A DNA stretch of 64,000 nucleotides from the NCBI RefSeq assembly GCF_012927745.1, contig NZ_JABBKX010000002.1:907999-971998 (forward strand). Direction: 5' to 3'. Shown here piece by piece: positions 1 to 64,000 of this stretch. Position 1 is the stretch's first letter. Every line of letters begins with the position of its first letter. The position numbers were made by a program, and so were the translations under genes. Origin of the DNA: Neoroseomonas marina (GTDB taxonomy: Bacteria; Pseudomonadota; Alphaproteobacteria; Acetobacterales; Acetobacteraceae). The notes under the pieces are model-generated. The model did not search any database. It was not told where the DNA came from and saw nothing but the letters and a program-made list of their open reading frames with translations.

Positions 1-2
1 CC

Positions 3-2252
3 GAACGCATCGCCCGTCACGCCGAGGCGGTCATGGCGCGTCCCGTCCCTTCGGTGTCCTTCGGCGATGTCGATGCCATCGCCGAGGACGGTGGCTTCGT
101 CGTCCAGTACCGGCACACCCGCGGCTTCGAGGATGATGGCGTCGTCGGCAACGGCATCCGGGCGGTGCTGGAGGGACGGCTCAATGGCTGCGCCATGCTG
201 GTCCCGCGCGCTTGCCTCGAGGCGGCGGGCGGCTTCGATCCGGGCCTGCCGACGACCCAGGACTATGCGCTGTGGTACCGCCTGGCGCACCGGCATCCTT
301 TCGTGCCGGTGCCAGGGGCACTGACCCGCCAGCGGCTTCATCCCGGCCAGGGGTCGCGCATGGCACGCCACCTCGAGGAAGCGAGCCTGCTCTGGACGAC
401 GATGACGGAGCAGCGCGAGCCCCCCGACGGCACGCCGCAGGAGCGACTGCGGCGCTTGCTGCATGTCGATGCGACGCTGCGCCACAGCCCCTATGAGGGC
501 GCGCGGTTGTTTCTGGAGGAACGGCTGCGGGAAGCGCTGGGCGCCTTCCCGGTGGACGTCGTGCTGGCGGGCATGCGGGCCGGGGGAGAGGCTACGGAGG
601 CGCTTCGCCGGCTCGCCGCGGCCGGCGGGCGCATCGCTGGCGTGACGCTGCTCGACGAGGGACCGTCTTCCGCGCCGGCGCTCAGCCTGGACCCGCCATC
701 GCTCGCATGGCCCGCGACGATCCTGCGCAGCGGTGGGCCGGTGCGATCGGCTGCCACGCGGCTCGAAGCCGCGCTGCTTGCCGGAGACGCGCCGCTTCTT
801 GCAGTGCTCGATGGTGGTGCCGTGCCGGAGGCCGGCATGTTGCGGGAAGGCCTGGCGAGCGTCGCGGCAGGCCGAACGCCGGGTTGGCTGTCGTCCACCT
901 CGCGGGGCGCGGGCTTTGGCGGCATCCTGTCCCGCGACGCGCTGACGGCGGCGTTGGCAGGCACCCCGCCCAAGGCGGGGGCGATGATCGCCGCCCTGGC
1001 GCGTCTCGGCGAGCTTGCGATGGCGAGTGACACGGCACCGGCACCGCCTCTGCCCGGCTCGGCTCCCGGCGTGGCGCCACCGTCACCTCATCCGGCCGCG
1101 CCCGATTTCCCGTTGCGCCTGGCCCGGATGCCGGATCGTCGCCGGCCAACGCGCCTGCTGTTGCTGCATGCGTGGGGTGGCGGAACGCTGCGCTATGCGC
1201 GAACGCTGGGCGAGGCGATCGGTGCGCGGGTGAACGTGCTGTACGGTTGGGGCGTCGAGGAGCGTCTGTTCCGCCTGAGCTCGATCGCGCCCGATGCGGC
1301 GGAAGTCGAATGGGATATCGCGAGGGACGGCATCGAGGGGCTGGTCGCGGCGCTGCATGGCCTTGGCGTCGACAGCGTGGACGTGCTGCACAGCATCGGC
1401 TTCGACCGCTGGATCGAACCGTTGCTCGATGCGCTCGGCGTGCCGTTCGATGTCACGCTGCTCGACTACCACCATGTCGCGAACGGGCCGCACCTGACGG
1501 ATGCCGAGGGCCGCTTTGTTGGCGACGCCGCGCTCGATGCACCGGACCATCCCGCCCGACGCCGTGGGCCGCCGCGGCTGCTGCTGCGCGCGGCGGCGCG
1601 GCGCATCGCCTGCAGCCGGGACCTCGCCTGGCGGGCGGGACGACTGATGCAGGGCCTTCCGGTGATGGCGGCGTACTTGCCGGAACCGGGGCGACCCCGC
1701 GGCTTCGCCGTCCACGCGCCGCCACTGATGGAGGGACAGCCGCTGCGCGTGCTGTGCCTCGGACGGCTGGCATCGCACAAGGGGTTCAGCGACGTCGTCG
1801 CGGTCGCCAACCGTATCGCGGACCGTGGCTTGGCCGTGCAACTGCTCTGCCTCGGCGAGGATGAGGCAACGCTGCCGCTGCACTTGCAGCAAAGCGGCGT
1901 GCTGCGCGCGCTCGGCGGTTACGCGGAAGGCGCGCTGAACCTGGAGGTATGCCGCCTGCGGCCGCACCTTGCGTGGCTGCCCTTCCGGGCACCGGAGACG
2001 TTCAGCTTCGCACTTTCGGACTGCATGCTGCAGGGATTGCCGATCCTGGCCACCGGCATCGGTGCCATTCCGGAGCGTGTGGAGGGTCGGCCGGCGACGT
2101 GGCTGCTGCCACCGGAGGAGTCCCGTCCCGAGACCGTCGTCGCGTGGTTCGAACGGCTTATGGCCGATCGCCTCCAGACGCCCCCCCGCTGGCTGCCAAC
2201 GACACATCTGCCGCCGCTTGTGCCGGCGTTCTACGAGACCCGATACCTGTGA
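3..2252 (+). CDS. Two-domain glycosyltransferase (GT2 remnant plus GT4), 5' end outside window
   Basis: The frame is open to the left edge, so the gene starts upstream; the Met codon at 33 is probably internal. The first 130 or so visible residues look like the end of a family-2 glycosyltransferase domain, with the TTQDYALWYRLA stretch and the HPGQGSR motif common in such proteins. The C-terminal 200 residues look like a GT4/GT-B donor-binding domain, with VLCLGRLASHKGF, a PFRAPETFSFALSD stretch and an ILATGIGAIPERV loop. A role in cell-surface polysaccharide or protein glycosylation is inferred. Donor and acceptor cannot be told from sequence. The gene ends with TGA at 2250-2252. Confidence 0.8.
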   Translation, partial: ERIARHAEAVMARPVPSVSFGDVDAIAEDGGFVVQYRHTRGFEDDGVVGNGIRAVLEGRLNGCAMLVPRACLEAAGGFDPGLPTTQDYALWYRLAHRHPFVPVPGALTRQRLHPGQGSRMARHLEEASLLWTTMTEQREPPDGTPQERLRRLLHVDATLRHSPYEGARLFLEERLREALGAFPVDVVLAGMRAGGEATEALRRLAAAGGRIAGVTLLDEGPSSAPALSLDPPSLAWPATILRSGGPVRSAATRLEAALLAGDAPLLAVLDGGAVPEAGMLREGLASVAAGRTPGWLSSTSRGAGFGGILSRDALTAALAGTPPKAGAMIAALARLGELAMASDTAPAPPLPGSAPGVAPPSPHPAAPDFPLRLARMPDRRRPTRLLLLHAWGGGTLRYARTLGEAIGARVNVLYGWGVEERLFRLSSIAPDAAEVEWDIARDGIEGLVAALHGLGVDSVDVLHSIGFDRWIEPLLDALGVPFDVTLLDYHHVANGPHLTDAEGRFVGDAALDAPDHPARRRGPPRLLLRAAARRIACSRDLAWRAGRLMQGLPVMAAYLPEPGRPRGFAVHAPPLMEGQPLRVLCLGRLASHKGFSDVVAVANRIADRGLAVQLLCLGEDEATLPLHLQQSGVLRALGGYAEGALNLEVCRLRPHLAWLPFRAPETFSFALSDCMLQGLPILATGIGAIPERVEGRPATWLLPPEESRPETVVAWFERLMADRLQTPPRWLPTTHLPPLVPAFYETRYL

Positions 2253-2866
2253 GGCTTTGCTGGGTCACGCCCCGCGGATATCGCATCCGGCCGAGCAGCT
2301 GCTGCGGGGATGGCTGCGCAACACTCCGCGATGGCTGTGACGACCCGTCCTGGCCCCCTCAGCCCTCCAAGGGTGCCGGCCGCTTCTCGACAGACGCGCC
2401 GACATGGAGCTTCAGATGGGCAAGTCGCGCGCGCAGCGCCCCGGCCGCCATCGCTGGTTCCACGGACCCGCGCCGCGCGAAGGAAAGCGACCATCACGGA
2501 CACGCGAAGGCATTATCGAGCATCCGCCTCTCCGCCACCGCGAAATGCTGGATCAACTTGCGGTAACAGATCGAGCCGATGCGGCGGTTGGTGGCGAGAT
2601 CCGCCGCGCGGATCTCCCACCCGCTCCGCGGCCCCGGGAACAGGTGCATCGCGACCGGATGCTCGTGATCGAAGCAGCGAGGCACCAGCGAGCGGGGCAT
2701 CAGGCGGGGGAGCCCTGATTTGCTCGGCGTCATTCCGGCGGCCCGGGGTGAGGCAATCATTGCATTGCTGGGGCATGGCTTGTGGCGATCGAATGTCCGC
2801 GGCCATGATGAGGCAGGACCCGCCGCGTCTGGTGCGGTTCATCCGCATCACACCCGGGACGTATCG
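2253..2866. other. Intergenic region without a recognisable gene
   Basis: About 610 bases separate the glycosyltransferase from the monooxygenase. Short frames occur on both strands. The minus-strand frame around 2494-2760 has the most protein-like composition, including WEIRAADLATNRRIG, but I do not recognise it and it has no clear ribosome binding site. It may be a decayed gene end. No terminator or transposon end was found. Confidence 0.4.
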
Positions 2867-4651
2867 ATGTTGCAGCCTACCGCCGAATCCCAGATCGCGA
2901 GTTGGCTCGCCCGCTTCGCCGTCGCGCTGGATGCGCGTGACATCGGCGGCTTGTTCCACGAGGACTGCCATTGGCGTGACCTGCTGTGCTTCACGTGGTC
3001 GGTCGTCACGATGTCCGGCGAGGAGGAGATCGCCGCGATGCTGGCCGACCGGGGCGCGGCCGCCGCATCGGCAGGCTTCGAGGTCGAGCCCGGCAGCGGC
3101 GTGGAGAAGGACGGCACCGTCGAGGCCTGGTTCCGCGTCGAGACACCCGCGCTGCGTGGCCGTGGCCATCTGCGCCTGATCGACGGCCGCTGCCGCACGC
3201 TCTTCACCAGCGCCACCGCGATCAGGGGTCATGAGGAACAGATCGGGGCCCGGCGGGAGCGCGGGGTCGAGCACGGCGCGCAGCGGGGCCGCCGGACATG
3301 GCCCGAACGCCGGGCCGCCCGCGAAGCTGCCTTGGGCACCACCGAGCAGCCCTATTGCCTCGTCATCGGCGGCAGCCAGGGTGGCATGTCCCTCGCCGCG
3401 CGGCTCAACCGGCTCGGCGTGCCGACGCTCGTCATCGACAGCCTCGCACGCCCCGGGGATGCCTGGCGGCGCCGCTACCGCTCGCTGCATCTGCATGATG
3501 CGATCTGGGCCTGCCACCTGCCCTACATGCCCTTCCCGGATCATTGGCCGGTCTTCATCCCGAAGGATCGCATGGGCGACTGGCTCGATGCCTATGCCGA
3601 AATGATGGAGATCAGCTTCTGGGGTTCCACGACTGCGCGCCAGGCGCAATATGACGCGGCCACCGCCACCTGGACTGTCGAGGTCGAGCGGGACGGCAAG
3701 CCCGTCACCCTGCGGCCGAAGCAGCTCGTGCTCGCCACCGGCATGTCCGGCGCCCCGGCGATCCCGCGCTTCCCCGGCGCGGAGACCTTCCGCGGCGAGC
3801 AATGCCATTCCAGTGCCTTCGACAGTGGCGCGCCCTATGCCGGGCGCCGTGCCGTGGTCATCGGGTCGAACAATTCCGCGCACGACATCTGCGCCGACCT
3901 GTGGGAGCACGGCGCGCAGGTGACGATGGTGCAGCGGTCCTCGACGCTGGTCGCGCGCGCCGACACGCTGTTCCGTTTCATCACCGGGAAGCTGTTCTCC
4001 GAGGAAGCGGTCGCCGCAGGCATCACCACGGAGCAGGCGGACTTCATGGCCGCCTCCCGCCCCTATGCCATGGTGGCGGAGCTGCATCGCGCACTGTACC
4101 GCGACATCCGCGTCCATGATGCCGAGTTCTACGCGCGGCTCGAGAAGGTGGGCTTCATGCTCGACTTCGGCGAGGACGACACGGGGCTGTCGATGAAGTA
4201 TCTGCGCCGGGCCTCTGGCTACTACATCGATGTCGGTGCCTCCGAACTGGTCGCAAGTGGCGAGGTTGCGCTCCGGAGCGGCGTGCAGGTCGCGCGGCTC
4301 CGACCCGAAGGCGTGGAACTGTCGGATGGATCGGTGCTGGATGCCGATCTGGTCGTCTATGCCACCGGCTATGACCCGATGGAGAGCTGGATCGCCCAGC
4401 TCATCTCGCCCGAGGTCGCGGCGCGCGTCGGCCATGTCTGGGGCCTCGGGTCCGGCACGCGGCGCGACCCCGGACCCTGGGTGGGCGAATTGCGCAACAT
4501 GTGGAAGCCGACGCGTCAGGACGGTCTGTGGCTGCAAGGCGGCAACCTGCAGCAGGTGCGGTTCTACTCGCGCATCCTGGCGCTGCAGATCCAGGCACGG
4601 ATGCTGGGCCTGGCGACGCCGGTGTACGATCCGAAGGGGCTCGGGGCGTGA
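2867..4651 (+). CDS. Flavin-containing monooxygenase with N-terminal SnoaL-like domain
   Basis: The predicted 594-residue protein has two parts. Residues 1-130 resemble an NTF2/SnoaL-like domain, with conserved WLARFAVALDARD and GLFHEDCHWRDL stretches. The rest is a class B flavoprotein monooxygenase: an FAD-binding GGSQGG turn near residue 167, the family signature FRGEQCHSSAF (FxGxxxHxxxF) near 308, and an NADP-binding GSNNSA turn near 333. Such enzymes oxygenate N, S or carbonyl compounds using NADPH and O2; the substrate is unknown. I chose the ATG at 2867 because homology begins there; the frame could extend to 2720 but that stretch looks noncoding. It converges with the aminotransferase at 4709. 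Confidence 0.85.
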   Translation: MLQPTAESQIASWLARFAVALDARDIGGLFHEDCHWRDLLCFTWSVVTMSGEEEIAAMLADRGAAAASAGFEVEPGSGVEKDGTVEAWFRVETPALRGRGHLRLIDGRCRTLFTSATAIRGHEEQIGARRERGVEHGAQRGRRTWPERRAAREAALGTTEQPYCLVIGGSQGGMSLAARLNRLGVPTLVIDSLARPGDAWRRRYRSLHLHDAIWACHLPYMPFPDHWPVFIPKDRMGDWLDAYAEMMEISFWGSTTARQAQYDAATATWTVEVERDGKPVTLRPKQLVLATGMSGAPAIPRFPGAETFRGEQCHSSAFDSGAPYAGRRAVVIGSNNSAHDICADLWEHGAQVTMVQRSSTLVARADTLFRFITGKLFSEEAVAAGITTEQADFMAASRPYAMVAELHRALYRDIRVHDAEFYARLEKVGFMLDFGEDDTGLSMKYLRRASGYYIDVGASELVASGEVALRSGVQVARLRPEGVELSDGSVLDADLVVYATGYDPMESWIAQLISPEVAARVGHVWGLGSGTRRDPGPWVGELRNMWKPTRQDGLWLQGGNLQQVRFYSRILALQIQARMLGLATPVYDPKGLGA

Positions 4652-4708
4652 CGTCACCCCGGCCAGAATGAGCCGGGAGGGCAGGGCGCCTTCCCGGGAA
4701 GGCCGGAG

Positions 4709-5623
4709 TCAATCGTCGTAGGCGACCGGTGTGGTGTAGGCGTCGTCCTCGTGACGCTTCCAGTAGAGATCGAGGATGCGCTTCGTCACCGGGCCTGGCG
4801 TGCCGTCGCCGAGCGGCCTGCCGTTGTAGGAGGTGATCGGCGTGATGCCGCCCGCGGTGGTGCTGGTGAACAACTCGTCGGCCTCGTCCAACTCCTCCAC
4901 CCGCACCGGACGCATCTCGCACTTCATCTGAAGGTCGCCGGCGATCTCGGCGACGGTGCGGCGCGTAATCCCCTCGAACATGCCGCGGTCGGGTGTGGCG
5001 AGGGCGCCGTCCTTGACCACGAAGATGTTGTAGCCTGGCCCTTCCGTGATAGTGCCGTCGGCCAGCGGCAGCACCGTGGTGTGCGCGTCCTGGTCATAGG
5101 CCTCGAACAGACTCATCGTCAGGTCGAGCCAGTGGAAGTTCTTGATCCGCTGGTCGAGCGCCTCCGGCGGAATGCGCTGCGTCCTGGACAGGATCAGCTT
5201 CCACCCGTCCCGCCGCTGGTCCTCGTTGGCGATCCACAGGAAGGGCGTGACATAGGCGTAGAGCCGGTTGCGGCACAGACGCGGATCGCGTGTGCCGGGC
5301 GGTTGCACGCCACGCGAGCACATCACCATCACGAAGGCATCGCGGTATCCCGTGCGGCGTACGCACTCCATCAGGATGTTGCGCAGTTCCTCATCGGTTT
5401 GCGGCAGCGCCATGCGGAGCCCCGCGATCGAGGCGCGGAAGCGGTCGATATGGTCCTGCATCCGGAAGAAGCGGCCCTTCCAGACATGCAGCGCGTCATA
5501 GGTGACGTCGGATCGCAGGAAGCCGCGGTCGAGGATCGGGATGCTCGCTTCCGCCAGCGGCATGAAGGTGCCGTCCATATAGGCCACGCCCTGGGCTGCG
5601 GCCATGTCGTCGATGACGTTCAT
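4709..5623 (-). CDS. Class IV aminotransferase, (R)-amine transaminase-like
   Basis: This 304-residue PLP enzyme has the fold-type IV layout. Lys161 in RIKNFHW is the probable Schiff-base lysine, followed by ITEGPGYNIF and the cofactor-phosphate loop TTAGGITPI. The N-terminal PILDRGFLRSDVTYD stretch and VWKGRFFRMQDHIDRF resemble fungal (R)-selective amine transaminases more than branched-chain or D-alanine aminotransferases, judged from memory of those sequences. Its start codon overlaps the stop of the upstream amidohydrolase by four bases (ATGA), so the two are translationally coupled. A joint role in amine or polyamine breakdown is inferred. Confidence 0.8.
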   Translation of the reverse strand: MNVIDDMAAAQGVAYMDGTFMPLAEASIPILDRGFLRSDVTYDALHVWKGRFFRMQDHIDRFRASIAGLRMALPQTDEELRNILMECVRRTGYRDAFVMVMCSRGVQPPGTRDPRLCRNRLYAYVTPFLWIANEDQRRDGWKLILSRTQRIPPEALDQRIKNFHWLDLTMSLFEAYDQDAHTTVLPLADGTITEGPGYNIFVVKDGALATPDRGMFEGITRRTVAEIAGDLQMKCEMRPVRVEELDEADELFTSTTAGGITPITSYNGRPLGDGTPGPVTKRILDLYWKRHEDDAYTTPVAYDD

Positions 5624-6660
5624 GCTGCGGTGGTCTCCCGTCCTTCGAAGCCGGCCAGCGCGCCCGCGACGCAGCGCGCGATGGTGTCCATGTTGTAGCC
5701 GCCTTCCTGCACGAGCACCGTGGGCAGGTTCAGTCCGGCGAGCCGCGCACCGATGCGGCGGAAGCCATCATAGGTCACTTTCAGCCCTTCGGTCGGGTCG
5801 GCCTCATGCGCGTCGACGCCGAGCGAGACGACCAGCGCCTCAGCCTCGAAGGCTCTGATGCGGACGCAGGCGGTCTCGAGCGCGGCGAGGAAGGCCTCGT
5901 CGCCGGACGCCTTCGGCAGCGGGAGGTTCAGATTGAAGCCGCGGCCGTTGCCCTCGCCGCGCTCATGCGCATGGCCGGCGAAGTAGGGATGGTAATCAAC
6001 CGGGTCACGGTGCAGCGAAACGAACAGGACGTCGTCGCGTCGGTAGAACACGCCCTGGGAGCCGTTGCCGTGATGCACGTCGACATCGATCAGCGCGACG
6101 CGGGCGAAGCGCTGCCGCATATGCTGTGCGGCGATCGCGGCGTTGTTGAGGAAGCAGTTGCCGCCGCCCATGTCGGCGAAGGCGTGGTGGCCGGACGGAC
6201 GGCAGAGCGCATAGACGGCGCGCTCGCCGGCCAGCACCTGCTCTGCCGCCTCGACGGCTAGGTTCGCCGAGTCCGTCGCGACGTCCCATGTATGCTGGCC
6301 GATCGGCGCCCAGCAATCATGCATATGATAGCCCGCCCGACCGACGATGGAGGTCGGATAGCCGTGATCCATGCCGCGCACGGGGAAGATGTAGGGGAAC
6401 ACGTCCTCCGACGCCCCTTCGATCTTTCGCCACTCGCCCCAGGCATGTCGCAGGAAATCGAGATACTCCGGGGTGTGGATCGCCGCGATCGGTGCCATGC
6501 CGTGTGGGGCGGCGCCGAGGAGCGTGTGCCCGTCGGCGCGCAGCGCGGAGAGGATGTTGTCCGCGCGTGCGGGGAGGTCCCGGTTCGGCACGATCCGGCC
6601 ATGCCGAAATGTCTGACTTGGCCGATGCCCGGCGTGGTGTGGCGAAAAGAACGCTTTCAT
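5620..6660 (-). CDS. Acetylpolyamine amidohydrolase-like deacetylase (histone deacetylase superfamily)
   Basis: The 346-residue protein matches bacterial acetylpolyamine amidohydrolases in length and order. It begins with MKAFFSPHHAGH. Catalytic His158-His159 lie in RPSGHHAF, and zinc ligands Asp194 and His196 in DVDVHHGNG. A further zinc-type Asp283 lies in LGVDAHEADP, and the active-site tyrosine region appears as EGGYNMD. It should remove acetyl groups from acetylated amines. The open frame extends upstream to 7002, but homology starts at the ATG at 6660 and the extension resembles a different protein family. It is coupled to the transaminase that follows. Confidence 0.85.
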   Translation of the reverse strand: MKAFFSPHHAGHRPSQTFRHGRIVPNRDLPARADNILSALRADGHTLLGAAPHGMAPIAAIHTPEYLDFLRHAWGEWRKIEGASEDVFPYIFPVRGMDHGYPTSIVGRAGYHMHDCWAPIGQHTWDVATDSANLAVEAAEQVLAGERAVYALCRPSGHHAFADMGGGNCFLNNAAIAAQHMRQRFARVALIDVDVHHGNGSQGVFYRRDDVLFVSLHRDPVDYHPYFAGHAHERGEGNGRGFNLNLPLPKASGDEAFLAALETACVRIRAFEAEALVVSLGVDAHEADPTEGLKVTYDGFRRIGARLAGLNLPTVLVQEGGYNMDTIARCVAGALAGFEGRETTAA

Positions 6661-7067
6661 GGGGCGCAGGGATCTCAGCCTGAACGCGAGAACATCCACT
6701 TTAGGCGGTGATGGGAGCCTCCGGTCAATACGACCGGCAGCCAAGAATCGCGACGCATCGGCTTGGCTGGGCAAGCGCAGATCGTGAATTCCGGAGGTTA
6801 CCTTCGGAAACCCGACGCCGATCAGGGGCCATGAGACCAGATCGACGACGTTGACGCTGCCGTGGCCGGCCAATGGATGCGTCGCAGATACCCAGACTGG
6901 AACCATGCGCCGGTGCGCTGCCTGGTCGACGCCTTGCCATGCGCGCGAGGCGATGTGCGACACGGTTCCTGTACAGCATCGCCCGCATCGAACTGCACCC
7001 ATGGTCGGTAGCGACGCGGTAGCCTACGCTATCGCTGATGCCATGCTGAATCACCGGGGACCGCACC
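6661..7067. other. Divergent control region between deacetylase and binding-protein operons
   Basis: About 400 bases lie between two divergently transcribed operons. Apart from the possible LysR fragment I see no intact gene. Promoters for both directions should lie here, but no convincing -35/-10 pair was picked out by eye. Confidence 0.4.
6733..6906 (-). pseudogene. Possible LysR-family regulator fragment
   Basis: In frame with, and upstream of, the deacetylase, about 58 residues read VPVWVSATHPLAG followed by VVDLVSWPLIGV. This resembles the middle of a LysR effector-binding domain, where 'HPLA' and 'L...PLI' are common. No HTH domain or intact start is present. I infer a decayed regulator, left in the promoter region between the deacetylase and the divergent binding-protein operon. 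The match is weak and short. Confidence 0.35.
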
Positions 7068-8645
7068 ATGCTCAAGCGACGTGAACTTCTGCCTCTTTCC
7101 GCGGCGCTGCTTGCCGCGCCGCGCCTTGCGGCCGCACAAGGCCAGCGTTCGCTGCGCTTCGTGCCCCAGGCGGACCTTGCCATCCTCGACCCCATCGCGA
7201 CGCCGGCCTTTGTCACGCGCGCCCATGCCTTGATGGTGTTCGACACGCTCTATGGCTGGGATGCAGATTTCGTTTCGCGCCCGCAGATGGCAGAAGGCCA
7301 TGTCGTCGAGAACGACGGCAAGCTGTGGCGCATCACCCTGCGTGAGGGGCTTCGCTTCCATGACGGCGAACCGGTGCGGGCACGCGACGTGGTCGCGAGC
7401 CTCGACCGCTGGGGCAAGCGCGACACCTATGCCTACGATCTGATGGACGTGGTCGAAGAGATGCGCGCGGAGTCCGACCGCGTGGTGACTCTGCGCCTGC
7501 GCAAGCCGTTCCCCACGCTGCCGGACCTGCTCGGCAAGCCTGGCACCAACATCCCGTGCATCATGCCCGAGCGGCTGGCGAGCACCGACCCGATGCGCCC
7601 GCTGACCGAGATGGTGGGCAGCGGCCCCTTCCGCTTCGTCGCGGACGAACGCGTGCCCGGCGCGCGCAACGTCTACACGCGCTTCGAGGGCTATATGCCG
7701 CGGCCGAGCGGCACGCCGAGCTTCCTCGCGGGCCCGAAGGTGGCGCATCTCGACCGCGTCGAATGGCGCACCATGCCGGACGCCGGCACCGCCGCCGCCG
7801 CGTTGCAGTCGGGGGAGGTGGATTGGTGGGAGCAGCCCCTGCCGGATCTGTTGCCGGTGCTGCGCCGGCACCGCGACGTGCGCGTCTCGATCCAGGACGA
7901 GACGGGCTTCATCGCCTTCCTGCGCCTCAATCACACGCAGGCGCCCTTCAACAACCCGGCGATCCGCCGCGCGATCTTCGCGGCCCTCGATCAGGCGGAA
8001 GTGATGCGCGCGGTTGCCGGCGAAGACCGCGCCATGTGGCGCGACAACATCGGTTTCATCACGCCGGGGCCGATGGCGAGCAGCGCCGGCATGCAGGCGC
8101 TGACCAGCCCGCGCAGCATCGACGAGGCGAAGCGTCAGCTCCAGGCCGCGGGCTATCGCGGCGAGCGGGTCGTGTTCATGGCGCCGACGGATTTCGCCGC
8201 CATCAACGCCATGAGTCTCGTGACCGGCGATCTGCTGCGCCGCATCGGCTTCAACGTGGATTACCAGGCGCTCGACTGGGGCACGCTGGCACAGCGCTGG
8301 AACAGCCGGCAGCCGGTCGAGCAGGGCGGCTGGAGCGCCTTCTGCACCTTCACCACCGCTGCCGCCACCGCGACGCCCGCGGACAACAAGTTCATCCGTG
8401 GCATCGGCGACCGCGGCCTGATGGGCTGGCCGGACAGCGCGGACATCGAGCGTCACCGCACCGCCTTCCTCGACGCCACGGACCCGGCGGCGCAGCGCGC
8501 CGCCTGTGCGGCGCTCCAGGAAGCCGCCTTCCGGGACGTGCCCTACGTGCCGCTTGGCATCTTCCTGCAGCCGACGGCCTACCGCCGGAACGTGCTCGAC
8601 ATTCCGAAGGGCTTCCCGCTGTTCTTCAACGTCCGGAGAGGGTGA
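7068..8645 (+). CDS. ABC transporter substrate-binding protein, peptide/nickel (SBP_bac_5) family
   Basis: The 525-residue protein begins with a twin-arginine-like KRRELLPLS followed by a hydrophobic run ending at AAAQG, a probable export signal. The mature part has family features: RFVPQADLAILDP, a LYGWD segment, GLRFHDGEPVRARDVV and VGSGPFRF. It should bind oligopeptides or similar solutes in the periplasm. No permease or ATPase gene follows; instead an amidase starts inside its stop codon (TGATG). It resembles the second such protein at 61158-62750. Confidence 0.88.
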   Translation: MLKRRELLPLSAALLAAPRLAAAQGQRSLRFVPQADLAILDPIATPAFVTRAHALMVFDTLYGWDADFVSRPQMAEGHVVENDGKLWRITLREGLRFHDGEPVRARDVVASLDRWGKRDTYAYDLMDVVEEMRAESDRVVTLRLRKPFPTLPDLLGKPGTNIPCIMPERLASTDPMRPLTEMVGSGPFRFVADERVPGARNVYTRFEGYMPRPSGTPSFLAGPKVAHLDRVEWRTMPDAGTAAAALQSGEVDWWEQPLPDLLPVLRRHRDVRVSIQDETGFIAFLRLNHTQAPFNNPAIRRAIFAALDQAEVMRAVAGEDRAMWRDNIGFITPGPMASSAGMQALTSPRSIDEAKRQLQAAGYRGERVVFMAPTDFAAINAMSLVTGDLLRRIGFNVDYQALDWGTLAQRWNSRQPVEQGGWSAFCTFTTAAATATPADNKFIRGIGDRGLMGWPDSADIERHRTAFLDATDPAAQRAACAALQEAAFRDVPYVPLGIFLQPTAYRRNVLDIPKGFPLFFNVRRG

Positions 8646-10105
8646 TGGCGACGGTGGACCTGGCCTTCCTCTCCGCCACCGGGATGGCTGCCGCGCTGCG
8701 GGCGCGGCAGGTCTCGGCGGTCGAGTTGCTGGATCTGCACCTCGCGCGCATCGATCGCTTCAACCCCTCGGTCAATGCGATCGTGATCGAGGACCGGGAG
8801 GGCGCGCGGCGCCGCGCCGCGGCGGCCGATGCGGCACTCGCGCGCGGGGAGGCGCCGGGTCCGCTGCACGGCGTGCCGATCACGGTGAAGGAAGCCTTCG
8901 ACGTCGAGGGCCTTCCCACCACCTGGGGCGATCCGGCGCTGCGCGACAACATCGCCGCGCGTACGGCGCCATCGGTCCGGTCGCTGCTCGATGCCGGGGC
9001 GGTGCTGATCGGTAAGACCAACGTGCCCTACCTGCTCTCCGACTGGCAGACCTTCAACGCCATCCACGGCACGACGCGGAATCCGTGGGACCCCGGCGCG
9101 ACGCCGGGCGGATCCTCGGGCGGGGCCGCGGCGGCGCTGGCTGTGGGGATGTCGGCGCTGGAGCTCGGCAGCGACATCGGGGCGTCCATCCGCAACCCGG
9201 CGCACTACTGCGGCGTGTTCGGCCACAAGCCGAGCTTCGGCATCGTGCCGCAGGCGGGGCACGGCATTCCCATCGCGCGCACGCCGCTCGACGTTCTGGT
9301 CTGCGGTCCGCTCGCGCGTAGCGCGGAGGATTTGGCGCTCGCCATGGATCTCCTCGCCGCGCCTGAGGCGCAGGATGTGTCCGGATGGCAGGTCCGCTTG
9401 CCGCGACCGGCGCAGACACGCCTGAGCGATTTCCGCGTCGGCGTGCTGCTCGGCTCGCCGGTCTGCGCGGTGGACGACGCGGTCGTCGCCTGCCTGGAGA
9501 ACGCGATCTCCGCCATCGCCGCCGCCGGGGCGCGGGTGGATCGCACGGCACGGCTGGAATGGGACCTGGCCGCCTTCCACGACACCTATCTGCGCGTCCT
9601 GCGTGGCGCGACGGGTGCCCTGCTGCCGGAGGCGGATTACGCGGCGCTCGAGCAGGATGTCGTCGCCCTCGGGTCGCAGGATGGGAGCTACCGCGCGCGG
9701 GTGGCGCGGGCGGCGACGCAGTCCCATCGTGCCTGGTTCCAGGCCAGCGAGGAACGCCAGCGCATCCGCGACGCCTTCGCGCGCCTGTTCGAAACCGTCG
9801 ATGTCCTGCTGTGCCCGGTGGCAGCCTCGGCTGCCTTTCCGCACGATCAGGACAGGCCGCGCTGGGCGAGGACCATCACCGTCAACGGGCGGCAGGAAGA
9901 CTACAACGACCAGCTCTTCTGGGCCGGCATCGCCAGCCTGCCGAACCTGCCGGCGACCGTGGTGCCCGCGGGGCGCACGCCGGCCGGCCTCCCGGTGGGG
10001 CTGCAGATCGTCGGGCCCTATCTGCAGGACCATCGCACCATCGCCTTCGGCAGGCTCGTCAGCGAGGTGATCGGCGGCTTCGTGCCGCCGCCGGGCTACG
10101 CATGA
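8645..10105 (+). CDS. Amidase (amidase-signature family)
   Basis: This 486-residue enzyme carries the Ser-cisSer-Lys triad: Lys near residue 81 in GVPITVKEAFD, the cis-Ser in the glycine-rich GGSSGGAAAAL near 158, and the nucleophile Ser in GSDIGASIRNP near 181. It hydrolyses an unknown amide. Its ATG shares one base with the stop of the binding protein and its stop overlaps the start of the hydrolase, so the three are translated as a unit. Import of an amide-containing compound followed by its hydrolysis is inferred. Confidence 0.88.
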   Translation: MATVDLAFLSATGMAAALRARQVSAVELLDLHLARIDRFNPSVNAIVIEDREGARRRAAAADAALARGEAPGPLHGVPITVKEAFDVEGLPTTWGDPALRDNIAARTAPSVRSLLDAGAVLIGKTNVPYLLSDWQTFNAIHGTTRNPWDPGATPGGSSGGAAAALAVGMSALELGSDIGASIRNPAHYCGVFGHKPSFGIVPQAGHGIPIARTPLDVLVCGPLARSAEDLALAMDLLAAPEAQDVSGWQVRLPRPAQTRLSDFRVGVLLGSPVCAVDDAVVACLENAISAIAAAGARVDRTARLEWDLAAFHDTYLRVLRGATGALLPEADYAALEQDVVALGSQDGSYRARVARAATQSHRAWFQASEERQRIRDAFARLFETVDVLLCPVAASAAFPHDQDRPRWARTITVNGRQEDYNDQLFWAGIASLPNLPATVVPAGRTPAGLPVGLQIVGPYLQDHRTIAFGRLVSEVIGGFVPPPGYA

Positions 10106-11121
10106 CCAGACAGAGCCTGATCGCCAACGGAATCGTGCAGAGCTACCTGCGGTTCGGCTCGCCGGATCTGCCGGCGTTGGTGCTGCTGCCGGGCATCACC
10201 AGCCCGGCCCAGACCTGGGCCTTCGTGGGCGAGCGGCTTGGTGACCGCTACGACACCGTCATCCCGGACCTGCGTGGGCGCGGCTTCAGCGAAGGCGGGC
10301 CGCACCTGGCTTATGACCTCGACAGCTACGCGGCGGATATCGAGGCGCTGGTCGGCGCCATCGGCCTGTCCGCGCCCGTGCTGATGGGCCATTCCATGGG
10401 GGCGCGCATCACCATTCGCCTCGCCCGGCGCGGTCGCGTCGCCTTCGATCGCGCGGTGCTGATCGACCCGCCGATGAGCGGTCCGGGCCGCCGGCCGTAT
10501 CCCACCGGCCTGGCGTGGTTCCTGGACTCCCTCGACCTCGCGCAAGCCAGCACCGATCCGGCCGTGCTGCGGGATTTCGTGCCCGGCTGGTCGGACGAGC
10601 ACCTGCGCACGCGGCTCGAATGGCTGCGCCGCTGCGACCGCGACGCCGTGATCGCAAGCCACGAGGGTTTCCACACCGAGGACATCCATGCCGACCTGCC
10701 GCATCTTGCGCTGCCGACGTTGCTGATGGTGGCGGGGCGCGGGGGTGTCGTGTCTAACGCGGATCTGGCGGAGATCGCGGTCCTGAATCCAAGGCTTGAG
10801 GTCCGGCGGGTGGAGGAGGCCGGGCACATGATTCCGTGGGAGGACGAGGCGGGTTTCCATCGAGCGCTTGAGGGTTCGTCTGACGCGGCGCCGACGGCTT
10901 CGGCAACGGCCGTCCTGCCTTGCCGTTCCGGGCGATGGGAATGGTCGCGGAGCATCTGTGGCCCTTCGGCCGTCTCGCGGCGGGTCGGACGGACGTCCAA
11001 GCTGCGCCACGGTCCCCGAACGCCGGGCAGGGACCATCGGAGCGCTTTCGAAGGCGACTGTCATGCGGTTCAGGCAAGCCGACCGAAGGCTTGGCACCTG
11101 GCAGCACCTCCTGCTCGGTGA
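10102..11121 (+). CDS. Alpha/beta hydrolase, NicD (N-formylmaleamate deformylase)-like
   Basis: The protein has the alpha/beta hydrolase nucleophile elbow GHSMG with Ser98 and a catalytic His near 242 in AGHMIPW. The segments LLPGITSPAQTW, DLRGRGFSE, DPPMSGPGRRPYP and LLMVAGRGGV closely recall NicD, which deformylates N-formylmaleamate in nicotinate breakdown. That comparison is from memory. The last 75 or so residues, after ALEG, have no family resemblance. Adding one base at the GGG near 10872 would end the protein at TGA 10881-10883 as ALEGFV, a normal length. A small deletion or sequencing error is likely, so the true 3' end may be 10883. Confidence 0.75.
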   Translation: MTRQSLIANGIVQSYLRFGSPDLPALVLLPGITSPAQTWAFVGERLGDRYDTVIPDLRGRGFSEGGPHLAYDLDSYAADIEALVGAIGLSAPVLMGHSMGARITIRLARRGRVAFDRAVLIDPPMSGPGRRPYPTGLAWFLDSLDLAQASTDPAVLRDFVPGWSDEHLRTRLEWLRRCDRDAVIASHEGFHTEDIHADLPHLALPTLLMVAGRGGVVSNADLAEIAVLNPRLEVRRVEEAGHMIPWEDEAGFHRALEGSSDAAPTASATAVLPCRSGRWEWSRSICGPSAVSRRVGRTSKLRHGPRTPGRDHRSAFEGDCHAVQASRPKAWHLAAPPAR

Positions 11122-11182
11122 AGCGCAGAGTGTTCGCCGGTCATGTCTCGCCGTGGTCCGTGGGTCTTCCGCTCAGCGAGAC

Positions 11183-12283
11183 TCACGTCGCGGCGCCCTC
11201 GGTGAAGCGCACCGTGCCTCGCGTGGGCAGCACCGTCTCATGCAATCCTTCCGCGCCGAACACCGTCAGTCGTCGCAGGGCGACGCCCACGCGCATGCCT
11301 GGTGCGACCTGATCGTCCGGATGGTCCGACACTCCGTCCAGCATCGCGGCGCCACAACGTAGCACGACCCTCGTGCGCGAACGCTCGGCGCGTACCAGTG
11401 CCACCTCGACCCCGCCGTCGCATCCGGTAGATGCCTCGACGACCAGATCCTCCGGCCGCACGAACACCTCGGCCGATCCATCCCCCACCGCGACCCGAAC
11501 CGCCGGCACCGGCAGGTCACGGATCTGGAGCCATCCGCCACGCACCTCGCCGCGCAGCCGGTTCGCCTCCCCGATGAAGCCCGCGACGAAGGCCGTCGCA
11601 GGGTCGTCGAGCAGCGCCCGCGGCGTGCCGAACTGTACGATCCGCCCACGATCCATCACCGCGATCCGGTCCGCGAGTTCCATCGCCTCGTCCTGGTCAT
11701 GCGTGACCAGCACCGAGGTGATGCCCAGACGGTCGTGCAGCCCGCGCACCCAGCGCCGCACCTCCTTGCGCACCAGCGCGTCGAGCGCTCCGAACGGCTC
11801 GTCCAGCAGCAGCAGGGAGGGCTCGATGGCGAGCGCCCGGGCCAACGCCACGCGCTGCCGTTGCCCACCCGAGACCTGGTCCGGATAGCGCGCCGCCAGG
11901 TCCGGGATCTGCACCAGTTCCAGCAAAGTCGCGACGCGGCGTGCGATCTCGGCTTCCGACGGGCGCTGGCGCCGCGGGCGCACGCGCAGGCCGAAGGCGA
12001 CGTTCTCGGCGATCGTCATGTGGCGGAACAGCGCGTAGTGCTGGAACACCACACCGACCCCCCGCTGGCGCGCCGGCACGCCGGCGAGATCGACGCCCGC
12101 GATGCGCACACGGCCTGCATCGGGAAAATCCAGGCCCGCGAGGATGCGCAGCAGCGTCGTCTTGCCCGAACCCGACGGCCCCAACAGGGCGGCGAACTCC
12201 CCCGCCTTCAGGGTCAAGCTCACGCCATCCAGCGCCGTGGTCCCGGCGAAGCGGCGGACGATGCCTTCCATCTCGACGCTCAT
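11183..12283 (-). CDS. cysA: Sulfate/thiosulfate ABC transporter ATP-binding protein CysA
   Basis: The 366-residue ATPase has Walker [10 protein letters not shown], signature VSGGQRQRV, Walker B LLLLDEP and the switch His in [11 protein letters not shown]-terminal regulatory domain of about 120 residues follows, as is normal for CysA. It is the last gene of the cysT-cysW-cysA set, overlapping cysW by four bases. It powers sulfate import. The neighbouring permeases and binding protein make the sulfate assignment firm. Confidence 0.92.
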
Positions 12284-13113
12284 ACGTGCTCTCCGATCCG
12301 TCGCGAGGTGAGCATCTCGAGCAGGGTCTTCGCCGCGAGCGTCACCACCCCCAGCAGCGCGAGCAGAGCGGCGACCGCGAAAGCGCCGACGAACATGTAT
12401 TCATTGTAGAGGATCTCGACATGCAGCGGCATGGTGTTGGTCTGTCCGCGGATATGGCCCGACACGACGGACACGGCGCCGAACTCCCCCATGGCCCGCG
12501 CATTGCACAACAGCACGCCCGCCAGCAGCGCCCATTTCACGTTGGGCAGGGTGACGCGCCGGAAGATCTGCCAGCCGCCGGCGCCGAGCGTCGCGGCCGC
12601 CTCCTCCTCCTCGCGCCCCTGTTCCTGCATCAGCGGGATCAGCGTGCGCGCCACGAAGGGGAAGGTGACGAAGACCGTCGCGAGAACCAGGCCCGGCAGG
12701 GCGAAGATGATCTCGATCCCCTGAGCGCGCAGCCAGGGACCGAGATATCCCTGCGCGCCGAACAGCAGCACGTAGACCAGGCCCGAGATGACCGGGGAGA
12801 CCGAGAAGGGCAGCTCGATCAGCGTCGTCAGCAGGCGCTTGCCGGCGAAGTCGCATTTCGCGATGGCCCAGGCGGCGGCGACGCCGCCCACCGTGTTCAC
12901 CGGCACCGAGATCGACGCGACCAGCAGCGTCAAGCGGATGGCGGCGAGGGAATCCGGATCGCTGATCGCGCTCCAGGCGGGTTCCCAGCCGCGGCGCAAC
13001 GCCTCCGCCAGCACGGCGGCGAGCGGCAGCAGGAAGACCGCGACGGCCAGCGCGGCCGCCAGCAGCACCAGCGCGATGCGGGCCGGCGCCGGATCGCGCG
13101 TCGCGGCGCTCAT
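12280..13113 (-). CDS. cysW: Sulfate ABC transporter permease CysW
   Basis: The 277-residue membrane protein has about six hydrophobic segments and the ATPase-docking loop [14 protein letters not shown]. The [18 protein letters not shown] stretch is typical of CysW. It forms the transmembrane channel with CysT. Start ATG at 13113 overlaps the cysT stop by four bases and its own stop overlaps the cysA start by four. A far longer open frame on this strand runs to 14829, but its upstream part is antisense-like and not protein-like. Confidence 0.92.
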
Positions 13114-13964
13114 CCGAGTCCCCGCCGCAGCCGGCGCTGCCAAAGGTTGAGCAGCAGCAGGATCGCGAAGGACAGCACCAGCATGGCGAGCCCGATCGCC
13201 GCCGCCGCCGCGTAGCTGAACTGCTCGAGCTTCACGACGATCAGCAGCGGCGCGATCTCGCTGATCATCGGCATGTTGCCCGCGATGAAGATGACGCTGC
13301 CGTACTCGCCCACCGCGCGGGCGAAGCCGAGGCCGAAGCCCGTCAGCATCGCCGGCGCCAGCGCGGGCAGCACCACGCGGCGGATGGTCTGCAGCCGCGT
13401 CGCGCCGAGCGTCGCCGCCGCCTCCTCGGTGTCGAGCGGCAGGTCGCGCAGCACGGGCTCCACCGTGCGCACCATGAAGGGCAGCGCGACGAAGAACAGC
13501 GCCACGATCACCCCCGCGGGCGTATAGGCGACCTTCCAGCCGGTCAGCGCCTCGATCGGCGCGCCGAGCCAGCCATTGCTGGCGAAGAGCGCGGTGAGCG
13601 CGAGCCCCGCCACCGCGGTCGGCAGCGCGAAGGGCAGGTCGATCAGCGCGTCCAGCACCCGCCGTCCCGGGAAGCGGTAGCGCGTGATGACCCAGGCGAA
13701 CAGCAGGCCGACCGGCACGCTGGCGAGGGCCGCCGCCAGTGCGCCGCCGAAGGACATGCGGAAGGCCGCCAGGACGCGCGGTTCCGCCAGTGCCGCGACG
13801 ACGCCCGCGACGCCGAGTTCCCATGGCTTGAGCGCGAGCGCGGCGAGCGGGACAATCACGATCGCCCCGAGCCAGGCGAAGGTGACGCCCAGGGTCAGCC
13901 CGAGCCCCGGCAGGGCCTGGCGACGCCGGGCGCTGCGGGGGGCGATCGCCGCGCTCGCGCTCAT
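13110..13964 (-). CDS. cysT: Sulfate ABC transporter permease CysT
   Basis: The 284-residue integral membrane protein carries [17 protein letters not shown], the docking loop [15 protein letters not shown] and [18 protein letters not shown], all typical of CysT (CysU). It pairs with CysW as the inner-membrane sulfate channel. Six bases separate it from cysP upstream and it overlaps cysW downstream. Confidence 0.92.
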
Positions 13965-13970
13965 CGCGCT

Positions 13971-14987
13971 TCAGCGACCGGGGCGGTAGATGCGGTCGAA
14001 GATGCCGCCATCGTTGAAATGCGTGCGCTGCGCCTGCGCCCAGCCACCGAAGGCGCTGTCGATGGTGACGAACTCGATGGTGGGGAAGCGATCCCCCGCC
14101 GCGCGCAGCACCTCGGCGTTGCGCGGGCGATAGAAGTGCTTCGCCGCGATGCGCTGGCCCTCCTCGGAATAGAGGTGGTTCAGGTAGGCCTCGGCGATCG
14201 CGCGTGTGCCGCGCCGGTCGACATTCTGGTCGACCACCGCCACCGGCGGCTCGGCGAGGATGGAGAAGGGCGGGTAGACGATCTCGAGCCCCGCCTGGGG
14301 GAATTCCTGCAGCGCGAGATGCGCCTCGTTCTCCCAGGCCAGCAGCACGTCGCCCTGGCCGCGCTGGACGAAGGTGGTGGTCGATCCGCGCGCCCCGGTG
14401 TCGAGCACCGGCACCTGGCGGAACAGCCGTCCCGTCGCCTCCTCGGCGGTGGCGGGGCTGCCGCCGGGCTGGCGCAGCGCCCAGGCCCAGAAGGCGAGGT
14501 AGTTCCACCGCGCCCCGCCCGATGTCTTGGGGTTCGGCGTGATCACCGCGACGCCGGGCTTCAGCAGGTCGCCCCAGTCGCGCAGCCCCTTCGGGTTCCC
14601 GCGCCGCACCAGGAAGACGATGGTGCTGGTGTAGGGCGTGCTGTTCTCCGGCAGGCGCTTCTGCCAGTCGCGCGCGAGCAGCCCGCGCTCGGCGATCTCG
14701 TCGATGTCGTAGGCCAGCGCGAGGGTGACGACGTCCGCCCCCAGCCCGTCGATCACCGCCCGCGCCTGGCGGCCCGACCCGCCATGGGAGGTGTTGATCG
14801 CCGGCCGCGGATGGCCGCGCGCCGCCCAATGCGCGGCGAAGGCGGCGTTGAACTCGCGGTAGAATTCGCGCGTCGGGTCGTAGGAGACGTTGAGCAGGGT
14901 GGGTGCTGGCTGGGCATGCGCAGCTGCCGCGGCGAGTGCGGCTGTCGTCGCCAACAGGCCGCGGCGGGAGAGGATCGTGAAGCTCAT
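13971..14987 (-). CDS. cysP: Periplasmic sulfate/thiosulfate-binding protein
   Basis: The 338-residue protein has an export signal ([19 protein letters not shown]) and conserved sulfate-binding-protein segments: [52 protein letters not shown] and [17 protein letters not shown]. It captures sulfate for CysTWA. I chose ATG 14987 because the signal peptide starts there; the frame is open further to 15068. Whether it prefers sulfate or thiosulfate cannot be decided, so the symbol could equally be sbp. Confidence 0.9.
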
Positions 14988-15046
14988 CGCATCAGGCCTC
15001 CAAGATTGGATATGGGGTGGGGCGCCAGCGGTCGCGGCGCCGCTCG

Positions 15047-15065
15047 AAAAATCGTGATCGTCACG
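15047..15065 (-). terminator. Weak hairpin plus T-run at end of TctC gene
   Basis: Read on the minus strand, CGTGA-CGA-TCACG is followed directly by ATTTTT. The 5-base-pair stem overlaps the stop codon of the upstream TctC gene. It could cause partial termination before cysP and so adjust the ratio of products in the long operon. The stem is short, so this is tentative. Confidence 0.3.
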
Positions 15066-16035
15066 CATCGGCCGGCCGGATCCCGGTCGCCGCGACCACG
15101 GCGGCGAAGCGCCCTGCGGTGCCGGACAGCACCTCGGCGAAGCGGGGCGCCGGGGCGCCCACCACGCCGAAGCCGAGGGCCGCGAGGCGTTCGGTCACCG
15201 CCGCTTCCGCGAGTGCGCCGCGCGTCGCCTCGTGCAGAAGGTCGCGCGTGGCGGCCGGCGTACCGGCGGGGGCGAGCAGTCCCATCCAGGTCACCTGCTC
15301 GAAGTCCGGCGCGAGGATCTCCGCCACGGTCGGCACCGCGGGTGCCGAGGGCGCGCGCGCGGCCGAGGTGACGGCCAGCCCGACCAGCCGCCCGTCCCGC
15401 ACCTGGTCGATCGCCGCGCCCAGCGTCACCAGCGCCGCGTCCACGGTGCCGGCCAGCAGGTCGGCCAGCAGCGGACCGCCGCCGCGATAGGCGATGTGCT
15501 CCGGCCGCGCGCCGATCGCCTGCGCGATCAGTTCGCTGGTCAGGTGATGGGAGGTGCCCCAGCCCGGCACGCCGACATTGAGCCCGCCCGGTCGCGCCCG
15601 CAGCCGCGCCGCATAAGTCGCGATGTCCGGGATGCCCGAGCGCGGATGCGTCACCAGCAGGTTCGGCGCATCGATGCCGAGCGTGACGGGTGCCAGGCCC
15701 GGCAGCAGCGGCGCCGCGCCCGGCGGGGGCAGCGCCTCCACCGCGGCGAGGGTGTCGTTGGTGATCAGCAGCGTGTGCCCGTCCGCCGGCGCCCGCAGCA
15801 CCGCCTGGGTGCCGAGGCGCGAGGAGGCGCCGCCGATGTTCTCGACCACCACCGGCTGGCCGAGCCGCACCTGCAGCGCCGGGACGATGGCGCGGGCGAA
15901 GACGTCCACGCCCCCGCCCGGCGGGAAGGGCACGACGATGCGCACCGGCCTCGAGGGAAAGACCTGCGCCTGCGCCCGCGCCGTCGCGGCGGCGATGACG
16001 GAGGCGAGCAGGAGCGTGCGGCGTCCGTTTGTCAT
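15061..16035 (-). CDS. TctC/Bug-family periplasmic binding protein
   Basis: The 324-residue protein starts with a short export signal ending ARAQA. It has the family core: [42 protein letters not shown] and [15 protein letters not shown]. Bug proteins bind organic anions such as carboxylates in the periplasm. It lies between cysI/siroheme genes and cysPTWA on the same strand, three bases after a paralogue. A sulfur-containing organic ligand is a possible inference from place alone. No TctA/TctB membrane partner is near. Confidence 0.88.
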
Positions 16036-16038
16036 CGG

Positions 16039-17022
16039 TCAGCCTCCGGCCTGGCGGATGCCCGCGGCGCGGATGACGCCGGCGAAGCGATGGGTGGACT
16101 CCTCGGTGCGGCGGGCAAAGACCTCAGGCCCCTCCGCGACGACGGCGAAGCCGAGGCCGGTCAGCCGGTCCTCGACGGCCGCGCTGCGCAGCGCGGCGGC
16201 GATCGCCTCGTGCAGCGCGGCGACGACCGGCGCGGGCACGCCCTTCGGCACCAGCAGCCCCTGCCAGGATTCCACGTCGAAGCCGGGCGCGACCGTCTCG
16301 GCGAGGGTCGGAACATCGGGCAGCGCGGCATCGCGCGCCCCGGTCGTGACCGCGAGCGGCACGATGGCGCCCTGGCGCACCTGTTCGGTGATGGCGGGCA
16401 GGGTGATCACCAGCGCGTCGAGATGCCGCGCCAGCAGGTCCGACGTCGCCGGCCCACCGCCGCGATAGGTGACGTATTCCACCGGCAGCCCGCCGGTCGC
16501 CTGTGACAGCAGCTCGTGCACGACATGCGCGATGCCGCCCCAGGCCGGCAGGCCGACATTGAGCCGCCCGGGCCGTGCACGTACCGCGGCAAGGTAGCCC
16601 TCGATGTCGCGGACGCCCGATCCCGGATGCGTCGCCAGGATCTGCGCCGCGCGCACCGCCTGGGTCACCGGGGTGAAGGATCCGCGCACGGTGAATCCGG
16701 CGTTCGGCGCGGCCAGTTCCGCCAGCACGATGGCGTCCCCGGTGACGAGGATGGTGTGCCCGTCCGGTTCCGCGCGCGCCACGGACTGCATGGCGAGCAG
16801 CCCATTGCCGCCGCCCTGGTTCTCCACCAGCACGGTCTGGCCGAGCCGCGCGGTCAGCGCCGGGGCGAGCACGCGGGCGAGGGTGTCGAGGCTCGCCGCG
16901 GGCGCCGAGGAGACGACGAGCCGGATCGGCCGCGTCGGCGTCCAGGTGGCGGCGCGCGCCGTCGCGGCGGCGCCAAGGGTCGCGAGGGCGGCGCCGAGTG
17001 CGCCGCGTCGGTGAAGTGTCAT
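16039..17022 (-). CDS. TctC/Bug-family periplasmic binding protein
   Basis: The 327-residue protein has an export signal (MTLHRRGALGAALATLGAAA) and family segments PIRLVVSSAPAASLDTLAR, VLVENQGGGNG, PDGHTILVTG and TYRGGGPATSDLLA. The usual PGGG loop is replaced by SAPAAS, which may alter ligand binding. It precedes the paralogue at 15061-16035 by three bases, so the pair probably arose by tandem duplication and divergence. Start ATG 17022 was chosen at the signal peptide; the open frame extends to 17319. Confidence 0.87.
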   Translation of the reverse strand: MTLHRRGALGAALATLGAAATARAATWTPTRPIRLVVSSAPAASLDTLARVLAPALTARLGQTVLVENQGGGNGLLAMQSVARAEPDGHTILVTGDAIVLAELAAPNAGFTVRGSFTPVTQAVRAAQILATHPGSGVRDIEGYLAAVRARPGRLNVGLPAWGGIAHVVHELLSQATGGLPVEYVTYRGGGPATSDLLARHLDALVITLPAITEQVRQGAIVPLAVTTGARDAALPDVPTLAETVAPGFDVESWQGLLVPKGVPAPVVAALHEAIAAALRSAAVEDRLTGLGFAVVAEGPEVFARRTEESTHRFAGVIRAAGIRQAGG

Positions 17023-17089
17023 CTCTGGTCTCCGATCGGGGGTCTGTCGCGGGCGTCGCGCCGCGCCGGATCCCCGCGGAGCGCCCGGG

Positions 17090-17644
17090 TCAGGCGTCCG
17101 CGGCCGGCGCGGCGGGCAGACATCGCCCCCCGGCCGCGATCGGCGACCATCCGGCGGCGGCCAGGTGGTCGCCGACGCCGCGGATGACCGCGGACGGCGT
17201 GGCGCCGCGCGCGCGCAGCGTGGCGCGCAGCGTCGCCACCTCCTCGAGATGCGCAGCCCATTCGGGGCCGAAGGCGTCCTCGAGCCAGCCGCGGATCGCG
17301 GCCGAGAGCGCCGGCGCACCGCCGGCCGTCGAGACAGTGAGCGTCAGCCCGCCGCGGCGCACGATGGCCGGCACATGCACGTCGCACAGATGCGGCACGT
17401 CCTCGACATTCACCGGGATGCGGAGCGCGCGGGCGCGCGCGGCGACGGACTCCGATTCCTCGTCCGTCAGCCCCGCGGCGAAGACCAGGCGTGCGGCGGC
17501 GATGGCGTCGTCCCCCGGCGCGCCCTCGACGACGGTAAGGTCCGTCAGCCCCGCCGCGCGCAGCACCGCGAGGCGCTTCGCGAGTGCGGCCCCGCGTCCG
17601 GCGAGCAGCACCGGTGTCGAAGGAAGGAAGACGAGCGGCAGCAT
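17090..17644 (-). CDS. Precorrin-2 dehydrogenase domain protein (siroheme synthase N-terminal, Met8-like)
   Basis: This 184-residue protein resembles the NAD-dependent N-terminal part of CysG: a GRGAALAKR nucleotide turn near residue 16, LVFAAGLTDEE, NVEDVPHLCDVHVPAIVRRG and TVSTAGGAPALSAAIR. It should oxidise precorrin-2 and perhaps insert iron to make siroheme, the cofactor of the sulfite reductase encoded just before it. Its ATG shares one base with the cysI stop (TGATG). The methyltransferase half is supplied by the separate cobA at 22888-23700. Confidence 0.85.
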   Translation of the reverse strand: MLPLVFLPSTPVLLAGRGAALAKRLAVLRAAGLTDLTVVEGAPGDDAIAAARLVFAAGLTDEESESVAARARALRIPVNVEDVPHLCDVHVPAIVRRGGLTLTVSTAGGAPALSAAIRGWLEDAFGPEWAAHLEEVATLRATLRARGATPSAVIRGVGDHLAAAGWSPIAAGGRCLPAAPAADA

Positions 17645-19320
17645 CAGGCGGCGACCTTCGCGTCGAGCAGCCCGCGCGCGGCGTCCTGGCCGATCCGCGC
17701 GCAGTAGTCGCCGAAGCCCTCGCCTGGCGCACGGTCCGCGGCCCAGGCGGCGAAGAGCGGTTCCAGCCGTGCCGCGATCGCCGCCTGCGGCACCTTGTCG
17801 GCGATCTGGAAGGACAGCCGCGTCCCTTCGAAATCCCCGCCCACGAACAGGGTGTAGAGGCCGGGCGCACGGCCGACCACGCCGATATCCCCGGCATAGG
17901 GACGGGCGCAGCCATTGGGGCAGCCGGTGATGCGCAGGCTGACGCGCTCGCCGGACAGGCCGTGGCGGGCGAGTGCCGCCTCGACATCGGCGAGGATCGG
18001 CGCGCGCACGCGCTCCCCTTCCGCGAGCGACTGCCCGCAGGTCGGCAGCGCGACGCAGGCGAGCGTCCAGCGCGCGAGCGGCGTGAGGTCCTCGGCGAAG
18101 GTGACGCCATGGGCGCGCAGCAGGCTCGTCACCGCCTGCCTGTCCTGCGGCGCGATGTCGGCGAGCAGCAGATCCTGCTGTGCGGTGACGATCGGGCGCG
18201 GGGCGAAGGCCTGCATGACGGCCCGCAGCGCGGCCCGCAGCGGCCCCGCGACACGCCCGGCCGGGATGGGAAGGCCCAGCCACAGCCGCCCGTCGTCCTG
18301 TTCGTGCCAGCCGAGCAGCTCGGGCACCGCGAGGCGCGGCAGGGCGGGCGCCGGCTGGAGCGGGCGCCCGAGATCGGCCGAGAGCCGATCGCGCACCCAA
18401 TCGACCCCGCGTTCGGCCACCACGTATTTCAGCCGCGCATGCTTGCGGTCGGACCGGTCGCCATGGTCGCGCGACAGCCGCACCACCGCCTTCGCGGTCT
18501 CGAGCACGTCGTCAGGTCCGATGACGCAGATCGCGTCGGCAAGGCGCGGATAGGTGGCGGGCTTGTTGTGCGTCATGCCCATGCCGCCGCCGACCGTGAC
18601 GATCCAGCCTGTTAGGCGGCCGCCCTCCGTGAGCGCGAGGAAGCCGAGGTCGTTCGCCAGCAGGTCCGGCGTGTTGTCGGACGGATGCGCGAGCGCGATC
18701 TTGAACTTCCGCGGCAGGTAGGTCGGGCCGTAGAGCGGCTCCTCCTCGACCACCGCCGTCTCCTCCTCGCCGAGGAAGATCTGGTGGTGGGCGCGGGAGC
18801 GCGGCAGCAGCTCCGACGAGAGCCGGAAGGCCTCCGCCTCGAGCCGCGCATGGATCGCATCCGCGCGTGGCGCGGCGGTGGTGATGACGTTGCGCACCAC
18901 GTCGCCGCAGGCGGCGAGCGTCGTCATCAGCGCATCGTGGATCGCGGCGATGGAGGGCTTCAGCGCCTGGCGGAGGATGCCGTGGAACTGCACGCCCTGC
19001 CGCGTGGTCAGCCGCAGCGTGCCGTCGGCGTGGGACTCCGCCAGCCCATCGAGGGCGAGCCACTGCGCCGCGGTGAGCCGCCCGGCGGGCGCGCGGACGC
19101 GGACCATGAAGGACCAGTCCTTGTCCTCGCCGCGCTGCTTGCGCTCGGTCGCGGTGTCGCGGTCGAACTGCTCGTAGGTGCCGTGGAACTTGAGCAGCGT
19201 GTACGCGCCCTCGGACAGGCCGCCGCGCGCCTCGGCGGCGGCGATCTCCTCGGCGATGGTGCCGCGCAGCGCGCGGCTGTCCGCCTTGATGGTCTCGGCT
19301 CCGCTCGGCTTCCCGGCCAT
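17644..19320 (-). CDS. cysI: Assimilatory sulfite reductase hemoprotein subunit CysI
   Basis: The 558-residue protein has the sulfite/nitrite reductase repeats and the four [4Fe-4S]/siroheme cysteines: CVALPTC near residues 421-427 and CPNGC near 463-467. Substrate-binding arginine regions TLRLTTRQGVQFHG and NVITTAAPRAD are present. It reduces sulfite to sulfide. No flavoprotein CysJ gene is near, so electrons may come from ferredoxin or a CysJ encoded elsewhere. It heads the long leftward operon, behind a promoter-like sequence at 19359-19387. Confidence 0.92.
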   Translation of the reverse strand: MAGKPSGAETIKADSRALRGTIAEEIAAAEARGGLSEGAYTLLKFHGTYEQFDRDTATERKQRGEDKDWSFMVRVRAPAGRLTAAQWLALDGLAESHADGTLRLTTRQGVQFHGILRQALKPSIAAIHDALMTTLAACGDVVRNVITTAAPRADAIHARLEAEAFRLSSELLPRSRAHHQIFLGEEETAVVEEEPLYGPTYLPRKFKIALAHPSDNTPDLLANDLGFLALTEGGRLTGWIVTVGGGMGMTHNKPATYPRLADAICVIGPDDVLETAKAVVRLSRDHGDRSDRKHARLKYVVAERGVDWVRDRLSADLGRPLQPAPALPRLAVPELLGWHEQDDGRLWLGLPIPAGRVAGPLRAALRAVMQAFAPRPIVTAQQDLLLADIAPQDRQAVTSLLRAHGVTFAEDLTPLARWTLACVALPTCGQSLAEGERVRAPILADVEAALARHGLSGERVSLRITGCPNGCARPYAGDIGVVGRAPGLYTLFVGGDFEGTRLSFQIADKVPQAAIAARLEPLFAAWAADRAPGEGFGDYCARIGQDAARGLLDAKVAA

Positions 19321-19645
19321 GTCCGTCGCAGGCTCCGCATCGCGATTGCAGTGCGGACGATATCCGCATCGAGATATACAATGTCAAATCGGCAATTAGC
19401 GGAATCTGGACCTCGAACGCCGGGGGTGCTCGTCCTCACCCTCCGATGAGGCACGCCAAGGGCACAAGGTTTCCAGGAATGATGCGGCCTTGATCGAAGA
19501 CTTCCGCGCGCGACCTGCCGAAGAGAAGGAGATTTTTTCTTTCTGAAAAACACATAATATGGTCGGGTTAATGTTGACGAAGACCGCCGTGTGAATGTGA
19601 AATGCGTCTGCCGATGAACGGGGCCCGCGCCCCGGGAGACCCAGG
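19321..19645. other. AT-rich divergent control region of the sulfur locus
   Basis: This stretch between cysI and the rightward micro-gene operon is unusually AT-rich at 19531-19580 for this genome. A TAATAT at 19555-19560 could be a -10 box for rightward transcription, giving a leader of about 80 bases before the small frame at 19646; the matching -35 is poor. The T-run at 19533-19538 has no hairpin before it. No gene of normal size is present. Confidence 0.4.
19359..19387 (-). promoter_or_regulatory. Sigma70-like promoter for the cysI operon
   Basis: On the minus strand TTGACA (19382-19387) is a perfect -35 box. After a 17-base spacer comes GATATC (19359-19364), an acceptable -10 box. Transcription would begin about 30 bases before the cysI ATG. 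It is seen in sequence only. Confidence 0.5.
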
Positions 19646-19741
19646 ATGACTTTCGTCATGCGTCAGGACATGCACCAGCGCCACGCCGCAGCCCGGCCGT
19701 GTCGCCGCTGCCCGCCGTGGCGAATGCGCCTGGGCGGCTGA
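19646..19741 (+). CDS. Putative 31-residue leader peptide with CRRC motif
   Basis: A 32-codon frame starts with ATG seven bases after a GGGAG ribosome-binding sequence. It encodes a basic peptide ending PCRRCPPWRMRLGG, with Cys codons 19 and 22. Its TGA stop is exactly the three-base loop of a 7-base-pair hairpin (GGGCGGC/GCCGCCC). It lies about 75 bases ahead of a micro-gene/TauD operon in a cysteine-biosynthesis locus. A cysteine-sensing leader that controls the operon by ribosome stalling is inferred. Mycobacteria have cysteine-codon leaders upstream of sulfur genes, so the principle is known. The frame could be chance. Confidence 0.45.
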   Translation: MTFVMRQDMHQRHAAARPCRRCPPWRMRLGG

Positions 19742-19810
19742 GCCGCCCCGGACGCCCTCACCCCTCTTCCCTGGAACGCATCTGCAACCGGCGCGTCGCG
19801 CCGGCGGAGG
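19732..19810 (+). promoter_or_regulatory. Candidate attenuator hairpins before the micro-gene/TauD operon
   Basis: Hairpin 1 is GGGCGGC (19732-19738), loop TGA, GCCGCCC (19742-19748). Hairpin 2 is CCGGCGC (19788-19794), loop GTC, GCGCCGG (19798-19804), and it abuts the ribosome-binding GGAGG (19806-19810) of the first micro-gene. CCGCC of hairpin 1 can pair instead with GGCGG (19803-19807), which reaches into that ribosome-binding site. Two mutually exclusive states are thus possible. There is no T-run, so control of translation rather than termination is the better guess. Confidence 0.4.
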
Positions 19811-19816
19811 ATCGAC

Positions 19817-20017
19817 ATGATCCTGTCACGACCCATCACCGAGAATGGCCACATGGTCGGCGTCGCCACGACCGGCGACAGCGGATGGCTCTTCACCGCG
19901 CTCGACCCGCGCGTGGAGGACCTGCACGGCGCGCAGTTCCGCACCCCGGCCGACGCCGAGCGCGTCGCCCTCCTCGTCCTCGCCCGCGGCCGCGGCGCCG
20001 CAGGGGGGCGCGCATGA
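19817..20017 (+). CDS. Small protein of 66 residues, unknown function
   Basis: The frame has a good ribosome-binding site (GGAGG, six bases before ATG) and overlaps the next ATG by four bases. The peptide begins MILSRPITENGHMVGVATTG and has LHGAQFRTPADAERVALLVLARG, a soluble-looking small domain with no membrane segment. I do not recognise the family. It opens a chain of four genes ending in a TauD-type dioxygenase within the sulfur locus, so a role in sulfur or sulfonate metabolism is inferred only from place. Confidence 0.6.
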   Translation: MILSRPITENGHMVGVATTGDSGWLFTALDPRVEDLHGAQFRTPADAERVALLVLARGRGAAGGRA

Positions 20018-20106
20018 TCACGCTGACGCTCCGCACCCTCGGCGCCGGCGCGGCCCTGCTCGCGCTCCTCGCCGCGACCGGCCTGCTGCAGCGGGGCGCG
20101 CCATGA
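20014..20106 (+). CDS. Predicted 30-residue single-pass membrane peptide
   Basis: ATG at 20014 overlaps the preceding stop (ATGA) and its own stop overlaps the next ATG (20103). The product has one hydrophobic helix, LRTLGAGAALLALLAATGLL, and a short polar tail. A GGGGGG run 3-8 bases before the ATG may serve for ribosome binding. It is too short for most gene finders. Coding status rests on the exact overlaps and composition. Its function is unknown. Confidence 0.45.
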   Translation: MITLTLRTLGAGAALLALLAATGLLQRGAP

Positions 20107-20261
20107 GCAGCCTGCTGTTCGTGCCGGTGCTCGAGACCGGCGCCATCGCCTGGCTCGCGGGGTTCCTCGCCGCGGTGGGCGGCGGGGCGCTGCACATCCT
20201 CATGCCGCCGCGTGACCCCGCGGTGGCCGAGGCGCTCCTTGCCGCCACGGTGCATCCGTGA
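20103..20261 (+). CDS. Predicted 52-residue membrane protein
   Basis: This frame overlaps the upstream stop by four bases and the downstream GTG start by four bases (GTGA). The product has a central hydrophobic stretch, IAWLAGFLAAVGGGALHIL, then a charged tail. A small inner-membrane protein is predicted. Together with the 30-residue neighbour it could form a small membrane complex; that is inference. No family is recognised. Confidence 0.5.
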   Translation: MSSLLFVPVLETGAIAWLAGFLAAVGGGALHILMPPRDPAVAEALLAATVHP

Positions 20262-21163
20262 GCGCCGCCCGCAAGCCGGCGGACTGGACGGTCCTCGCCG
20301 CCCTGCACCCCGCCTTCGGCGTCGAAGTGGTGGGCCCGCCGCTGGGATTCGGCACCCCGCACGCCGCCCTCGACGGGCTGCGCGACCTGGTGCGCGTGCA
20401 TGGCCTCGTCGTGCTGCGCGACCAGGCGCTGCCGCCCTCGGAGCAGGCGATGCTGACGCGCCGCCTCGGCCGGCCGGAGATCCACGCGCTCGCCCATGCG
20501 CGGCATGCGGAGCTTCCGGAGATCGTGGTCGAAGGCAATGCCGGCGCGGAGGACGGACTCGGCGATGCGGGCCTCGCCTGGCATGCCGACCTGACGTGGC
20601 GCGCGGCGCCATCGCGGCTGTCGCTGCTCAGTGCCGGGCACCTGCCCGCGGCGGGCGGGGAGATCCTCTTCGCGCACCAGGGCGCGGCCTATGAGCGGCT
20701 CGATCCCTGGCTGCGCTGGCGCATCGAATACCTCGACGCGGAGCACGACCACGACCGCCGCCGCGCGGGCGGCGCGCCGGGGTGGCGGCCGCGGCCGGCG
20801 CTGGCCGGTGCCGAGCGCGACGCCCATCCGGCCGTGGTGCACCCGGTGGTGCGGCTCGATCCCGCGACGGGGCAGCGGAGCCTCTTCGTGAACGAGGGCA
20901 CGACGACGCGCCTGCTCGGCGCCCCCGAGGACGAAGCGACGCGGCTGCTGGCCCGGCTGCTGGCCGCGGCGACCGATCCCGCCGTCGTGCTCCGCCATCG
21001 CTGGCGTCCCGGCGACCTGCTGCTGTGGGACAATGCGCTGCTGCTGCATCGCGTGGAGGCGACGGCACCGGGCGAGGTGATCCGGCTCCATCGGAGCGCG
21101 GTCAGCGGCGAGCGGCCCGTCGGGCCGATCTCGGTCGCGCAGCCCTGGGTGGTTGCCGGCTAG
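20258..21163 (+). CDS. TauD/TfdA-family 2-oxoglutarate-dependent dioxygenase
   Basis: The 301-residue protein has the iron-binding HxD pair in LAWHADLTW (His108, Asp110) and a distal His near 264 in LLLWDNALLLHRVE. An Arg for 2-oxoglutarate follows in VIRLHRSAV. TauD relatives release sulfite from taurine or other sulfonates, and its setting next to sulfite reductase and sulfate transport fits that. The substrate could also be an alkyl sulfate or an unrelated compound. Translation starts at a GTG overlapping the previous stop. A strong terminator follows at 21274. Confidence 0.82.
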   Translation: MSAARKPADWTVLAALHPAFGVEVVGPPLGFGTPHAALDGLRDLVRVHGLVVLRDQALPPSEQAMLTRRLGRPEIHALAHARHAELPEIVVEGNAGAEDGLGDAGLAWHADLTWRAAPSRLSLLSAGHLPAAGGEILFAHQGAAYERLDPWLRWRIEYLDAEHDHDRRRAGGAPGWRPRPALAGAERDAHPAVVHPVVRLDPATGQRSLFVNEGTTTRLLGAPEDEATRLLARLLAAATDPAVVLRHRWRPGDLLLWDNALLLHRVEATAPGEVIRLHRSAVSGERPVGPISVAQPWVVAG

Positions 21164-21273
21164 GAACCGCCCGGCGCCACCGCACGACCTCCGCCCGCCG
21201 TCGGCGGAGCGGCCTGCCCGAAGGCGGGCCGGCACCAGACGGCCATGTGACTGGACGTTTCCTCCCGCAACTT

Positions 21274-21307
21274 CGGCCGGGGCCCCATGTGGTCCCGGCC
21301 GTTTTTT
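21274..21307 (+). terminator. Rho-independent terminator after the TauD operon
   Basis: CGGCCGGG (21274-21281) and CCCGGCCG (21294-21301) form a perfect 8-base-pair stem, extendable inward, followed by TTTTTT at 21302-21307. It ends the rightward micro-gene/TauD transcript just before the convergent cysK. Confidence 0.85.
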
Positions 21308-21308
21308 G

Positions 21309-22334
21309 TCAGAGCCCGGCGAAGAGTCGCGTCGAGAGGTAGCGTTCGGCGAAGGACGGCGCGATCGCGACCACCAGCCGCCCGGCCATGGCGGGTTCGC
21401 GCGCCACGGTGATGGCCGCGGCGAGCGCGGCGCCGGAGGAAATGCCGATCGGCAGCCCTTCTTCCCGCGCGCAGCGACGCGCCGCGTCGAAGGCCTCTCG
21501 TTCCGGCACGCGCAGCACGCCGTCGAGGGCGGCGAGGTCCAGCACCGCCGGCTTGAACCCCGCGCCGATGCCCTGGATGTCGTGCGGCCCGGGATCGTCG
21601 CCCGACAGAACCGCGCTTTCCGCCGGTTCCACCCCCAACACGCGCAGCCCCTTCCGGCGCGGCTTCAGCGCGCGGGCGATGCCGGTCAGCGTGCCGCCGG
21701 TGCCGATGCCGCCGACGATGGCGTCGACCTCGCCGCCGGTGTCGGTCCAGATCTCCTCGGCGGTGGTGGCCGCGTGGATGTCGGGGTTGGCCGGATTGTC
21801 GAACTGGCGCGGCATCCAGGCGCCTGGGGTGGCGGCGAGGATCGCCTCGGCCCGCGCGATCGCGCCGGCCATGCCGCGCTTCGCGGGCGTGAGTTCCAGT
21901 TCGGCGCCCATCAGGCGCATCATCCGCCGTCGCTCGATGCTCGCACCGTCGGGCATCACCACGATCAGCCGGTAGCCCTTGGCGGCCGCGACGAAGGCGA
22001 GCGCGATGCCGGTATTGCCCGAGGTCGGTTCCACCAGCACGGAGCGGCCCGGGGCGATCTGCCCCGCGCGCTCTGCCGCCTCGACCATGGCGAGGCCGAT
22101 CCGGTCCTTCACCGAGCCGAGCGGATTGAAGAACTCGAGCTTGAGCGCGATCCGCGCCGCGAGCCCCTCCGCCGCCGCGATGCGCGGCAGCAGGACGAGC
22201 GGCGTGCCGCCCACCGTCTCGAGCACGCTGCCGAAGATGCGGCCGCGGGCGGAGGCGAGGGTGGCGGGGGGTTCCGCCTTCCGTGTCTTGGCGCGGCGGC
22301 GCGGGGCGTTTCCATCGGGCATGGCGGAAGCCAT
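21309..22334 (-). CDS. cysK: Cysteine synthase (O-acetylserine sulfhydrylase)
   Basis: The 341-residue PLP enzyme has Lys76 in NPLGSVKDRIG, the substrate loop PTSGNTGIAL near 103-112 and the phosphate loop GGIGTGGTLTG near 210. It makes cysteine from O-acetylserine and sulfide. It carries an extra N-terminal stretch of about 30 mostly basic residues ahead of the usual family start. ATG 22322 is an alternative start. It is divergent from an Rrf2-type regulator gene 101 bases away. Confidence 0.9.
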   Translation of the reverse strand: MASAMPDGNAPRRRAKTRKAEPPATLASARGRIFGSVLETVGGTPLVLLPRIAAAEGLAARIALKLEFFNPLGSVKDRIGLAMVEAAERAGQIAPGRSVLVEPTSGNTGIALAFVAAAKGYRLIVVMPDGASIERRRMMRLMGAELELTPAKRGMAGAIARAEAILAATPGAWMPRQFDNPANPDIHAATTAEEIWTDTGGEVDAIVGGIGTGGTLTGIARALKPRRKGLRVLGVEPAESAVLSGDDPGPHDIQGIGAGFKPAVLDLAALDGVLRVPEREAFDAARRCAREEGLPIGISSGAALAAAITVAREPAMAGRLVVAIAPSFAERYLSTRLFAGL

Positions 22335-22435
22335 ACCACGTCATGCCGGGTGTTTCAGGGGGGCTGGGACAGGGGCTCGCATTCCACGACCGGGCGTCGT
22401 AGAGATCGGCATAAGCTGACTCCGGAGGAACCGCC

Positions 22436-22885
22436 ATGCTCCTGCGCCGCGACCGCGCCCTCACGGCCATCGCCATCATGCTCGACGTCGCCTTCCACGC
22501 CGGGCGCACCGGGGAGCTGGCCGGCGGGGCGGAGGTGGCCGAGCGCCTGGGCGCCGCGCGGCGGGGCGTCGAGCCGGTCTTCCAGGCGCTGTCCCGCGCC
22601 GGGCTGCTGGAAAGCGTGCGCGGCCCGCGCGGCGGCTACCGGCTCGGGCGCCGGCCGCGGGACCTGCGCCTGTCCGACATCGTCGCCTGCGTGCAGGAGG
22701 AGGCCGGGCCCGAGCCCGACCTGACCGGCCGCCTGCAGACCGCCGTGGTCATGCCGCTGTGGCGGGAACTCGACACCGAACTCCGCGCGCGGCTCGCCGG
22801 CATGACGGTCGAGGATCTGCTGCGCCGGGCCCAGGGCGCGGGCCTGCGCCGCGCTGTGACGGAACCGCTGAACTTCGCGATCTGA
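22436..22885 (+). CDS. Rrf2-family transcriptional regulator
   Basis: This 149-residue protein has an N-terminal winged helix with the RGPRGGYRLGRRPRDLRLSDIV wing and follow-on typical of Rrf2 proteins. It has no cluster-binding cysteine triad; the single Cys is in VACVQEE. That argues against an iron-sulfur sensor and for a CymR-like type. Being divergent from cysK, it probably controls cysteine synthesis; this is inference. A GGAGG ribosome-binding site lies seven bases before the ATG. Confidence 0.82.
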   Translation: MLLRRDRALTAIAIMLDVAFHAGRTGELAGGAEVAERLGAARRGVEPVFQALSRAGLLESVRGPRGGYRLGRRPRDLRLSDIVACVQEEAGPEPDLTGRLQTAVVMPLWRELDTELRARLAGMTVEDLLRRAQGAGLRRAVTEPLNFAI

Positions 22886-22887
22886 CC

Positions 22888-23700
22888 TCAGCGCGCCACG
22901 GCGTCGCGCCGGCGTGGCGTGGCGGCGGGCGCCGCCCCGGCCAGCACCGCGGACATCGCGGCGACCTGGCCGATGACCACCAGCGCCGGCGTCGGCACCC
23001 CCGCCCGCCGCGCGGCAAGCGTGCAGGCGCCGAGCGTGGTCGCGAGCGCGCTTTCCTCGGGCAGTGAGGCCTGGGAGACGATCGAGACCGGCGTATCCGG
23101 GGGCATCTCGGCCGCGAGCAATCGCACCGCAATGGCATCGAGCGCGGTCAGCGCCATGAAGGCGACGATCGTCGCTCCGCTCCTCGCCAGCGCTTCCCAG
23201 TCGACGGAACTGGGCAGTTGGCCGGTCTCGTCATGGCCAGTCACGAAGGTGACGGCGCTGGCGACGCCGCGATGCGTCACCGGAATGCCGGCGGCCGCCG
23301 GCGCGGCGGTGCCCGCGGTGACGCCGGGGACGACGCGCCAGGGGATACCGGCCTCGGTCAGCGCGGCGGCTTCCTCGCCGCCGCGGCCGAACAGGAAGGG
23401 ATCGCCGCCCTTCAGCCGCACCACCCGCTGCTGGGCCCGGGCGCCGGCGACCATGCGGGCGATGATGGCGGACTGCGGCGTGGCCTGGACTGCCTTGCGC
23501 TTGCCCACGGCGACGATGGTCGCACCAGGGCGAACCAGGCGCAGTACGCCCCGGCCCGGAAGGGCGTCGTGCAGCACCAGGTCGGCATGGCGCAGGGCGC
23601 TCGCTGCGCGCAGCGTCAGCAGGTCCGGATCGCCGGGCCCGGCGCCGACGAGCCAGACCTCGCCCGGGCGCGGGGCATCTGTGGCGGCGAGGAAACCCAT
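22888..23700 (-). CDS. cobA: Uroporphyrinogen-III C-methyltransferase
   Basis: The 270-residue enzyme has the SUMT motifs VWLVGAGPGDPDLLTLRA, VVRLKGGDPFLFGRGGEE and VPGVTAGTAAPAAAGIP. It methylates uroporphyrinogen III twice, using SAM, to give precorrin-2, the substrate of the dehydrogenase at 17090-17644. Together they supply siroheme for CysI. It converges on the Rrf2 gene with two bases between the stops. Confidence 0.92.
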   Translation of the reverse strand: MGFLAATDAPRPGEVWLVGAGPGDPDLLTLRAASALRHADLVLHDALPGRGVLRLVRPGATIVAVGKRKAVQATPQSAIIARMVAGARAQQRVVRLKGGDPFLFGRGGEEAAALTEAGIPWRVVPGVTAGTAAPAAAGIPVTHRGVASAVTFVTGHDETGQLPSSVDWEALARSGATIVAFMALTALDAIAVRLLAAEMPPDTPVSIVSQASLPEESALATTLGACTLAARRAGVPTPALVVIGQVAAMSAVLAGAAPAATPRRRDAVAR

Positions 23701-24498
23701 GGGGCGCGGCGCTTTCCTGTCGAACTGGCGGTTGGCGTAGGGCCGATATCAACGAGGAGCAAGCGTGAGATTCGTCGCCTCTGCACGGGGCACAGAAGCG
23801 AAGGAACGTGCCGCATAGCGGGGAACGAGGGAAATGCTTCGCTGCCGCCGAGGTGCACAGCGGCGCTTCGATTGGAAAAGCACATCGGTGTATGGTGATA
23901 ATAGGATGTGGCTGGTGCTTCGCTCACACGCCGTTCGTCGTCAGCCGACGGGTCGCGTGCCGATGGGTGCCACATGCCTCCCGGACCATGATCGGATCCC
24001 ACACGTCGTGAGGTTGTGGGGCTGTTTGCTCGTCGGTGTCGCGAGCCTGGTCGAGCGCGGTCGAGATGCGCTTCTTCAGAATCGCGGCCACCGCGCGGAC
24101 GCGATGGCGCCGAGTCTGCACCGAAACCACGGGATCGCGAGGCGACGTTCTGCGCCTAGCGTTCGAAGTACGGGGGCATGGCGGTGTCCGGCGCCCGTAA
24201 GGTGAAGAGCCTCAAGGTCGAGAACGCGCGGCTGAAGGAGCTGCCGGCGGAATCGATGTTCGACGTCTCGATGCTGCGGGAGATGCTGCCGAGAATGTCT
24301 GACGTTCGGCTCACGCGGAAGGGCCGCTACCTGGGCGATCGAGGAGACTGACCACTGGTAGCGGCGGGCGTGCCAACGCGTCGGCCTGGCGACCAAAGCT
24401 GTCGTCACGGATCGCGTTCGAGCGGCTCGCGCCAGAACGCATCGGTACAATCCTCCCGGCTTGGCGGAGCCTGCGCCGCTCTTGTGAGGCCGAGAGAG
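23701..24498. other. Region with a transposase relic and no intact gene
   Basis: Nearly 800 bases separate cobA from the ureidoglycine aminohydrolase. The right half holds an IS3-type OrfA relic, listed separately. The left half (23701-24050) has lower GC and only short frames. I see no promoter or RNA gene I can defend. Confidence 0.45.
24115..24480 (+). pseudogene. IS3-family transposase OrfA relic
   Basis: From 24160 the frame reads RSKYGGMAVSGARKVKSL, then VENARLKELPAESMFDVSMLREML, ending at TGA 24349-24351. This matches the leucine-zipper end of IS3-type OrfA, usually 'RSKYGGM...LEEENAKLKKLLAE..LD...LKE'. The upstream HGI...ATFCA pieces lie in other frames. Downstream, RRACQRVGLATKAVV recalls the start of OrfB. 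The element is frameshifted and lacks ends, so it is an old insertion. Confidence 0.65.
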
Positions 24499-25260
24499 TC
24501 AGAACGTCACGTCACGATTGACGTCCTTGTAGAGCAGATAGGCCGTCTCGCCCCATCCTGTGGCGTAGAACTGCTGCGGGACGTAGGCGCCCATCCAGAT
24601 GAAGTCGCCGACCCAGCATTCGTGCCATTCGCGTCCGAGCAGGTACAGCCCCTGTCCCTCCAGCATGTACAGCCCGTGCTGCATGATGTGGGTCTCGACG
24701 AAGGGGAAGTAGTTGCCGGGTTCGAAGGACAGGATGTTGACCTCCATGTCCATCGCCATGTCGGCCTCACCCAGCAGGGCCTGCCAGTTCCGCCCGCGCG
24801 TGTGCTTGTTCACCTTCGGCACGTCGTGCCGGTGACCGAAGAAGGAGGCGCGCGGCGCGATGCCCGGTGCCGCCACATAGGGGCGCTTGACCCAGATGAT
24901 CTTGGCCGCGCCCGTGACCGCGTAGCTTTTCCCGGCCGCGACATAGGCATAGCCGCCGGCATCGAGCCGCCGCGTCTGCCCATCCGCGGCGATCTCGGCC
25001 TCGCCCTCCACCACGAAGAAGAAATGCTCCAGCCCGTCCATCAGCGGCGCGGGCGTTCCGCCGCCGTCCTCGATCTCCAGCAACGCCTGGGCGAAGTTCG
25101 CACCCATGGCCGGGCTGGTGTGGAAGCGGATCTTCGTCTTCTCGAAGCCGGGCAGGCGGCTTTCGAGGATCCCCTCCGGCGGCATCACCGCGTAGTGCGG
25201 CGTGACCATGGTGCGGTTGTGGCCCGCGATGCCGGGCGGCAGAACGTCGCGACGGGTCAT
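24499..25260 (-). CDS. allE: (S)-ureidoglycine aminohydrolase (bicupin)
   Basis: The 253-residue bicupin has the C-terminal metal site of ureidoglycine aminohydrolases: Glu189, His191 and His195 in FVETHIMQHGLYMLEG, and Gln229 in AYVPQQFY. It also has the family C terminus YLLYKDVNRD. It converts (S)-ureidoglycine to (S)-ureidoglycolate plus ammonia in allantoin use, with manganese. It overlaps the RidA gene upstream by four bases. No allantoinase or allantoate amidohydrolase is in this window. Confidence 0.85.
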   Translation of the reverse strand: MTRRDVLPPGIAGHNRTMVTPHYAVMPPEGILESRLPGFEKTKIRFHTSPAMGANFAQALLEIEDGGGTPAPLMDGLEHFFFVVEGEAEIAADGQTRRLDAGGYAYVAAGKSYAVTGAAKIIWVKRPYVAAPGIAPRASFFGHRHDVPKVNKHTRGRNWQALLGEADMAMDMEVNILSFEPGNYFPFVETHIMQHGLYMLEGQGLYLLGREWHECWVGDFIWMGAYVPQQFYATGWGETAYLLYKDVNRDVTF

Positions 25261-25640
25261 GCGCTCCCTCCGGGCAGGGCGGCGGTGACGATGATCTCCA
25301 CCAGGTCGCCTGGCGGCATCGGTGTCTGCACGGCGCTGCGCACGGGGCCCTCGCCGGCAGGGACCCAGCGCGTCCAGGCGGCGTCCATCGCGGGCTTCTC
25401 CGACAGGTCGGCCATGAAGACCTCGGCGCGCAGCAGGCGGGACTTGTCGGTGCCGGCAGCGTGCAGATAGCCCTCGATCGACGCGAGCAGGTCGTCCGTC
25501 TGGGCCTCGACGCCCGCAGTCTTGTCGCGCGCGGTGGCAAGCGCCCAGATCGTGCCGCCGCCGCCCGGCGGGCGGTGCACCACGACGCGCGATCGGTTGG
25601 CGAAGGGGCCGGGGGTTCGGGTGATGTCGGGATGGGGCAT
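25257..25640 (-). CDS. RidA/YjgF-family protein
   Basis: This 127-residue protein has the RidA-type layout: ATARDKTAGVEAQTDDLLASIEGYL, then SRLLRAEVFMADLSEKPAMDAAWTRWV and the end segment VEIIVTAALPG. RidA proteins hydrolyse reactive imines or enamines. Paired with ureidoglycine aminohydrolase, it may remove an unstable ureido or imino intermediate; that is inference. The exact clade is uncertain. Confidence 0.8.
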   Translation of the reverse strand: MPHPDITRTPGPFANRSRVVVHRPPGGGGTIWALATARDKTAGVEAQTDDLLASIEGYLHAAGTDKSRLLRAEVFMADLSEKPAMDAAWTRWVPAGEGPVRSAVQTPMPPGDLVEIIVTAALPGGSA

Positions 25641-25807
25641 GCGCCCTCCGGTTGGATGGTTGGCGATGGTTTACTCGGCCGCGTGCGGCCGCATGGTCGG
25701 CCCGCGCCGTAGAGTCCGGCGGTTTCCGGAAGCGAACGGAGACTGTGCTGCGGGAATGGCTCAGACAAACCAGTTGTTCTCGGGTTGAGCCTTAGTTTTC
25801 ATGGCGC

Positions 25808-26701
25808 ATGGGTCGTCGCCTGCCGCCGCTGAATGCCCTGCGCGCCTTCGAGGCCGCCGCCCGCCTCGGAGGCTTCGCGGCGGCAGCGCAGGAACTTGGC
25901 GTCACCGCGGGCGCGGTCAGCCAGCAGGTGCAGGCGCTGGAGGCGCGGCTCGGCCGGCGGTTGTTCGACCGTTCCCCGCGTTCGCTGAGCCTGACGCCGG
26001 ACGGGCGTGCGCTGACCCCGGTCCTGACGGAGGCGCTGGACGCGATGGAGGCCGGGCTGCTGCGCGCGCTCTCGCCGCGGGTGCGCAGCGCGCTCGCCGT
26101 GTTCGCGCAGACCTCCTTTGCGATCGGCTGGTTGCTGCCGCGGCTGCCCCGCTTCCATCGCGAGCACCCGGAGATTGAGTTGCGCCTGTCCACAGGAATC
26201 GACGCGCCGGACCTGCATGGTGCCGCACCTGATGCCGTCATCCTGCATGGACGCGGCCCCTGGCCGGGGCTTGCGACGCATCTGCTGTTCCCGGACCGCC
26301 TGGTGCCGGTGTGCGCGCCGGGCTGGCTCGCCGCGCGCGATGTCGGGGACCCGCGCCTGCTCGCCAACGAGACTCTGCTCGTTTCCGACACCGCGCGGGG
26401 GGACTGGGAGGAGTGGTTCGCCCATGCCGGGCGGCGCAGCCTGCGGCCGGACCGCGCGCTGCACTTCGGATCCTCCCTGCTGCCGCCGCAGGCGGCGCTG
26501 CATGGGCTCGGCGTGGCGCTGGCGGATATCGGGCTGGTGCAGCCGGAACTCGATGCCGGACGGCTGGTCAATCCGGTGCCCGCCGTGCCGCCGCTGCGGC
26601 GCGGGACGGGCTGGCACCTCGCACACTTGCCCGGCCGCGGCGACGAGGCGCCGATCGTCGCCCTGCGGGATTGGCTGTTGCGCGAGGCCCAGCCCGGCTG
26701 A
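25808..26701 (+). CDS. LysR-family transcriptional regulator (GcvA-like)
   Basis: The 297-residue protein has a LysR HTH in the first 60 residues (LNALRAFEAAARLGGFAAAAQELGVTAGAVSQQVQALE, split here by description) and an effector domain of GcvA type (LPRFHREHPEIELRLSTG). It is divergent from ridA-allE, so it probably controls ureide use. The shared 167-base gap holds the promoters. Another ATG lies seven bases upstream but out of frame. Confidence 0.88.
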   Translation: MGRRLPPLNALRAFEAAARLGGFAAAAQELGVTAGAVSQQVQALEARLGRRLFDRSPRSLSLTPDGRALTPVLTEALDAMEAGLLRALSPRVRSALAVFAQTSFAIGWLLPRLPRFHREHPEIELRLSTGIDAPDLHGAAPDAVILHGRGPWPGLATHLLFPDRLVPVCAPGWLAARDVGDPRLLANETLLVSDTARGDWEEWFAHAGRRSLRPDRALHFGSSLLPPQAALHGLGVALADIGLVQPELDAGRLVNPVPAVPPLRRGTGWHLAHLPGRGDEAPIVALRDWLLREAQPG

Positions 26702-27251
26702 GGCTGGGGCGAGGAAAGCTGCTTCTGCAAGGCCCTGCGGCTGCGCGCTTCATCGCGCGCCATGACCCTGCGGACCGTGTCCCCTTGCCAGGACTCGGCT
26801 CCGCCGCATCCACGACGCCGCTGGTGGCGTGACGCATGCGGGCTAGGACGAATGCGAGCGCGCCGGGCCGCGAGACGGCGGAGGCGCAAGGGTTCGCCTT
26901 CAGCAGCCATCTCGACCGCGTGCCGCAGGTGGGGGCGAGCATGGTCGTGCTCGCCGGGCTGCGCCATGCCGGAGGTGTCCCGAGGCGCGACATGGAGGTC
27001 ATGGCGATCCGTGCCGCGCAGGCCGGTGCCTGGTTCCCCTTCGGCTCCCCCGGCTCGCGCTCCACATGGATGCACCGATCGGACGGCTCCGCGCCCCTCC
27101 AGCTCGGGTGGACCGTCTCGGCCCGAGCCCGAGAGCAGCCTCTCTCGTCGCCTGCTTCCGGATCCGGACATTCACCGGCGGCGCTCCCTTGCCTGCTTGC
27201 CGGCAAGCCTCGGCTTGCCCAGTTCTCCCGACGGCGGGCACTCTCCGTCGC
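26702..27251. other. Intergenic region with overlapping palindromes, no recognised gene
   Basis: About 550 bases between the LysR gene and the amidohydrolase. Several short open frames look like high-GC noise. Near the right end, GCTTGCCGGCAAGC (27195-27208) is a perfect palindrome. It overlaps a second hairpin, GGCAAGCC (27202-27209) with GGCTTGCC (27212-27219). No T-run follows. It could be an operator or a remnant repeat. Confidence 0.4.
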
Positions 27252-28328
27252 ATGACCTCCCCCGCCGCCACACACTTCACGCCGTCACGCCAGATCGCCG
27301 TTCGTCCCGAATGGCTCGCCCAGCGGCGGGAGGAACCGCTGGACCCGACGCTGCCGATCGTGGATTCACACCATCACCTCTGGGATCGGGAAGCCGAGTG
27401 CTACCTCCTCGACGACCTGCTGCGCGACACCGCGGAGGGCCACGACGTGCGCGCGACGGTCTTCATCCAGTGTGGCGCCATGTACCGCGGGGGCGGCCCC
27501 GAGGAAGCGCGGTCGATCGGCGAGACGGAGTTCGTCAACGGCATCGCGGCGGCGAGCGCCAGCGGCACCTACGGGCCGGTACGCGCCTGTGCAGGCATCG
27601 TCGGCTTCGTGGATCTCACCCTTGGCGACCGCGTGACGCCTCTGCTCGAAGCGCATGTCGCGACGGCCCGGTCGCGTTTCCGGGGCGTGCGCAACCGCAC
27701 CGCCTGGCATCCCTCGCCCGCGGTCCGCTCGAACCTCCTCGGGCCGCCACCGGGACCGCTCGAGGATCCGCGCTTCGTCGACGGCGCCCGCCGGCTGGCC
27801 GCGCACGGACTCGTGCTGGACATCTGGGCCTACCAGACGCAACTGCCGCTGGTTGCGGCGGTCGCGCGCGCCGTGCCGGACCTGACCGTGGTCGTGAATC
27901 ATTGCGGCGGCCCGCTCGGCGTGGGGCCCTATGCCCCGCGCCGCGAGGAAGGCTTCGCGGAGTGGCGCCGCGAGGTGCTGGCGCTCGCCGCCCTGCCGAA
28001 CACCGTGATGAAGCTCGGCGGCCTCGCCATGGAGGTGGGCGGCCACGACTTCCACCTGCGCGACCTGCCGCCAGGCTCGGTCGAACTGGAGCAGGCCTGG
28101 CGACCGGTCGTCCACACGCTGATCGAGGCCTATGGCGCCGGCCGCTGCATGTTCGAGAGCAACTTCCCCGTGGACAAGGGGATGGTTGGCTACGGCGTGC
28201 TGTGGAACGCCTTCAAGCGCCTCGCGGCCGGCGCGGGGGAGGCGGAGCGCGCCGCCCTCTTCGCCGGCACGGCGACGCGCGTCTATCGCCTGCACGAGGC
28301 GCCGGGCTGCGAGGCGCTGCGCCCCTAG
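27252..28328 (+). CDS. Amidohydrolase-2 family metal-dependent hydrolase
   Basis: This 358-residue protein has the TIM-barrel signature HxH in VDSHHHLWD (His40, His42), VVNHCGGPLG, and FESNFPVDKG near the end. Relatives hydrolyse lactones such as L-fuconolactone or pyrone dicarboxylate, or decarboxylate. The neighbourhood of TctC proteins, a hydroxyacid dehydrogenase and an SMP-30 lactonase favours a lactone or acid substrate. I chose ATG 27252 because homology begins soon after; the open frame extends to 27066. It converges with the TctC gene at 28348. Confidence 0.82.
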   Translation: MTSPAATHFTPSRQIAVRPEWLAQRREEPLDPTLPIVDSHHHLWDREAECYLLDDLLRDTAEGHDVRATVFIQCGAMYRGGGPEEARSIGETEFVNGIAAASASGTYGPVRACAGIVGFVDLTLGDRVTPLLEAHVATARSRFRGVRNRTAWHPSPAVRSNLLGPPPGPLEDPRFVDGARRLAAHGLVLDIWAYQTQLPLVAAVARAVPDLTVVVNHCGGPLGVGPYAPRREEGFAEWRREVLALAALPNTVMKLGGLAMEVGGHDFHLRDLPPGSVELEQAWRPVVHTLIEAYGAGRCMFESNFPVDKGMVGYGVLWNAFKRLAAGAGEAERAALFAGTATRVYRLHEAPGCEALRP

Positions 28329-28347
28329 GCAGGCGCCGCGCCGGCCG

Positions 28348-29319
28348 TCACTGCCACGGCGTCCTCTCCCAGATTCGCTGGTAGCGTGCGAGCTGGGCCG
28401 GCATCTGCGCCTCCCATTCCGCCCCGCGCAGGAAGGCCATGGCCAGTTCGAGCTGCCGGACCCGCTCCGCCCATTCGGGCGTCGCGATCACCTTCGCGAT
28501 GGCGTCCTCCAGCCGGCCTGCGACCTCGTCGGGGATGCCGCGCGGTGCGCCGATCCCGCGCTCGCTGCTCATCAGCACGTCGAAGCCTTCCTCGCGGAAG
28601 GTGGGCACGTCGGGCATCAGCTCCCACCGGCGCTCACCCATGCCCGCGAGGGCACGCAGCATCGGGTTCTCCTGTCCCAGCATCCCGATCTCGCCGAGGT
28701 TCAGGCCGGCGACGTCGATCTGGCGGCCGATCACCGCATTGCGCGAGGGCCCGGCGCCGGCGAAGGGAACATGGATGAACTCGGCGCCCGAGGCGGCCTC
28801 GAACAGCGTCAGGCCGAGATGGTCGTCGGTGCCGATGCCGGAGGAGCCGACGCTGATCGTCCCGGGCCGGCGCTTCGCCGCCTCGACCAGGTCGCGCAAC
28901 GACCGGTAGGGCGAGTCCCTGTGCACCACGAAGGCGCTGGGATCATCCACCAGGCGCGCGATCAGCCGGATCTGCGCGCGGTCAAAGCGCACGCGGCGCT
29001 GCACCCCGAGCGAGAGGTAGCCCGGCGTGTTGATTGTGCCGAGCGTGTAGCCATCCGGCCGGGCGGTCTGCAGTGCGACATAGGCCGTCTCGCCGCCCGC
29101 CCCGGGCCGGTTGACGACGACGAAATTGGACCCCGGCAGTTCGGCGCTGAGGAACTGGGTCAGCGCGCGCACCATCACGTCGGTCCCGCCGCCGGGCGCG
29201 AAGCCGACGATGACCTCGATGGGCCGCCCGGCCGGCCATGCGGGCTGCGCCAGGGCGGGCGCGGCGAGGGAGGCGACCCCGGCCGCAAGGATACCGCGGC
29301 GCGTGGCTATGATCGGCAT
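28348..29319 (-). CDS. TctC/Bug-family periplasmic binding protein
   Basis: The 323-residue protein has an export signal (ATRRGILAAGVASLAAPALA) and the core segments PIEVIVGFAPGGGTDVMVRAL, VVVNRPGAGGETAY, PDGYTLGTINTPG and GSSGIGTDDH. It most resembles the TctC gene at 31179-32153 of this window; both share the 'AWPAGRPIE' start and GIGxDDH loop. Organic-acid capture is known for the family; the ligand is unknown. It is the last gene of a leftward set with a hydroxyacid dehydrogenase and an RraA-like protein. Confidence 0.88.
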   Translation of the reverse strand: MPIIATRRGILAAGVASLAAPALAQPAWPAGRPIEVIVGFAPGGGTDVMVRALTQFLSAELPGSNFVVVNRPGAGGETAYVALQTARPDGYTLGTINTPGYLSLGVQRRVRFDRAQIRLIARLVDDPSAFVVHRDSPYRSLRDLVEAAKRRPGTISVGSSGIGTDDHLGLTLFEAASGAEFIHVPFAGAGPSRNAVIGRQIDVAGLNLGEIGMLGQENPMLRALAGMGERRWELMPDVPTFREEGFDVLMSSERGIGAPRGIPDEVAGRLEDAIAKVIATPEWAERVRQLELAMAFLRGAEWEAQMPAQLARYQRIWERTPWQ

Positions 29320-29393
29320 TCTGATGGTTTCCTGTCTGGTGGTGATCTGGCTGGGCCGGGCCGCGGCGGGCCGCTGCGCCGTCGTGGAGCGCG

Positions 29394-30401
29394 TCAGGCC
29401 GCCGCGGGCAGGCGACCCCGGACGACCACGGCGCCGGGCATGGCCGGGACACGCCCGGCGAGCACCGCGACAATGCAGTCCGCTGCCATGGTGGACATGC
29501 CGACCGCGCCGCGCGGCGTGTTGGCGGCGAGGTGCGGCGTCGGCAGGACGCGGGGATGGCCGCGCAGCGGGCTGGCGGTGTCCAGCGGCTCCTGCGCGAA
29601 GACGTCAACGCCTGCCCAGGCGAGCTGCCTGGACTCGAGTGCCGCCAGCAGCGCCGCCTCATCCACGATGCCACCGCGGGCGGTGTGCACCAGGATGGCG
29701 CCGCGCGGCATCAGCGCGAGTTCCGCCGCGCCGATCATGCCCCGCGTCGTGGCGTCGAGCGGGCAATGCAGCGACAGCACTTCGGAGCGTGCCAGCAGCG
29801 TCCGCAGGTCCGCGACGCGCTCCCCGGGGCCAGGCAGCGGCCCAGCGGGAAGGAGAGGGTCGTAGGCGGCAACCCGCATGCCGAAGGCGTCCGCGAAGCG
29901 CGCGACCTTGGACCCGATGGCGCCGTAGCCGACGATACCGAGCCTGACGCCATCGATGTCGCGCGTCATGCGGGAGGTCTTCTCCCACAGCCCGTCACGC
30001 ATGCCGGCGGCGACCGACGGCAGGTCCTTCAGCAGCGCGAGCATCAGCGCCATCGCGTGTTCCGCGACCGAGCGCGAATTGGCCCCTGCGGCCCGCGTCA
30101 CCGTCAGGCCGCGCGCCTCCGCGGCCGCGAGGTCGATGCCGTCCACGCCAGCGCCATGGCGCGCGATCACGCGCAGGGCGGGCGCGGCGGCGTCCATGAC
30201 GGTGCCGTTGATGAACCCCTGCCGGTGCAGCAGCGCCACCGGCCGATGCTCGGCGACGGCGGCCAGCAACTCGGCCTCGGAGGGATAGCCGGAGGTGCAG
30301 GGCACGGCGTAGCCGGCGGCTTCCAGGATGGCGACCGCCTCCGGCGCGAGCTTCGCGGCGGTGACGAGAACCGCAGGCTTCGCGGCGGGGTGCTGGGTCA
30401 T
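29394..30401 (-). CDS. D-2-hydroxyacid dehydrogenase, phosphoglycerate dehydrogenase-like
   Basis: The 335-residue NAD enzyme has the Rossmann turn GIVGYGAIGSKVARFADAFG and the catalytic trio Arg in HTARGGIVDE, Glu in FAQEPLD and His in PTPHLAANT. It has no C-terminal ACT domain, so it is not a full SerA. It interconverts a 2-hydroxyacid and a 2-oxoacid; the substrate is unknown. ATG 30401 starts the conserved part; the frame is open to 30596. Confidence 0.87.
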   Translation of the reverse strand: MTQHPAAKPAVLVTAAKLAPEAVAILEAAGYAVPCTSGYPSEAELLAAVAEHRPVALLHRQGFINGTVMDAAAPALRVIARHGAGVDGIDLAAAEARGLTVTRAAGANSRSVAEHAMALMLALLKDLPSVAAGMRDGLWEKTSRMTRDIDGVRLGIVGYGAIGSKVARFADAFGMRVAAYDPLLPAGPLPGPGERVADLRTLLARSEVLSLHCPLDATTRGMIGAAELALMPRGAILVHTARGGIVDEAALLAALESRQLAWAGVDVFAQEPLDTASPLRGHPRVLPTPHLAANTPRGAVGMSTMAADCIVAVLAGRVPAMPGAVVVRGRLPAAA

Positions 30402-30426
30402 GGGGGATCTTCCGGAATGCATCGGT

Positions 30427-31110
30427 TCAGTCGAGGCCGTCGCAGCCAAGCCGCCGCAGCGTCGCATCCACCCAGGATGCGTCGTGCGTGCCGCCCTCGA
30501 TGTTCGCCATCTGGCGCGCCTCGGCCGCCGCCTTCTGCGCGGCCGCCGCGTACACGGCTTCCGCCTCGGCGAGGGGGACGCAGAGCAGGCCGTCATCGTC
30601 GCCCAGGATGAGGTCGCCGGGCTCGATCACCATGCCGTCGATCGCGATGGCGACGTTGATCTCGCCGGGGCCGTCCTTGTAGGGGCCACGATGGGTGATG
30701 CCGGCGGCGAAGACCGGGAAGCCCTGCGCGCGGATCGCGGCGCTGTCGCGGATCGCGCCGTTGATGACGATGCCGGCGAGGCCGCGCCTGATCATCTGCG
30801 CCAGCATGAGCTCGCCGATGATGGCGTTGGTCAGGTCGCCGCCGGCATCCACGACGATGACGTCGCCCGGCTGTGCGAGCGAGAGGGCCTTGTGGACCAT
30901 GAGGTTGTCGCCCGGACGCGTCTTCACGGTGAAGGCGGGCCCGGCCAGCACGCCTCCGGCATGCATCGGGCGCAGCCGCGGGCCACCCGCGGCCATGCGC
31001 GACATGACGTCGCTGACATTGGCGACGGGCAGGTCGCGGAAGCGCGCGACCGTTTCCGGGCCGACCTTGCGCGGGCGTGGCAGGATCCTGAAGCCGGCAG
31101 CCATGGTCAT
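30427..31110 (-). CDS. RraA-family protein / 4-hydroxy-4-methyl-2-oxoglutarate aldolase-like
   Basis: The 227-residue protein has the family centre GELMLAQMIRRGLAGIVINGAIRDSAAI, with the Arg-Asp pair that binds substrate and metal in HMG/CHA aldolases. GPYKDGPGEINVAIAIDG and GDLILGDDDGLL also match. In a catabolic cluster an aldolase or decarboxylase role is likelier than RNase E inhibition. I chose ATG 31110, eight bases after an AGGAG sequence. A GTG at 31182, overlapping the upstream TctC stop, would add 24 residues. Confidence 0.85.
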   Translation of the reverse strand: MTMAAGFRILPRPRKVGPETVARFRDLPVANVSDVMSRMAAGGPRLRPMHAGGVLAGPAFTVKTRPGDNLMVHKALSLAQPGDVIVVDAGGDLTNAIIGELMLAQMIRRGLAGIVINGAIRDSAAIRAQGFPVFAAGITHRGPYKDGPGEINVAIAIDGMVIEPGDLILGDDDGLLCVPLAEAEAVYAAAAQKAAAEARQMANIEGGTHDASWVDATLRRLGCDGLD

Positions 31111-31178
31111 GCTCTCCTGGATGCGCAGGCCGTTCGGCGGTCTGCGAGGATTACGAAATTCAATTCCATTTTCATCAG

Positions 31179-32153
31179 TCACTCGCGCCAGGGGCGCCGG
31201 GACCAGAGGGCGCGCAGCGCCGCCTCCCCGCCCAGTGCCGCGTCGCGATACGCGGCGCCGACCAGAGGCTTCAGCGGCAGGCCGGCGCGGGACGCCGCCT
31301 CGGCCCAGGCGGGGTCGGCGAAGGTCGCGGCGAAGGCGGTCTCGATGCCCGTGCGGATGGGATCCGGCAGGCCGGGCGGGCCGAAGATGCCGCGCCCGGC
31401 GGCGAACACGACGTCCACCCCGGCCTCGCGATAGGTCGCGACCTCGGGTGCGGCGGGGTCGCGCGCCTCGGCGGCCAGGCCGAGCCCACGGATGGCGCGC
31501 TCGCGCAGCAGCGGAAGCGCCTCGCTGATGTTGAAGGCGCCGACCTGGAGCTGCCCGCCGAGCAGCGGGACGAGAAGCTGGGAGGTGCCGTTGAAGGGCA
31601 CGTGGTTCAGCCGCACACCGGCGGCTTCCTCCAACAGGAGCATCGCGATGTGGTCGTCCCCACCGATGCCGGCGGTGCCGTAGGCGACGTCACCCGGGCG
31701 CGCCCGCGCCGCCGCCAGCAGGTCCGACAGGCCCTGCAGCGGGCTATCGGCGCGGACGAAGAGCCCGCAGGGATCCTCGACCACCTGCGCGAGGTAGGTG
31801 AGGTCCGCCGGACGCCAGCGCACCGGGCGCTCGATCGGCTGGCTCAGCACCGTGGGCGTCGCGCAGGCGCCGAGGACGAAGCCGTCCGGCGCGGCATTCG
31901 CCACCGCCTCGGTTCCCACCTGGCCGCCGGCGCCGGGCCGGTTGCTCACCACCACCCGTGCACCTGGCAGGCGGGCGGCGAGGAACGGTGCGACCGTCCG
32001 CGCCATGGCGTCCATGCCACCGCCCGGGGCGAAGGGCACGATGATCTCGATCGGTCGGCCTGCCGGCCAGGCGCGCTGAGCGAGGGCCGGGCGCGCCAGC
32101 GCGGCAGTGGCTCCAAGAAGGGCGGTGCGCCGGCCGAAACGGGGTCCTGGCAT
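31179..32153 (-). CDS. TctC/Bug-family periplasmic binding protein
   Basis: The 324-residue protein starts MPGPRFGRRTALLGATAALA, an export signal, and has PIEIIVPFAPGGGMDAMARTV, VVVSNRPGAGGQVGTEA, APDGFVLGACATP and GTAGIGGDDH. It heads the leftward set with the RraA-like protein, hydroxyacid dehydrogenase and TctC at 28348. I chose ATG 32153 because AAGGAGA lies eight bases upstream; an in-frame ATG at 32183 precedes that site. It is divergent from another TctC gene across a palindromic operator. Confidence 0.88.
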   Translation of the reverse strand: MPGPRFGRRTALLGATAALARPALAQRAWPAGRPIEIIVPFAPGGGMDAMARTVAPFLAARLPGARVVVSNRPGAGGQVGTEAVANAAPDGFVLGACATPTVLSQPIERPVRWRPADLTYLAQVVEDPCGLFVRADSPLQGLSDLLAAARARPGDVAYGTAGIGGDDHIAMLLLEEAAGVRLNHVPFNGTSQLLVPLLGGQLQVGAFNISEALPLLRERAIRGLGLAAEARDPAAPEVATYREAGVDVVFAAGRGIFGPPGLPDPIRTGIETAFAATFADPAWAEAASRAGLPLKPLVGAAYRDAALGGEAALRALWSRRPWRE

Positions 32154-32224
32154 CTCGGATGTCTCCTTCCCCGCGCCAGGCATCGCTTGACAGGCCCGGG
32201 CGCGAGGCGCCTATAACGCAACGC

Positions 32225-32236
32225 CATTTCGAAATG
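32225..32236. promoter_or_regulatory. Palindromic operator candidate between divergent TctC genes
   Basis: CATTTCGAAATG is a perfect 12-base palindrome midway between two divergent start codons (32153 and 32282), in an AT-richer patch. The IclR regulator at 34214 ends the rightward set and is the best candidate to bind it. Confidence 0.45.
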
Positions 32237-32281
32237 CAAGCCCCGTGAAACAGCGGGCACACAGGGAAGGAACCACGCCGC

Positions 32282-33286
32282 ATGTTCTCCCGCCGCCACA
32301 TCCTCGGCTCCGGCCTCGCAGCGCTGCCGCTCGGCCTTGCCGGCCTGCCGCGCCGTGCCCTCGCCCAGAACGATGCCTGGCCTTCGCGTCCGGTCCGCCT
32401 CGTCGTCGCCTGGGCCCCGGGCGGGGCGGTCGACACCATCGCGCGGCGCCTCGCACCGAAGCTGTCGGAAAGCCTTGGCCGGCCGGTCGTGGTGGAGAAC
32501 AAGTCGGGCGCCACGGGCACCATCGGCGCCGCAGAGGTCGCGCGCGCCGCGCCCGACGGGCACACGTTGCTGGCGATGGACAACACCTACGCCATGCTGC
32601 CCTACCTGTTCCAACGCCTGCCTTTCGACCACGCGGCCGCCTTCCGGCCGGTGACCGTCAGCGCTTTCTCCCCGGTCATGCTCGCGGTGCACCGCGACGC
32701 GCCGTGGCGGGATCTCCCCGCGCTGATCGCGGCCGCGCAGCGCGAGCCGGAGAAGATCACCTACGGCACCGGCGGCATCGGCAGCGCGCCGCACTTCGCC
32801 ACTGCCGCCTTCGCCCAGGCGGCCGGCATCCGGATGCTGCACGTGCCCTTCCGCGGCGCGGGGGAGGCGGTGACGAATGTGCTCTCGCGCCAGGTCGATC
32901 TGGTGATGGTCTCGCTCGGCTCGGCACTGGGCCATGTGCAGGGCGGGGCGCTGCGGGTGCTGGCCATGAGCGGGTCGCACCGCGCCGCCGTCCTGCCCGA
33001 GGTACCGACCTTCCGGGAAGCAGGCCTGCCGCGTTTCGGACCGAATGGCGAGGGCGTGGTGAACTGGTCCGGCCTCGCCGCGCCCGCCGGCACGCCGGAT
33101 GCCGTGGTGGCGCGGCTGCAGGCGGAGGTGGCGAAGGCGCTGGAGGCGCAGGACGTGCGCGATTTCCTCTCCTCGATCGCCTCCGAGCCGGGCGGCATGC
33201 CGCCCGCAGCCTTCGCGGCGATCCTCGCCGAGGAGACGGCGCGCTGGCGCGACGTCGCCGCCACCAGCGGCATCGAGCGGCAGTAA
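32282..33286 (+). CDS. TctC/Bug-family periplasmic binding protein
   Basis: The 334-residue protein has an export signal (FSRRHILGSGLAALPLGLAG) and core segments PVRLVVAWAPGGAVDTIARRL, VVVENKSGATGTIGAAEVAR, PDGHTLLAMDNTYA and GTGGIGSAPH. AGGGAAGGA lies upstream of the ATG. An SMP-30-type lactonase gene follows after four bases, then an IclR regulator, so uptake and breakdown of one compound under local control is inferred. Confidence 0.88.
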   Translation: MFSRRHILGSGLAALPLGLAGLPRRALAQNDAWPSRPVRLVVAWAPGGAVDTIARRLAPKLSESLGRPVVVENKSGATGTIGAAEVARAAPDGHTLLAMDNTYAMLPYLFQRLPFDHAAAFRPVTVSAFSPVMLAVHRDAPWRDLPALIAAAQREPEKITYGTGGIGSAPHFATAAFAQAAGIRMLHVPFRGAGEAVTNVLSRQVDLVMVSLGSALGHVQGGALRVLAMSGSHRAAVLPEVPTFREAGLPRFGPNGEGVVNWSGLAAPAGTPDAVVARLQAEVAKALEAQDVRDFLSSIASEPGGMPPAAFAAILAEETARWRDVAATSGIERQ

Positions 33287-33290
33287 GGCG

Positions 33291-34187
33291 ATGGGCTTCT
33301 TCGCACCTCCCCCGCGCATCGGGACCGAGGTCTTCACCCGGCTGCCGGACCGCTTCCGTCGCCCGCGCGCGACCGCATGGGCACGCTGGAACCGCGGTGG
33401 ACGGGAGATCGACAGCTTCCTCGAAGGCCCGTGCTTCGATGCCGAAGGCCGGCTCTACGTCACCGACATTCCCTTCGGCCGCATCTTCCGCATCGCAGCG
33501 GACGGAGGCTGGGAGCTGGTGGCCGAGTACGACGGCTGGCCGAACGGGCTGAAAGTGATGCCCGATGGCATGCTGCTGGTCACCGACTACAGGCGCGGCC
33601 TGGTCCGCGTCGATCCGTCCAGCGGCGCCGTCACGCCGCTGCTGGAGACGGCGCGCAGCGAAGGCTTCAAGGGGTTGAACGACCTTGCCCTCGGCGCCGA
33701 TGGCAGCATCTTCTTCACCGACCAGGGGCAGACCGGTCTGCACGACCCGACCGGGCGCGTGTATCGGCTGCGGCCGGACGGCCGGCTCGACCTGCTGATC
33801 GGCACGGTGCCGAGCCCCAACGGCATTGTCGTCGCGCCCGACCTGTCGCACTGCCTGGTGGCCGTCACGCGCGCGAATCAGATCTGGCGCCTGCCGCTGC
33901 ATGGCGACGGCGCGGTCACGAAGGCCGGCATCTTCATTCATCTGCATGGCGGGCCGGGCGGGCCGGACGGGCTGGCCTGGGACCCGAACGGCAATCTGCT
34001 CGTCGCGCATACCGGGGTCGGCACGATCTGGCGCTTCAACGGGCGGGCGGAGCCGACGCTCGCGATCGTCTCCTGTGCCGGCGCCTCGACGACCAATCTC
34101 TGCCTGGGCGGCCCGGATGGGCGCGACCTCTTCATCACCGAGAGCGAGACGGGCAGCATCCTGCGCGCAAGGCTGGAACTGCGGTAG
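33291..34187 (+). CDS. SMP-30/gluconolactonase family lactonase
   Basis: The 298-residue six-bladed beta-propeller protein has the metal ligands expected of the family: Glu in SFLEGPCF, Asn in VPSPNGIVV and Asp in GGPDGLAWD. Repeats of 'DGRLY/G.I' type recur through it. It hydrolyses a sugar or organic lactone. ATG 33291 was chosen next to the end of the upstream gene; the frame is open further back only as antisense-like sequence. Confidence 0.83.
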   Translation: MGFFAPPPRIGTEVFTRLPDRFRRPRATAWARWNRGGREIDSFLEGPCFDAEGRLYVTDIPFGRIFRIAADGGWELVAEYDGWPNGLKVMPDGMLLVTDYRRGLVRVDPSSGAVTPLLETARSEGFKGLNDLALGADGSIFFTDQGQTGLHDPTGRVYRLRPDGRLDLLIGTVPSPNGIVVAPDLSHCLVAVTRANQIWRLPLHGDGAVTKAGIFIHLHGGPGGPDGLAWDPNGNLLVAHTGVGTIWRFNGRAEPTLAIVSCAGASTTNLCLGGPDGRDLFITESETGSILRARLELR

Positions 34188-34213
34188 ATGGCGCCGAGAG
34201 GTCGGAGGTAGGC

Positions 34214-34948
34214 ATGGCGGAGAAGGCAAGGCGGCGACCGGCACTCGAGGGCGTGGCCTCGGCGGATCGTGCGTTGACCGTGCTGTCGGCCTTCCGCAAG
34301 GGCGACCGCGCCCTGTCGCTGGCAGAACTGGCCGAGCGGACGGGGTTGGTGAAGAGCACGATCATGCGCCTTGCGATCTCGCTCGCGGAGCATGGCTACC
34401 TCGCCCGCGAGGGCGATGGGTCCTATCGGCTGGACGCCGAGGTGCTGCGGCTCGGGACGATCTACACGCAGTCATTCCGGCTCGAGGCCCATGTGACGCC
34501 GGTCCTGGAGGAACTCGTCACGCGCACCGGCGAGACCGCCGCCTTCTACGTCCGGCGCGGCGAGCAGCGGCTCTGCCTGTTCCGCGTCGACAGCCCGCAC
34601 CTGCTCAGGATGCATGTGCGGGTCGGCGATGCGCTGCCCCTGGACAGTTCCGCCATCGCGCAGGTGTTGCGGGCTTTCGCGGCGCGGCCGCTGCCGGCCT
34701 ATGTCGCGGCGCTCGACCTGCCGATCGTCACCATGGGTGCGACCGATCCGCATACCGGCGCCATGGCGGCGCCTGTCTTCGGGCCGGGCGACAGGCTCGC
34801 CGGAGCGCTCGCGCTCTCTGCGCCGGTGATCCGCTGGACGCCGGAGGCGCTGGCCGCGGCACGACCGATCCTGGCCGAGGCGGCCACGGCGCTCACCAGG
34901 CGGATCGGCGGTGAGGCGCCGGAATGGCCGCGCGCAGCCGCGGAATAG
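34214..34948 (+). CDS. IclR-family transcriptional regulator
   Basis: The 244-residue protein has an N-terminal winged helix (ADRALTVLSAFRKGDRALSL, then LAERTGLVKSTIMRLAISLA) and the IclR effector domain (GETAAFYVRRGEQRLCLFRVDSP). GGAGG lies five to nine bases before the ATG. Its place after the TctC and lactonase genes suggests it controls the 28.3-34.9 kb catabolic cluster. It is a paralogue of the IclR protein at 49009, with closely similar GETAAFYVR segments. Confidence 0.88.
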   Translation: MAEKARRRPALEGVASADRALTVLSAFRKGDRALSLAELAERTGLVKSTIMRLAISLAEHGYLAREGDGSYRLDAEVLRLGTIYTQSFRLEAHVTPVLEELVTRTGETAAFYVRRGEQRLCLFRVDSPHLLRMHVRVGDALPLDSSAIAQVLRAFAARPLPAYVAALDLPIVTMGATDPHTGAMAAPVFGPGDRLAGALALSAPVIRWTPEALAAARPILAEAATALTRRIGGEAPEWPRAAAE

Positions 34949-35058
34949 CTCGGAGTCTGCATCCAACTGCCGCAGGCGGAGCGCGCAGAGGAGGACCTCG
35001 GCCGATCTGGCGGAGGTCCCGCAGCTCCAGGCGATGCGTCCGTCGCCCCCCGGAAAGC

Positions 35059-35934
35059 TCATCGCAGAACGACGGGTTGCAGCTTCGTTATGTCAACGCC
35101 GCGAAACGCATAGGCCTCGTTGAGCGCGTTCTGGACGAAGCCCGAGAAAGCGAGATAGCCGAACGATGTCGTCAGGAAATTCCGCCAGCGCGGGTCGAGC
35201 TCCTGCCGGATGGCCGCAGTCGCCGGGAACAACGCGGGCGGCGCAGGCATCGTCACGACGGTGTTCGGAATACGTGCGCTCGCAAGGGTCATGCCCGTGA
35301 GCGAGGAAGAGATCGCCGCTACACGGTTCGCGTTCAAGGCGGCGATCATCTCGTTGATGTTCTGAAAGCGGTCGAGCTGGGCAGCCGGAGCACGTCTCAT
35401 GATCTCCGTCTCCATGGTGGTGCCGACCGGAACGCCGATCCTCAGACGAGCGGAATTGATGGCTTCCCAGGTTGCGATGTCGATGCCCTGGCGCGCGAGG
35501 ATCGCCGTGCCGTACATGAACAACGCCTGCGGCACGAAATCGACCGCCACCGCGCGGCGCACCGTGCCGTCGAGTGCGAAGATGAGATCGAACTGATTGG
35601 CCTGCAGACCAGCCACGGCATTGCCGTAGGTCGTCTCGACCAGCTGCAATTCGGCTCCGAGCGCATCCGCCATCTCCTTGGCGCAAGCGACCGACAGGCC
35701 CCGCCAGACTGCGCCCGCAATGCGCACGCCGCCAGGCGCATCGCTGTTGGTCAGATCCTTGAAGACGAATGGTTCCGAGATGGGAGCACCGAGCCGCAGG
35801 ACCTTGGTCTGCGTGATCGTTTCCCACGTCGACCGCGCACCTTGTGCTTGGGCGCTGCGCGCCCCCAGCAGGCTCGCCGCGCTGGCGGCAAGCGCCGCCG
35901 CGACCGTCGTGCTCCGCCTTGTGACTTCAGCCAT
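35059..35934 (-). CDS. Amino-acid-type ABC transporter substrate-binding protein
   Basis: The 291-residue family-3 binding protein has an export signal (TRRSTTVAAALAASAASLLGA) and segments VLRLGAPISEPFVFKD, ELQLVETTYGNAVAGLQANQFDL and RIGVPVGTTMETEI. It would bind a polar amino acid or related amine. It ends a leftward transporter set with an ATPase and two permeases and converges with the IclR gene. Confidence 0.87.
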   Translation of the reverse strand: MAEVTRRSTTVAAALAASAASLLGARSAQAQGARSTWETITQTKVLRLGAPISEPFVFKDLTNSDAPGGVRIAGAVWRGLSVACAKEMADALGAELQLVETTYGNAVAGLQANQFDLIFALDGTVRRAVAVDFVPQALFMYGTAILARQGIDIATWEAINSARLRIGVPVGTTMETEIMRRAPAAQLDRFQNINEMIAALNANRVAAISSSLTGMTLASARIPNTVVTMPAPPALFPATAAIRQELDPRWRNFLTTSFGYLAFSGFVQNALNEAYAFRGVDITKLQPVVLR

Positions 35935-35990
35935 CGTCGTTCTCCTTCAGGTGTCGGGTTACGGGATGGATCGGCTCCGTGCGGATGCGG

Positions 35991-36800
35991 TCATCCGTCC
36001 ACGGCCGCGGCCGGAGTCATCTCGGGCTCCGGCATCCGGAAAGCCGTGTGGCCACGGAGAAAATCCTGTGTTCGCGGTCGTCTGGGCCGTACCAGGATCT
36101 CCTGCGGCGGGCCCTCCTCGTAGATTGTGCCTTCGTGCAGGAAGACGACGCGATGCGCCACGTTGTACGCAAAGCCGAGTTCGTGCGTGACGACGAGCAT
36201 CGTCGTTCCGTCCTCAGCGAGCTTGCGCATCGCGACCAGCACCTCCCCGACCAACTCGGGATCGAGGGCGGAGGTAGCCTCGTCGAACAACATGATGGAG
36301 GGTTCCATCGCGAGCGCGCGCGCGATCGCCACGCGCTGCTGCTGACCTCCCGAGAGTTGCGACGGGTAGTCCTTGGCCTTGTCGAGAATGCCCACGCGAC
36401 GGAGCTGCTCGGCCGCCTTCTCATGCGCCACGGCCGGCGGGACACCACGGATCTTGATGGGTCCAATGGTCACGTTCTCTTCCACCGTCAGATGCGGGAA
36501 GAGATTGAACTGCTGGAACACCATGCCGACATGGGTCCGCACCGCACAAAGCTTTGATTCCCGGTAGGCCATCTTGCCTCCGGACTCACGCCCTATGAGC
36601 CGGCCTTCGAGGTAAATGCGGCCCTCGGTGGGATAGCCGAGGAAGTTCACGCAGCGCAGCAACGTGCTCTTGCCTGATCCGCTCGCGCCGATGAGGCAAA
36701 CTGTTTCCCCGCGATGCACGGTGAGGTCGATGCCCTTCAACACCTCAAGCAGCCCGTAGGCCTTGCGCAAGCCTTCGATGCGGAGGACTTCCTCAGTCAC
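35991..36800 (-). CDS. Polar amino-acid ABC transporter ATP-binding protein
   Basis: The 269-residue ATPase has Walker A GASGSGKST, signature LSGGQQQRV, Walker B IMLFDEATSALDPEL and switch His in VTHELGFA. It is of the GlnQ/HisP type. I chose the GTG at 36800 because GGAG lies six bases upstream and homology (EVLRIEGLRKAYG) starts there; it overlaps the permease stop by eight bases. An in-frame ATG at 36845 would add 15 residues. Confidence 0.88.
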   Translation of the reverse strand: MTEEVLRIEGLRKAYGLLEVLKGIDLTVHRGETVCLIGASGSGKSTLLRCVNFLGYPTEGRIYLEGRLIGRESGGKMAYRESKLCAVRTHVGMVFQQFNLFPHLTVEENVTIGPIKIRGVPPAVAHEKAAEQLRRVGILDKAKDYPSQLSGGQQQRVAIARALAMEPSIMLFDEATSALDPELVGEVLVAMRKLAEDGTTMLVVTHELGFAYNVAHRVVFLHEGTIYEEGPPQEILVRPRRPRTQDFLRGHTAFRMPEPEMTPAAAVDG

Positions 36801-37473
36801 GATGCACTCCTCCACGGCGCGCGAGGCGGCGTTCGAACCAGACACATCCGTAGCTCACGGGCAGCAGAATCACCGTGAAGATCACCGTCACAGCTGTATA
36901 GGTCTCAAGCGGCCGCATCTGGTCCTCGGCGATGACCTTCGCGGTGTAGAGCAGCTCGCCGAAGGCAATGGTTGAGGCGAGGGTCGTGGCCTTGGCGAGC
37001 TCGATGGCACGATTGCCGAAGGCCGGGATCATGCGCATCAGCGCCTGGGGCAGCACGATGTAACGCATCTGCGCGCCGAAGCCGAAGCCGATAGCCCGCG
37101 CCGCTTCCCATTGACCACGCTCGATCGAGGCGATCCCAGCGCGGTAGATCTCCGCGCTGTAGGCCCCGGTATAGATCGAGAGCGAGACCACGGCCGCGAG
37201 CCATGCCGAAGCCTGCCAGCCCGTGACCATGGGGATCGCGTAGTAGAACCAGATGAGCTGAATGAGGCCTGGCGTGTTGCGGATGGCTTCGACGTAGACC
37301 GTGCCGATGCTGCGCAGGATGCGCGACGGCGCGGTGCGGAAGATGCCGACCACGAGTCCGATCCCCAGGCCGCAGATCAGCGCAACGGCCCAGAGCTTTG
37401 CGGTGCCGGCGAGGCCCACCAGCAGATGCGGCCAGAGCACCCAGAGAAAGGCGAAATCCCATTCATAGGCCAT
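36793..37473 (-). CDS. Polar amino-acid ABC transporter permease
   Basis: The 226-residue HisM/GltK-type permease has about five membrane helices, EAIRNTPGLIQLIWFYYAIP and the ATPase-docking loop GQWEAARAIGFGFGAQMRYIVLPQAL. It pairs with the permease at 37486 to form a heterodimer, with 12 bases between the genes. Confidence 0.9.
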   Translation of the reverse strand: MAYEWDFAFLWVLWPHLLVGLAGTAKLWAVALICGLGIGLVVGIFRTAPSRILRSIGTVYVEAIRNTPGLIQLIWFYYAIPMVTGWQASAWLAAVVSLSIYTGAYSAEIYRAGIASIERGQWEAARAIGFGFGAQMRYIVLPQALMRMIPAFGNRAIELAKATTLASTIAFGELLYTAKVIAEDQMRPLETYTAVTVIFTVILLPVSYGCVWFERRLARRGGVHRD

Positions 37474-37485
37474 GCTGCCGCCCCT

Positions 37486-38154
37486 CTAGCGCTCGACCGC
37501 CGCGTAGCGACGCTCGAGTCGCATGGCGATCCGCCCTGTCACGAAGAGGAAGGCGAAGCAGATGAGGCCCGCGATCGTGAAGGTCTCGACCGGCCGGTAC
37601 ACTTCGGTGGATACGCGGAAGGCTTCGTAGACGATCTCCGGATAGGTGACGATGCCCGCGAGGGTTGTGGTCTTCACGACCTCGACCACAAGCAGGAAGA
37701 AGACCGGGATCATGCGCCGCGCGGCCTGCGGCAGGATGATGTAGCGCAGCCGCATCGTGCCCGGCATGCCCAGGGCACGCGCGGCTTCCCATTGCCCGGT
37801 CGAGATGGAGCCCAACCCCGCGCGCACGAGCTCCGCCAGATAGGCGGATGCCTGCAGGCCAATCGCGATGGTCACCGCAGTGAAGGTAGACAGATTCACG
37901 CCGAGCAGAATTGGCAGCGCGTAATAGCACCAGCAGATCAGCACCAGCGCGACGGAGGTGCGGAAGAAGTCGATATAGACGACGGCGATCGGTGCGAGGA
38001 AGCGCACACGCTGGTGCCGGATCACCCCGAGCACGACGCCTATGGGTACGGCGAGCGCAATGCAGGCCGCCGACAGTAGGACGGTGTGCAGCCCGCCCCA
38101 CAGCAGTTGCGGCATGTACTGCAGGACGATGGAAAAGTTCCAATCGTACGGCAT
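37486..38154 (-). CDS. Polar amino-acid ABC transporter permease
   Basis: The 222-residue permease has DFFRTSVALVLICWCYYALP and the docking loop GQWEAARALGMPGTMRLRYIILPQA. It is the first transporter gene after the FAD oxidoreductases, with a 99-base gap that holds an inverted repeat (38230-38248). So the transporter may have its own promoter as well as read-through from upstream. Confidence 0.9.
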   Translation of the reverse strand: MPYDWNFSIVLQYMPQLLWGGLHTVLLSAACIALAVPIGVVLGVIRHQRVRFLAPIAVVYIDFFRTSVALVLICWCYYALPILLGVNLSTFTAVTIAIGLQASAYLAELVRAGLGSISTGQWEAARALGMPGTMRLRYIILPQAARRMIPVFFLLVVEVVKTTTLAGIVTYPEIVYEAFRVSTEVYRPVETFTIAGLICFAFLFVTGRIAMRLERRYAAVER

Positions 38155-38229
38155 GTTCCCCCAGCCTGTTCACGGCCGGCGCCTCCCGCATCAACTCTAA
38201 GCGCGGGTCCGGAAGCGCGGCAACACCGA

Positions 38230-38248
38230 AATGGACCACCATTCCATT
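38230..38248. promoter_or_regulatory. Inverted repeat before the amino-acid transporter genes
   Basis: AATGGA (38230-38235), seven bases, then TCCATT (38243-38248) form a 6-base inverted repeat 76 bases upstream of the first permease ATG. This size and spacing fit a dimeric regulator site. Which protein binds it is unknown. Confidence 0.4.
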
Positions 38249-38253
38249 CTGCG

Positions 38254-39564
38254 TCAGCGGCCGGCGGCGAGCTGCGCCCGCAACCGGTGATACATGACGG
38301 CACCTTCGACGATGAGGTCGCGCAGCGGGTAGTAGGGCAGCGTCCGGAAGGTCGAGAGCGGCAGCACGAGATCGTCGATCTTCGCCTCGCCCGACGCCCA
38401 GCGCGCGAGCTCGCGTCCCATGATCGTCGCTGTGCAGATGCCGCGTCCGCTGTAGCCGAGCGCGGCCGCCGCATCGGGCGCAAGCTCGAACAGGCGCGGA
38501 TAGCGGTCCGTCGTCATCGCCATGTGGCCGCTCCAGCGATACTCCCAGGTGAGTTCGCCGGCATGCGGAAAGAGTATGCGGCCGTGCCGCGCCAGTTCCT
38601 CGAAGAGTGCCGGCGTCTCCCCGCCGGCCGTGCCGTTGCCGCCGCCGAGATGCAGGCGCCCGTCCGGATGCATGCGAACGCCGACCGTCAGGTAGCGCGT
38701 ATCGGACATGATCTCGCCGCCGGGCAGGATGCTGCGGCGCTGATTCTCGCCGAGCGGCGCGCTGACGAGCTGCGGCGTGCGTCCGGCCAGGAAGGTGCGG
38801 CGCAGCCCGGGCCAGACGTCGTCGGTATAGGCGTTGGTGGCGAGGATCACCTTGCTGGCCGTGACCTCCCCCTTGTCGAGTTTCAGCCGCCAGCCGGCGC
38901 CATCGCGGCCGATGCTCCGGACATGCGCATCGCGACGGATGGCGCCGCCGCTCTCCACCACGGCGCGGGCCAGGCCGCGGGCATAGCCCAGCGGATTGAT
39001 GGCGCCGCCACGCGGATCGATACAGCCGCCGGTGTAGAACTCCGTTCCGGACCGCCGCGCGAGCTCCGTCGCGTCGAGCAGTTCGAGCGGTGCGCCGCGC
39101 GCCACCCAGATCTCCACGCGGCGTCGCAGGTCCCCGAAGGCACCAGAGGAATGCGCCGCGGTGATGATGCCGCAGCGCCGTGCGTCGCAGTCGATCCTGA
39201 AACGCTCGATCAGCGAGAAGACAAGGTCCGGTCCGGCGCCGACGGCACGGATCAGCTCCCGGCCGCGCTCCACGCCGAAATGCTCCTCGATCTCATGCGG
39301 TTCGTGCTTGAGCGCGGCGACGACCTGGCCGTTGTTGCGCCCCGATGCGCCCCAACCCGGCTCATGCGCATCGAGGACCAGCACCGACAGGCCGCGCTCG
39401 GCCAGGTGCAACGCCGCCGACAATCCGGTGTAGCCAGCCCCGACGACCGCGATGTCGGCCTGCATGTCGCCGTCGAAGGCGGGGATCTCCGGCCCCGGCG
39501 AGGCGGTCGCCGCCCAGTAGGAGAGGGGCGTGCCCGCAGGGTCGTCGATCGGCTGCCGCGCCAT
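38254..39564 (-). CDS. FAD-dependent amine/amino-acid oxidoreductase (DadA/PuuB-like)
   Basis: The 436-residue flavoprotein has the FAD-binding turn VVGAGYTGLSAALHLAERG and the family hallmark GWGASGRNNGQV. Further on it has INPLGYARGLARAVV, ATNAYTDDVWPGLRRT and GYSGRGICTATIMGRELA. Relatives oxidise gamma-glutamylputrescine, sarcosine or D-amino acids. It lies five bases after the paralogue at 39570 and before an amino-acid-type transporter. ATG 39564 starts the conserved part; the open frame runs to 39876. Confidence 0.85.
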   Translation of the reverse strand: MARQPIDDPAGTPLSYWAATASPGPEIPAFDGDMQADIAVVGAGYTGLSAALHLAERGLSVLVLDAHEPGWGASGRNNGQVVAALKHEPHEIEEHFGVERGRELIRAVGAGPDLVFSLIERFRIDCDARRCGIITAAHSSGAFGDLRRRVEIWVARGAPLELLDATELARRSGTEFYTGGCIDPRGGAINPLGYARGLARAVVESGGAIRRDAHVRSIGRDGAGWRLKLDKGEVTASKVILATNAYTDDVWPGLRRTFLAGRTPQLVSAPLGENQRRSILPGGEIMSDTRYLTVGVRMHPDGRLHLGGGNGTAGGETPALFEELARHGRILFPHAGELTWEYRWSGHMAMTTDRYPRLFELAPDAAAALGYSGRGICTATIMGRELARWASGEAKIDDLVLPLSTFRTLPYYPLRDLIVEGAVMYHRLRAQLAAGR

Positions 39565-39569
39565 CCCGG

Positions 39570-40904
39570 TCAGATCTCCGCCGGGCGCTGCTTCTCGAGA
39601 CGTTGTGTCTCGAGGTTGTCGCGCAGCGAGTACCATTGGATCAGCGCCGTCACGAGCGGTCGCGCGAGCGGCTGTACGAAGATCCGCTTCGGTGCATCCG
39701 GCGGAAGGACGAAGTCGGTCTCGGGTGCCCCCAGCGCGTGGCGCGCCAGTTCCCGGCCGTAGATGGTCGCGAGTGCGACGCCGCGGCCATTGCATCCCAT
39801 CATCGCGTGCAGCCCAGGTGCGAGGCGGTGGATGTGCCAGGAATTGTCGCCGTTCATCGCCATGAAGCCGCTCCACCAGAACTCGGCGCCGATATCGCCG
39901 AGTTGCGGGAAGATGCTGCGGAGCCGATGCAGCGTGCCGCGCCAGGACGGTTCGCCCTGCGGTCCGAAGGCGGGACCCATGCCACCGAACTGCAGCCTTC
40001 CATCCGCATGCAAGCGGATGCCCGAGAGCAGGCGGCGCGTATCCGTCATCACCTGCCCGCCGGGCAGGATGGATCTGCGGAGGTTGTCGCGCAGGGGGGC
40101 GCTGCCGAACTGGTAGGCGCGGACCGGCACGATGGTCCGCCGCAGCCCTGGCCAGAGATCATCCGTATAGGCGTTGGTGCAGAGGAAGACGCGATCGGCG
40201 CGCAGCACCGCGCCGTCCCGGGAGGTGATGCGCCAGCGCGCGCCGTCGCGTTGTAACGCAGCGGCGCGCGTGCCTTCATGCAGCTCGGCTCCCGCCGCGA
40301 TGGCGGCGCGCGCGAGGCCGCGCACATAGGCAAGCGGATTGATCTTGGCGCCGCGACGATCGAGCCAGGCGCCAAGATAGAAGTTGCTGCCGATGGTCTG
40401 GGCCGCTTCACGGCGGTCGAGCAGCTCCACCGGCCGGCCGCGCGCCTGCCAGTAGGCGACGCGCCTCTCCATGCCCTTCAGCGCCGCGGCGGTATGCGCG
40501 CCGGAGACGATGCCAGAGACACTGTACTCGCAGTCGATGCCGTGCTTCGCGATCAGCTCGGCGATCAGCGCCGGCCCCTGCTCCGCCGCGTCGATCAGGC
40601 GCTGGCCGCGCTCAACGCCGTAGCGCGCGACGATCTCGTCCGGGTCGTGCTTCGTCGCCGGCGCTACATGGCCCGCATTGCGACCGGAAGCGCCCCAGCC
40701 GATGCGATGGGCCTCGATCAGCACGGTTCGCGCGCCGCCGTCGGCCGCATGCAGCGCGGCCGAGCATCCGCCGATGCCGCCGCCGACGATGGCGATGTCC
40801 GCCTCGTGCTCGCCCGCCAGAGGCCGGAGGTTGAGCGGAGCCCCGCCGCCGGCCGTGAAGCTGGTCTTCGGATAGACGGGATCGTCGTCGATCGGCAGGT
40901 GCAT
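39570..40904 (-). CDS. FAD-dependent amine/amino-acid oxidoreductase (DadA/PuuB-like)
   Basis: The 444-residue flavoprotein has IVGGGIGGCSAALHAADGG, GWGASGRNAGHV, INPLAYVRGLARAAI and GCNGRGVALATIYGRELA. It is closest to the third copy at 42618-43961. ATG 40904 was chosen because a GGGAGAG sequence lies seven bases upstream and the frame beyond is not protein-like. It heads the leftward operon and is divergent from the ThDP enzyme. Confidence 0.86.
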   Translation of the reverse strand: MHLPIDDDPVYPKTSFTAGGGAPLNLRPLAGEHEADIAIVGGGIGGCSAALHAADGGARTVLIEAHRIGWGASGRNAGHVAPATKHDPDEIVARYGVERGQRLIDAAEQGPALIAELIAKHGIDCEYSVSGIVSGAHTAAALKGMERRVAYWQARGRPVELLDRREAAQTIGSNFYLGAWLDRRGAKINPLAYVRGLARAAIAAGAELHEGTRAAALQRDGARWRITSRDGAVLRADRVFLCTNAYTDDLWPGLRRTIVPVRAYQFGSAPLRDNLRRSILPGGQVMTDTRRLLSGIRLHADGRLQFGGMGPAFGPQGEPSWRGTLHRLRSIFPQLGDIGAEFWWSGFMAMNGDNSWHIHRLAPGLHAMMGCNGRGVALATIYGRELARHALGAPETDFVLPPDAPKRIFVQPLARPLVTALIQWYSLRDNLETQRLEKQRPAEI

Positions 40905-40966
40905 GCAAGGCTCTCCCTCGCGCTCCTGTCGATTGGACGACAGCGCGTCGGCATCGGCAAGAGGAA

Positions 40967-40987
40967 AAGAGAACGATGTTCCATTCC
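40967..40987. promoter_or_regulatory. IclR-type operator candidate, copy 1
   Basis: AAGAGAACGATGTTC followed by CATTCC lies between the divergent oxidoreductase and ThDP-enzyme genes. It contains the inverted repeat GAAC-GAT-GTTC. Seventeen of 21 bases match the site at 48871-48891. One regulator, probably the IclR protein at 49009, may bind both. Confidence 0.5.
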
Positions 40988-41039
40988 ACTCGACGCCATC
41001 GGACGACGGCGCCATAGTCGCGGCAAGGAGACACGCCGC

Positions 41040-42623
41040 ATGGCCCAGACCGCCGATCAGGATCCGCATCCCGTCGTCACCGGTGCGGACGACATGATCC
41101 GTGCCCTTGAGGAAGGCGGTATCGATCTCTGCCTGACCAATCCGGGCACTTCGGAAATGCATGCGGTCGCAGCGCTCGACCGCTCGGACCGCATGCGCTG
41201 CGTTCTGGCGCTGTTCGAGGGCGTGGCGACCGGCGCCGCGGACGGATACTTCCGCATGGCGCGCCGGCCGGCCGCGACGCTGCTGCATCTCGGTCCCGGC
41301 TTCGCCAACGGCATGGCGAACCTGCACAACGCCAAGAAGGCGGGGTCCGGCGTCGTCAACGTCGTGGGCGACCATGCGAGCTTCCACCTCGCCTACAATG
41401 CGCCGCTGACCTCCGACATCGCGGGTATGGCGCGGACGGTATCGCATTGGGTGCAGGCGGCACCGGATGCCGCGGCACTTGCCGAGGCCGCGACCCAGGC
41501 CGTGGAGCAGGCGCGGATCGGCACGGGCCGCGTCGCGACGCTGATCGCGCCAGCCGATGCGACCTGGTCAGCCGGAGGTCAGCCGATCCGTCGGGCCGCA
41601 CCGCCACCGCGCCGCGCCGTGCCTGACGCGGCGCGGATCGCGGCCGCGGCGGCGACACTGCGCCGCGGCGGGACGAGCCTCCTGCTGCTGGGCGGCAGCT
41701 TCGTCTTGGCCCGGGCAAAGGCTTGGGCGGCCGCGATTGCGCAGGCCACGGGCTGCGCGCTGCGCACGCCGATATCGAGCCCGCGCAACGAGCGCGGCGC
41801 CGGGCGGGTCGAGATCCCTCGCGTGCCCTATGCGGGCGAGGAAGCCATCGCGGCGCTGCGGGAGGTCCGCCAGGTCGTGCTGTGCGGCGCGCGCCGCCCG
41901 GTGTCGAACTTTGCCTTCCCCGATCGTTCGAACGTGCTGACGCAACGCGGCTGCACCTTCGTCGAACTGGCCGAGGCCGATGACGACATCGAGGCGACGC
42001 TGGCGGCTTTGGCCGATGCTGTGGGGGTGCAGGCCGCCAGCGCGCCGACGCCCGTCGCCGCGACGCGGATGCTGCCGACCGGCGCGCCCACGCCGGAGGG
42101 GATCGCGCGCACCATCACGGCGCTGCTGCCAGAGAACGCCGTCGTCGTGGACGAGGCAGTGACGACCGGCCGCGGCTTCGCGCGCTTCACCGCCGATGCT
42201 CAACCGCATGACTGGTTGCAGAACGTCGGTGGGTCGATCGGATATGGCATGCCGGTTGCGATCGGCGCGGCGCTCGCCTGCCCGGATCGCAGGGTGCTCT
42301 GCCTCGCCGGAGACGGCAGTGCCATGTACACGGAGCAGGCGCTGTGGACGATGGCGCGCGAGGCCCTCGACATCACCGTCGTGATCATGGCCAACCGCGC
42401 CTATCAGATCCTGCGCGCGCAGCTGCCGCGCGTCGGCATCCGCAATCCTGGGCAGCGATCGATCGACATGCTGACGCTGGATCGGCCGGCCCTGGATTGG
42501 GTCGGCATCGCGCGCGGTCACGGCGTCGAGGCCGGCCATGCCGACGACCTCGAAGGCTTGGCGCGGCAGCTGCAACGCGGGTTCGCGGCAAGCGGACCTT
42601 ACCTGGTCGAACTGCGCCTATGA
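41040..42623 (+). CDS. Thiamine-diphosphate enzyme, acetolactate-synthase/benzoylformate-decarboxylase type
   Basis: The 527-residue protein has the catalytic Glu60 in ALFEGVATGAADGY, LLHLGPGFANGMANLHNA, and the ThDP/Mg motif GDGSAMYTEQALWTMARE near residue 423. It acts on a 2-oxoacid by decarboxylation or carboligation. It is commonly labelled 'acetolactate synthase large subunit', but being between amine oxidases it may process the 2-oxoacid or aldehyde they produce. AAGGAG lies eight bases before the ATG. It converges with the third oxidoreductase with a six-base overlap of stops. Confidence 0.83.
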   Translation: MAQTADQDPHPVVTGADDMIRALEEGGIDLCLTNPGTSEMHAVAALDRSDRMRCVLALFEGVATGAADGYFRMARRPAATLLHLGPGFANGMANLHNAKKAGSGVVNVVGDHASFHLAYNAPLTSDIAGMARTVSHWVQAAPDAAALAEAATQAVEQARIGTGRVATLIAPADATWSAGGQPIRRAAPPPRRAVPDAARIAAAAATLRRGGTSLLLLGGSFVLARAKAWAAAIAQATGCALRTPISSPRNERGAGRVEIPRVPYAGEEAIAALREVRQVVLCGARRPVSNFAFPDRSNVLTQRGCTFVELAEADDDIEATLAALADAVGVQAASAPTPVAATRMLPTGAPTPEGIARTITALLPENAVVVDEAVTTGRGFARFTADAQPHDWLQNVGGSIGYGMPVAIGAALACPDRRVLCLAGDGSAMYTEQALWTMAREALDITVVIMANRAYQILRAQLPRVGIRNPGQRSIDMLTLDRPALDWVGIARGHGVEAGHADDLEGLARQLQRGFAASGPYLVELRL

Positions 42624-43961
42624 GGCCGCTGCGCGGGCCCGGGCATTCGCTGCCTGCAGGCGCCGCATCTCGATCCCGTCCCGGAAGCGGTACCACCGCA
42701 CGATCCCCGCGGCGCCCAGGCCGGAGAAGGCGTGGAAGCGCACCGGGTCGAGCGGCGTGAACGGGAGGGTGAGCTCCGTGGCGGGCGTGCCGGCGGCAAG
42801 GCGCGCGAGGTCCCGCCCGTAGATCGTGGCGAGCGCGACTCCGCGCCCGTTGCAGCCCAGGGCCGCATGCACGCCCGGCGCAAGCTCGTGCATCTGCCAG
42901 GAATCGACCTTGTTGAAGGCCATCCAGCCGCCCCAGCTCGTCTCCGGTTCGACGTCGCCGATCTGCGGGAACAGGGTGCCGAGCCAGCCTCGCATCTCCG
43001 ACCAGGCCGGCACGCTCCCCGCGCGCATCCGCGGGCCGGCACCGAAATGCAGCCGTCCGTCCGGATTCATGCGCAGCGAGATCAGCACGCGGCGCGTGTC
43101 GATCATGGGGTTGCCGTAGGGCAGGATGCTGCGCCGCAGATTGTCGGAGAGCGGCTTCGTCAGGAACTGCACGGTGCGCACCGGGATCACCGTCCGCCGC
43201 AGGCCGGGCCACAGGTCGTCCGTATAGGCGTTGGTGCAGAGGAAGACACGGTCGGCGACGACGCTCGCGCCGCTCGCCGTGGTGACGCGCCAGCGCCGAC
43301 CCTCGGGGCGTAGACCGGTGGCGCGGGTGTTCTCATGCAGCGCGGCGCCTGCCTTCAGTGCCGCACGGGCCAGGCCGCGGACATAGGCAAGCGGATTGAT
43401 GCAGCCGCCGCGACGGTCGAGAACGCCACCGAGATACAGCTCGCTGCCCGTCATTTCCGCCAGGCGCGAACGGTCGAGGATCTCGAGTGGCCGGCCGCGC
43501 GCCTGCCAGTACTCGGCGCGTCGGCGGAGTGTCTCGAGCGCGGCGGGCGAGTGCGCGGCGTTGATGATGCCGGGCAGCGCGACGTCGCAGTCGATGCCGT
43601 GCTTCTGCGCAAGTTCCATGACGAGGCGCGGGCCGTTCTCGCTGGCATCGAGGATGCGCTGGCCGTAGTTCGGCCCGTAGCGCCGCAGGATCTCGTCCGG
43701 TTCGTGCTTCGTGGACGCGGGCAGGTGGCCGGCATTGCGGCTGGATGCGCCCCAGCCGATGGATTGCCCTTCCATCAGCACGACGCGGGCGCCGAGCTCC
43801 GCCGCGTGCAGCGCCGCGGAACAGCCGGCGATGCCACCTCCGACGATGGCGACATCCGCCTGCTGCTCACCCTGCAGAGGGGGCAGCGACAACGGGTCGC
43901 CACCCCGCGCGATGTAGGGCGTCTGCGCCGGTGCAGTGCCGTCGGAAGCGGGTGTGTACAT
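42618..43961 (-). CDS. FAD-dependent amine/amino-acid oxidoreductase (DadA/PuuB-like)
   Basis: The 447-residue flavoprotein has IVGGGIAGCSAALHAAELG, GWGASSRNAGHL, INPLAYVRGLARAAL and GCNGRGVALATIYGRDLA. It is clearly paralogous to the protein at 39570, so the locus holds a three-member family with the ThDP enzyme between members. It is the last gene of the leftward operon TctC-hyuA-hyuB and lies 17 bases after hyuB. Confidence 0.86.
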   Translation of the reverse strand: MYTPASDGTAPAQTPYIARGGDPLSLPPLQGEQQADVAIVGGGIAGCSAALHAAELGARVVLMEGQSIGWGASSRNAGHLPASTKHEPDEILRRYGPNYGQRILDASENGPRLVMELAQKHGIDCDVALPGIINAAHSPAALETLRRRAEYWQARGRPLEILDRSRLAEMTGSELYLGGVLDRRGGCINPLAYVRGLARAALKAGAALHENTRATGLRPEGRRWRVTTASGASVVADRVFLCTNAYTDDLWPGLRRTVIPVRTVQFLTKPLSDNLRRSILPYGNPMIDTRRVLISLRMNPDGRLHFGAGPRMRAGSVPAWSEMRGWLGTLFPQIGDVEPETSWGGWMAFNKVDSWQMHELAPGVHAALGCNGRGVALATIYGRDLARLAAGTPATELTLPFTPLDPVRFHAFSGLGAAGIVRWYRFRDGIEMRRLQAANARARAAAS

Positions 43962-43978
43962 CCCGCGTTGCTCCTTCT

Positions 43979-45694
43979 TCAGCGAGCGGCGCGACGTTGC
44001 GCAGTTGCAGCCGGGTCAGGCTCCCCGGTCGCGGTCAACACGACGCCGTAATCGGCCTCGGCCTGCTGCGCATCGATGAGTCCGTACCGGACGTCGCGCG
44101 CGACCAGCAAGGGGTCGCGCGCGAAGGGATCGCCGTAGCCGCCGCCGCCGGGCATCTCGACTACGAGCCGGTCGCCCGCAGGGATGACCTGCAGCCCCTT
44201 GGTCTTCAAGTCGCTGCCCGTTCCCAGCGAAAGCCGTCCCAGCGCGCCGGCACCACCGCCCGAACGCCCGCGCGCAGGATAGACGCCGCGCTCGAAGCGC
44301 GCCTGGATGCCGAAGGCCGCCTCATCGCGATTGGCGATCTCCATCCGCTGCCCCAGCCCGCCGCGATGGCGGCCCGCGCCGCCCGATCCCTTGCGATACT
44401 CCTTGCGCCACACCACCAGCGGGGTGATGGCCTCGGTGATCTCCACCGGCACGTTGCGCACGCCTGAGGGGAACGGCGTCGCCGACAGGCCGTCCTGTCG
44501 CGGCCGCGCGCCCGCGCCGCCGGAATGGAAGGTGGTCACGTTGAAGGCGCGGGTCGCGGAACCCTCGGTCCCTGTCAGGCCGTGGCCCGCGAGGAGGCTG
44601 AGGTTCCACAGGCTCGAGGTGCCTTCCGCCGGCACGGTGTCCGGCAACGCCTGGTCCAGGCAGCCATAGACGACGTCGGGCATCATGTGCCCCATGATCG
44701 AACGCGCATAGACCGCCGCCGGATGCGGCGCATTGACGATGGTGTTCTCGGGGGCCGTGACGACCACGGCGTCGAGTGTGCCGGTGTTGTTCGGGATCCA
44801 GGGAGCGATCGCCGCCTTCACGCCGAAGGACGTGTAGGCCTCCGTGTAGCAGAGCGGGCAGTTGATGGCGTAGCGCGACAGGCCCGAGGTGCCCGTGTAG
44901 TCCACCAGGATGCGGTCGCCCGCGATGGTCAGCGTCGCGGCCAGCGTGACCGGTGCCTCGTACCCGTCGATGGTCATCGACGCCGACCATGACCCCTGCG
45001 GCAGCTTCGAGATCGCGTCCGCCATCGCGCGGCGGCTGCGCGAGATGATCTCCTCGCCGAGATGGTCGAGATCGGCGAGGCGGAACTCGCGCATCATCTC
45101 GACCAGGCGGCGGCCGCCCGTCTCGTTGCAGGCGACCAGCGCATAGATGTCGCCTACCACCTGCACCGGCTCGCGCACATTGGCGCGCACCATGCCGAGC
45201 AGGTCCTCGTTCATCGTGCCCTGCCGCGCCAGGTACATCAGCGGGATGTAGAGGCCCTCGTGATAGATCTGCCGGCCATCGGCGCTGACCCCGAGCCCGC
45301 CGATATCCACCACATGCGTCGTGCAGGCGAAGAGCGCGACGGGCGTGCCGTCGAGGAAGATCGGCGTCACCACCGTCAGGTCGAACAGATGCCCCGTGCC
45401 CTTCCACGGGTCGTTGGTGATCAGGATATCGCCGTCCTTCAGCGTCGCGGCGGGAAAGGCATCGAGGAAATGCACCACCGACCGCGCCATCGAATTGATG
45501 TGTCCCGGCGTGCCGGTGACCGCCTGCGCGAGCATCCGGCCCCGCATGTCGAAGACGCCGGCGGAGATGTCGCCGGCCTCGCGCGCCGCCGTGGAGAAGG
45601 CGGTGCGCACCAGGGTCTGCGCCTGTTCCTCGACGACCGAGAGCAGGCGGTTCCACAGGATCTGGAGCTCGATCTCGCCGACCGCGTTGCTCAT
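43979..45694 (-). CDS. hyuB: Hydantoinase B / oxoprolinase family subunit
   Basis: The 571-residue protein has HyuB marks: IELQILWNRLLSVVEEQAQTLVRTAFS near the start, NDPWKGTGHLFDLTVVTPIF, and a glycine-rich GGGGYGDPFARDP end. With HyuA it forms an ATP-dependent amidohydrolase that opens hydantoins, N-methylhydantoin or oxoproline. It overlaps hyuA by four bases. The choice among hydantoin, N-methylhydantoin and 5-oxoproline cannot be made by sequence alone. Confidence 0.88.
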   Translation of the reverse strand: MSNAVGEIELQILWNRLLSVVEEQAQTLVRTAFSTAAREAGDISAGVFDMRGRMLAQAVTGTPGHINSMARSVVHFLDAFPAATLKDGDILITNDPWKGTGHLFDLTVVTPIFLDGTPVALFACTTHVVDIGGLGVSADGRQIYHEGLYIPLMYLARQGTMNEDLLGMVRANVREPVQVVGDIYALVACNETGGRRLVEMMREFRLADLDHLGEEIISRSRRAMADAISKLPQGSWSASMTIDGYEAPVTLAATLTIAGDRILVDYTGTSGLSRYAINCPLCYTEAYTSFGVKAAIAPWIPNNTGTLDAVVVTAPENTIVNAPHPAAVYARSIMGHMMPDVVYGCLDQALPDTVPAEGTSSLWNLSLLAGHGLTGTEGSATRAFNVTTFHSGGAGARPRQDGLSATPFPSGVRNVPVEITEAITPLVVWRKEYRKGSGGAGRHRGGLGQRMEIANRDEAAFGIQARFERGVYPARGRSGGGAGALGRLSLGTGSDLKTKGLQVIPAGDRLVVEMPGGGGYGDPFARDPLLVARDVRYGLIDAQQAEADYGVVLTATGEPDPAATAQRRAAR

Positions 45695-47769
45695 CGGGCC
45701 ATCCTTTCGATCAGCAGGTGGCCGGCGGCGTTGGCGCCGGCGCGGAAGCCCGCGGGAACCAGCGTCGAGGTCTCGGCCTCGACGATCACGGCGGGCCCCG
45801 CGATGCGCGCGCCGGGCCTGAGGCTCGCGCGGTCGTAGATGCTGGCCTCGACGACCTCGCCCAGGCCGGGATCTACGATGCGGCGCGTGCCGGACGGTTC
45901 GGGTGGCGGCGCTTCCGGCGGGTCGGGTATGCGCGCGGGCAGCGGCTTCGCCTCCGCGAGCGAGAGCGTCCAGGTCAGGACCTCGATATCGAGCTTCGGG
46001 ATCACGCGGCCGTAGAGCGCGTTGTAGGTCGCCTCGAAGGCCGCCTTGAAGGCCGCCACGCTGGATGCTGCATAGGGCCCTTCGGGCAGCGTCACCGCGA
46101 CCTCATGTCCCTGTCCGCGATAGCGCATGAAGCCGGTGCGGACTTCCTGCAGCCTGGCATCCGGTGCGCCGAGGCGCACCACGGCTTCGGCTTCGGCACG
46201 CATGGCGTCGTACAGCCCGTTGACCAGCGCCGCATCGAAGGCGTTGAGGTTGATCAGCCGCGTGCGCACCACCTCATAGCCGATCGGCGCGCCGAGGAAG
46301 CCATGCGCGGACCCTACGCCGGCGCCAACCGGCACCAGCACGCGATCCATCCCGAGTTTCTGCGCCATCCGCGCGGCGTGCAGCGGCGCGGCGCCGCCAA
46401 AGGCGATCATGGTGCGCCCGCCCGTCTCCTTGCCGTTCTCCACGGCATGCACGCGGGCGGCGCTTGCCATGGTCTCGGTCACGATCTCGGTGATGCCGAG
46501 GGCGGCCTTCTCCGTCGTCATGCCAAGTGGCGCGGCGACCACCTGCGCGCAGGCGACAACCGAGGCTTCGGGGGTCAGCGTGATGTGGCCGCCTGCGAAG
46601 CGGGCCGGATCGATCCAGGACAGGGCGAGGTCCGCATCCGTCACAGTGGGCATGGTGCCGCCGCGCCCGTAGCAGGCGGGGCCCGGCATGGACCCCGCGC
46701 TGTCCGGTCCCACCGTGATGCGCCCGAGGCCGTCGACCCGCGCGATGGAGCCGCCGCCCGCCCCGATCTCGACCATGTCGATCACCGGGATGCGCACGGG
46801 GATGCCGCTGCCTTTCACGAAGCGGGCCGCGCGGGCGATCTCGAAGTGTCGGGCCTGCTGTGGCTTCATGTCGTCGATCAGGGTGATCTTCGCCGTGGTG
46901 CCGCCCATGTCGAAGGCGAGGGCGCGGTCGATGCCGTTCTCGGCGGCGAGGATCTGCGCGAGGATTGCGCCGCCCGCCGGGCCGGATTCGACGAGGCGGA
47001 TCGGGAAGCGCCGCGCCGTCTCCACCGTCGTGATGCCGCCCGAGGACATGATCAGCAGCAACGGGCAGGTCGAGCCCAGCGCCTTCAGCCCGTCCTCCAG
47101 CCGCCTCAGGTAGCTTTCGATCAGCGGCAGGACATAGGCGTTCGCCACCGTGGTCGAGGTGCGTTCGTACTCGCGGATCTCGGGGCACACCTCGGAGGAG
47201 ATCGCGATGACCTCGCTCGGCAGCACGCGCGAGAGAACCTCGCGCGCGCGCCTTTCGTGCGCGTCGTTCTGGTAGGCGTGGAGGAAGGAGATGGCGAGCG
47301 ATTCGATGCCCTCGGCCTTCACCTCCGCGGCGACGGCCTCCAGCGCCGCCTCATCCAACGGCAGCAGCACCGCGCCGTCGGCGGCGACGCGCTCGGGCAC
47401 CTCGAAGCGCCAGGGCCGCGCGACCAGCGGCTCCGGCCGCTCCATGTAGAGGTCGTACTGCTCGAAGCGATGTTCGTAGGCCATTTCGAGGGAATCGCGG
47501 AATCCCTCGGTGGTCACCAAAGCGGTCCTTGCGCCCTTGCGCTCGATCAGCGCGTTGGTCGCGAGCGTCGTGCCATGGATCACCAGCGTGAGGTCCGAAG
47601 CGGCGATGCCGGCCCGCGCCAGAATCATCGCCGTGCCCTCGAGCACGGCGCGCTCCGGCGCATCTGGCGTCGTCAGGACCTTGCTGGAAAGCGACCTGTC
47701 CGGCAGGGCCAGGACGAGGTCCGTGAAGGTACCGCCGATGTCGACGGCCAGGCGCGCAGTCTTGCTCAT
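45691..47769 (-). CDS. hyuA: Hydantoinase A / oxoprolinase family subunit
   Basis: The 692-residue protein has the actin-like ATPase phosphate motif LAVDIGGTFTDLVLALPD, HGTTLATNALIERKGARTAL, SGGITTVETARRFP and AFDMGGTTAKI, then IGAGGGSIARVD. It works with HyuB. Start ATG 47769 is set by the conserved beginning; the open frame extends to 48360 as noise. It lies 11 bases after a TctC gene, so import and ring opening of a cyclic imide are likely coupled. Confidence 0.9.
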   Translation of the reverse strand: MSKTARLAVDIGGTFTDLVLALPDRSLSSKVLTTPDAPERAVLEGTAMILARAGIAASDLTLVIHGTTLATNALIERKGARTALVTTEGFRDSLEMAYEHRFEQYDLYMERPEPLVARPWRFEVPERVAADGAVLLPLDEAALEAVAAEVKAEGIESLAISFLHAYQNDAHERRAREVLSRVLPSEVIAISSEVCPEIREYERTSTTVANAYVLPLIESYLRRLEDGLKALGSTCPLLLIMSSGGITTVETARRFPIRLVESGPAGGAILAQILAAENGIDRALAFDMGGTTAKITLIDDMKPQQARHFEIARAARFVKGSGIPVRIPVIDMVEIGAGGGSIARVDGLGRITVGPDSAGSMPGPACYGRGGTMPTVTDADLALSWIDPARFAGGHITLTPEASVVACAQVVAAPLGMTTEKAALGITEIVTETMASAARVHAVENGKETGGRTMIAFGGAAPLHAARMAQKLGMDRVLVPVGAGVGSAHGFLGAPIGYEVVRTRLINLNAFDAALVNGLYDAMRAEAEAVVRLGAPDARLQEVRTGFMRYRGQGHEVAVTLPEGPYAASSVAAFKAAFEATYNALYGRVIPKLDIEVLTWTLSLAEAKPLPARIPDPPEAPPPEPSGTRRIVDPGLGEVVEASIYDRASLRPGARIAGPAVIVEAETSTLVPAGFRAGANAAGHLLIERMAR

Positions 47770-47780
47770 CAGATCCCGTT

Positions 47781-48755
47781 TCAATCGGCGCGGATGTTCG
47801 CGGCCTGCACCACAGACCGCCAGGTTTCGAGTTCCCGCCGCACGAAGGCGGCGAATTCGGCCGGCGGCATCGGTGCTGCGTCGAAGCCGACGCGCGAGAG
47901 CATCTCCACGACTTCGGGACGCGCGAGGATGTTCGCAATGTCGGCCGCAAGCCTGGCCTGGATCGCCTCCGGCGTGCCCGGTGGCGCCGCCACCCCGTAC
48001 CAGTTGGAGACATCGAAATCCGGCACGACGCTGCCCACCGTGGGCGTGTCGGGCGAAGCAGCCCAGCGCGTCGCCGGGCTCACCGCGAGCAGGCGCAGCT
48101 CCCCCTGCTGGACCATCGGCCAGGCCGAGGCGTCGGAGAAGAAGATGTCCACATTGCCCGCGACGAGATCGGTCAGCGCCGGACCCGTGCCGCGATAGGG
48201 CACATGCACCATGCGCGTGCCGAGGCGGAGATTCAGCAGCTCGCCCGCGAGATGCGTGCCGGTGCCAACGCCGCCCGAGGCGAAGCGGATCGCATCCGGC
48301 TCGCGCTTCACCAAGGCGACGAACTCGACGAGGTTCCGTGCTGCGATCCCCTTGCGGCAAACCAGCAACAGCGGGCTGCGCGTGACCATGCTGACATGGC
48401 TGAGCGCGAGCGGATCATAGGGCATGGACCGCACGGCGGGCCCCGCGGTGATCGCGCCGGGCGCGGTCATCGACAGCGTATGGCCGTCGGGCGTCGACTT
48501 CGCCATGGCTTCCACGCCGATGCCGCCGCCGGCCCCGCTGCGGTTCTCGACCACAACGGGCTGTCCGAGCAGCGTGCCGAGCGGGTCGGCCAGGATGCGT
48601 CCCACCACATCCACCCCGCCCCCTGGCGGGAACGGCACGATCAGCCGGATCGGCCGGTTGGGAAAGGCCTGCGCCCGCGCGGCGGGCGCCGTGGCCAGGA
48701 CAAGGCCGGCACCCAGAACGGTGCGCCGGGTCGCGGAAAGGACAGCATCATGCAC
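47781..48755 (-). CDS. TctC/Bug-family periplasmic binding protein
   Basis: The 324-residue protein has an export signal (ATRRTVLGAGLVLATAPAA) and core segments [41 protein letters not shown] and PDGHTLSMTAPG. I chose the GTG at 48755 because AGGAGG lies nine bases upstream; an in-frame ATG at 48794 precedes that site and is less likely. It heads the operon with hyuA, hyuB and an FAD oxidoreductase. Confidence 0.87.
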   Translation of the reverse strand: MHDAVLSATRRTVLGAGLVLATAPAARAQAFPNRPIRLIVPFPPGGGVDVVGRILADPLGTLLGQPVVVENRSGAGGGIGVEAMAKSTPDGHTLSMTAPGAITAGPAVRSMPYDPLALSHVSMVTRSPLLLVCRKGIAARNLVEFVALVKREPDAIRFASGGVGTGTHLAGELLNLRLGTRMVHVPYRGTGPALTDLVAGNVDIFFSDASAWPMVQQGELRLLAVSPATRWAASPDTPTVGSVVPDFDVSNWYGVAAPPGTPEAIQARLAADIANILARPEVVEMLSRVGFDAAPMPPAEFAAFVRRELETWRSVVQAANIRAD

Positions 48756-48870
48756 GTCGCCATTCCTCCTGGCCTTCTGGAACGCCGGCTCCACCCATCC
48801 TGCGGGCCGTTCCGTCCCGCATGCTCATGCCGCTGTTCACGCTTGCCACAGCCATGGCTGGGCGGATACG

Positions 48871-48891
48871 AAGAGAACGCTGTTCTATTTT
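48871..48891. promoter_or_regulatory. IclR-type operator candidate, copy 2
   Basis: AAGAGAACGCTGTTC followed by TATTTT lies between the divergent TctC and IclR genes. The core AGAAC-GCT-GTTCT is a perfect five-base inverted repeat. It matches the site at 40967-40987 at 17 of 21 positions, so autoregulation plus control of the hydantoinase and oxidase operons is inferred. Confidence 0.5.
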
Positions 48892-49008
48892 CCTGGTCAA
48901 GCACCCTTCATGCGTGGGGCGGCAGGCGCCTTCCGGCGCCGCGCATCGAGGGAACGCTCCGGCGGGACAGCACGTTCAGCGACTTCACCGGCTTCCCAGA
49001 GGACGTGC

Positions 49009-49836
49009 ATGGCGATCAAGGCGACTCGAGCGTCGGTCCGGCGGGCAGGCGAGCGCCGCGCCGCCGTCAAGGCCAAGGTCCGGGCCCCGGCGCCAGAAGC
49101 GGCGCAGGAGGATGAGGACGCCACCGGTGACGAGCGGCCGATCGCCGCGGTGGAGCGAGCCCTGTCGGTACTGAGCGCCTTCCGCGCCGCGCCGCGCCTC
49201 TCGCTCAGCGAGTTGTCCAAGCTCACCGGTCTCTTCAAGAGCACCCTCCTTCGCATCCTCGCCACGCTGGAGCGCAACGGCTACGTCATGCGCCTCGCCG
49301 ACGGCCAGTATCGCGTCGGCGGCATCTTGTTCGAGCTCGGCTCCGGCTACGTCGCCTCCTTCCATATCGAGGAAGTGATGAAGCCGGCCCTCGCGCAACT
49401 TGTCGCTGCCACGGGGGAGACCGCGGCCTTCTACGTCCGTGCCGGGACGCAGCGTCAGTGCGTCTTCCGTGTCGACTCGCCGCAGGCGGTCCGCCACGTC
49501 ATCACGGCCGGCCAGATCCTCGAACTCGACAGCGCCGCCACCAGCCAGATCCTCCGGCGCTACGAGAAGGGCGGTCGCCGACCGACCGCGGAGACGGACT
49601 ACACCGCGCTGTGCCGTTCGACGTCGGGGCAGGGCGACGTCGACACGGCCTCGGTCGCCGCACCGATCTTCGACACCGGCGGCTTCATCGGGGTCATCAA
49701 CATCTCGGGCCCGGTTCATCGCTTCACCAAGCCGGTGGCGGCGCGATGCCTCACGGAGTTGGCCGCGACTGCGGCACGGCTGTCGCGCGCGCTCGGCGGC
49801 ATCGGCCCGGACAATGCGGGGGGGCCGCCGTCGTGA
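49009..49836 (+). CDS. IclR-family transcriptional regulator
   Basis: The 275-residue protein has a basic, flexible N terminus of about 45 residues, then a winged helix (AAVERALSVLSAF, LTGLFKSTLLRILATLERNG) and the effector domain (GETAAFYVRAGTQRQCVFRVDSP). AGAGGA lies upstream of the ATG. Its stop overlaps the GTG of the molybdenum hydroxylase subunit, an unusual coupling of regulator and enzyme. It probably binds the paired motifs at 40967 and 48871. Confidence 0.87.
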   Translation: MAIKATRASVRRAGERRAAVKAKVRAPAPEAAQEDEDATGDERPIAAVERALSVLSAFRAAPRLSLSELSKLTGLFKSTLLRILATLERNGYVMRLADGQYRVGGILFELGSGYVASFHIEEVMKPALAQLVAATGETAAFYVRAGTQRQCVFRVDSPQAVRHVITAGQILELDSAATSQILRRYEKGGRRPTAETDYTALCRSTSGQGDVDTASVAAPIFDTGGFIGVINISGPVHRFTKPVAARCLTELAATAARLSRALGGIGPDNAGGPPS

Positions 49837-52148
49837 CCGCGCGTTCGCTCTCCCGGATCGAGGATCTGCGCTTCCTCACCGGCCGCGGCGATTATGTCGC
49901 AGACCGCACGATGCCGGGCATGCTCGAAGGGGTCGTGTTGCGGTCGCCACATGCGCATGCGCGGCTCGGCGCTGTCGCGGTGGAGGCGGCACGGCGCCTG
50001 CCTGGCGTGCGCTCGGTGCTGACGGGGGAGATGCTCGGTGCGCTCGGCCCGCTGCCTTGCATCACCGCGATCGACACGGTCGGGCCCTTCGTGAAGCCGT
50101 CCCGGCCGGTGCTGGCGCGCGGCACGGTGCGCCATGTCGGCGACCCGGTCGCCTTCGTCGTCGCGGAGACGCGCGCCCAGGCGCTCGATGCCGCGGAGGC
50201 GATAGAGGTCTCGTACGAGCCGCTGCCCCCCGTGACGGATCTCGCCGCCGCTGTGGCTCCGGATGCGCCCCAGCTCTGGCCCGAGGCACCGGGCAATACG
50301 AGCTTCGTCTTCCGCCGGGGCGACGCCGCAGCGGTGCAGGCGGCAATGGACGCCGCCGCGCACGTGATCGAGGGCGAGCTGGTCAACAACCGCGTGGTCA
50401 TCGCGCCGATCGAGGCGCGTGCGGCCATCGGTGATTGGCAGGACGAGGACGCGACGCTCGTGCTGACCGGCCAGGCGGTGCACGGCGTGCGGCAGCAGAT
50501 CGCCGGCAATATCCTCGGCATCCCGAATGAGCGCCTGCGGCTGATCGTGCCGGACGTGGGCGGCGGCTTCGGGGTCAAGAACTTCGTCTATCCGGAATGG
50601 GTGCTGGTGCTGGAAGCGGCGCGGCGGATCGGCCGGCCGGTGCGCTGGATCTCGGAGCGCGTCGAGGATTTCCACTCCTCGACGCAGGGGCGCGACAACC
50701 GCGCGACGCTGCGCCTCGCCCTGGATGCCGGGCACAACATCCTGGCCCTCGAGGCTCGCATCCTCAGCAACATGGGCGCCTATCTCTCGACCAACGGTCC
50801 GCTTGCGCCGACCACGGCCTTCGCGAGCGCGATGGGCGGCGTCTACGCCGTTCCGGCAATCGACATCGAGGTGCGCGGCGTCTTCACCAACACCGTGCCG
50901 GTCGACGCCTATCGCGGCGCGGGCAAGCCCGAGGCGAACTACATCGTCGAGCGGATGATCGACATCGCGGCCGCCAGGCTCGGCGTCGATCCGGTGGAAT
51001 TGCGCCGGCGCAACATGATGCGCAACGCCCCGCACCGGAGCGCGACGGGCATGCAGATCGACGGCGGGCGCTTTGGGCTGAATCTCGAGGATGCGCTGCG
51101 GCGGGCAGACCATGCCGGCTTTCCCGCGCGTCGCGCGGCCTCCGAGCAGCTCGGCCTGCTGCGCGGCCTGGGCCTGGGCTGCTTCCTCGAAACGGCGCGC
51201 GGCGCCCCCAACGAGGTCGCCAGCATCCGCATGGAACCCGACGGCAGCATCGTCTTCGCCGTCGGCACGCAATCGAACGGCCAGGGGCACGAGACGTCCT
51301 ATGCGCAGGTCGCCGCGTCGATGCTCGGCCTGCCGCTCGATCGCTTCCGCTTCCGCCAGGGCGACACCGCGCTGCTGCCCGGTGGCGGCGGGCATGGCGG
51401 GGCGCGGTCGCTGCAACTCGGCGGTACGGCGCTCGTGCTCGCGGTCGAGGCGATGGTCGCGAAGGGATGCAGCATCGCCGCGCATCTCCTCCAGGCCCGG
51501 CCGGAGGAGATTGCCTTCCGCGATGGCGCCTTCCGGCACCGGCAGGATGGCCGCGCGCTGCCGCTCGACGAGCTTGCCGCGGCCTCCCGCGATCCGGTGA
51601 GCCTGCCTGAGGGCCTCAGCCCGGGGCTGGACGGGATGGGGAAGAACGTCTCGGACCTCTACGCCTTCCCCAATGGTTGCCATGTCGCGGAGGTCGAGAT
51701 CGATCCTGAGACCGGCAGTGTCCGCCTCTGCCGCTACACACTGGTGGACGACTACGGGACGCTCGTGAATCCGCGACTTGCCCTGGGCCAGGTGCAGGGC
51801 GGCGTCGCGCAGGGCATCGGCCAGGCCATGCTCGAGCACGCCGCCTATGATGCCGCAACGGGTCAGTTCCTGGCAGGCTCGCTGATGGACTACGCGCTGC
51901 CGCGCGCCTCGGACCTGCCCGACTTCGATGCGGTGCTGGCCGAGGAGGTTCCGACGGCGTCGAACCGACTGGGCGTGAAGGGCGCGGGACAGGCCGGGTG
52001 CATGGCCGCACCCCAGACGGTCATGAACGCGATCATGGATGCGCTCTCGACGGTGGGCGTGACGCATCTCGACATGCCGGCGACGCCGTTGCGCGTCTGG
52101 CAGGCCATCGAGGTCGCGAAGCGCGGAAAGGCGAGCCTGGCCGGCTGA
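49833..52148 (+). CDS. Xanthine dehydrogenase/CoxL-family molybdopterin-binding subunit
   Basis: The 771-residue protein has LTGRGDYVADRTMPGMLEGVVLRS at its start, PDVGGGFGVKN, AYRGAGKPEANYIVERM, NGQGHETSYAQV and the end segment RLGVKGAGQAGCM with a likely active-site Glu region. It is the large subunit of an aerobic molybdenum hydroxylase. The AYRGAG loop, not AYRCSFR, argues against true CO dehydrogenase. The usual FAD and [2Fe-2S] subunits are absent on both sides, so partners must be elsewhere. A GTG start overlaps the IclR stop (GTGA). Confidence 0.85.
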   Translation: MTARSLSRIEDLRFLTGRGDYVADRTMPGMLEGVVLRSPHAHARLGAVAVEAARRLPGVRSVLTGEMLGALGPLPCITAIDTVGPFVKPSRPVLARGTVRHVGDPVAFVVAETRAQALDAAEAIEVSYEPLPPVTDLAAAVAPDAPQLWPEAPGNTSFVFRRGDAAAVQAAMDAAAHVIEGELVNNRVVIAPIEARAAIGDWQDEDATLVLTGQAVHGVRQQIAGNILGIPNERLRLIVPDVGGGFGVKNFVYPEWVLVLEAARRIGRPVRWISERVEDFHSSTQGRDNRATLRLALDAGHNILALEARILSNMGAYLSTNGPLAPTTAFASAMGGVYAVPAIDIEVRGVFTNTVPVDAYRGAGKPEANYIVERMIDIAAARLGVDPVELRRRNMMRNAPHRSATGMQIDGGRFGLNLEDALRRADHAGFPARRAASEQLGLLRGLGLGCFLETARGAPNEVASIRMEPDGSIVFAVGTQSNGQGHETSYAQVAASMLGLPLDRFRFRQGDTALLPGGGGHGGARSLQLGGTALVLAVEAMVAKGCSIAAHLLQARPEEIAFRDGAFRHRQDGRALPLDELAAASRDPVSLPEGLSPGLDGMGKNVSDLYAFPNGCHVAEVEIDPETGSVRLCRYTLVDDYGTLVNPRLALGQVQGGVAQGIGQAMLEHAAYDAATGQFLAGSLMDYALPRASDLPDFDAVLAEEVPTASNRLGVKGAGQAGCMAAPQTVMNAIMDALSTVGVTHLDMPATPLRVWQAIEVAKRGKASLAG

Positions 52149-52571
52149 CAGACGTTCCGGTCGCAGGTTGCGCTCGCGCCGTGCCGCCGCGCCATGTCGG
52201 CGCGGCTGTCGCGCGATGTCGCCGGCCTCGGCGGGGAACTGTGGCGGCAAGAGACCGGCACCGAGATGGTCGCTGGACATCACGGAGACGGGGCGCAACG
52301 CGAAGGTGGCGGGTTAGGTCCGGCGCGGGCGGCGTCGTCGCCGGCAACCCGGCCTCCACATCAGCATCGCGACGCTGCGCCTTGACTGCTGCGCGACGGT
52401 ACTCGGTCATGTCCGGGGCATACCGCGCGCGGAGCGGCAACTCCGCCGCCCGGCCTGATCCTTGGCACGGAGCTGAGGCATGTCCGGCATCGGCACATGA
52501 GCGATATCGTCGAACCACCAGGTCCGATAACCACATCCCATCGCTATCGCCCCGGCCGCCGGGAGCAGCCT
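52149..52571. other. Intergenic region without a recognised gene
   Basis: About 420 bases between two convergent genes. Frames on both strands are antisense-like or low-complexity, with scattered Arg-rich translation. I see no terminator with a T-run, no transposon end and no RNA gene. Confidence 0.4.
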
Positions 52572-53474
52572 TCACGCCTTCCGCGCCTCTTGCGCCGCAA
52601 TCGCGCGCGCCCGAACGAGAAGGGCCTGAGCCCGTTGTACGATCGGGATGTCGATCATCTTGCCGTCCAGGGACCAGGACCCGCGACCGGCGGCCGCCGC
52701 TTCCTTGTCCATGCGCACGATCGTCTCGGCCTTCGCCACAGCCTCGGGGCTCGGGCTGAAGCCGACGTTCAGCACCGGCACCTGCGACGGATGGATCGCC
52801 GAGGCGCCGACGAAGCCGAAGGAGGCCGACAGCCGCACAACCTTCATGTAGGCGTCGAGATCCGAGTAGTCGGCTACGGTCCCGATCGTGCCCATCGGCA
52901 TCAGCCCATGCGCGCGCGCCGCCTGCAGGATCTGCTGCTTCGGCAACAGCATGGTCTCGGCGGTCGGCTCGCCCCCGAGCTCCGTCGCGAAGTCCTCCGC
53001 GCCGAGCGACATGCCGAGGTTGCGCGGCGTCGCGCGCGCGATCTCATGCGCCTGGTGCAGCGGCCCCGGTGCTTCGACGAGCACCATGAAGCGCAGCGTG
53101 CGGTCGGGGATGCCGCGCTTCTCTTCGAGCCGCGCCACCAGCTCGTCGAGGAGGCGGAGGTGGTCCGGTCCTTGAGCCTTGGTGATCATCAGCCCGTTCA
53201 CGCCGGGCAGCACCGCGGCCTCGAGGTCGCGTACCGCCAGTTCGAGCGGCTGGTTGATGCGCACCAGGATGTCGGCGCGGCCTTCCTTGTGCAGGCGCTC
53301 GACGACGCCCGGCAGCTTCTTCCGCGCATCCTCCTTGTCGGCCGGGGCGATGCTGTCCTCGAGATCGAGCTGCAGCACGTCCGCCCCGCGGGAGGAGGCC
53401 TTGGCCACGAAGCGTTCCACGTTCACCGGCACGAAGAGGCCAGAACGCCAGACGGGATGGGCGGCAGCAGTCAT
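52572..53474 (-). CDS. HpcH/HpaI aldolase / CitE-like CoA-ester lyase
   Basis: The 300-residue TIM-barrel enzyme has VLQLDLEDSIAPADKEDARKKL and ILVRINQP, plus metal ligands Glu in VLVEAPGPLHQAHEIA and Asp in SLGAEDFATELGG. FGFVGASAIHPSQVPVLN closes the active site, as in malyl-CoA or citramalyl-CoA lyases. Its ATG shares one base with the stop of the CoA-transferase gene. A route that activates an acid to its CoA ester, then cleaves it, is inferred. Confidence 0.87.
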   Translation of the reverse strand: MTAAAHPVWRSGLFVPVNVERFVAKASSRGADVLQLDLEDSIAPADKEDARKKLPGVVERLHKEGRADILVRINQPLELAVRDLEAAVLPGVNGLMITKAQGPDHLRLLDELVARLEEKRGIPDRTLRFMVLVEAPGPLHQAHEIARATPRNLGMSLGAEDFATELGGEPTAETMLLPKQQILQAARAHGLMPMGTIGTVADYSDLDAYMKVVRLSASFGFVGASAIHPSQVPVLNVGFSPSPEAVAKAETIVRMDKEAAAAGRGSWSLDGKMIDIPIVQRAQALLVRARAIAAQEARKA

Positions 53475-54715
53475 CAGTCGCTCCTCGCGAGGCCGTTGGA
53501 GAGGCTCGCCTCGATCTCTGCCGCGGTCAGGCCGGCTTCGGCGAGGATCTCCCGCGTATGCTGGCCGAGGCGCGGCGCAGGCGCGCGGATCGCCCCGGGG
53601 GTGCCGGACAGGCGCACCGGCACGGCGTGCATCGGGAACTGGCCCATATCCTCGTCGGGATAGTCGGCGACCAGCGCGCGCGCGTGGACGTGCGGGTCCG
53701 CCAGGAAGCCGGTGATGTCGTACACCGGGCCGATGGTGACTTCCGCCTGCTCGAAGAAGGCGACGTTCTCCGCCTGGGTCCGCTCGGCGACGAAGGCGCC
53801 GATGATGTCGTCCAGCTCGACCCCATGCACGACGCGCTGCTCGTTGGTCTGGAAGCGCGGATCGTCGCAGAGCTCCGGCCGGCCGATGGACCGAAGGACG
53901 CGCATCGCCATCGGCTGGGTGGACGCGGACAGCGCCACCCATAGGTCATCCTTGGTGCGATAGACGTTGCGCGGCGCGGATCCGGTGCTGCGGCTGCCGG
54001 TGCGCGGCTTCACTGCACCGGTCAGCCGGTAATTTGCCGCCTGCGGCCCGAGCGAATTGTACAGCGGATCGAGCAGCGGAAGATCGATCACCTGGCCCTT
54101 GCCGCCGTTGATCTCGACCTCGCGCAGCGCGGCCATGGCGGCGAAGGCGCCGGTCAGGCCGGCGATGCTGTCGGCGAGATACATCGGCGGCAGCACCGGC
54201 TCGCGATCCGCGAAGCCGTTCATGCTGGCGAATCCGGCGAAGCCCTCGACCAGCGTGCCGAAGCCCGGGCGGCGGCAATAGGGTCCGTCCTGCCCCCAGC
54301 CGGAGACACGGACGATGACGAGGCGCGGCTCGATCGCCAGCAGCGCCTCCGGGCCGAGGCCCATCGATTCCAGCGTCCCGGTGCGGAAGCTCTCGACCAG
54401 CATCGCCGCGCCGGGAATCAGGCGGCGGATCAGGTCCACCGCGCCGGCGTGGCGGAACTCCATGCACAGGCTGCGCTTGCCGCGGCTGTGGATCTTCCAG
54501 GTGGTCTCCACGCCCTTCACGCGCCAGTGGCGCAGCGTGTCGCCCTCGCGCGGCTCCACCTTGATGACGTCGGCGCCGAAGTCGACGAGGTGCTGGGTCA
54601 ACAGGTTGCCGGCCACGAGACGCGACAGGTCGATCACCTTGAGGCCGGATAGCGGCCCTGGAACGCCGGGCGTGTAGTCGGCCTTGGGCAGCGCGGGCAG
54701 GTCAGGCTGCGGCAT
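53474..54715 (-). CDS. CaiB/BaiF (family III) CoA-transferase
   Basis: The 413-residue protein has GPLSGLKVIDLSRLVAGNLL at its start, DFGADVIKVEPREGDTLRHW and RGKRSLCMEFRH. The probable catalytic Asp182 lies in PPMYLADSIAGLTGAFAA. It moves CoA between acids. It overlaps the ABC ATPase gene upstream by 14 bases and the CoA-ester lyase downstream by one base, so transport and CoA chemistry are one operon. Confidence 0.9.
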   Translation of the reverse strand: MPQPDLPALPKADYTPGVPGPLSGLKVIDLSRLVAGNLLTQHLVDFGADVIKVEPREGDTLRHWRVKGVETTWKIHSRGKRSLCMEFRHAGAVDLIRRLIPGAAMLVESFRTGTLESMGLGPEALLAIEPRLVIVRVSGWGQDGPYCRRPGFGTLVEGFAGFASMNGFADREPVLPPMYLADSIAGLTGAFAAMAALREVEINGGKGQVIDLPLLDPLYNSLGPQAANYRLTGAVKPRTGSRSTGSAPRNVYRTKDDLWVALSASTQPMAMRVLRSIGRPELCDDPRFQTNEQRVVHGVELDDIIGAFVAERTQAENVAFFEQAEVTIGPVYDITGFLADPHVHARALVADYPDEDMGQFPMHAVPVRLSGTPGAIRAPAPRLGQHTREILAEAGLTAAEIEASLSNGLARSD

Positions 54716-55799
54716 TGGCAGCCCCCCGGAACAGGATGCACCCGGACCGCGGCAGCCAGAGGCGCACTGCGTCTGCATGAGGGGGTGTCTCGATCTCGAG
54801 ACGCAGCGGCCCGCCGCCGAGGTCGAGGCCGACTTGCCAGCGGCCGCCGACATAGGACCGCGACAGCACGCGCGCCGTGATGACGGAGCCGTCCGGGGTG
54901 GCGCCTTCGCCCGACGCGGCCACGCGCATCTGCTCGGGGCGGAACGCCAGCATGACCTGGGCGCCGGACTCCGGCGGCCGTTCGGCCGCGATGTCCACGC
55001 GCTGACCATCGGCGAGTTCCAGCGTCGCCGCGCCGCCGGCGACAGCAGCGACCCTGGCCGGCAGGAAGTTGGTGGTGCCGATGAAATCCGCGACGAAGGG
55101 ATCGGCGGGCCGCTCGTAGATGTCCTGCGGCGTGCCGAGTTGCGCAATGCGCCCGCCATTCATCACCACGATGCGGTCGGACAGCGACAATGCCTCGATC
55201 TGGTCGTGGGTTACGTAGATGGTCGTCAGGCCGAGCCGGGTGCGCAGCTCGGCGAGCCAGGTGCGCGCGCGGTCCCGCAGCTTGGCGTCGAGATTCGACA
55301 GCGGCTCGTCCAGCAGCAGGATGGACGGCTGGTAGACCAGGGTGCGCGCCAGCGCGACGCGCTGCTGCTGCCCGCCGGAGAGCATGTGCGGGTAGCGGTC
55401 GGCATAGGGCTCCATTTCGACCAGCGCGAGCACTTCCGCGATGCGGCGCTTCCGTTCGGCGGCCTTCACCTTGCGGAGAGTCAGCGGGAAGGCGACGTTG
55501 TCGGCGACCGTCATGTGCGGCCACAGCGCATAGGACTGGAAGACAAGCCCGCAGCCGCGCGCTTCCGGCGGGAGATAAGTCCCGCGACTGCCGTCGAAAT
55601 AGACCTTCCCACCGACGGTGATGCGCCCCGCATCCGGTCGGTCGAGGCCGGCGACGGCGGCGAGCGTCGTCGATTTGCCGCAGCCGGAGGGGCCCAACAG
55701 GGTGACGAACTCGCCGTCGGCGACGTGGATGGACACGTCGTCCACCGCGCGTACCTCGCCGAAGCGCTTGACCAGACCTTCGATCTTCAGATCAGCCAT
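54702..55799 (-). CDS. ABC transporter ATP-binding protein, iron/polyamine type (FbpC/PotA-like)
   Basis: The 365-residue ATPase has Walker A GPSGCGKST, signature LSGGQQQRV, Walker B ILLLDEPLSNLDAKLRD and switch His in VTHDQIEAL. A C-terminal TOBE-type regulatory domain with MLAFRPEQMRV follows. It serves the fused permease at 55792, whose stop it overlaps by eight bases. Confidence 0.9.
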   Translation of the reverse strand: MADLKIEGLVKRFGEVRAVDDVSIHVADGEFVTLLGPSGCGKSTTLAAVAGLDRPDAGRITVGGKVYFDGSRGTYLPPEARGCGLVFQSYALWPHMTVADNVAFPLTLRKVKAAERKRRIAEVLALVEMEPYADRYPHMLSGGQQQRVALARTLVYQPSILLLDEPLSNLDAKLRDRARTWLAELRTRLGLTTIYVTHDQIEALSLSDRIVVMNGGRIAQLGTPQDIYERPADPFVADFIGTTNFLPARVAAVAGGAATLELADGQRVDIAAERPPESGAQVMLAFRPEQMRVAASGEGATPDGSVITARVLSRSYVGGRWQVGLDLGGGPLRLEIETPPHADAVRLWLPRSGCILFRGAANAAA

Positions 55800-57516
55800 G
55801 GAGTTTCACTCCGAAAATGGTGCGCGCGGTCGTGATGCAGACCGCGATGACGACGACCTGGATGGCTGCGAGGCTGGCGACGACGCCCACTTCCCCTTGG
55901 ACCCAGGTCTGCAGCAAGGCTGTGCCGATCACCTCGCTGCCCGGGGCGAAGAGGAAGATCGCGGTCGAGTATTCCTTGAAGAAGGAGATGAAGAGGATGG
56001 TGTAGCAGGCGACCAGCGCAGGGCGCATGAGCGGCGCCATGATGCGGCGCGTGGTTGTCCACCAGTCCGCGCCCTGCACGCGCGCGGCGCGGTCGAGATC
56101 CGGGCTGACCTGCAGCAGCATCGGCGCGACGGCGCCGAGGCCGGTCGGGATGAAGCGCATGGTGAAGGCGATCACCAGGATCCAGATCGAGTTGCGGATG
56201 CCACCGAGGCCCGGCAGCAGCGCGAAGGCGTAGAAGAAGCCGATGCCGGCGACGACCCCGGGGATCGCGCGCGGGAACAGCGCCGTATAGTGCAGGGCGT
56301 TGCGGAAGCGGAACTCCGACCGGTGCACGATCAGCGCGATCATGCCGATCAGGGCCGTCGCGCCGGCGGCGCCGACCAGGCTCACCACGAAGGAATTCGT
56401 GATGGACCGCGCATAGACCGGCTCACGCCACAGGATCTCGAAGTTCTCGAGGGTGAGGACATCGACGAGCGGCACCATCGGCGACAGGAACGACGTGAAG
56501 GCGCGCAGCACCAGCATGCCGATCGGCGCGACGCCGGTCAGCACGACATAGGCGACGCAAGCGGCGAAGAGAGGCCAGCGCAGCCCGCCGAGCCGGAAGG
56601 GCCGCGGCCGTGTGGCCTTGCCGCCGAGCGTGACGAAGCGGCGCGTGTTGCCGAGCAGTCGGCCCTGCAGCCAGACCAGGAACACGATCACCACCAGCAT
56701 GAGCGCGGCGGCCGTCGCCACCAGCCCGTGGTCGGGGCGCGGGGATGTGGCGCTGATGTTGTAGAGGAAGGTGGTGAGCACGGTGACACCGGCAGGCTCG
56801 CCGAAGATCAGCGGCACCGACAGCAGCTCGAGCCCGATCGTGAAGTTCAGCACCGCGCTGTAGGCGATCGCCGGCATCATCAGCGGCAATGTGATGCGCC
56901 ACAGCGTGCGGAAGGTCCCGGCGCCGGAGACGCGTGCCGCTTCCTCGAGCGTCGGGTCGGTCATGCCGGCGGAGGACAGGCAGTAGAGATAGGCGAGCGG
57001 TGCCTGCGATACGCCGGCGATGACCGCCATGCCGCCGATCGAATAGAGGTTCCACGGCGCTTCGCCGAGGATGGACTGCCAGAACAGCGTGATGTAGCCG
57101 GCCGGTCCGTAGATCGAGTACCAGCCGAAGGAGAGCACCAGCGCCGACAGGTAGATCGGCCACAGGAACAGCTCTCCGAGCACGCGCGCGCCGGGCAAGT
57201 CGGTGCGGCCGAACAGGATGGCGGCCGCCGTGCCGAAGACCTGAGCGACGATGGTGGAGAGCGCCGCCAGCAGGAAGGTGTTCCACAGGACGGTGCCGAA
57301 GCCGTCCGTCTGCGCCAGGCGCGCGAAGTTGCCGAGGGTCAGGCGCGCATCGTGGTCGTACAACGCGCCGGTCAGGAACGATTGGTACAGGATCGGCACC
57401 AGCGGTGCCGCGACCAGCACCACCACCAGCGCGGCCATGCCGTACTGAATCGGCACCTCACGGCGGAAACGGCCCGGGGCGGCAGCCGCCCCGGGTTCGG
57501 CAATGGCGTTGCTCAT
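55792..57516 (-). CDS. Fused ABC transporter permease, FbpB-like
   Basis: The 574-residue protein has about 12 membrane helices in two halves, each with an ATPase-docking loop: EEAARVSGAGTFRTLWRITLPLM and DRAARVQGADWWTTTRRIMAPLM. The double-length permease is typical of ferric-iron, thiamine or phosphonate-type importers. It would serve as the whole channel. Confidence 0.9.
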   Translation of the reverse strand: MSNAIAEPGAAAAPGRFRREVPIQYGMAALVVVLVAAPLVPILYQSFLTGALYDHDARLTLGNFARLAQTDGFGTVLWNTFLLAALSTIVAQVFGTAAAILFGRTDLPGARVLGELFLWPIYLSALVLSFGWYSIYGPAGYITLFWQSILGEAPWNLYSIGGMAVIAGVSQAPLAYLYCLSSAGMTDPTLEEAARVSGAGTFRTLWRITLPLMMPAIAYSAVLNFTIGLELLSVPLIFGEPAGVTVLTTFLYNISATSPRPDHGLVATAAALMLVVIVFLVWLQGRLLGNTRRFVTLGGKATRPRPFRLGGLRWPLFAACVAYVVLTGVAPIGMLVLRAFTSFLSPMVPLVDVLTLENFEILWREPVYARSITNSFVVSLVGAAGATALIGMIALIVHRSEFRFRNALHYTALFPRAIPGVVAGIGFFYAFALLPGLGGIRNSIWILVIAFTMRFIPTGLGAVAPMLLQVSPDLDRAARVQGADWWTTTRRIMAPLMRPALVACYTILFISFFKEYSTAIFLFAPGSEVIGTALLQTWVQGEVGVVASLAAIQVVVIAVCITTARTIFGVKLHG

Positions 57517-57520
57517 CGCG

Positions 57521-58675
57521 TCAGCGGACGCCGTAGGCGGTGCGCCAGCGCTCGAGGAAGCTGTCGTAGTCGGTCACCATCTTGGGGTCGTAGCTGATGA
57601 AGGCCATGTTCTGCTCCCCGCCGATCGCCTCGGAGATCGAGCTGAAGGTGTGGCGGATGCCGTCGCCCGGACGGACATCCGGCCGCGCCGGTGTCAGCCC
57701 GCCGCGGCCGAAGGCCTGCTGGCCTTCGGCGGAGGCGATGTAGTCGAGCATCAGCTTCGCCGCGTTGACATTGCGCGAGCCCTTCGGCACGCCGACGCCG
57801 CGCACGACGACGGGCTGTCCATCCCCGATGAAGTTCCAGCCAAGGACGCGGGCGCGCGCGGCGTCGTTGAGCCGCGGCCAGAAGGTGATGGCCGAGACGA
57901 ACCAGCCCATCACGTATTCGCCGGCGGTCACCTTCTCGGTCATCGGGCCGCCGGAGCGTTCCCAGCGCGGCTGCAGCTCGGCGAGCTGCCGGAACCAGTT
58001 CCAGGCCTGGTCACCATGCTGGCGCACGAAGGCGTAGTTGCCGGAATAGCCGAGCCCGCTGTTGTGCGCGCCGTAACTGGTGATCTTGCTGCGCCACGGT
58101 CCGCGGTTGGCCAAGGCGCGTTCCACGAACTGCGCGAAGGTCTTGGGCGCCTGCGCGTCGGGCACCAGCATCTTGTTGTAGATGAACACCAGCGGATCGG
58201 CCGAGCAGGTGTAGACGCCGGGGATCGGCTTCGCCCAGGCCGGCCAGGCGGCGTCCTCCGGCGACTTGTAGTCAAGGATCTCGCTGCGGGCCTGGAGCTG
58301 CAGCCAGCCGGCGGGATCGGGGGTCGCGAGCAGGTCGCCGGTGCGTGCGTTGGTTCCGCGCTCGGCGAGGTAGCGCTCGAAGACGTCACGCGTGTTGGGC
58401 AAGTCCAGCGTCTCGACGCGAATGCCGGGGTAGCGGGCATTGTAGCCCTGGATAACCGGGCGCCAGTTCTCCGGCGACATCACGGAATAGATGAGCAGCG
58501 AGCCCTCGCGCTGCGCAGCGGCCACGATCTCGTCGTAGCCGGTCGGATAGTTCGCTGGCGCGCCCTGTCCCGAGGGACGCGCACCCTGCGCGAAAGCCGG
58601 GCGGGCCAGCGTGTCGGCGGCGAAAGCGCCGGCAACGGGGAGCGACAGCACCGAACGGCGCCGGATCGTGGTCAT
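57521..58675 (-). CDS. Extracellular solute-binding protein, iron(III)/small-molecule type
   Basis: The 384-residue protein has an export signal (TTIRRRSVLSLPVAGAFAA) and type-1/6 binding-protein segments: EGSLLIYSVMSPENWRPVIQGYNARYPGI, IYNKMLVPDAQAPKTFAQF and NAAKLMLDYIASAEGQQAFG. The ligand may be a metal complex or, given the CaiB and HpcH genes in the operon, an organic acid. ATG 58675 was chosen at the signal peptide, with GGGAAGGA upstream. It heads the operon. Confidence 0.87.
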   Translation of the reverse strand: MTTIRRRSVLSLPVAGAFAADTLARPAFAQGARPSGQGAPANYPTGYDEIVAAAQREGSLLIYSVMSPENWRPVIQGYNARYPGIRVETLDLPNTRDVFERYLAERGTNARTGDLLATPDPAGWLQLQARSEILDYKSPEDAAWPAWAKPIPGVYTCSADPLVFIYNKMLVPDAQAPKTFAQFVERALANRGPWRSKITSYGAHNSGLGYSGNYAFVRQHGDQAWNWFRQLAELQPRWERSGGPMTEKVTAGEYVMGWFVSAITFWPRLNDAARARVLGWNFIGDGQPVVVRGVGVPKGSRNVNAAKLMLDYIASAEGQQAFGRGGLTPARPDVRPGDGIRHTFSSISEAIGGEQNMAFISYDPKMVTDYDSFLERWRTAYGVR

Positions 58676-58753
58676 GGCCTCGTTTCCTTCCCGGGGGCGG
58701 TCGTGGCAGCGACCACCTGCATCGTGTTGTTGCTTCGAGCTTGCCGCTCGCGA

Positions 58754-58780
58754 CAATTGGCGCAAGAATTGGCGCCAATT
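58754..58780. promoter_or_regulatory. GntR operator candidate in a divergent promoter
   Basis: AATTGGCGCCAATT (58767-58780) is a perfect 14-base palindrome. A third half-site, CAATTGGCGC (58754-58763), lies just before it. They sit between the divergent transporter operon (start 58675) and the GntR gene (start 58839), so the GntR protein probably binds here and controls both. Confidence 0.6.
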
Positions 58781-58838
58781 CATGCTAGGCTGTGCCGCCC
58801 ACTGTCGCAAGGCGGTTTTTCCCGAGGAAACTCGATCC

Positions 58839-59492
58839 ATGAACGTTCAGCAGCGGCCGAAGCGCGGCCTCGCGATGGAAATCGCCATGCTGATCCGGTG
58901 CGGCGAGTACCGCGCGGGCGAGTGGCTGCGGCAGATCGACCTCGAGCAACGGCTCGGCGCCAATCGCTTCGACGTCCGGACGGCGCTGGCGGAACTGGCG
59001 CTGCGCGGCACCGTGCAGCATGTGCCGAACCGGGGTTTCCGCGTCTCCTCCTTCGATCGCGTGCGGCTGCGGCAGATGCTGGAGGTCCGGGTTCTGCTGG
59101 AAGTCGAGGCGGCGGTGGCGGCGCTGCCGCATGTGGACGCGGCGGCGCTGGAGGTGCTGCGCGGGGAGATGTTGGCCTTCGAGCTGGCCGCGGAGGGTGG
59201 CACGCGCGCCGAGCAGAATCGAGCGAACCTCGCCTTCCATGACGGGCTGTACGCGCTGACCCCCAATCGCGCGCTGGCGGAGATGGTGACCGAGGTGCGG
59301 GAGCGTGCGCGCCTGTGGCCGACTGCGTTGTGGCCGTCGGCTGGGGCCCTGCGGCAGAGCGTGGAGGGGCACCGCCAGATCATGATGGCGCTGGAACGGG
59401 CTGACGCCGCGGCTCTGGCCGACTCGGTGCGGGCGCATATCCGGAACTCGATCGCCAATGATCCGTCACTGGAAGTGGCAGGGGAGTCGTGA
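58839..59492 (+). CDS. GntR-family transcriptional regulator (FCD domain)
   Basis: The 217-residue protein has an N-terminal GntR winged helix (IRCGEYRAGEWLRQIDLEQRLGANRFDVRTALAEL, in parts) and a C-terminal all-helical FCD domain with His in LAFHDGLY and VEGHRQIMMALERAD. FCD proteins sense organic acids, which agrees with the CoA-transferase and lyase genes in the divergent operon. GAGGAAA lies eight bases before the ATG. Confidence 0.87.
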   Translation: MNVQQRPKRGLAMEIAMLIRCGEYRAGEWLRQIDLEQRLGANRFDVRTALAELALRGTVQHVPNRGFRVSSFDRVRLRQMLEVRVLLEVEAAVAALPHVDAAALEVLRGEMLAFELAAEGGTRAEQNRANLAFHDGLYALTPNRALAEMVTEVRERARLWPTALWPSAGALRQSVEGHRQIMMALERADAAALADSVRAHIRNSIANDPSLEVAGES

Positions 59493-59555
59493 GGCCAGGA
59501 TCACCGGAGGTTGACGGAGCGGGATATCCCGGGCTTTGGCCGTGTCGGCTACACC

Positions 59556-60161
59556 ATGCGGACCATGATGACATTCCTGAGCAGCGAGGTTCTGGAGGAT
59601 CTCCGCCGCCGATACGCCGAGCCGCACCGCAGGGCGCATACATGGGATCGGGTCGCTGAGCTGCTGCGTTGTGCTGAAGATGTCGTCAACGGCATTGCCG
59701 AGCCGCCGGCATTCATCCTGGCGATCCTGTTTCACCGAGCGGTGTTCGATCCGCGGACGAGCGATTCCGCGGCACGCAGCGCGGAGCTGTTGCGGCGCGC
59801 GATCGGCCCTGCCGTTCCGATGCGGACGCTGGATCGCGCCGCCGCACTGATCCTCGCCATCGACGGGGGTGAGATACCAGAGACCGACGATCCGTCGCTG
59901 CGCGGGGATGCGGCATTGCTCCTCGACTTCCGCAACGCTGTGCTCGGCAGTGACTATCGGCGTTTCGCGGCCTACGAGCAGGCCTTGCGTGTTGAAGCCG
60001 CGCATTTGGCCCCCGAGCGATATGACATGGCGCGTTCGGCTGCCTTGCGGATGTTGCTCTGGCGGGACCGCATCTTTTTCACCGATCGATTCTACCTGGC
60101 CTGCGAGAAGCGGGCGCGCCGGAACATCCAGGCCGTCATTGCGCATCACGAAGCGGCGTAG
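59556..60161 (+). CDS. HD-superfamily phosphohydrolase-like protein with altered HD dyad
   Basis: The 201-residue protein resembles small predicted HD phosphohydrolases: YAEPHRRAHTWDRVAELL near residues 20-37 and ILFHRAVFDPRTSDSAARSAEL near 57-78. The family normally reads FHD at the second motif; here His60 is followed by Arg61, so metal binding and catalysis may be lost. The start is uncertain: ATG 59556 gives the length seen in relatives, while a TTG at 59511 touches its GGAGG site too closely. Function is unknown. Confidence 0.6.
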   Translation: MRTMMTFLSSEVLEDLRRRYAEPHRRAHTWDRVAELLRCAEDVVNGIAEPPAFILAILFHRAVFDPRTSDSAARSAELLRRAIGPAVPMRTLDRAAALILAIDGGEIPETDDPSLRGDAALLLDFRNAVLGSDYRRFAAYEQALRVEAAHLAPERYDMARSAALRMLLWRDRIFFTDRFYLACEKRARRNIQAVIAHHEAA

Positions 60162-60562
60162 GGCGAAACCCCAGTCTGCCATACCATCGGCGGCGCGTCA
60201 TGAGGATCAGCCCCTAGGCCATCAGGAGCAGTTCGAAAGCGATCATGCCAGAAGCGCCATGAGTGCCAGGTTGAGCGAGGGATCGCTCGGCACAGCGCAT
60301 GGGCATCCGGCGTCGCGTGGGGCGCAATCTGAGCGGGTTGCGCGACGAACGTGGCCTCAATCAGAAGGAGCCTGCCTTTGACGCGGACGACGTCGATGTT
60401 CAGTTCACGTGGTCTCTATGCCGCGATCCCCTTTGGAGGCAGAGCGTGATCCTCGGCTCCTCCGTCGCGAGTCTGCGCGAGACTGAGCCAGAACTTCTCG
60501 CCCCGATCCAGTCGCGCATGAGAGTATCCTGCAGAACACGATAAAGGGGGCTTCGAACGACG
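60162..60562. other. Intergenic region holding a decayed XRE-type regulator
   Basis: About 400 bases between the HD-type gene and mucR. It contains the XRE relic at 60299-60544 and nothing else I can name. The promoter of mucR should lie near the right end. Confidence 0.4.
60299..60544 (+). pseudogene. Decayed XRE (HTH_3) family regulator
   Basis: The frame reads MGIRRRVGRNLSGLRDERGLNQKEPAF, then after a garbled centre SVILGSSVASLRETEPELLAPI. These match the first helices and the 'LA.ALGVEP.ELL' end of a typical XRE DNA-binding domain, usually 'VGRNIRRLREERGLSQE.LA'. The recognition helix is missing or frameshifted, so the 81-residue product is unlikely to work. Confidence 0.55.
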
Positions 60563-60997
60563 ATGACACAGGACAAGGACAACCTGCTGAAGCTGACAGC
60601 GTCGATCGTCGCCGCGCACGTCTCCCACAACCCGGTTCCGACCGGCGACCTGCCTGCGTTGATCACAGGCGTCTATTCATCCCTGGTGGGCACGCGGGAG
60701 GCGATGGAGACGCCGGCTTCGGCAAAGGCCGAGCCCGCCGTGCCGATCAGGCGATCCATCCGGCGCGACCATCTGGTCTGTCTGGAGGATGGCCGGAAGC
60801 TCAAGATGCTCAAGCGGTACCTGGCCACAGCGTACAATCTGACGCCCGACCAGTACCGGCATAAGTGGGGGCTGCCGTCGGACTATCCCATGGTGGCGCC
60901 TTCCTACTCGGAGCGGCGGTCGGCGCTTGCCAAGGAAATTGGCCTAGGTTCTGGCGGCCGCCGCGGTGCGGTCGCTGCGAGCACACGGAAGAAGTAG
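60563..60997 (+). CDS. mucR: MucR/Ros-family transcriptional regulator
   Basis: The 144-residue protein has the MucR core LVCLEDGRKLKMLKRYLATAY, then LTPDQYRHKWGLPSDYPMVAP and YSERRSALAKEIGLG. In classical Ros the zinc is held by two Cys and two His. Here only Cys73 remains, and the His positions are Tyr86 and Ala90, so a zinc-free fold is expected, as reported for some rhizobial relatives. MucR proteins are nucleoid-like global regulators. A GGGGG run lies about ten bases before the ATG. Confidence 0.85.
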   Translation: MTQDKDNLLKLTASIVAAHVSHNPVPTGDLPALITGVYSSLVGTREAMETPASAKAEPAVPIRRSIRRDHLVCLEDGRKLKMLKRYLATAYNLTPDQYRHKWGLPSDYPMVAPSYSERRSALAKEIGLGSGGRRGAVAASTRKK

Positions 60998-61157
60998 ATC
61001 GAGATGGAGGCGGAGTGACTCCTCACCGTAGCTGCTGTCATCCCGCCAGGATCGGTGACACGCAGATCGCGCTTTGACGCATGGTGCTGGAGCCTACCGA
61101 TCACGTCAGCACCGGCACCTCTCGCCGTACGCGTGTCGGTAGCCGCACCACGTGCAC

Positions 61158-62750
61158 TCACGCCTGTCGCTTGATGTTCCAGAAGACAGGTGGACCTGCC
61201 AGCACGCCGTCCAGCTCCCGACGATAAGCCGTTGGCTGAAAGTACTGCCCGAGCGGGAGATACGGGACTTCGACGAAGGCAAGGCGCTGCATCTCCACAG
61301 CAATGCGCCGCTGCGCATCGAGGTCGGGCGCATCGATCCAGTCGGAGGCGAGATCCTCCATCCTTGGTATCGAAGGCCAGCCGAACCAGGCGCGTTCTCC
61401 ACCACCCCGAACCAACTGATGCACCCCTGGATTCAGCAAATCCAGCGACGCGAAGCCCGTGTAGAAGCACGACCAGCCGCCGCGCTCGACGGGTTCACGG
61501 CTGGAACGGCGCTGCGCCACCGTGCCCCAGTCGGTCGCCACGTGATCCACATTGAGACCGAGGCGGCGGAACAGGTCCGACCCCACCTCGCCCGCCGCCT
61601 TGCCCGTTGGGAAATCCGCCGAGACCAGAGACACGATGCGCTCGCCGCGATATCCGGCCTCGCGGATCGCGTGACGAGAGCGCTCGAGGTCACGTGGAGC
61701 GGTGATGGCCTCGATCCCGGAGCCGGTGGCAAGCGGTGAGCCCGGCGGCCAGATGCCGACGCCGTCGCGCCAGGCGTCGGGCGCCGCACCTGCAACTGCC
61801 GTCATGAAATCGGCCTGGTTCAGGGCACCCAGCAGAGCGCGACGTAGCGCGACGTTGTCGAATGGCGGCTGGAGGTGATTGAAGCGGCAGATGCTGATCG
61901 TTCCAAGCAACGGTGTCGTCACGACGGTCACATCGTCCCGGCGACGCAGCAGCGGCAGCAGATCGAAGGCAGGCTGTTCCCACCAATCGACCTCCCTGCG
62001 TTGCAAGGCAGCAGCGGCGGTCGCGGGATCGGGTAAGGTGTGCCATTCGACACGGTCGAGCCAGACGCGCTTCGGGCCCGCCGTCCATTCGGGATTGCCG
62101 CCACTGCGAGGGCGATAGCCTTCGAATCTCTCGTAGACGGCGAGCGCCCCAGGCACTCTCTCCTCGGCGCGAAAGCAGAAGGGCCCGGAACCCACGACGT
62201 CCGACTGTGGTTGCCACGGATCCGTGTTCGCGATGCGCTCGGGCATGATGGCGCAGATCGGGGAGGCCAGCTTTCCAAGCGCGTCGAGCATGGGCCCAAA
62301 CGGCCGTGCGAGGCGGATCGTGAACGTCCGATCGTCGGCGGCCGAGATTTCGTCTGTCCGCATGGCCAGCAACTGACCAAGTGGATCGCGGCGCCACCAG
62401 CGCCGGATGGAGGCAACGCAATCGCGGGCGCGCACCCTTTCACCATCGTGAAAAGCAAGCCCATCGCGCAACCGAAAGGTCCAACGCCGTCCCTCGTCCT
62501 CAACCAAATGGCCTTCGACCATCTGTGGGACCGGACGTAGCGACGCATCCAGGCCGTAAAGCGTATCGTAGACGAGGAGCGCGTGATTGCGTGTCACGTA
62601 GGCACTCGTGACGATGGGGTCGAGGATGGTGAGATCCGCTTGCGGGACGAAGCGGAGTGTCCGCGCGCGAACGGGCTGCGCCCTGGTCGCAGGTGCAGGG
62701 AGAACAAGCGCGGTCGAAACCGCATGGATCAGGCGCCGACGACTCGTCAT
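61158..62750 (-). CDS. ABC transporter substrate-binding protein, peptide/nickel (SBP_bac_5) family
   Basis: The 530-residue protein has an export signal (TSRRRLIHAVSTALVLPAPA) and the segments RFVPQADLTILDP, LYGLD, GLAFHDGERVRARDCVASI and VGSGPFCF. It is a paralogue of the protein at 7068-8645. No permease or ATPase is adjacent. ATG 62750 starts at the signal peptide; ATG 62777 is an alternative. It is divergent from an AraC-type regulator. Confidence 0.87.
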   Translation of the reverse strand: MTSRRRLIHAVSTALVLPAPATRAQPVRARTLRFVPQADLTILDPIVTSAYVTRNHALLVYDTLYGLDASLRPVPQMVEGHLVEDEGRRWTFRLRDGLAFHDGERVRARDCVASIRRWWRRDPLGQLLAMRTDEISAADDRTFTIRLARPFGPMLDALGKLASPICAIMPERIANTDPWQPQSDVVGSGPFCFRAEERVPGALAVYERFEGYRPRSGGNPEWTAGPKRVWLDRVEWHTLPDPATAAAALQRREVDWWEQPAFDLLPLLRRRDDVTVVTTPLLGTISICRFNHLQPPFDNVALRRALLGALNQADFMTAVAGAAPDAWRDGVGIWPPGSPLATGSGIEAITAPRDLERSRHAIREAGYRGERIVSLVSADFPTGKAAGEVGSDLFRRLGLNVDHVATDWGTVAQRRSSREPVERGGWSCFYTGFASLDLLNPGVHQLVRGGGERAWFGWPSIPRMEDLASDWIDAPDLDAQRRIAVEMQRLAFVEVPYLPLGQYFQPTAYRRELDGVLAGPPVFWNIKRQA

Positions 62751-62973
62751 GGCTCGCTTCAGCTCAGGCGACGACATTGCTTGCCGGTCATCTTTCGGCA
62801 CATGGGCCCCGCAGCAGTGTCCGTCGCCTTGCGCCACATGGGTGGCGCACATCTCCCATAACGGGCATTGGTCGCCCCACCAACACGAGTTGGCGTAGGA
62901 TGGCTGCGTGCGGCTAAGGTATTCCGCAAGCGAAGGCCTGAAGGGTGGGCCGTCCGGCCATCATGTGTGACCC

Positions 62974-64000
62974 ATGATCCAGTGGAGGGACAGCGCGTCG
63001 ATCGCCCGCGTTGAAGTGTCATCGGTGAGTGTATTGGACAGGGAGGCGGGCAATGGCGCGCACTCGCGCGGTTCGTCGCCCTTACGTTCCGTCGTCTTCT
63101 CGACCCTCGACCTGCCTCGCGCGCAGCAGTTCGAAGCCTGGCACGATTCCAGCGCCGGCACGGTCGACACGAGGTCGATGCCGGACGCGGCGGCCGGCTT
63201 TCCTGCGCGGCGCGAAGCCTGGGCTCTCGGCTCACTCGCTTTCGCCGCAATGCAGGCGCCCGCTGCGCAGCTGTCGCGGACGGCCGCGCAGGCTCGCCGC
63301 GGCTCACTCGACCATTGGATGATCAGTATCGCCAGGCGTGGTGAGCGAAGCGCCAGTGCAGGCGGCACGTCACTGGTGTTGCCGGCTGGTCTGGTGAGCG
63401 TCTCCTCGCTCGACGAGGTCTTTGTCTCGGAGCGGACGGATATCGATTGGCTCTGTCTCTTTGTCCCGCGCGAAGTCGTGCCAGAGGTCGGCCCCGCGCT
63501 GAACGCCTTGCGCAACAGATCACTCGACACGCCTATGGGGCGAATCCTGGCAGCCTATCTCCGGCAGGTTGCCCTGGAGTTGCCAAAGCTCGACACCTCG
63601 GAGGTACCTCGCCTGGTCGAAGCGACGCGCGCGATGATCACCGCAGCCGTCGCGCCCTCGACCGATACCTTGGCGGCGGCGGCAGCGCCGATCGAGACGG
63701 TGCAGATTGCCCGCATCAGGACGTTGATCCGTCAACACCTGAGCTCTGCAACACTCGGCCCCGAGCGGCTCTGCCGTCTCGCAGGCGTCTCGCGCTCGGC
63801 GCTTTACCGTCTGTTCGCATCGCAGGGCGGCGTCGCGCACTGCATCCAGGTTGAGCGGCTGCGTGCGACGTCCCGCGCCCTGGCCAATCCGGAGGAGCGG
63901 CGGAGCATCGCCAAGATCGCACAGGACGCGGGCTTCTTCGAGCATTCGACGTTCAGCCGCACTTTCCGACGGTGGTTCGGCTGCACGCCGAGTGAGTTTC
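62974..64000 (+). CDS. AraC-family transcriptional regulator, 3' end outside window
   Basis: An open frame of 342 codons runs from ATG 62974 to the window edge without a stop. An in-frame TGA lies just upstream, so this is the first possible ATG. The N-terminal part has VFSTLDLPRAQQFEAWHDS, a feature of AraC-type effector domains. The C-terminal part is a double HTH: LGPERLCRLAGVSRSALYRLF and IAKIAQDAGFFEHSTFSRTFRRWFGCTPSEF. Only a few residues are probably missing. It is likely to control the divergent binding-protein gene at 61158. Confidence 0.83.
   Translation, partial: MIQWRDSASIARVEVSSVSVLDREAGNGAHSRGSSPLRSVVFSTLDLPRAQQFEAWHDSSAGTVDTRSMPDAAAGFPARREAWALGSLAFAAMQAPAAQLSRTAAQARRGSLDHWMISIARRGERSASAGGTSLVLPAGLVSVSSLDEVFVSERTDIDWLCLFVPREVVPEVGPALNALRNRSLDTPMGRILAAYLRQVALELPKLDTSEVPRLVEATRAMITAAVAPSTDTLAAAAAPIETVQIARIRTLIRQHLSSATLGPERLCRLAGVSRSALYRLFASQGGVAHCIQVERLRATSRALANPEERRSIAKIAQDAGFFEHSTFSRTFRRWFGCTPSEF

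Follow-up and report, generated by a model that had tools for sequence, protein, structure and literature searches.

The window, by which we mean the whole stretch of 64,000 nucleotides analysed here, contains a short open reading frame between a divergent sulfite reductase gene and the gene of a 66-residue protein, P0002. The features of this region, in coordinates of the window, are as follows.

17644-19320, minus strand: gene of the sulfite reductase hemoprotein CysI, divergent (NCBIfam NF010029, 640 bits against a cut-off of 457)
19574-19579 and 19598-19603, plus strand: candidate promoter, TTGACG, 18 nt and TGAAAT, read from the sequence
19619-19634, plus strand: hairpin 0, CGGGGC-CCGC-GCCCCG in the predicted fold, flush with the leader Shine-Dalgarno (SD) sequence
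19634-19638, plus strand: leader SD sequence GGGAG, read from the sequence
19646-19741, plus strand: leader frame read from the sequence, 31 codons plus TGA (19739-19741), encoding MTFVMRQDMHQRHAAARPCRRCPPWRMRLGG
19700-19711, plus strand: Cys-Arg-Arg-Cys in the translated leader frame, TGT CGC CGC TGC
19732-19738 and 19742-19748, plus strand: stop-codon hairpin (hairpin 1), GGGCGGC/GCCGCCC, 7 bp with TGA as its loop
19749-19787, plus strand: linker between hairpins 1 and 2, C-rich and G-poor
19788-19794 and 19798-19804, plus strand: hairpin 2, CCGGCGC and GCGCCGG around GTC, 7 bp, flush with the SD sequence of the 66-residue protein gene
19805-19810, plus strand: SD sequence CGGAGG of the 66-residue protein gene, read from the sequence
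19817-20017, plus strand: P0002 gene, directly downstream of the leader
20103-20261, plus strand: putative membrane peptide of 52 residues (membrane nature judged by eye), between P0002 and TauD
20258-21163, plus strand: TauD/TfdA-family dioxygenase gene (Pfam PF02668)
21309-22334, minus strand: cysteine synthase gene CysK (TIGR01139, 395.9 bits against a cut-off of 351)

TauD is followed by CysK, the gene of an Rrf2 regulator and that of a uroporphyrinogen methyltransferase. The initial annotation, which proposed a cysteine-sensing leader, had pointed to the frame with its ribosome-binding site (RBS), the Cys-Arg-Arg-Cys stretch, the 7-bp hairpin looping out TGA and a second hairpin abutting the next RBS; all of these are present as listed above, the second hairpin directly adjoining CGGAGG. 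Hairpins 1 and 2 co-occur in the RNAfold prediction, and no U-run (T-run in the DNA) was seen by eye after hairpin 2 in the window. Neither of the two Cys codons adjoins the stop; 12 codons remain after the first and 9 after the second. The Rfam search of the window returned no match at gathering, and the leader matched no NCBIfam family.

The window alone is insufficient for a leader claim, because both the fold and the Cys count are unremarkable: the folding energy of 19620-19830 is ordinary for its composition (MFE z = -1.54, with 14 of 200 shuffles as good), and a 31-codon frame would contain two or more Cys codons by chance with p = 0.235. Frames of 20-60 codons that start with ATG and have an SD-like site number 21 in the 64-kb window. 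What takes the leader beyond chance is conservation across relatives, seen in the frame, in the position of the Cys codons and in the stop hairpin.

The downstream protein P0002 matches nothing in Pfam or NCBIfam. Its homologues occur in 120 of 397 Acetobacteraceae genomes (profile A2, E<=0.001) and in 13 of 99 sampled genomes (E<=0.01), and its strong form in six of 35 same-genus genomes, the window's own included. The predicted structure is a confident small alpha/beta model (pLDDT 89.9), with nothing at E<=0.001 and no informative match in the PDB. P0002 and its homologues share the pattern SRPI..GRFVGVAV..W.F.A.DP..EDL.G..F and are repeatedly the first gene after a Cys leader. A plasmid DNA search gave a single short match, inside the P0002 gene, in Pseudoroseomonas cervicalis. 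The 52-residue peptide is 58-63% identical in the loci L049, L050, L051 and L052 and was not found in L048. TauD adjoins P0002 in the same-genus loci L048, L050 and L052, and, by a match over 52 residues, in L049; it was not found in the 11 kb of L051, which hold only the 66- and 52-residue genes. The order CysI-leader-P0002-TauD-CysK is retained in L048, L050 and L052 and partly in L049. Between the TauD and CysK genes, the suhB/mmgR small RNA model (RF00519) has a sub-threshold match on the plus strand (21234-21315, equal to positions 2918-2999 of L031, the window's own locus; 29.8 bits, gathering 41), and the same model reaches 35.9 bits in the same-genus locus L033 (626-705, minus strand).

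We then compared the leader across relatives. A 31-codon leader precedes the P0002 homologue in all six same-genus genomes with the strong form, the window's own included, and the leader also lies 5' of homologues in five other genera. The same-genus leaders carry CRRC in five of six cases and CRRG in L035, followed by RM and a variable end, and C19, R20 and R21 are invariant in an alignment of ten leaders (A1). By eye, TTGAC is found 5' of all six same-genus leaders and of some others. No purifying selection is visible on the leader body, with 4-6 synonymous versus 11-12 non-synonymous codon changes in the pairs of L031, L032 and L033, and a codon sensor therefore fits better than a functional peptide. 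Searching 99 genomes with the leader peptide (E<0.001) recovered only three same-genus leaders, one of them the window's own, and one chance-looking match.

For a wider comparison within Acetobacteraceae, we assembled 64 distinct starts, found by an aptamer-like start sequence plus, among them, eight listed by hand. Those with the small gene or ssuA downstream were kept (42 leaders), and 22 of sphingomonad type and others were dropped. Thirty-four of the 42 had been picked by start sequence and downstream gene with the 3' end ignored; since the start sequence served to find them, this share is no gauge of aptamer frequency. A Cys codon lies within the last five codons in 33 of these 34, the exception being L082, where the frame runs on past CRR. 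Among the hand-listed leaders the figure is only three of eight, because Cys lies further upstream in the window's group, giving 36 of 42 overall; within the last 13 codons it is 41 of 42. The other two frames of the same leaders, used as a control, gave 10 of 84 and 45 of 84, respectively. These counts are not independent events, since many leaders stem from related species.

Several further features concern the Cys codons themselves. Among 55 distinct aptamer-start sequences, 21 carry TGTCGNCGYTGA, and in 21 of 21 it is in frame with the AUG over eight distinct lengths. The residues after Cys differ (RR, R, WR, PR, RG, WG, RP, QR or none) and Cys is constant, while leader length ranges over 13-51 residues and the body is free to vary. 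The last six codons of the Acetobacteraceae leaders contain TGT 43 times and TGC five times, against a baseline of zero TGT and 12 TGC in nine ordinary coding sequences, taken from the window only (70% G+C). The frame and Cys codons, whose absence from relatives the initial annotation had regarded as speaking against a leader, are thus retained, both in the wider set and in the six same-genus leaders. The gap between leader and gene is 61-106 nt in 40 of 42 leaders. In nine loci of one genus, a short frame with Cys near its end lies 186-208 nt before the gene, and only one of these (L037) is among the 42. In Roseicella (L150) the same leader stands 73 nt before ssuA-ssuD-ssuC, each gene scoring above a model's cut-off. 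Several points weigh against the Cys-leader reading: the strong P0002 form in only six of 35 same-genus genomes, Cys codons that in the window fall short of the stop, a leader body under no visible purifying selection, and many more distant small-gene loci in which a non-systematic look showed no leader. To these come the poor stop hairpins of several loci, the lack of a conserved switch pairing and the leader of L191, all described below.

RNA structure was assessed over 40 of the loci, L037 and L082 being omitted. The arms of the stop hairpin, taken at fixed positions, pair better with their own partner than with arms drawn from elsewhere in the set (z -4.75, 0 of 300 shuffles). A two-sided change in this stem separates the window (GGCGGC/GCCGCC) from L032 (GGTGGC/GCCACC). 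The hairpin is not universal: fixed-position scores range from 5 to 25 and are poor in L146, L169 and L172, among others. Folding z is below -1 in 18 of 40 stop regions and in 18 of 40 SD regions. Hairpin 2 looks conserved across the 40 loci, with a mean arm energy of -16.3 kcal/mol versus -6.2 to -10.9 kcal/mol in the five regions taken as controls; its cross-locus z of -8.8 is inflated because the arms were taken from each locus's own fold, and the same arm-picking bias gives -4.0 to -6.6 in control regions and -4.2 to -7.6 in shuffled regions. In the hairpin 0 region the own partner is favoured over other loci's arms by 4.03 kcal/mol (controls 1.6 to 2.8; 40 loci). Since hairpin 0 is likewise flush with an SD sequence, that of the leader, a hairpin in this place may simply aid initiation. 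In many relatives a SAM-II-like aptamer begins next to the hairpin 0 position.

As for this aptamer-like element, in many Acetobacteraceae the leader AUG lies inside GGGATTTGACCCATGCAGCTTGCACCGCGTCACCAAACGCTAAAGCGCC or a close variant of it. An exact-pattern search returned 53 stretches in named genomes, by record title 31 from Acetobacteraceae, 21 from Sphingomonadales and one from a metagenome-assembled genome labelled Actinobacteria (L173); the latter carries a sphingomonad-type element and is possibly mis-binned. A model of the element, R1, matches 70 of 385 alphaproteobacterial genomes, where the genes that come after it include metX and those of OAH sulfhydrylase-type enzymes and siroheme synthase. 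The Rfam SAM_alpha and SAM-II models match the element at 20.6-24.4 bits in four of 19 loci and at 21.8 bits in one of 11, all below gathering, with no match in eight sphingomonad loci at E<=3 and none in 20 loci at gathering. In 16 further loci the element was matched in ten, with best scores of 24.5-36.5 bits, again all below gathering; the top scores are 36.5 for RF01726 (cut-off 44) and 35.4 for RF00521 (cut-off 36). In three of these 16 loci, a canonical SAM_alpha that scores above gathering (42.8, 39.1 and 38.6 bits) stands next to the element. In L216 (295-374), L223 (1078-1154) and L241 (1005-1082), the canonical SAM_alpha lies upstream of R1, giving two SAM-II-type aptamers per leader.

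RNAalifold pairs GC.GCUU with AAGC.GC in the element, with zero two-sided changes. A CGCGG/CCGCG stem recognised by eye shows such changes in L236 and L240 (CCCGG/CCGGG) and in L252 (TGCGG/CCGCA). Together the two pairings would form a possible pseudoknot like that of SAM-II, and the relatives' element is presumed to bind SAM. In the sphingomonad loci looked at (among L128-L176), an R1-like element precedes TonB receptors, a sulfatase, MFS, TauD or EpsC, as with the serine acetyltransferase EpsC in L142 (Novosphingobium). By eye, a hairpin ACGATGC/GCATCGT follows the element there, repeated in many at the next start site, where short, often Met-rich frames are found.

Across the class, 68 of the 70 R1 loci could be placed, and 20 of them have a match to the small-protein profile within 900 nt. 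An SD-preceded, Cys-ended frame follows R1 in 16 of the 20 loci with the small gene versus 10 of the 48 without it (Fisher p=1.4e-5), with ends such as MPMCCR, MRTCCCRT, MRCC and ARMCRR. Two more loci, L196 and L248, have Cys-rich leaders by eye, whereas the leader of L191, which does have the small gene, lacks Cys. Two of the ten loci without the small gene, L226 and L222, have their Cys-ended leader before metN-metI-metQ (L226/L257) and before a MetN/MetQ-like operon, respectively; in the latter, MetI and MetQ-type proteins score above cut-off and MetN below. In L243/L254 and L242/L255, the six-codon leaders MTCCCP and MTTCCP follow R1, and the downstream genes are not clearly sulfur-related. 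The leader family is widespread beyond the window's genus, and in other alphaproteobacteria the leader follows a SAM-II-like aptamer.

The window's genus departs from this pattern. R1 has no match at E<=0.001 in 23 same-genus genomes sampled, the window's own among them, where the best match (24.2 bits, E 0.009) is unconvincing, like the others. Switching the filters off yields 37 matches across nine loci (E<=10), of which the strongest, 18.0 bits at L031 861-896, is away from any leader. At the leader start itself, L036 retains a relic of 16.3 bits, L035 (9.5), L038 (8.6), L034 (7.9) and L033 (7.1) overlap it at noise level, and neither the window's locus nor L032 has any match, filters off. 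On the simplest reading, the aptamer would have been lost in the window's genus and the Cys leader kept; the alternative, that other lineages gained the aptamer, is the less simple one.

Together, the comparison shows a conserved frame, Cys codons near the stop, a bias to TGT, support for the stop hairpin and a sulfur-gene context. We consider it probable (about 0.7) that the window element is a cysteine-sensing leader peptide controlling the 66-residue protein gene, the TauD gene and their neighbours. In our model, whose translation, stalling, direction of control and output step we infer, a promoter some 40-70 nt upstream would yield an mRNA whose short frame is translated from its own SD sequence. 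When Cys-tRNA is scarce, ribosomes would slow at the Cys codons near the leader end. In most relatives the stalled ribosome would keep the stop-region hairpin open, and completion of the leader would let it close. The state of this hairpin would then change expression of the 66-residue protein gene, the TauD gene and their neighbours. The role of these operons suggests that cysteine shortage induces them, so that sulfonate and sulfur acquisition would be raised. RBS access, Rho and RNA decay are candidate outputs; the comparison does not choose among them, because it supports the stop hairpin and gives no support to the alternative pairing that had been proposed.

That pairing belongs to a translational attenuator, in which a completed leader frees the 3' arm of hairpin 1 to bind GGCGG beside the RBS and a Cys stall prevents this. 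In the window, GGCGG at 19803-19807 can indeed pair with GCCGCC of the 3' arm, and the duplex of this arm with the SD region (-23.6 kcal/mol) is the strongest among six of the loci. Over 40 loci, however, the 3' arm pairs no more strongly with the RBS side of its own locus than with that of another (z 0.50; 204 of 300 shuffles did as well), and all five alternative pairings examined between the regions of hairpins 1 and 2 gave z -0.14 to 0.50 against the cross-locus control, so that none of these switch pairings is conserved. Nor can persistence of hairpin 1 while the ribosome stalls be a general rule, because the same-genus leaders, six in number, have 3-9 codons between the last Cys codon and the stop, versus 0-2 in 33 of the 34 start-sequence-chosen ones, and stalls in most other leaders would cover the 5' arm. 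What stands of the initial annotation is a translated-looking frame with conserved Cys codons before sulfur genes; its RBS switch appears quite improbable. The output step might instead be Rho, as in tnaC of E. coli, where a ribosome held at the leader end prevents Rho loading: a finished leader would expose the C-rich linker, and a ribosome held at the leader end would block loading. In all 40 loci C exceeds G in the inner linker (7-52 nt; mean C 0.52, G 0.15), and no intrinsic terminator was seen by eye in the window. However, the gap between leader and gene is short, C likewise exceeds G in the downstream gene of 38 of the 42, and the skew is weak in the class beyond Acetobacteraceae (whole gap C>G in 13 of 16; C 0.33, G 0.27). 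Since the downstream gene shares the bias and the class-wide skew is weak, we regard Rho-dependent attenuation as possible but unlikely.

Other explanations dispense with cysteine or with translation. The Cys/Arg-rich end could belong to an arrest peptide sensing another signal, such as a metal or the redox state, or to a peptide with its own function. In favour of this, Arg flanks Cys in many leaders (RMRCRR, CRRC), Cys motifs are used by copper-responsive upstream ORFs (uORFs), and a copper-responsive uORF has been described (PMC9426467). The free variation of leader body and length, with Cys near the stop as the constant and different residues after it, and the genomic context of sulfur acquisition make an arrest peptide very improbable. 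It is likewise highly improbable that only an RNA structure is conserved and the frame incidental. The relatives' N-terminal MQLAPRHQxLKR is indeed the aptamer's own sequence, and in many aptamers these residues are encoded with no AUG present; yet the frame is kept over eight lengths in 21 of 21 leaders, terminal Cys codons recur in 33 of 34, and other families have Cys-ended leaders too, with different starts and SD sites.

Returning to the cysteine-sensing leader, a sulfur-starvation gate is its natural reading, because organosulfur genes lie downstream and a likely SAM sensor lies at the leader start of relatives. It is tempting to speculate that the two form a two-input gate before organosulfur-acquisition operons across Alphaproteobacteria, in which SAM, through a SAM-II-like aptamer holding the start codon, controls initiation of the leader, and Cys-tRNA controls its completion at the terminal Cys codons; in the window's genus the riboswitch would have decayed and the codon sensor alone remained. 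We put this forward tentatively, at somewhat less than even odds. To our knowledge, cysteine sensing for sulfur scavenging in alphaproteobacteria is poorly understood. A conserved Cys-codon sensor, often joined to an uncatalogued SAM-II-like element, would open it to reporter tests. The loci also form a natural gradation, from leaders joined to a riboswitch to leaders without one, and they make it likely that the conserved small protein P0002 takes part in the response to sulfur starvation.

Cysteine-responsive leaders have precedents. In mycobacteria, polycysteine leaderless sORFs are reported to act as a cysteine-responsive attenuator of operons (Canestrari et al. 2020, as cited in PMC9094748 and PMC13236596). 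The window leader resembles them as a short frame with Cys codons; the mycobacterial sORFs are leaderless, whereas it has an SD sequence and a stop-codon hairpin, joined in relatives by a SAM-II-like aptamer. Closer in phylogeny is uORFC-8-2 before cysS in Rhodobacterales, for which ribosome stalling was proposed (PMC8632094). Both are alphaproteobacterial uORFs with Cys codons and hairpins, and the statement in the initial annotation that none was described for this group accordingly needs a limit, as uORFC-8-2, with its tandem Cys codons, comes from the same class. As described there, uORFC-8-2 precedes cysS only, has two stems and a U-run terminator, and usually has Cys at codons 14-15. Unlike it, the window leader has no U-run terminator and is followed by P0002 and then TauD, not cysS; its family stands before operons for sulfur acquisition.

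The relatives' element shares with SAM-II and SAM_alpha (RF00521, RF01726; PMC1273637, PMC4239095) the AUUUGA, CUUGC and GCUAAAG blocks, the possible pseudoknot and the met-gene contexts. It differs in scoring below gathering and, in Acetobacteraceae, in holding the leader AUG; the window has no such aptamer. SAM_alpha is stated to occur only in Rhizobiales and Rhodobacterales (PMC4239095). A translated uORF inside an aptamer is known from the metE B12 riboswitch of M. tuberculosis (PMC11260477), which belongs to another phylum, binds another ligand and, in the available text, is reported without amino-acid sensing codons. Like the S. meliloti metA SAM-II riboswitch with its AUG1 and AUG2 (PMC9373788), the present element would combine an upstream start site with control at a distance; there AUG1 is unused in context, and the available text makes no mention of cysteine. 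The open-licence PMC literature, as far as its texts were available and including PMC8632094, PMC11109978 and PMC6429828, gave no description of the present leader family. Thus, cysteine leaders as such were already known from mycobacteria and from cysS in Rhodobacterales, and within the literature searched it is the present family and its link to a riboswitch that look new.
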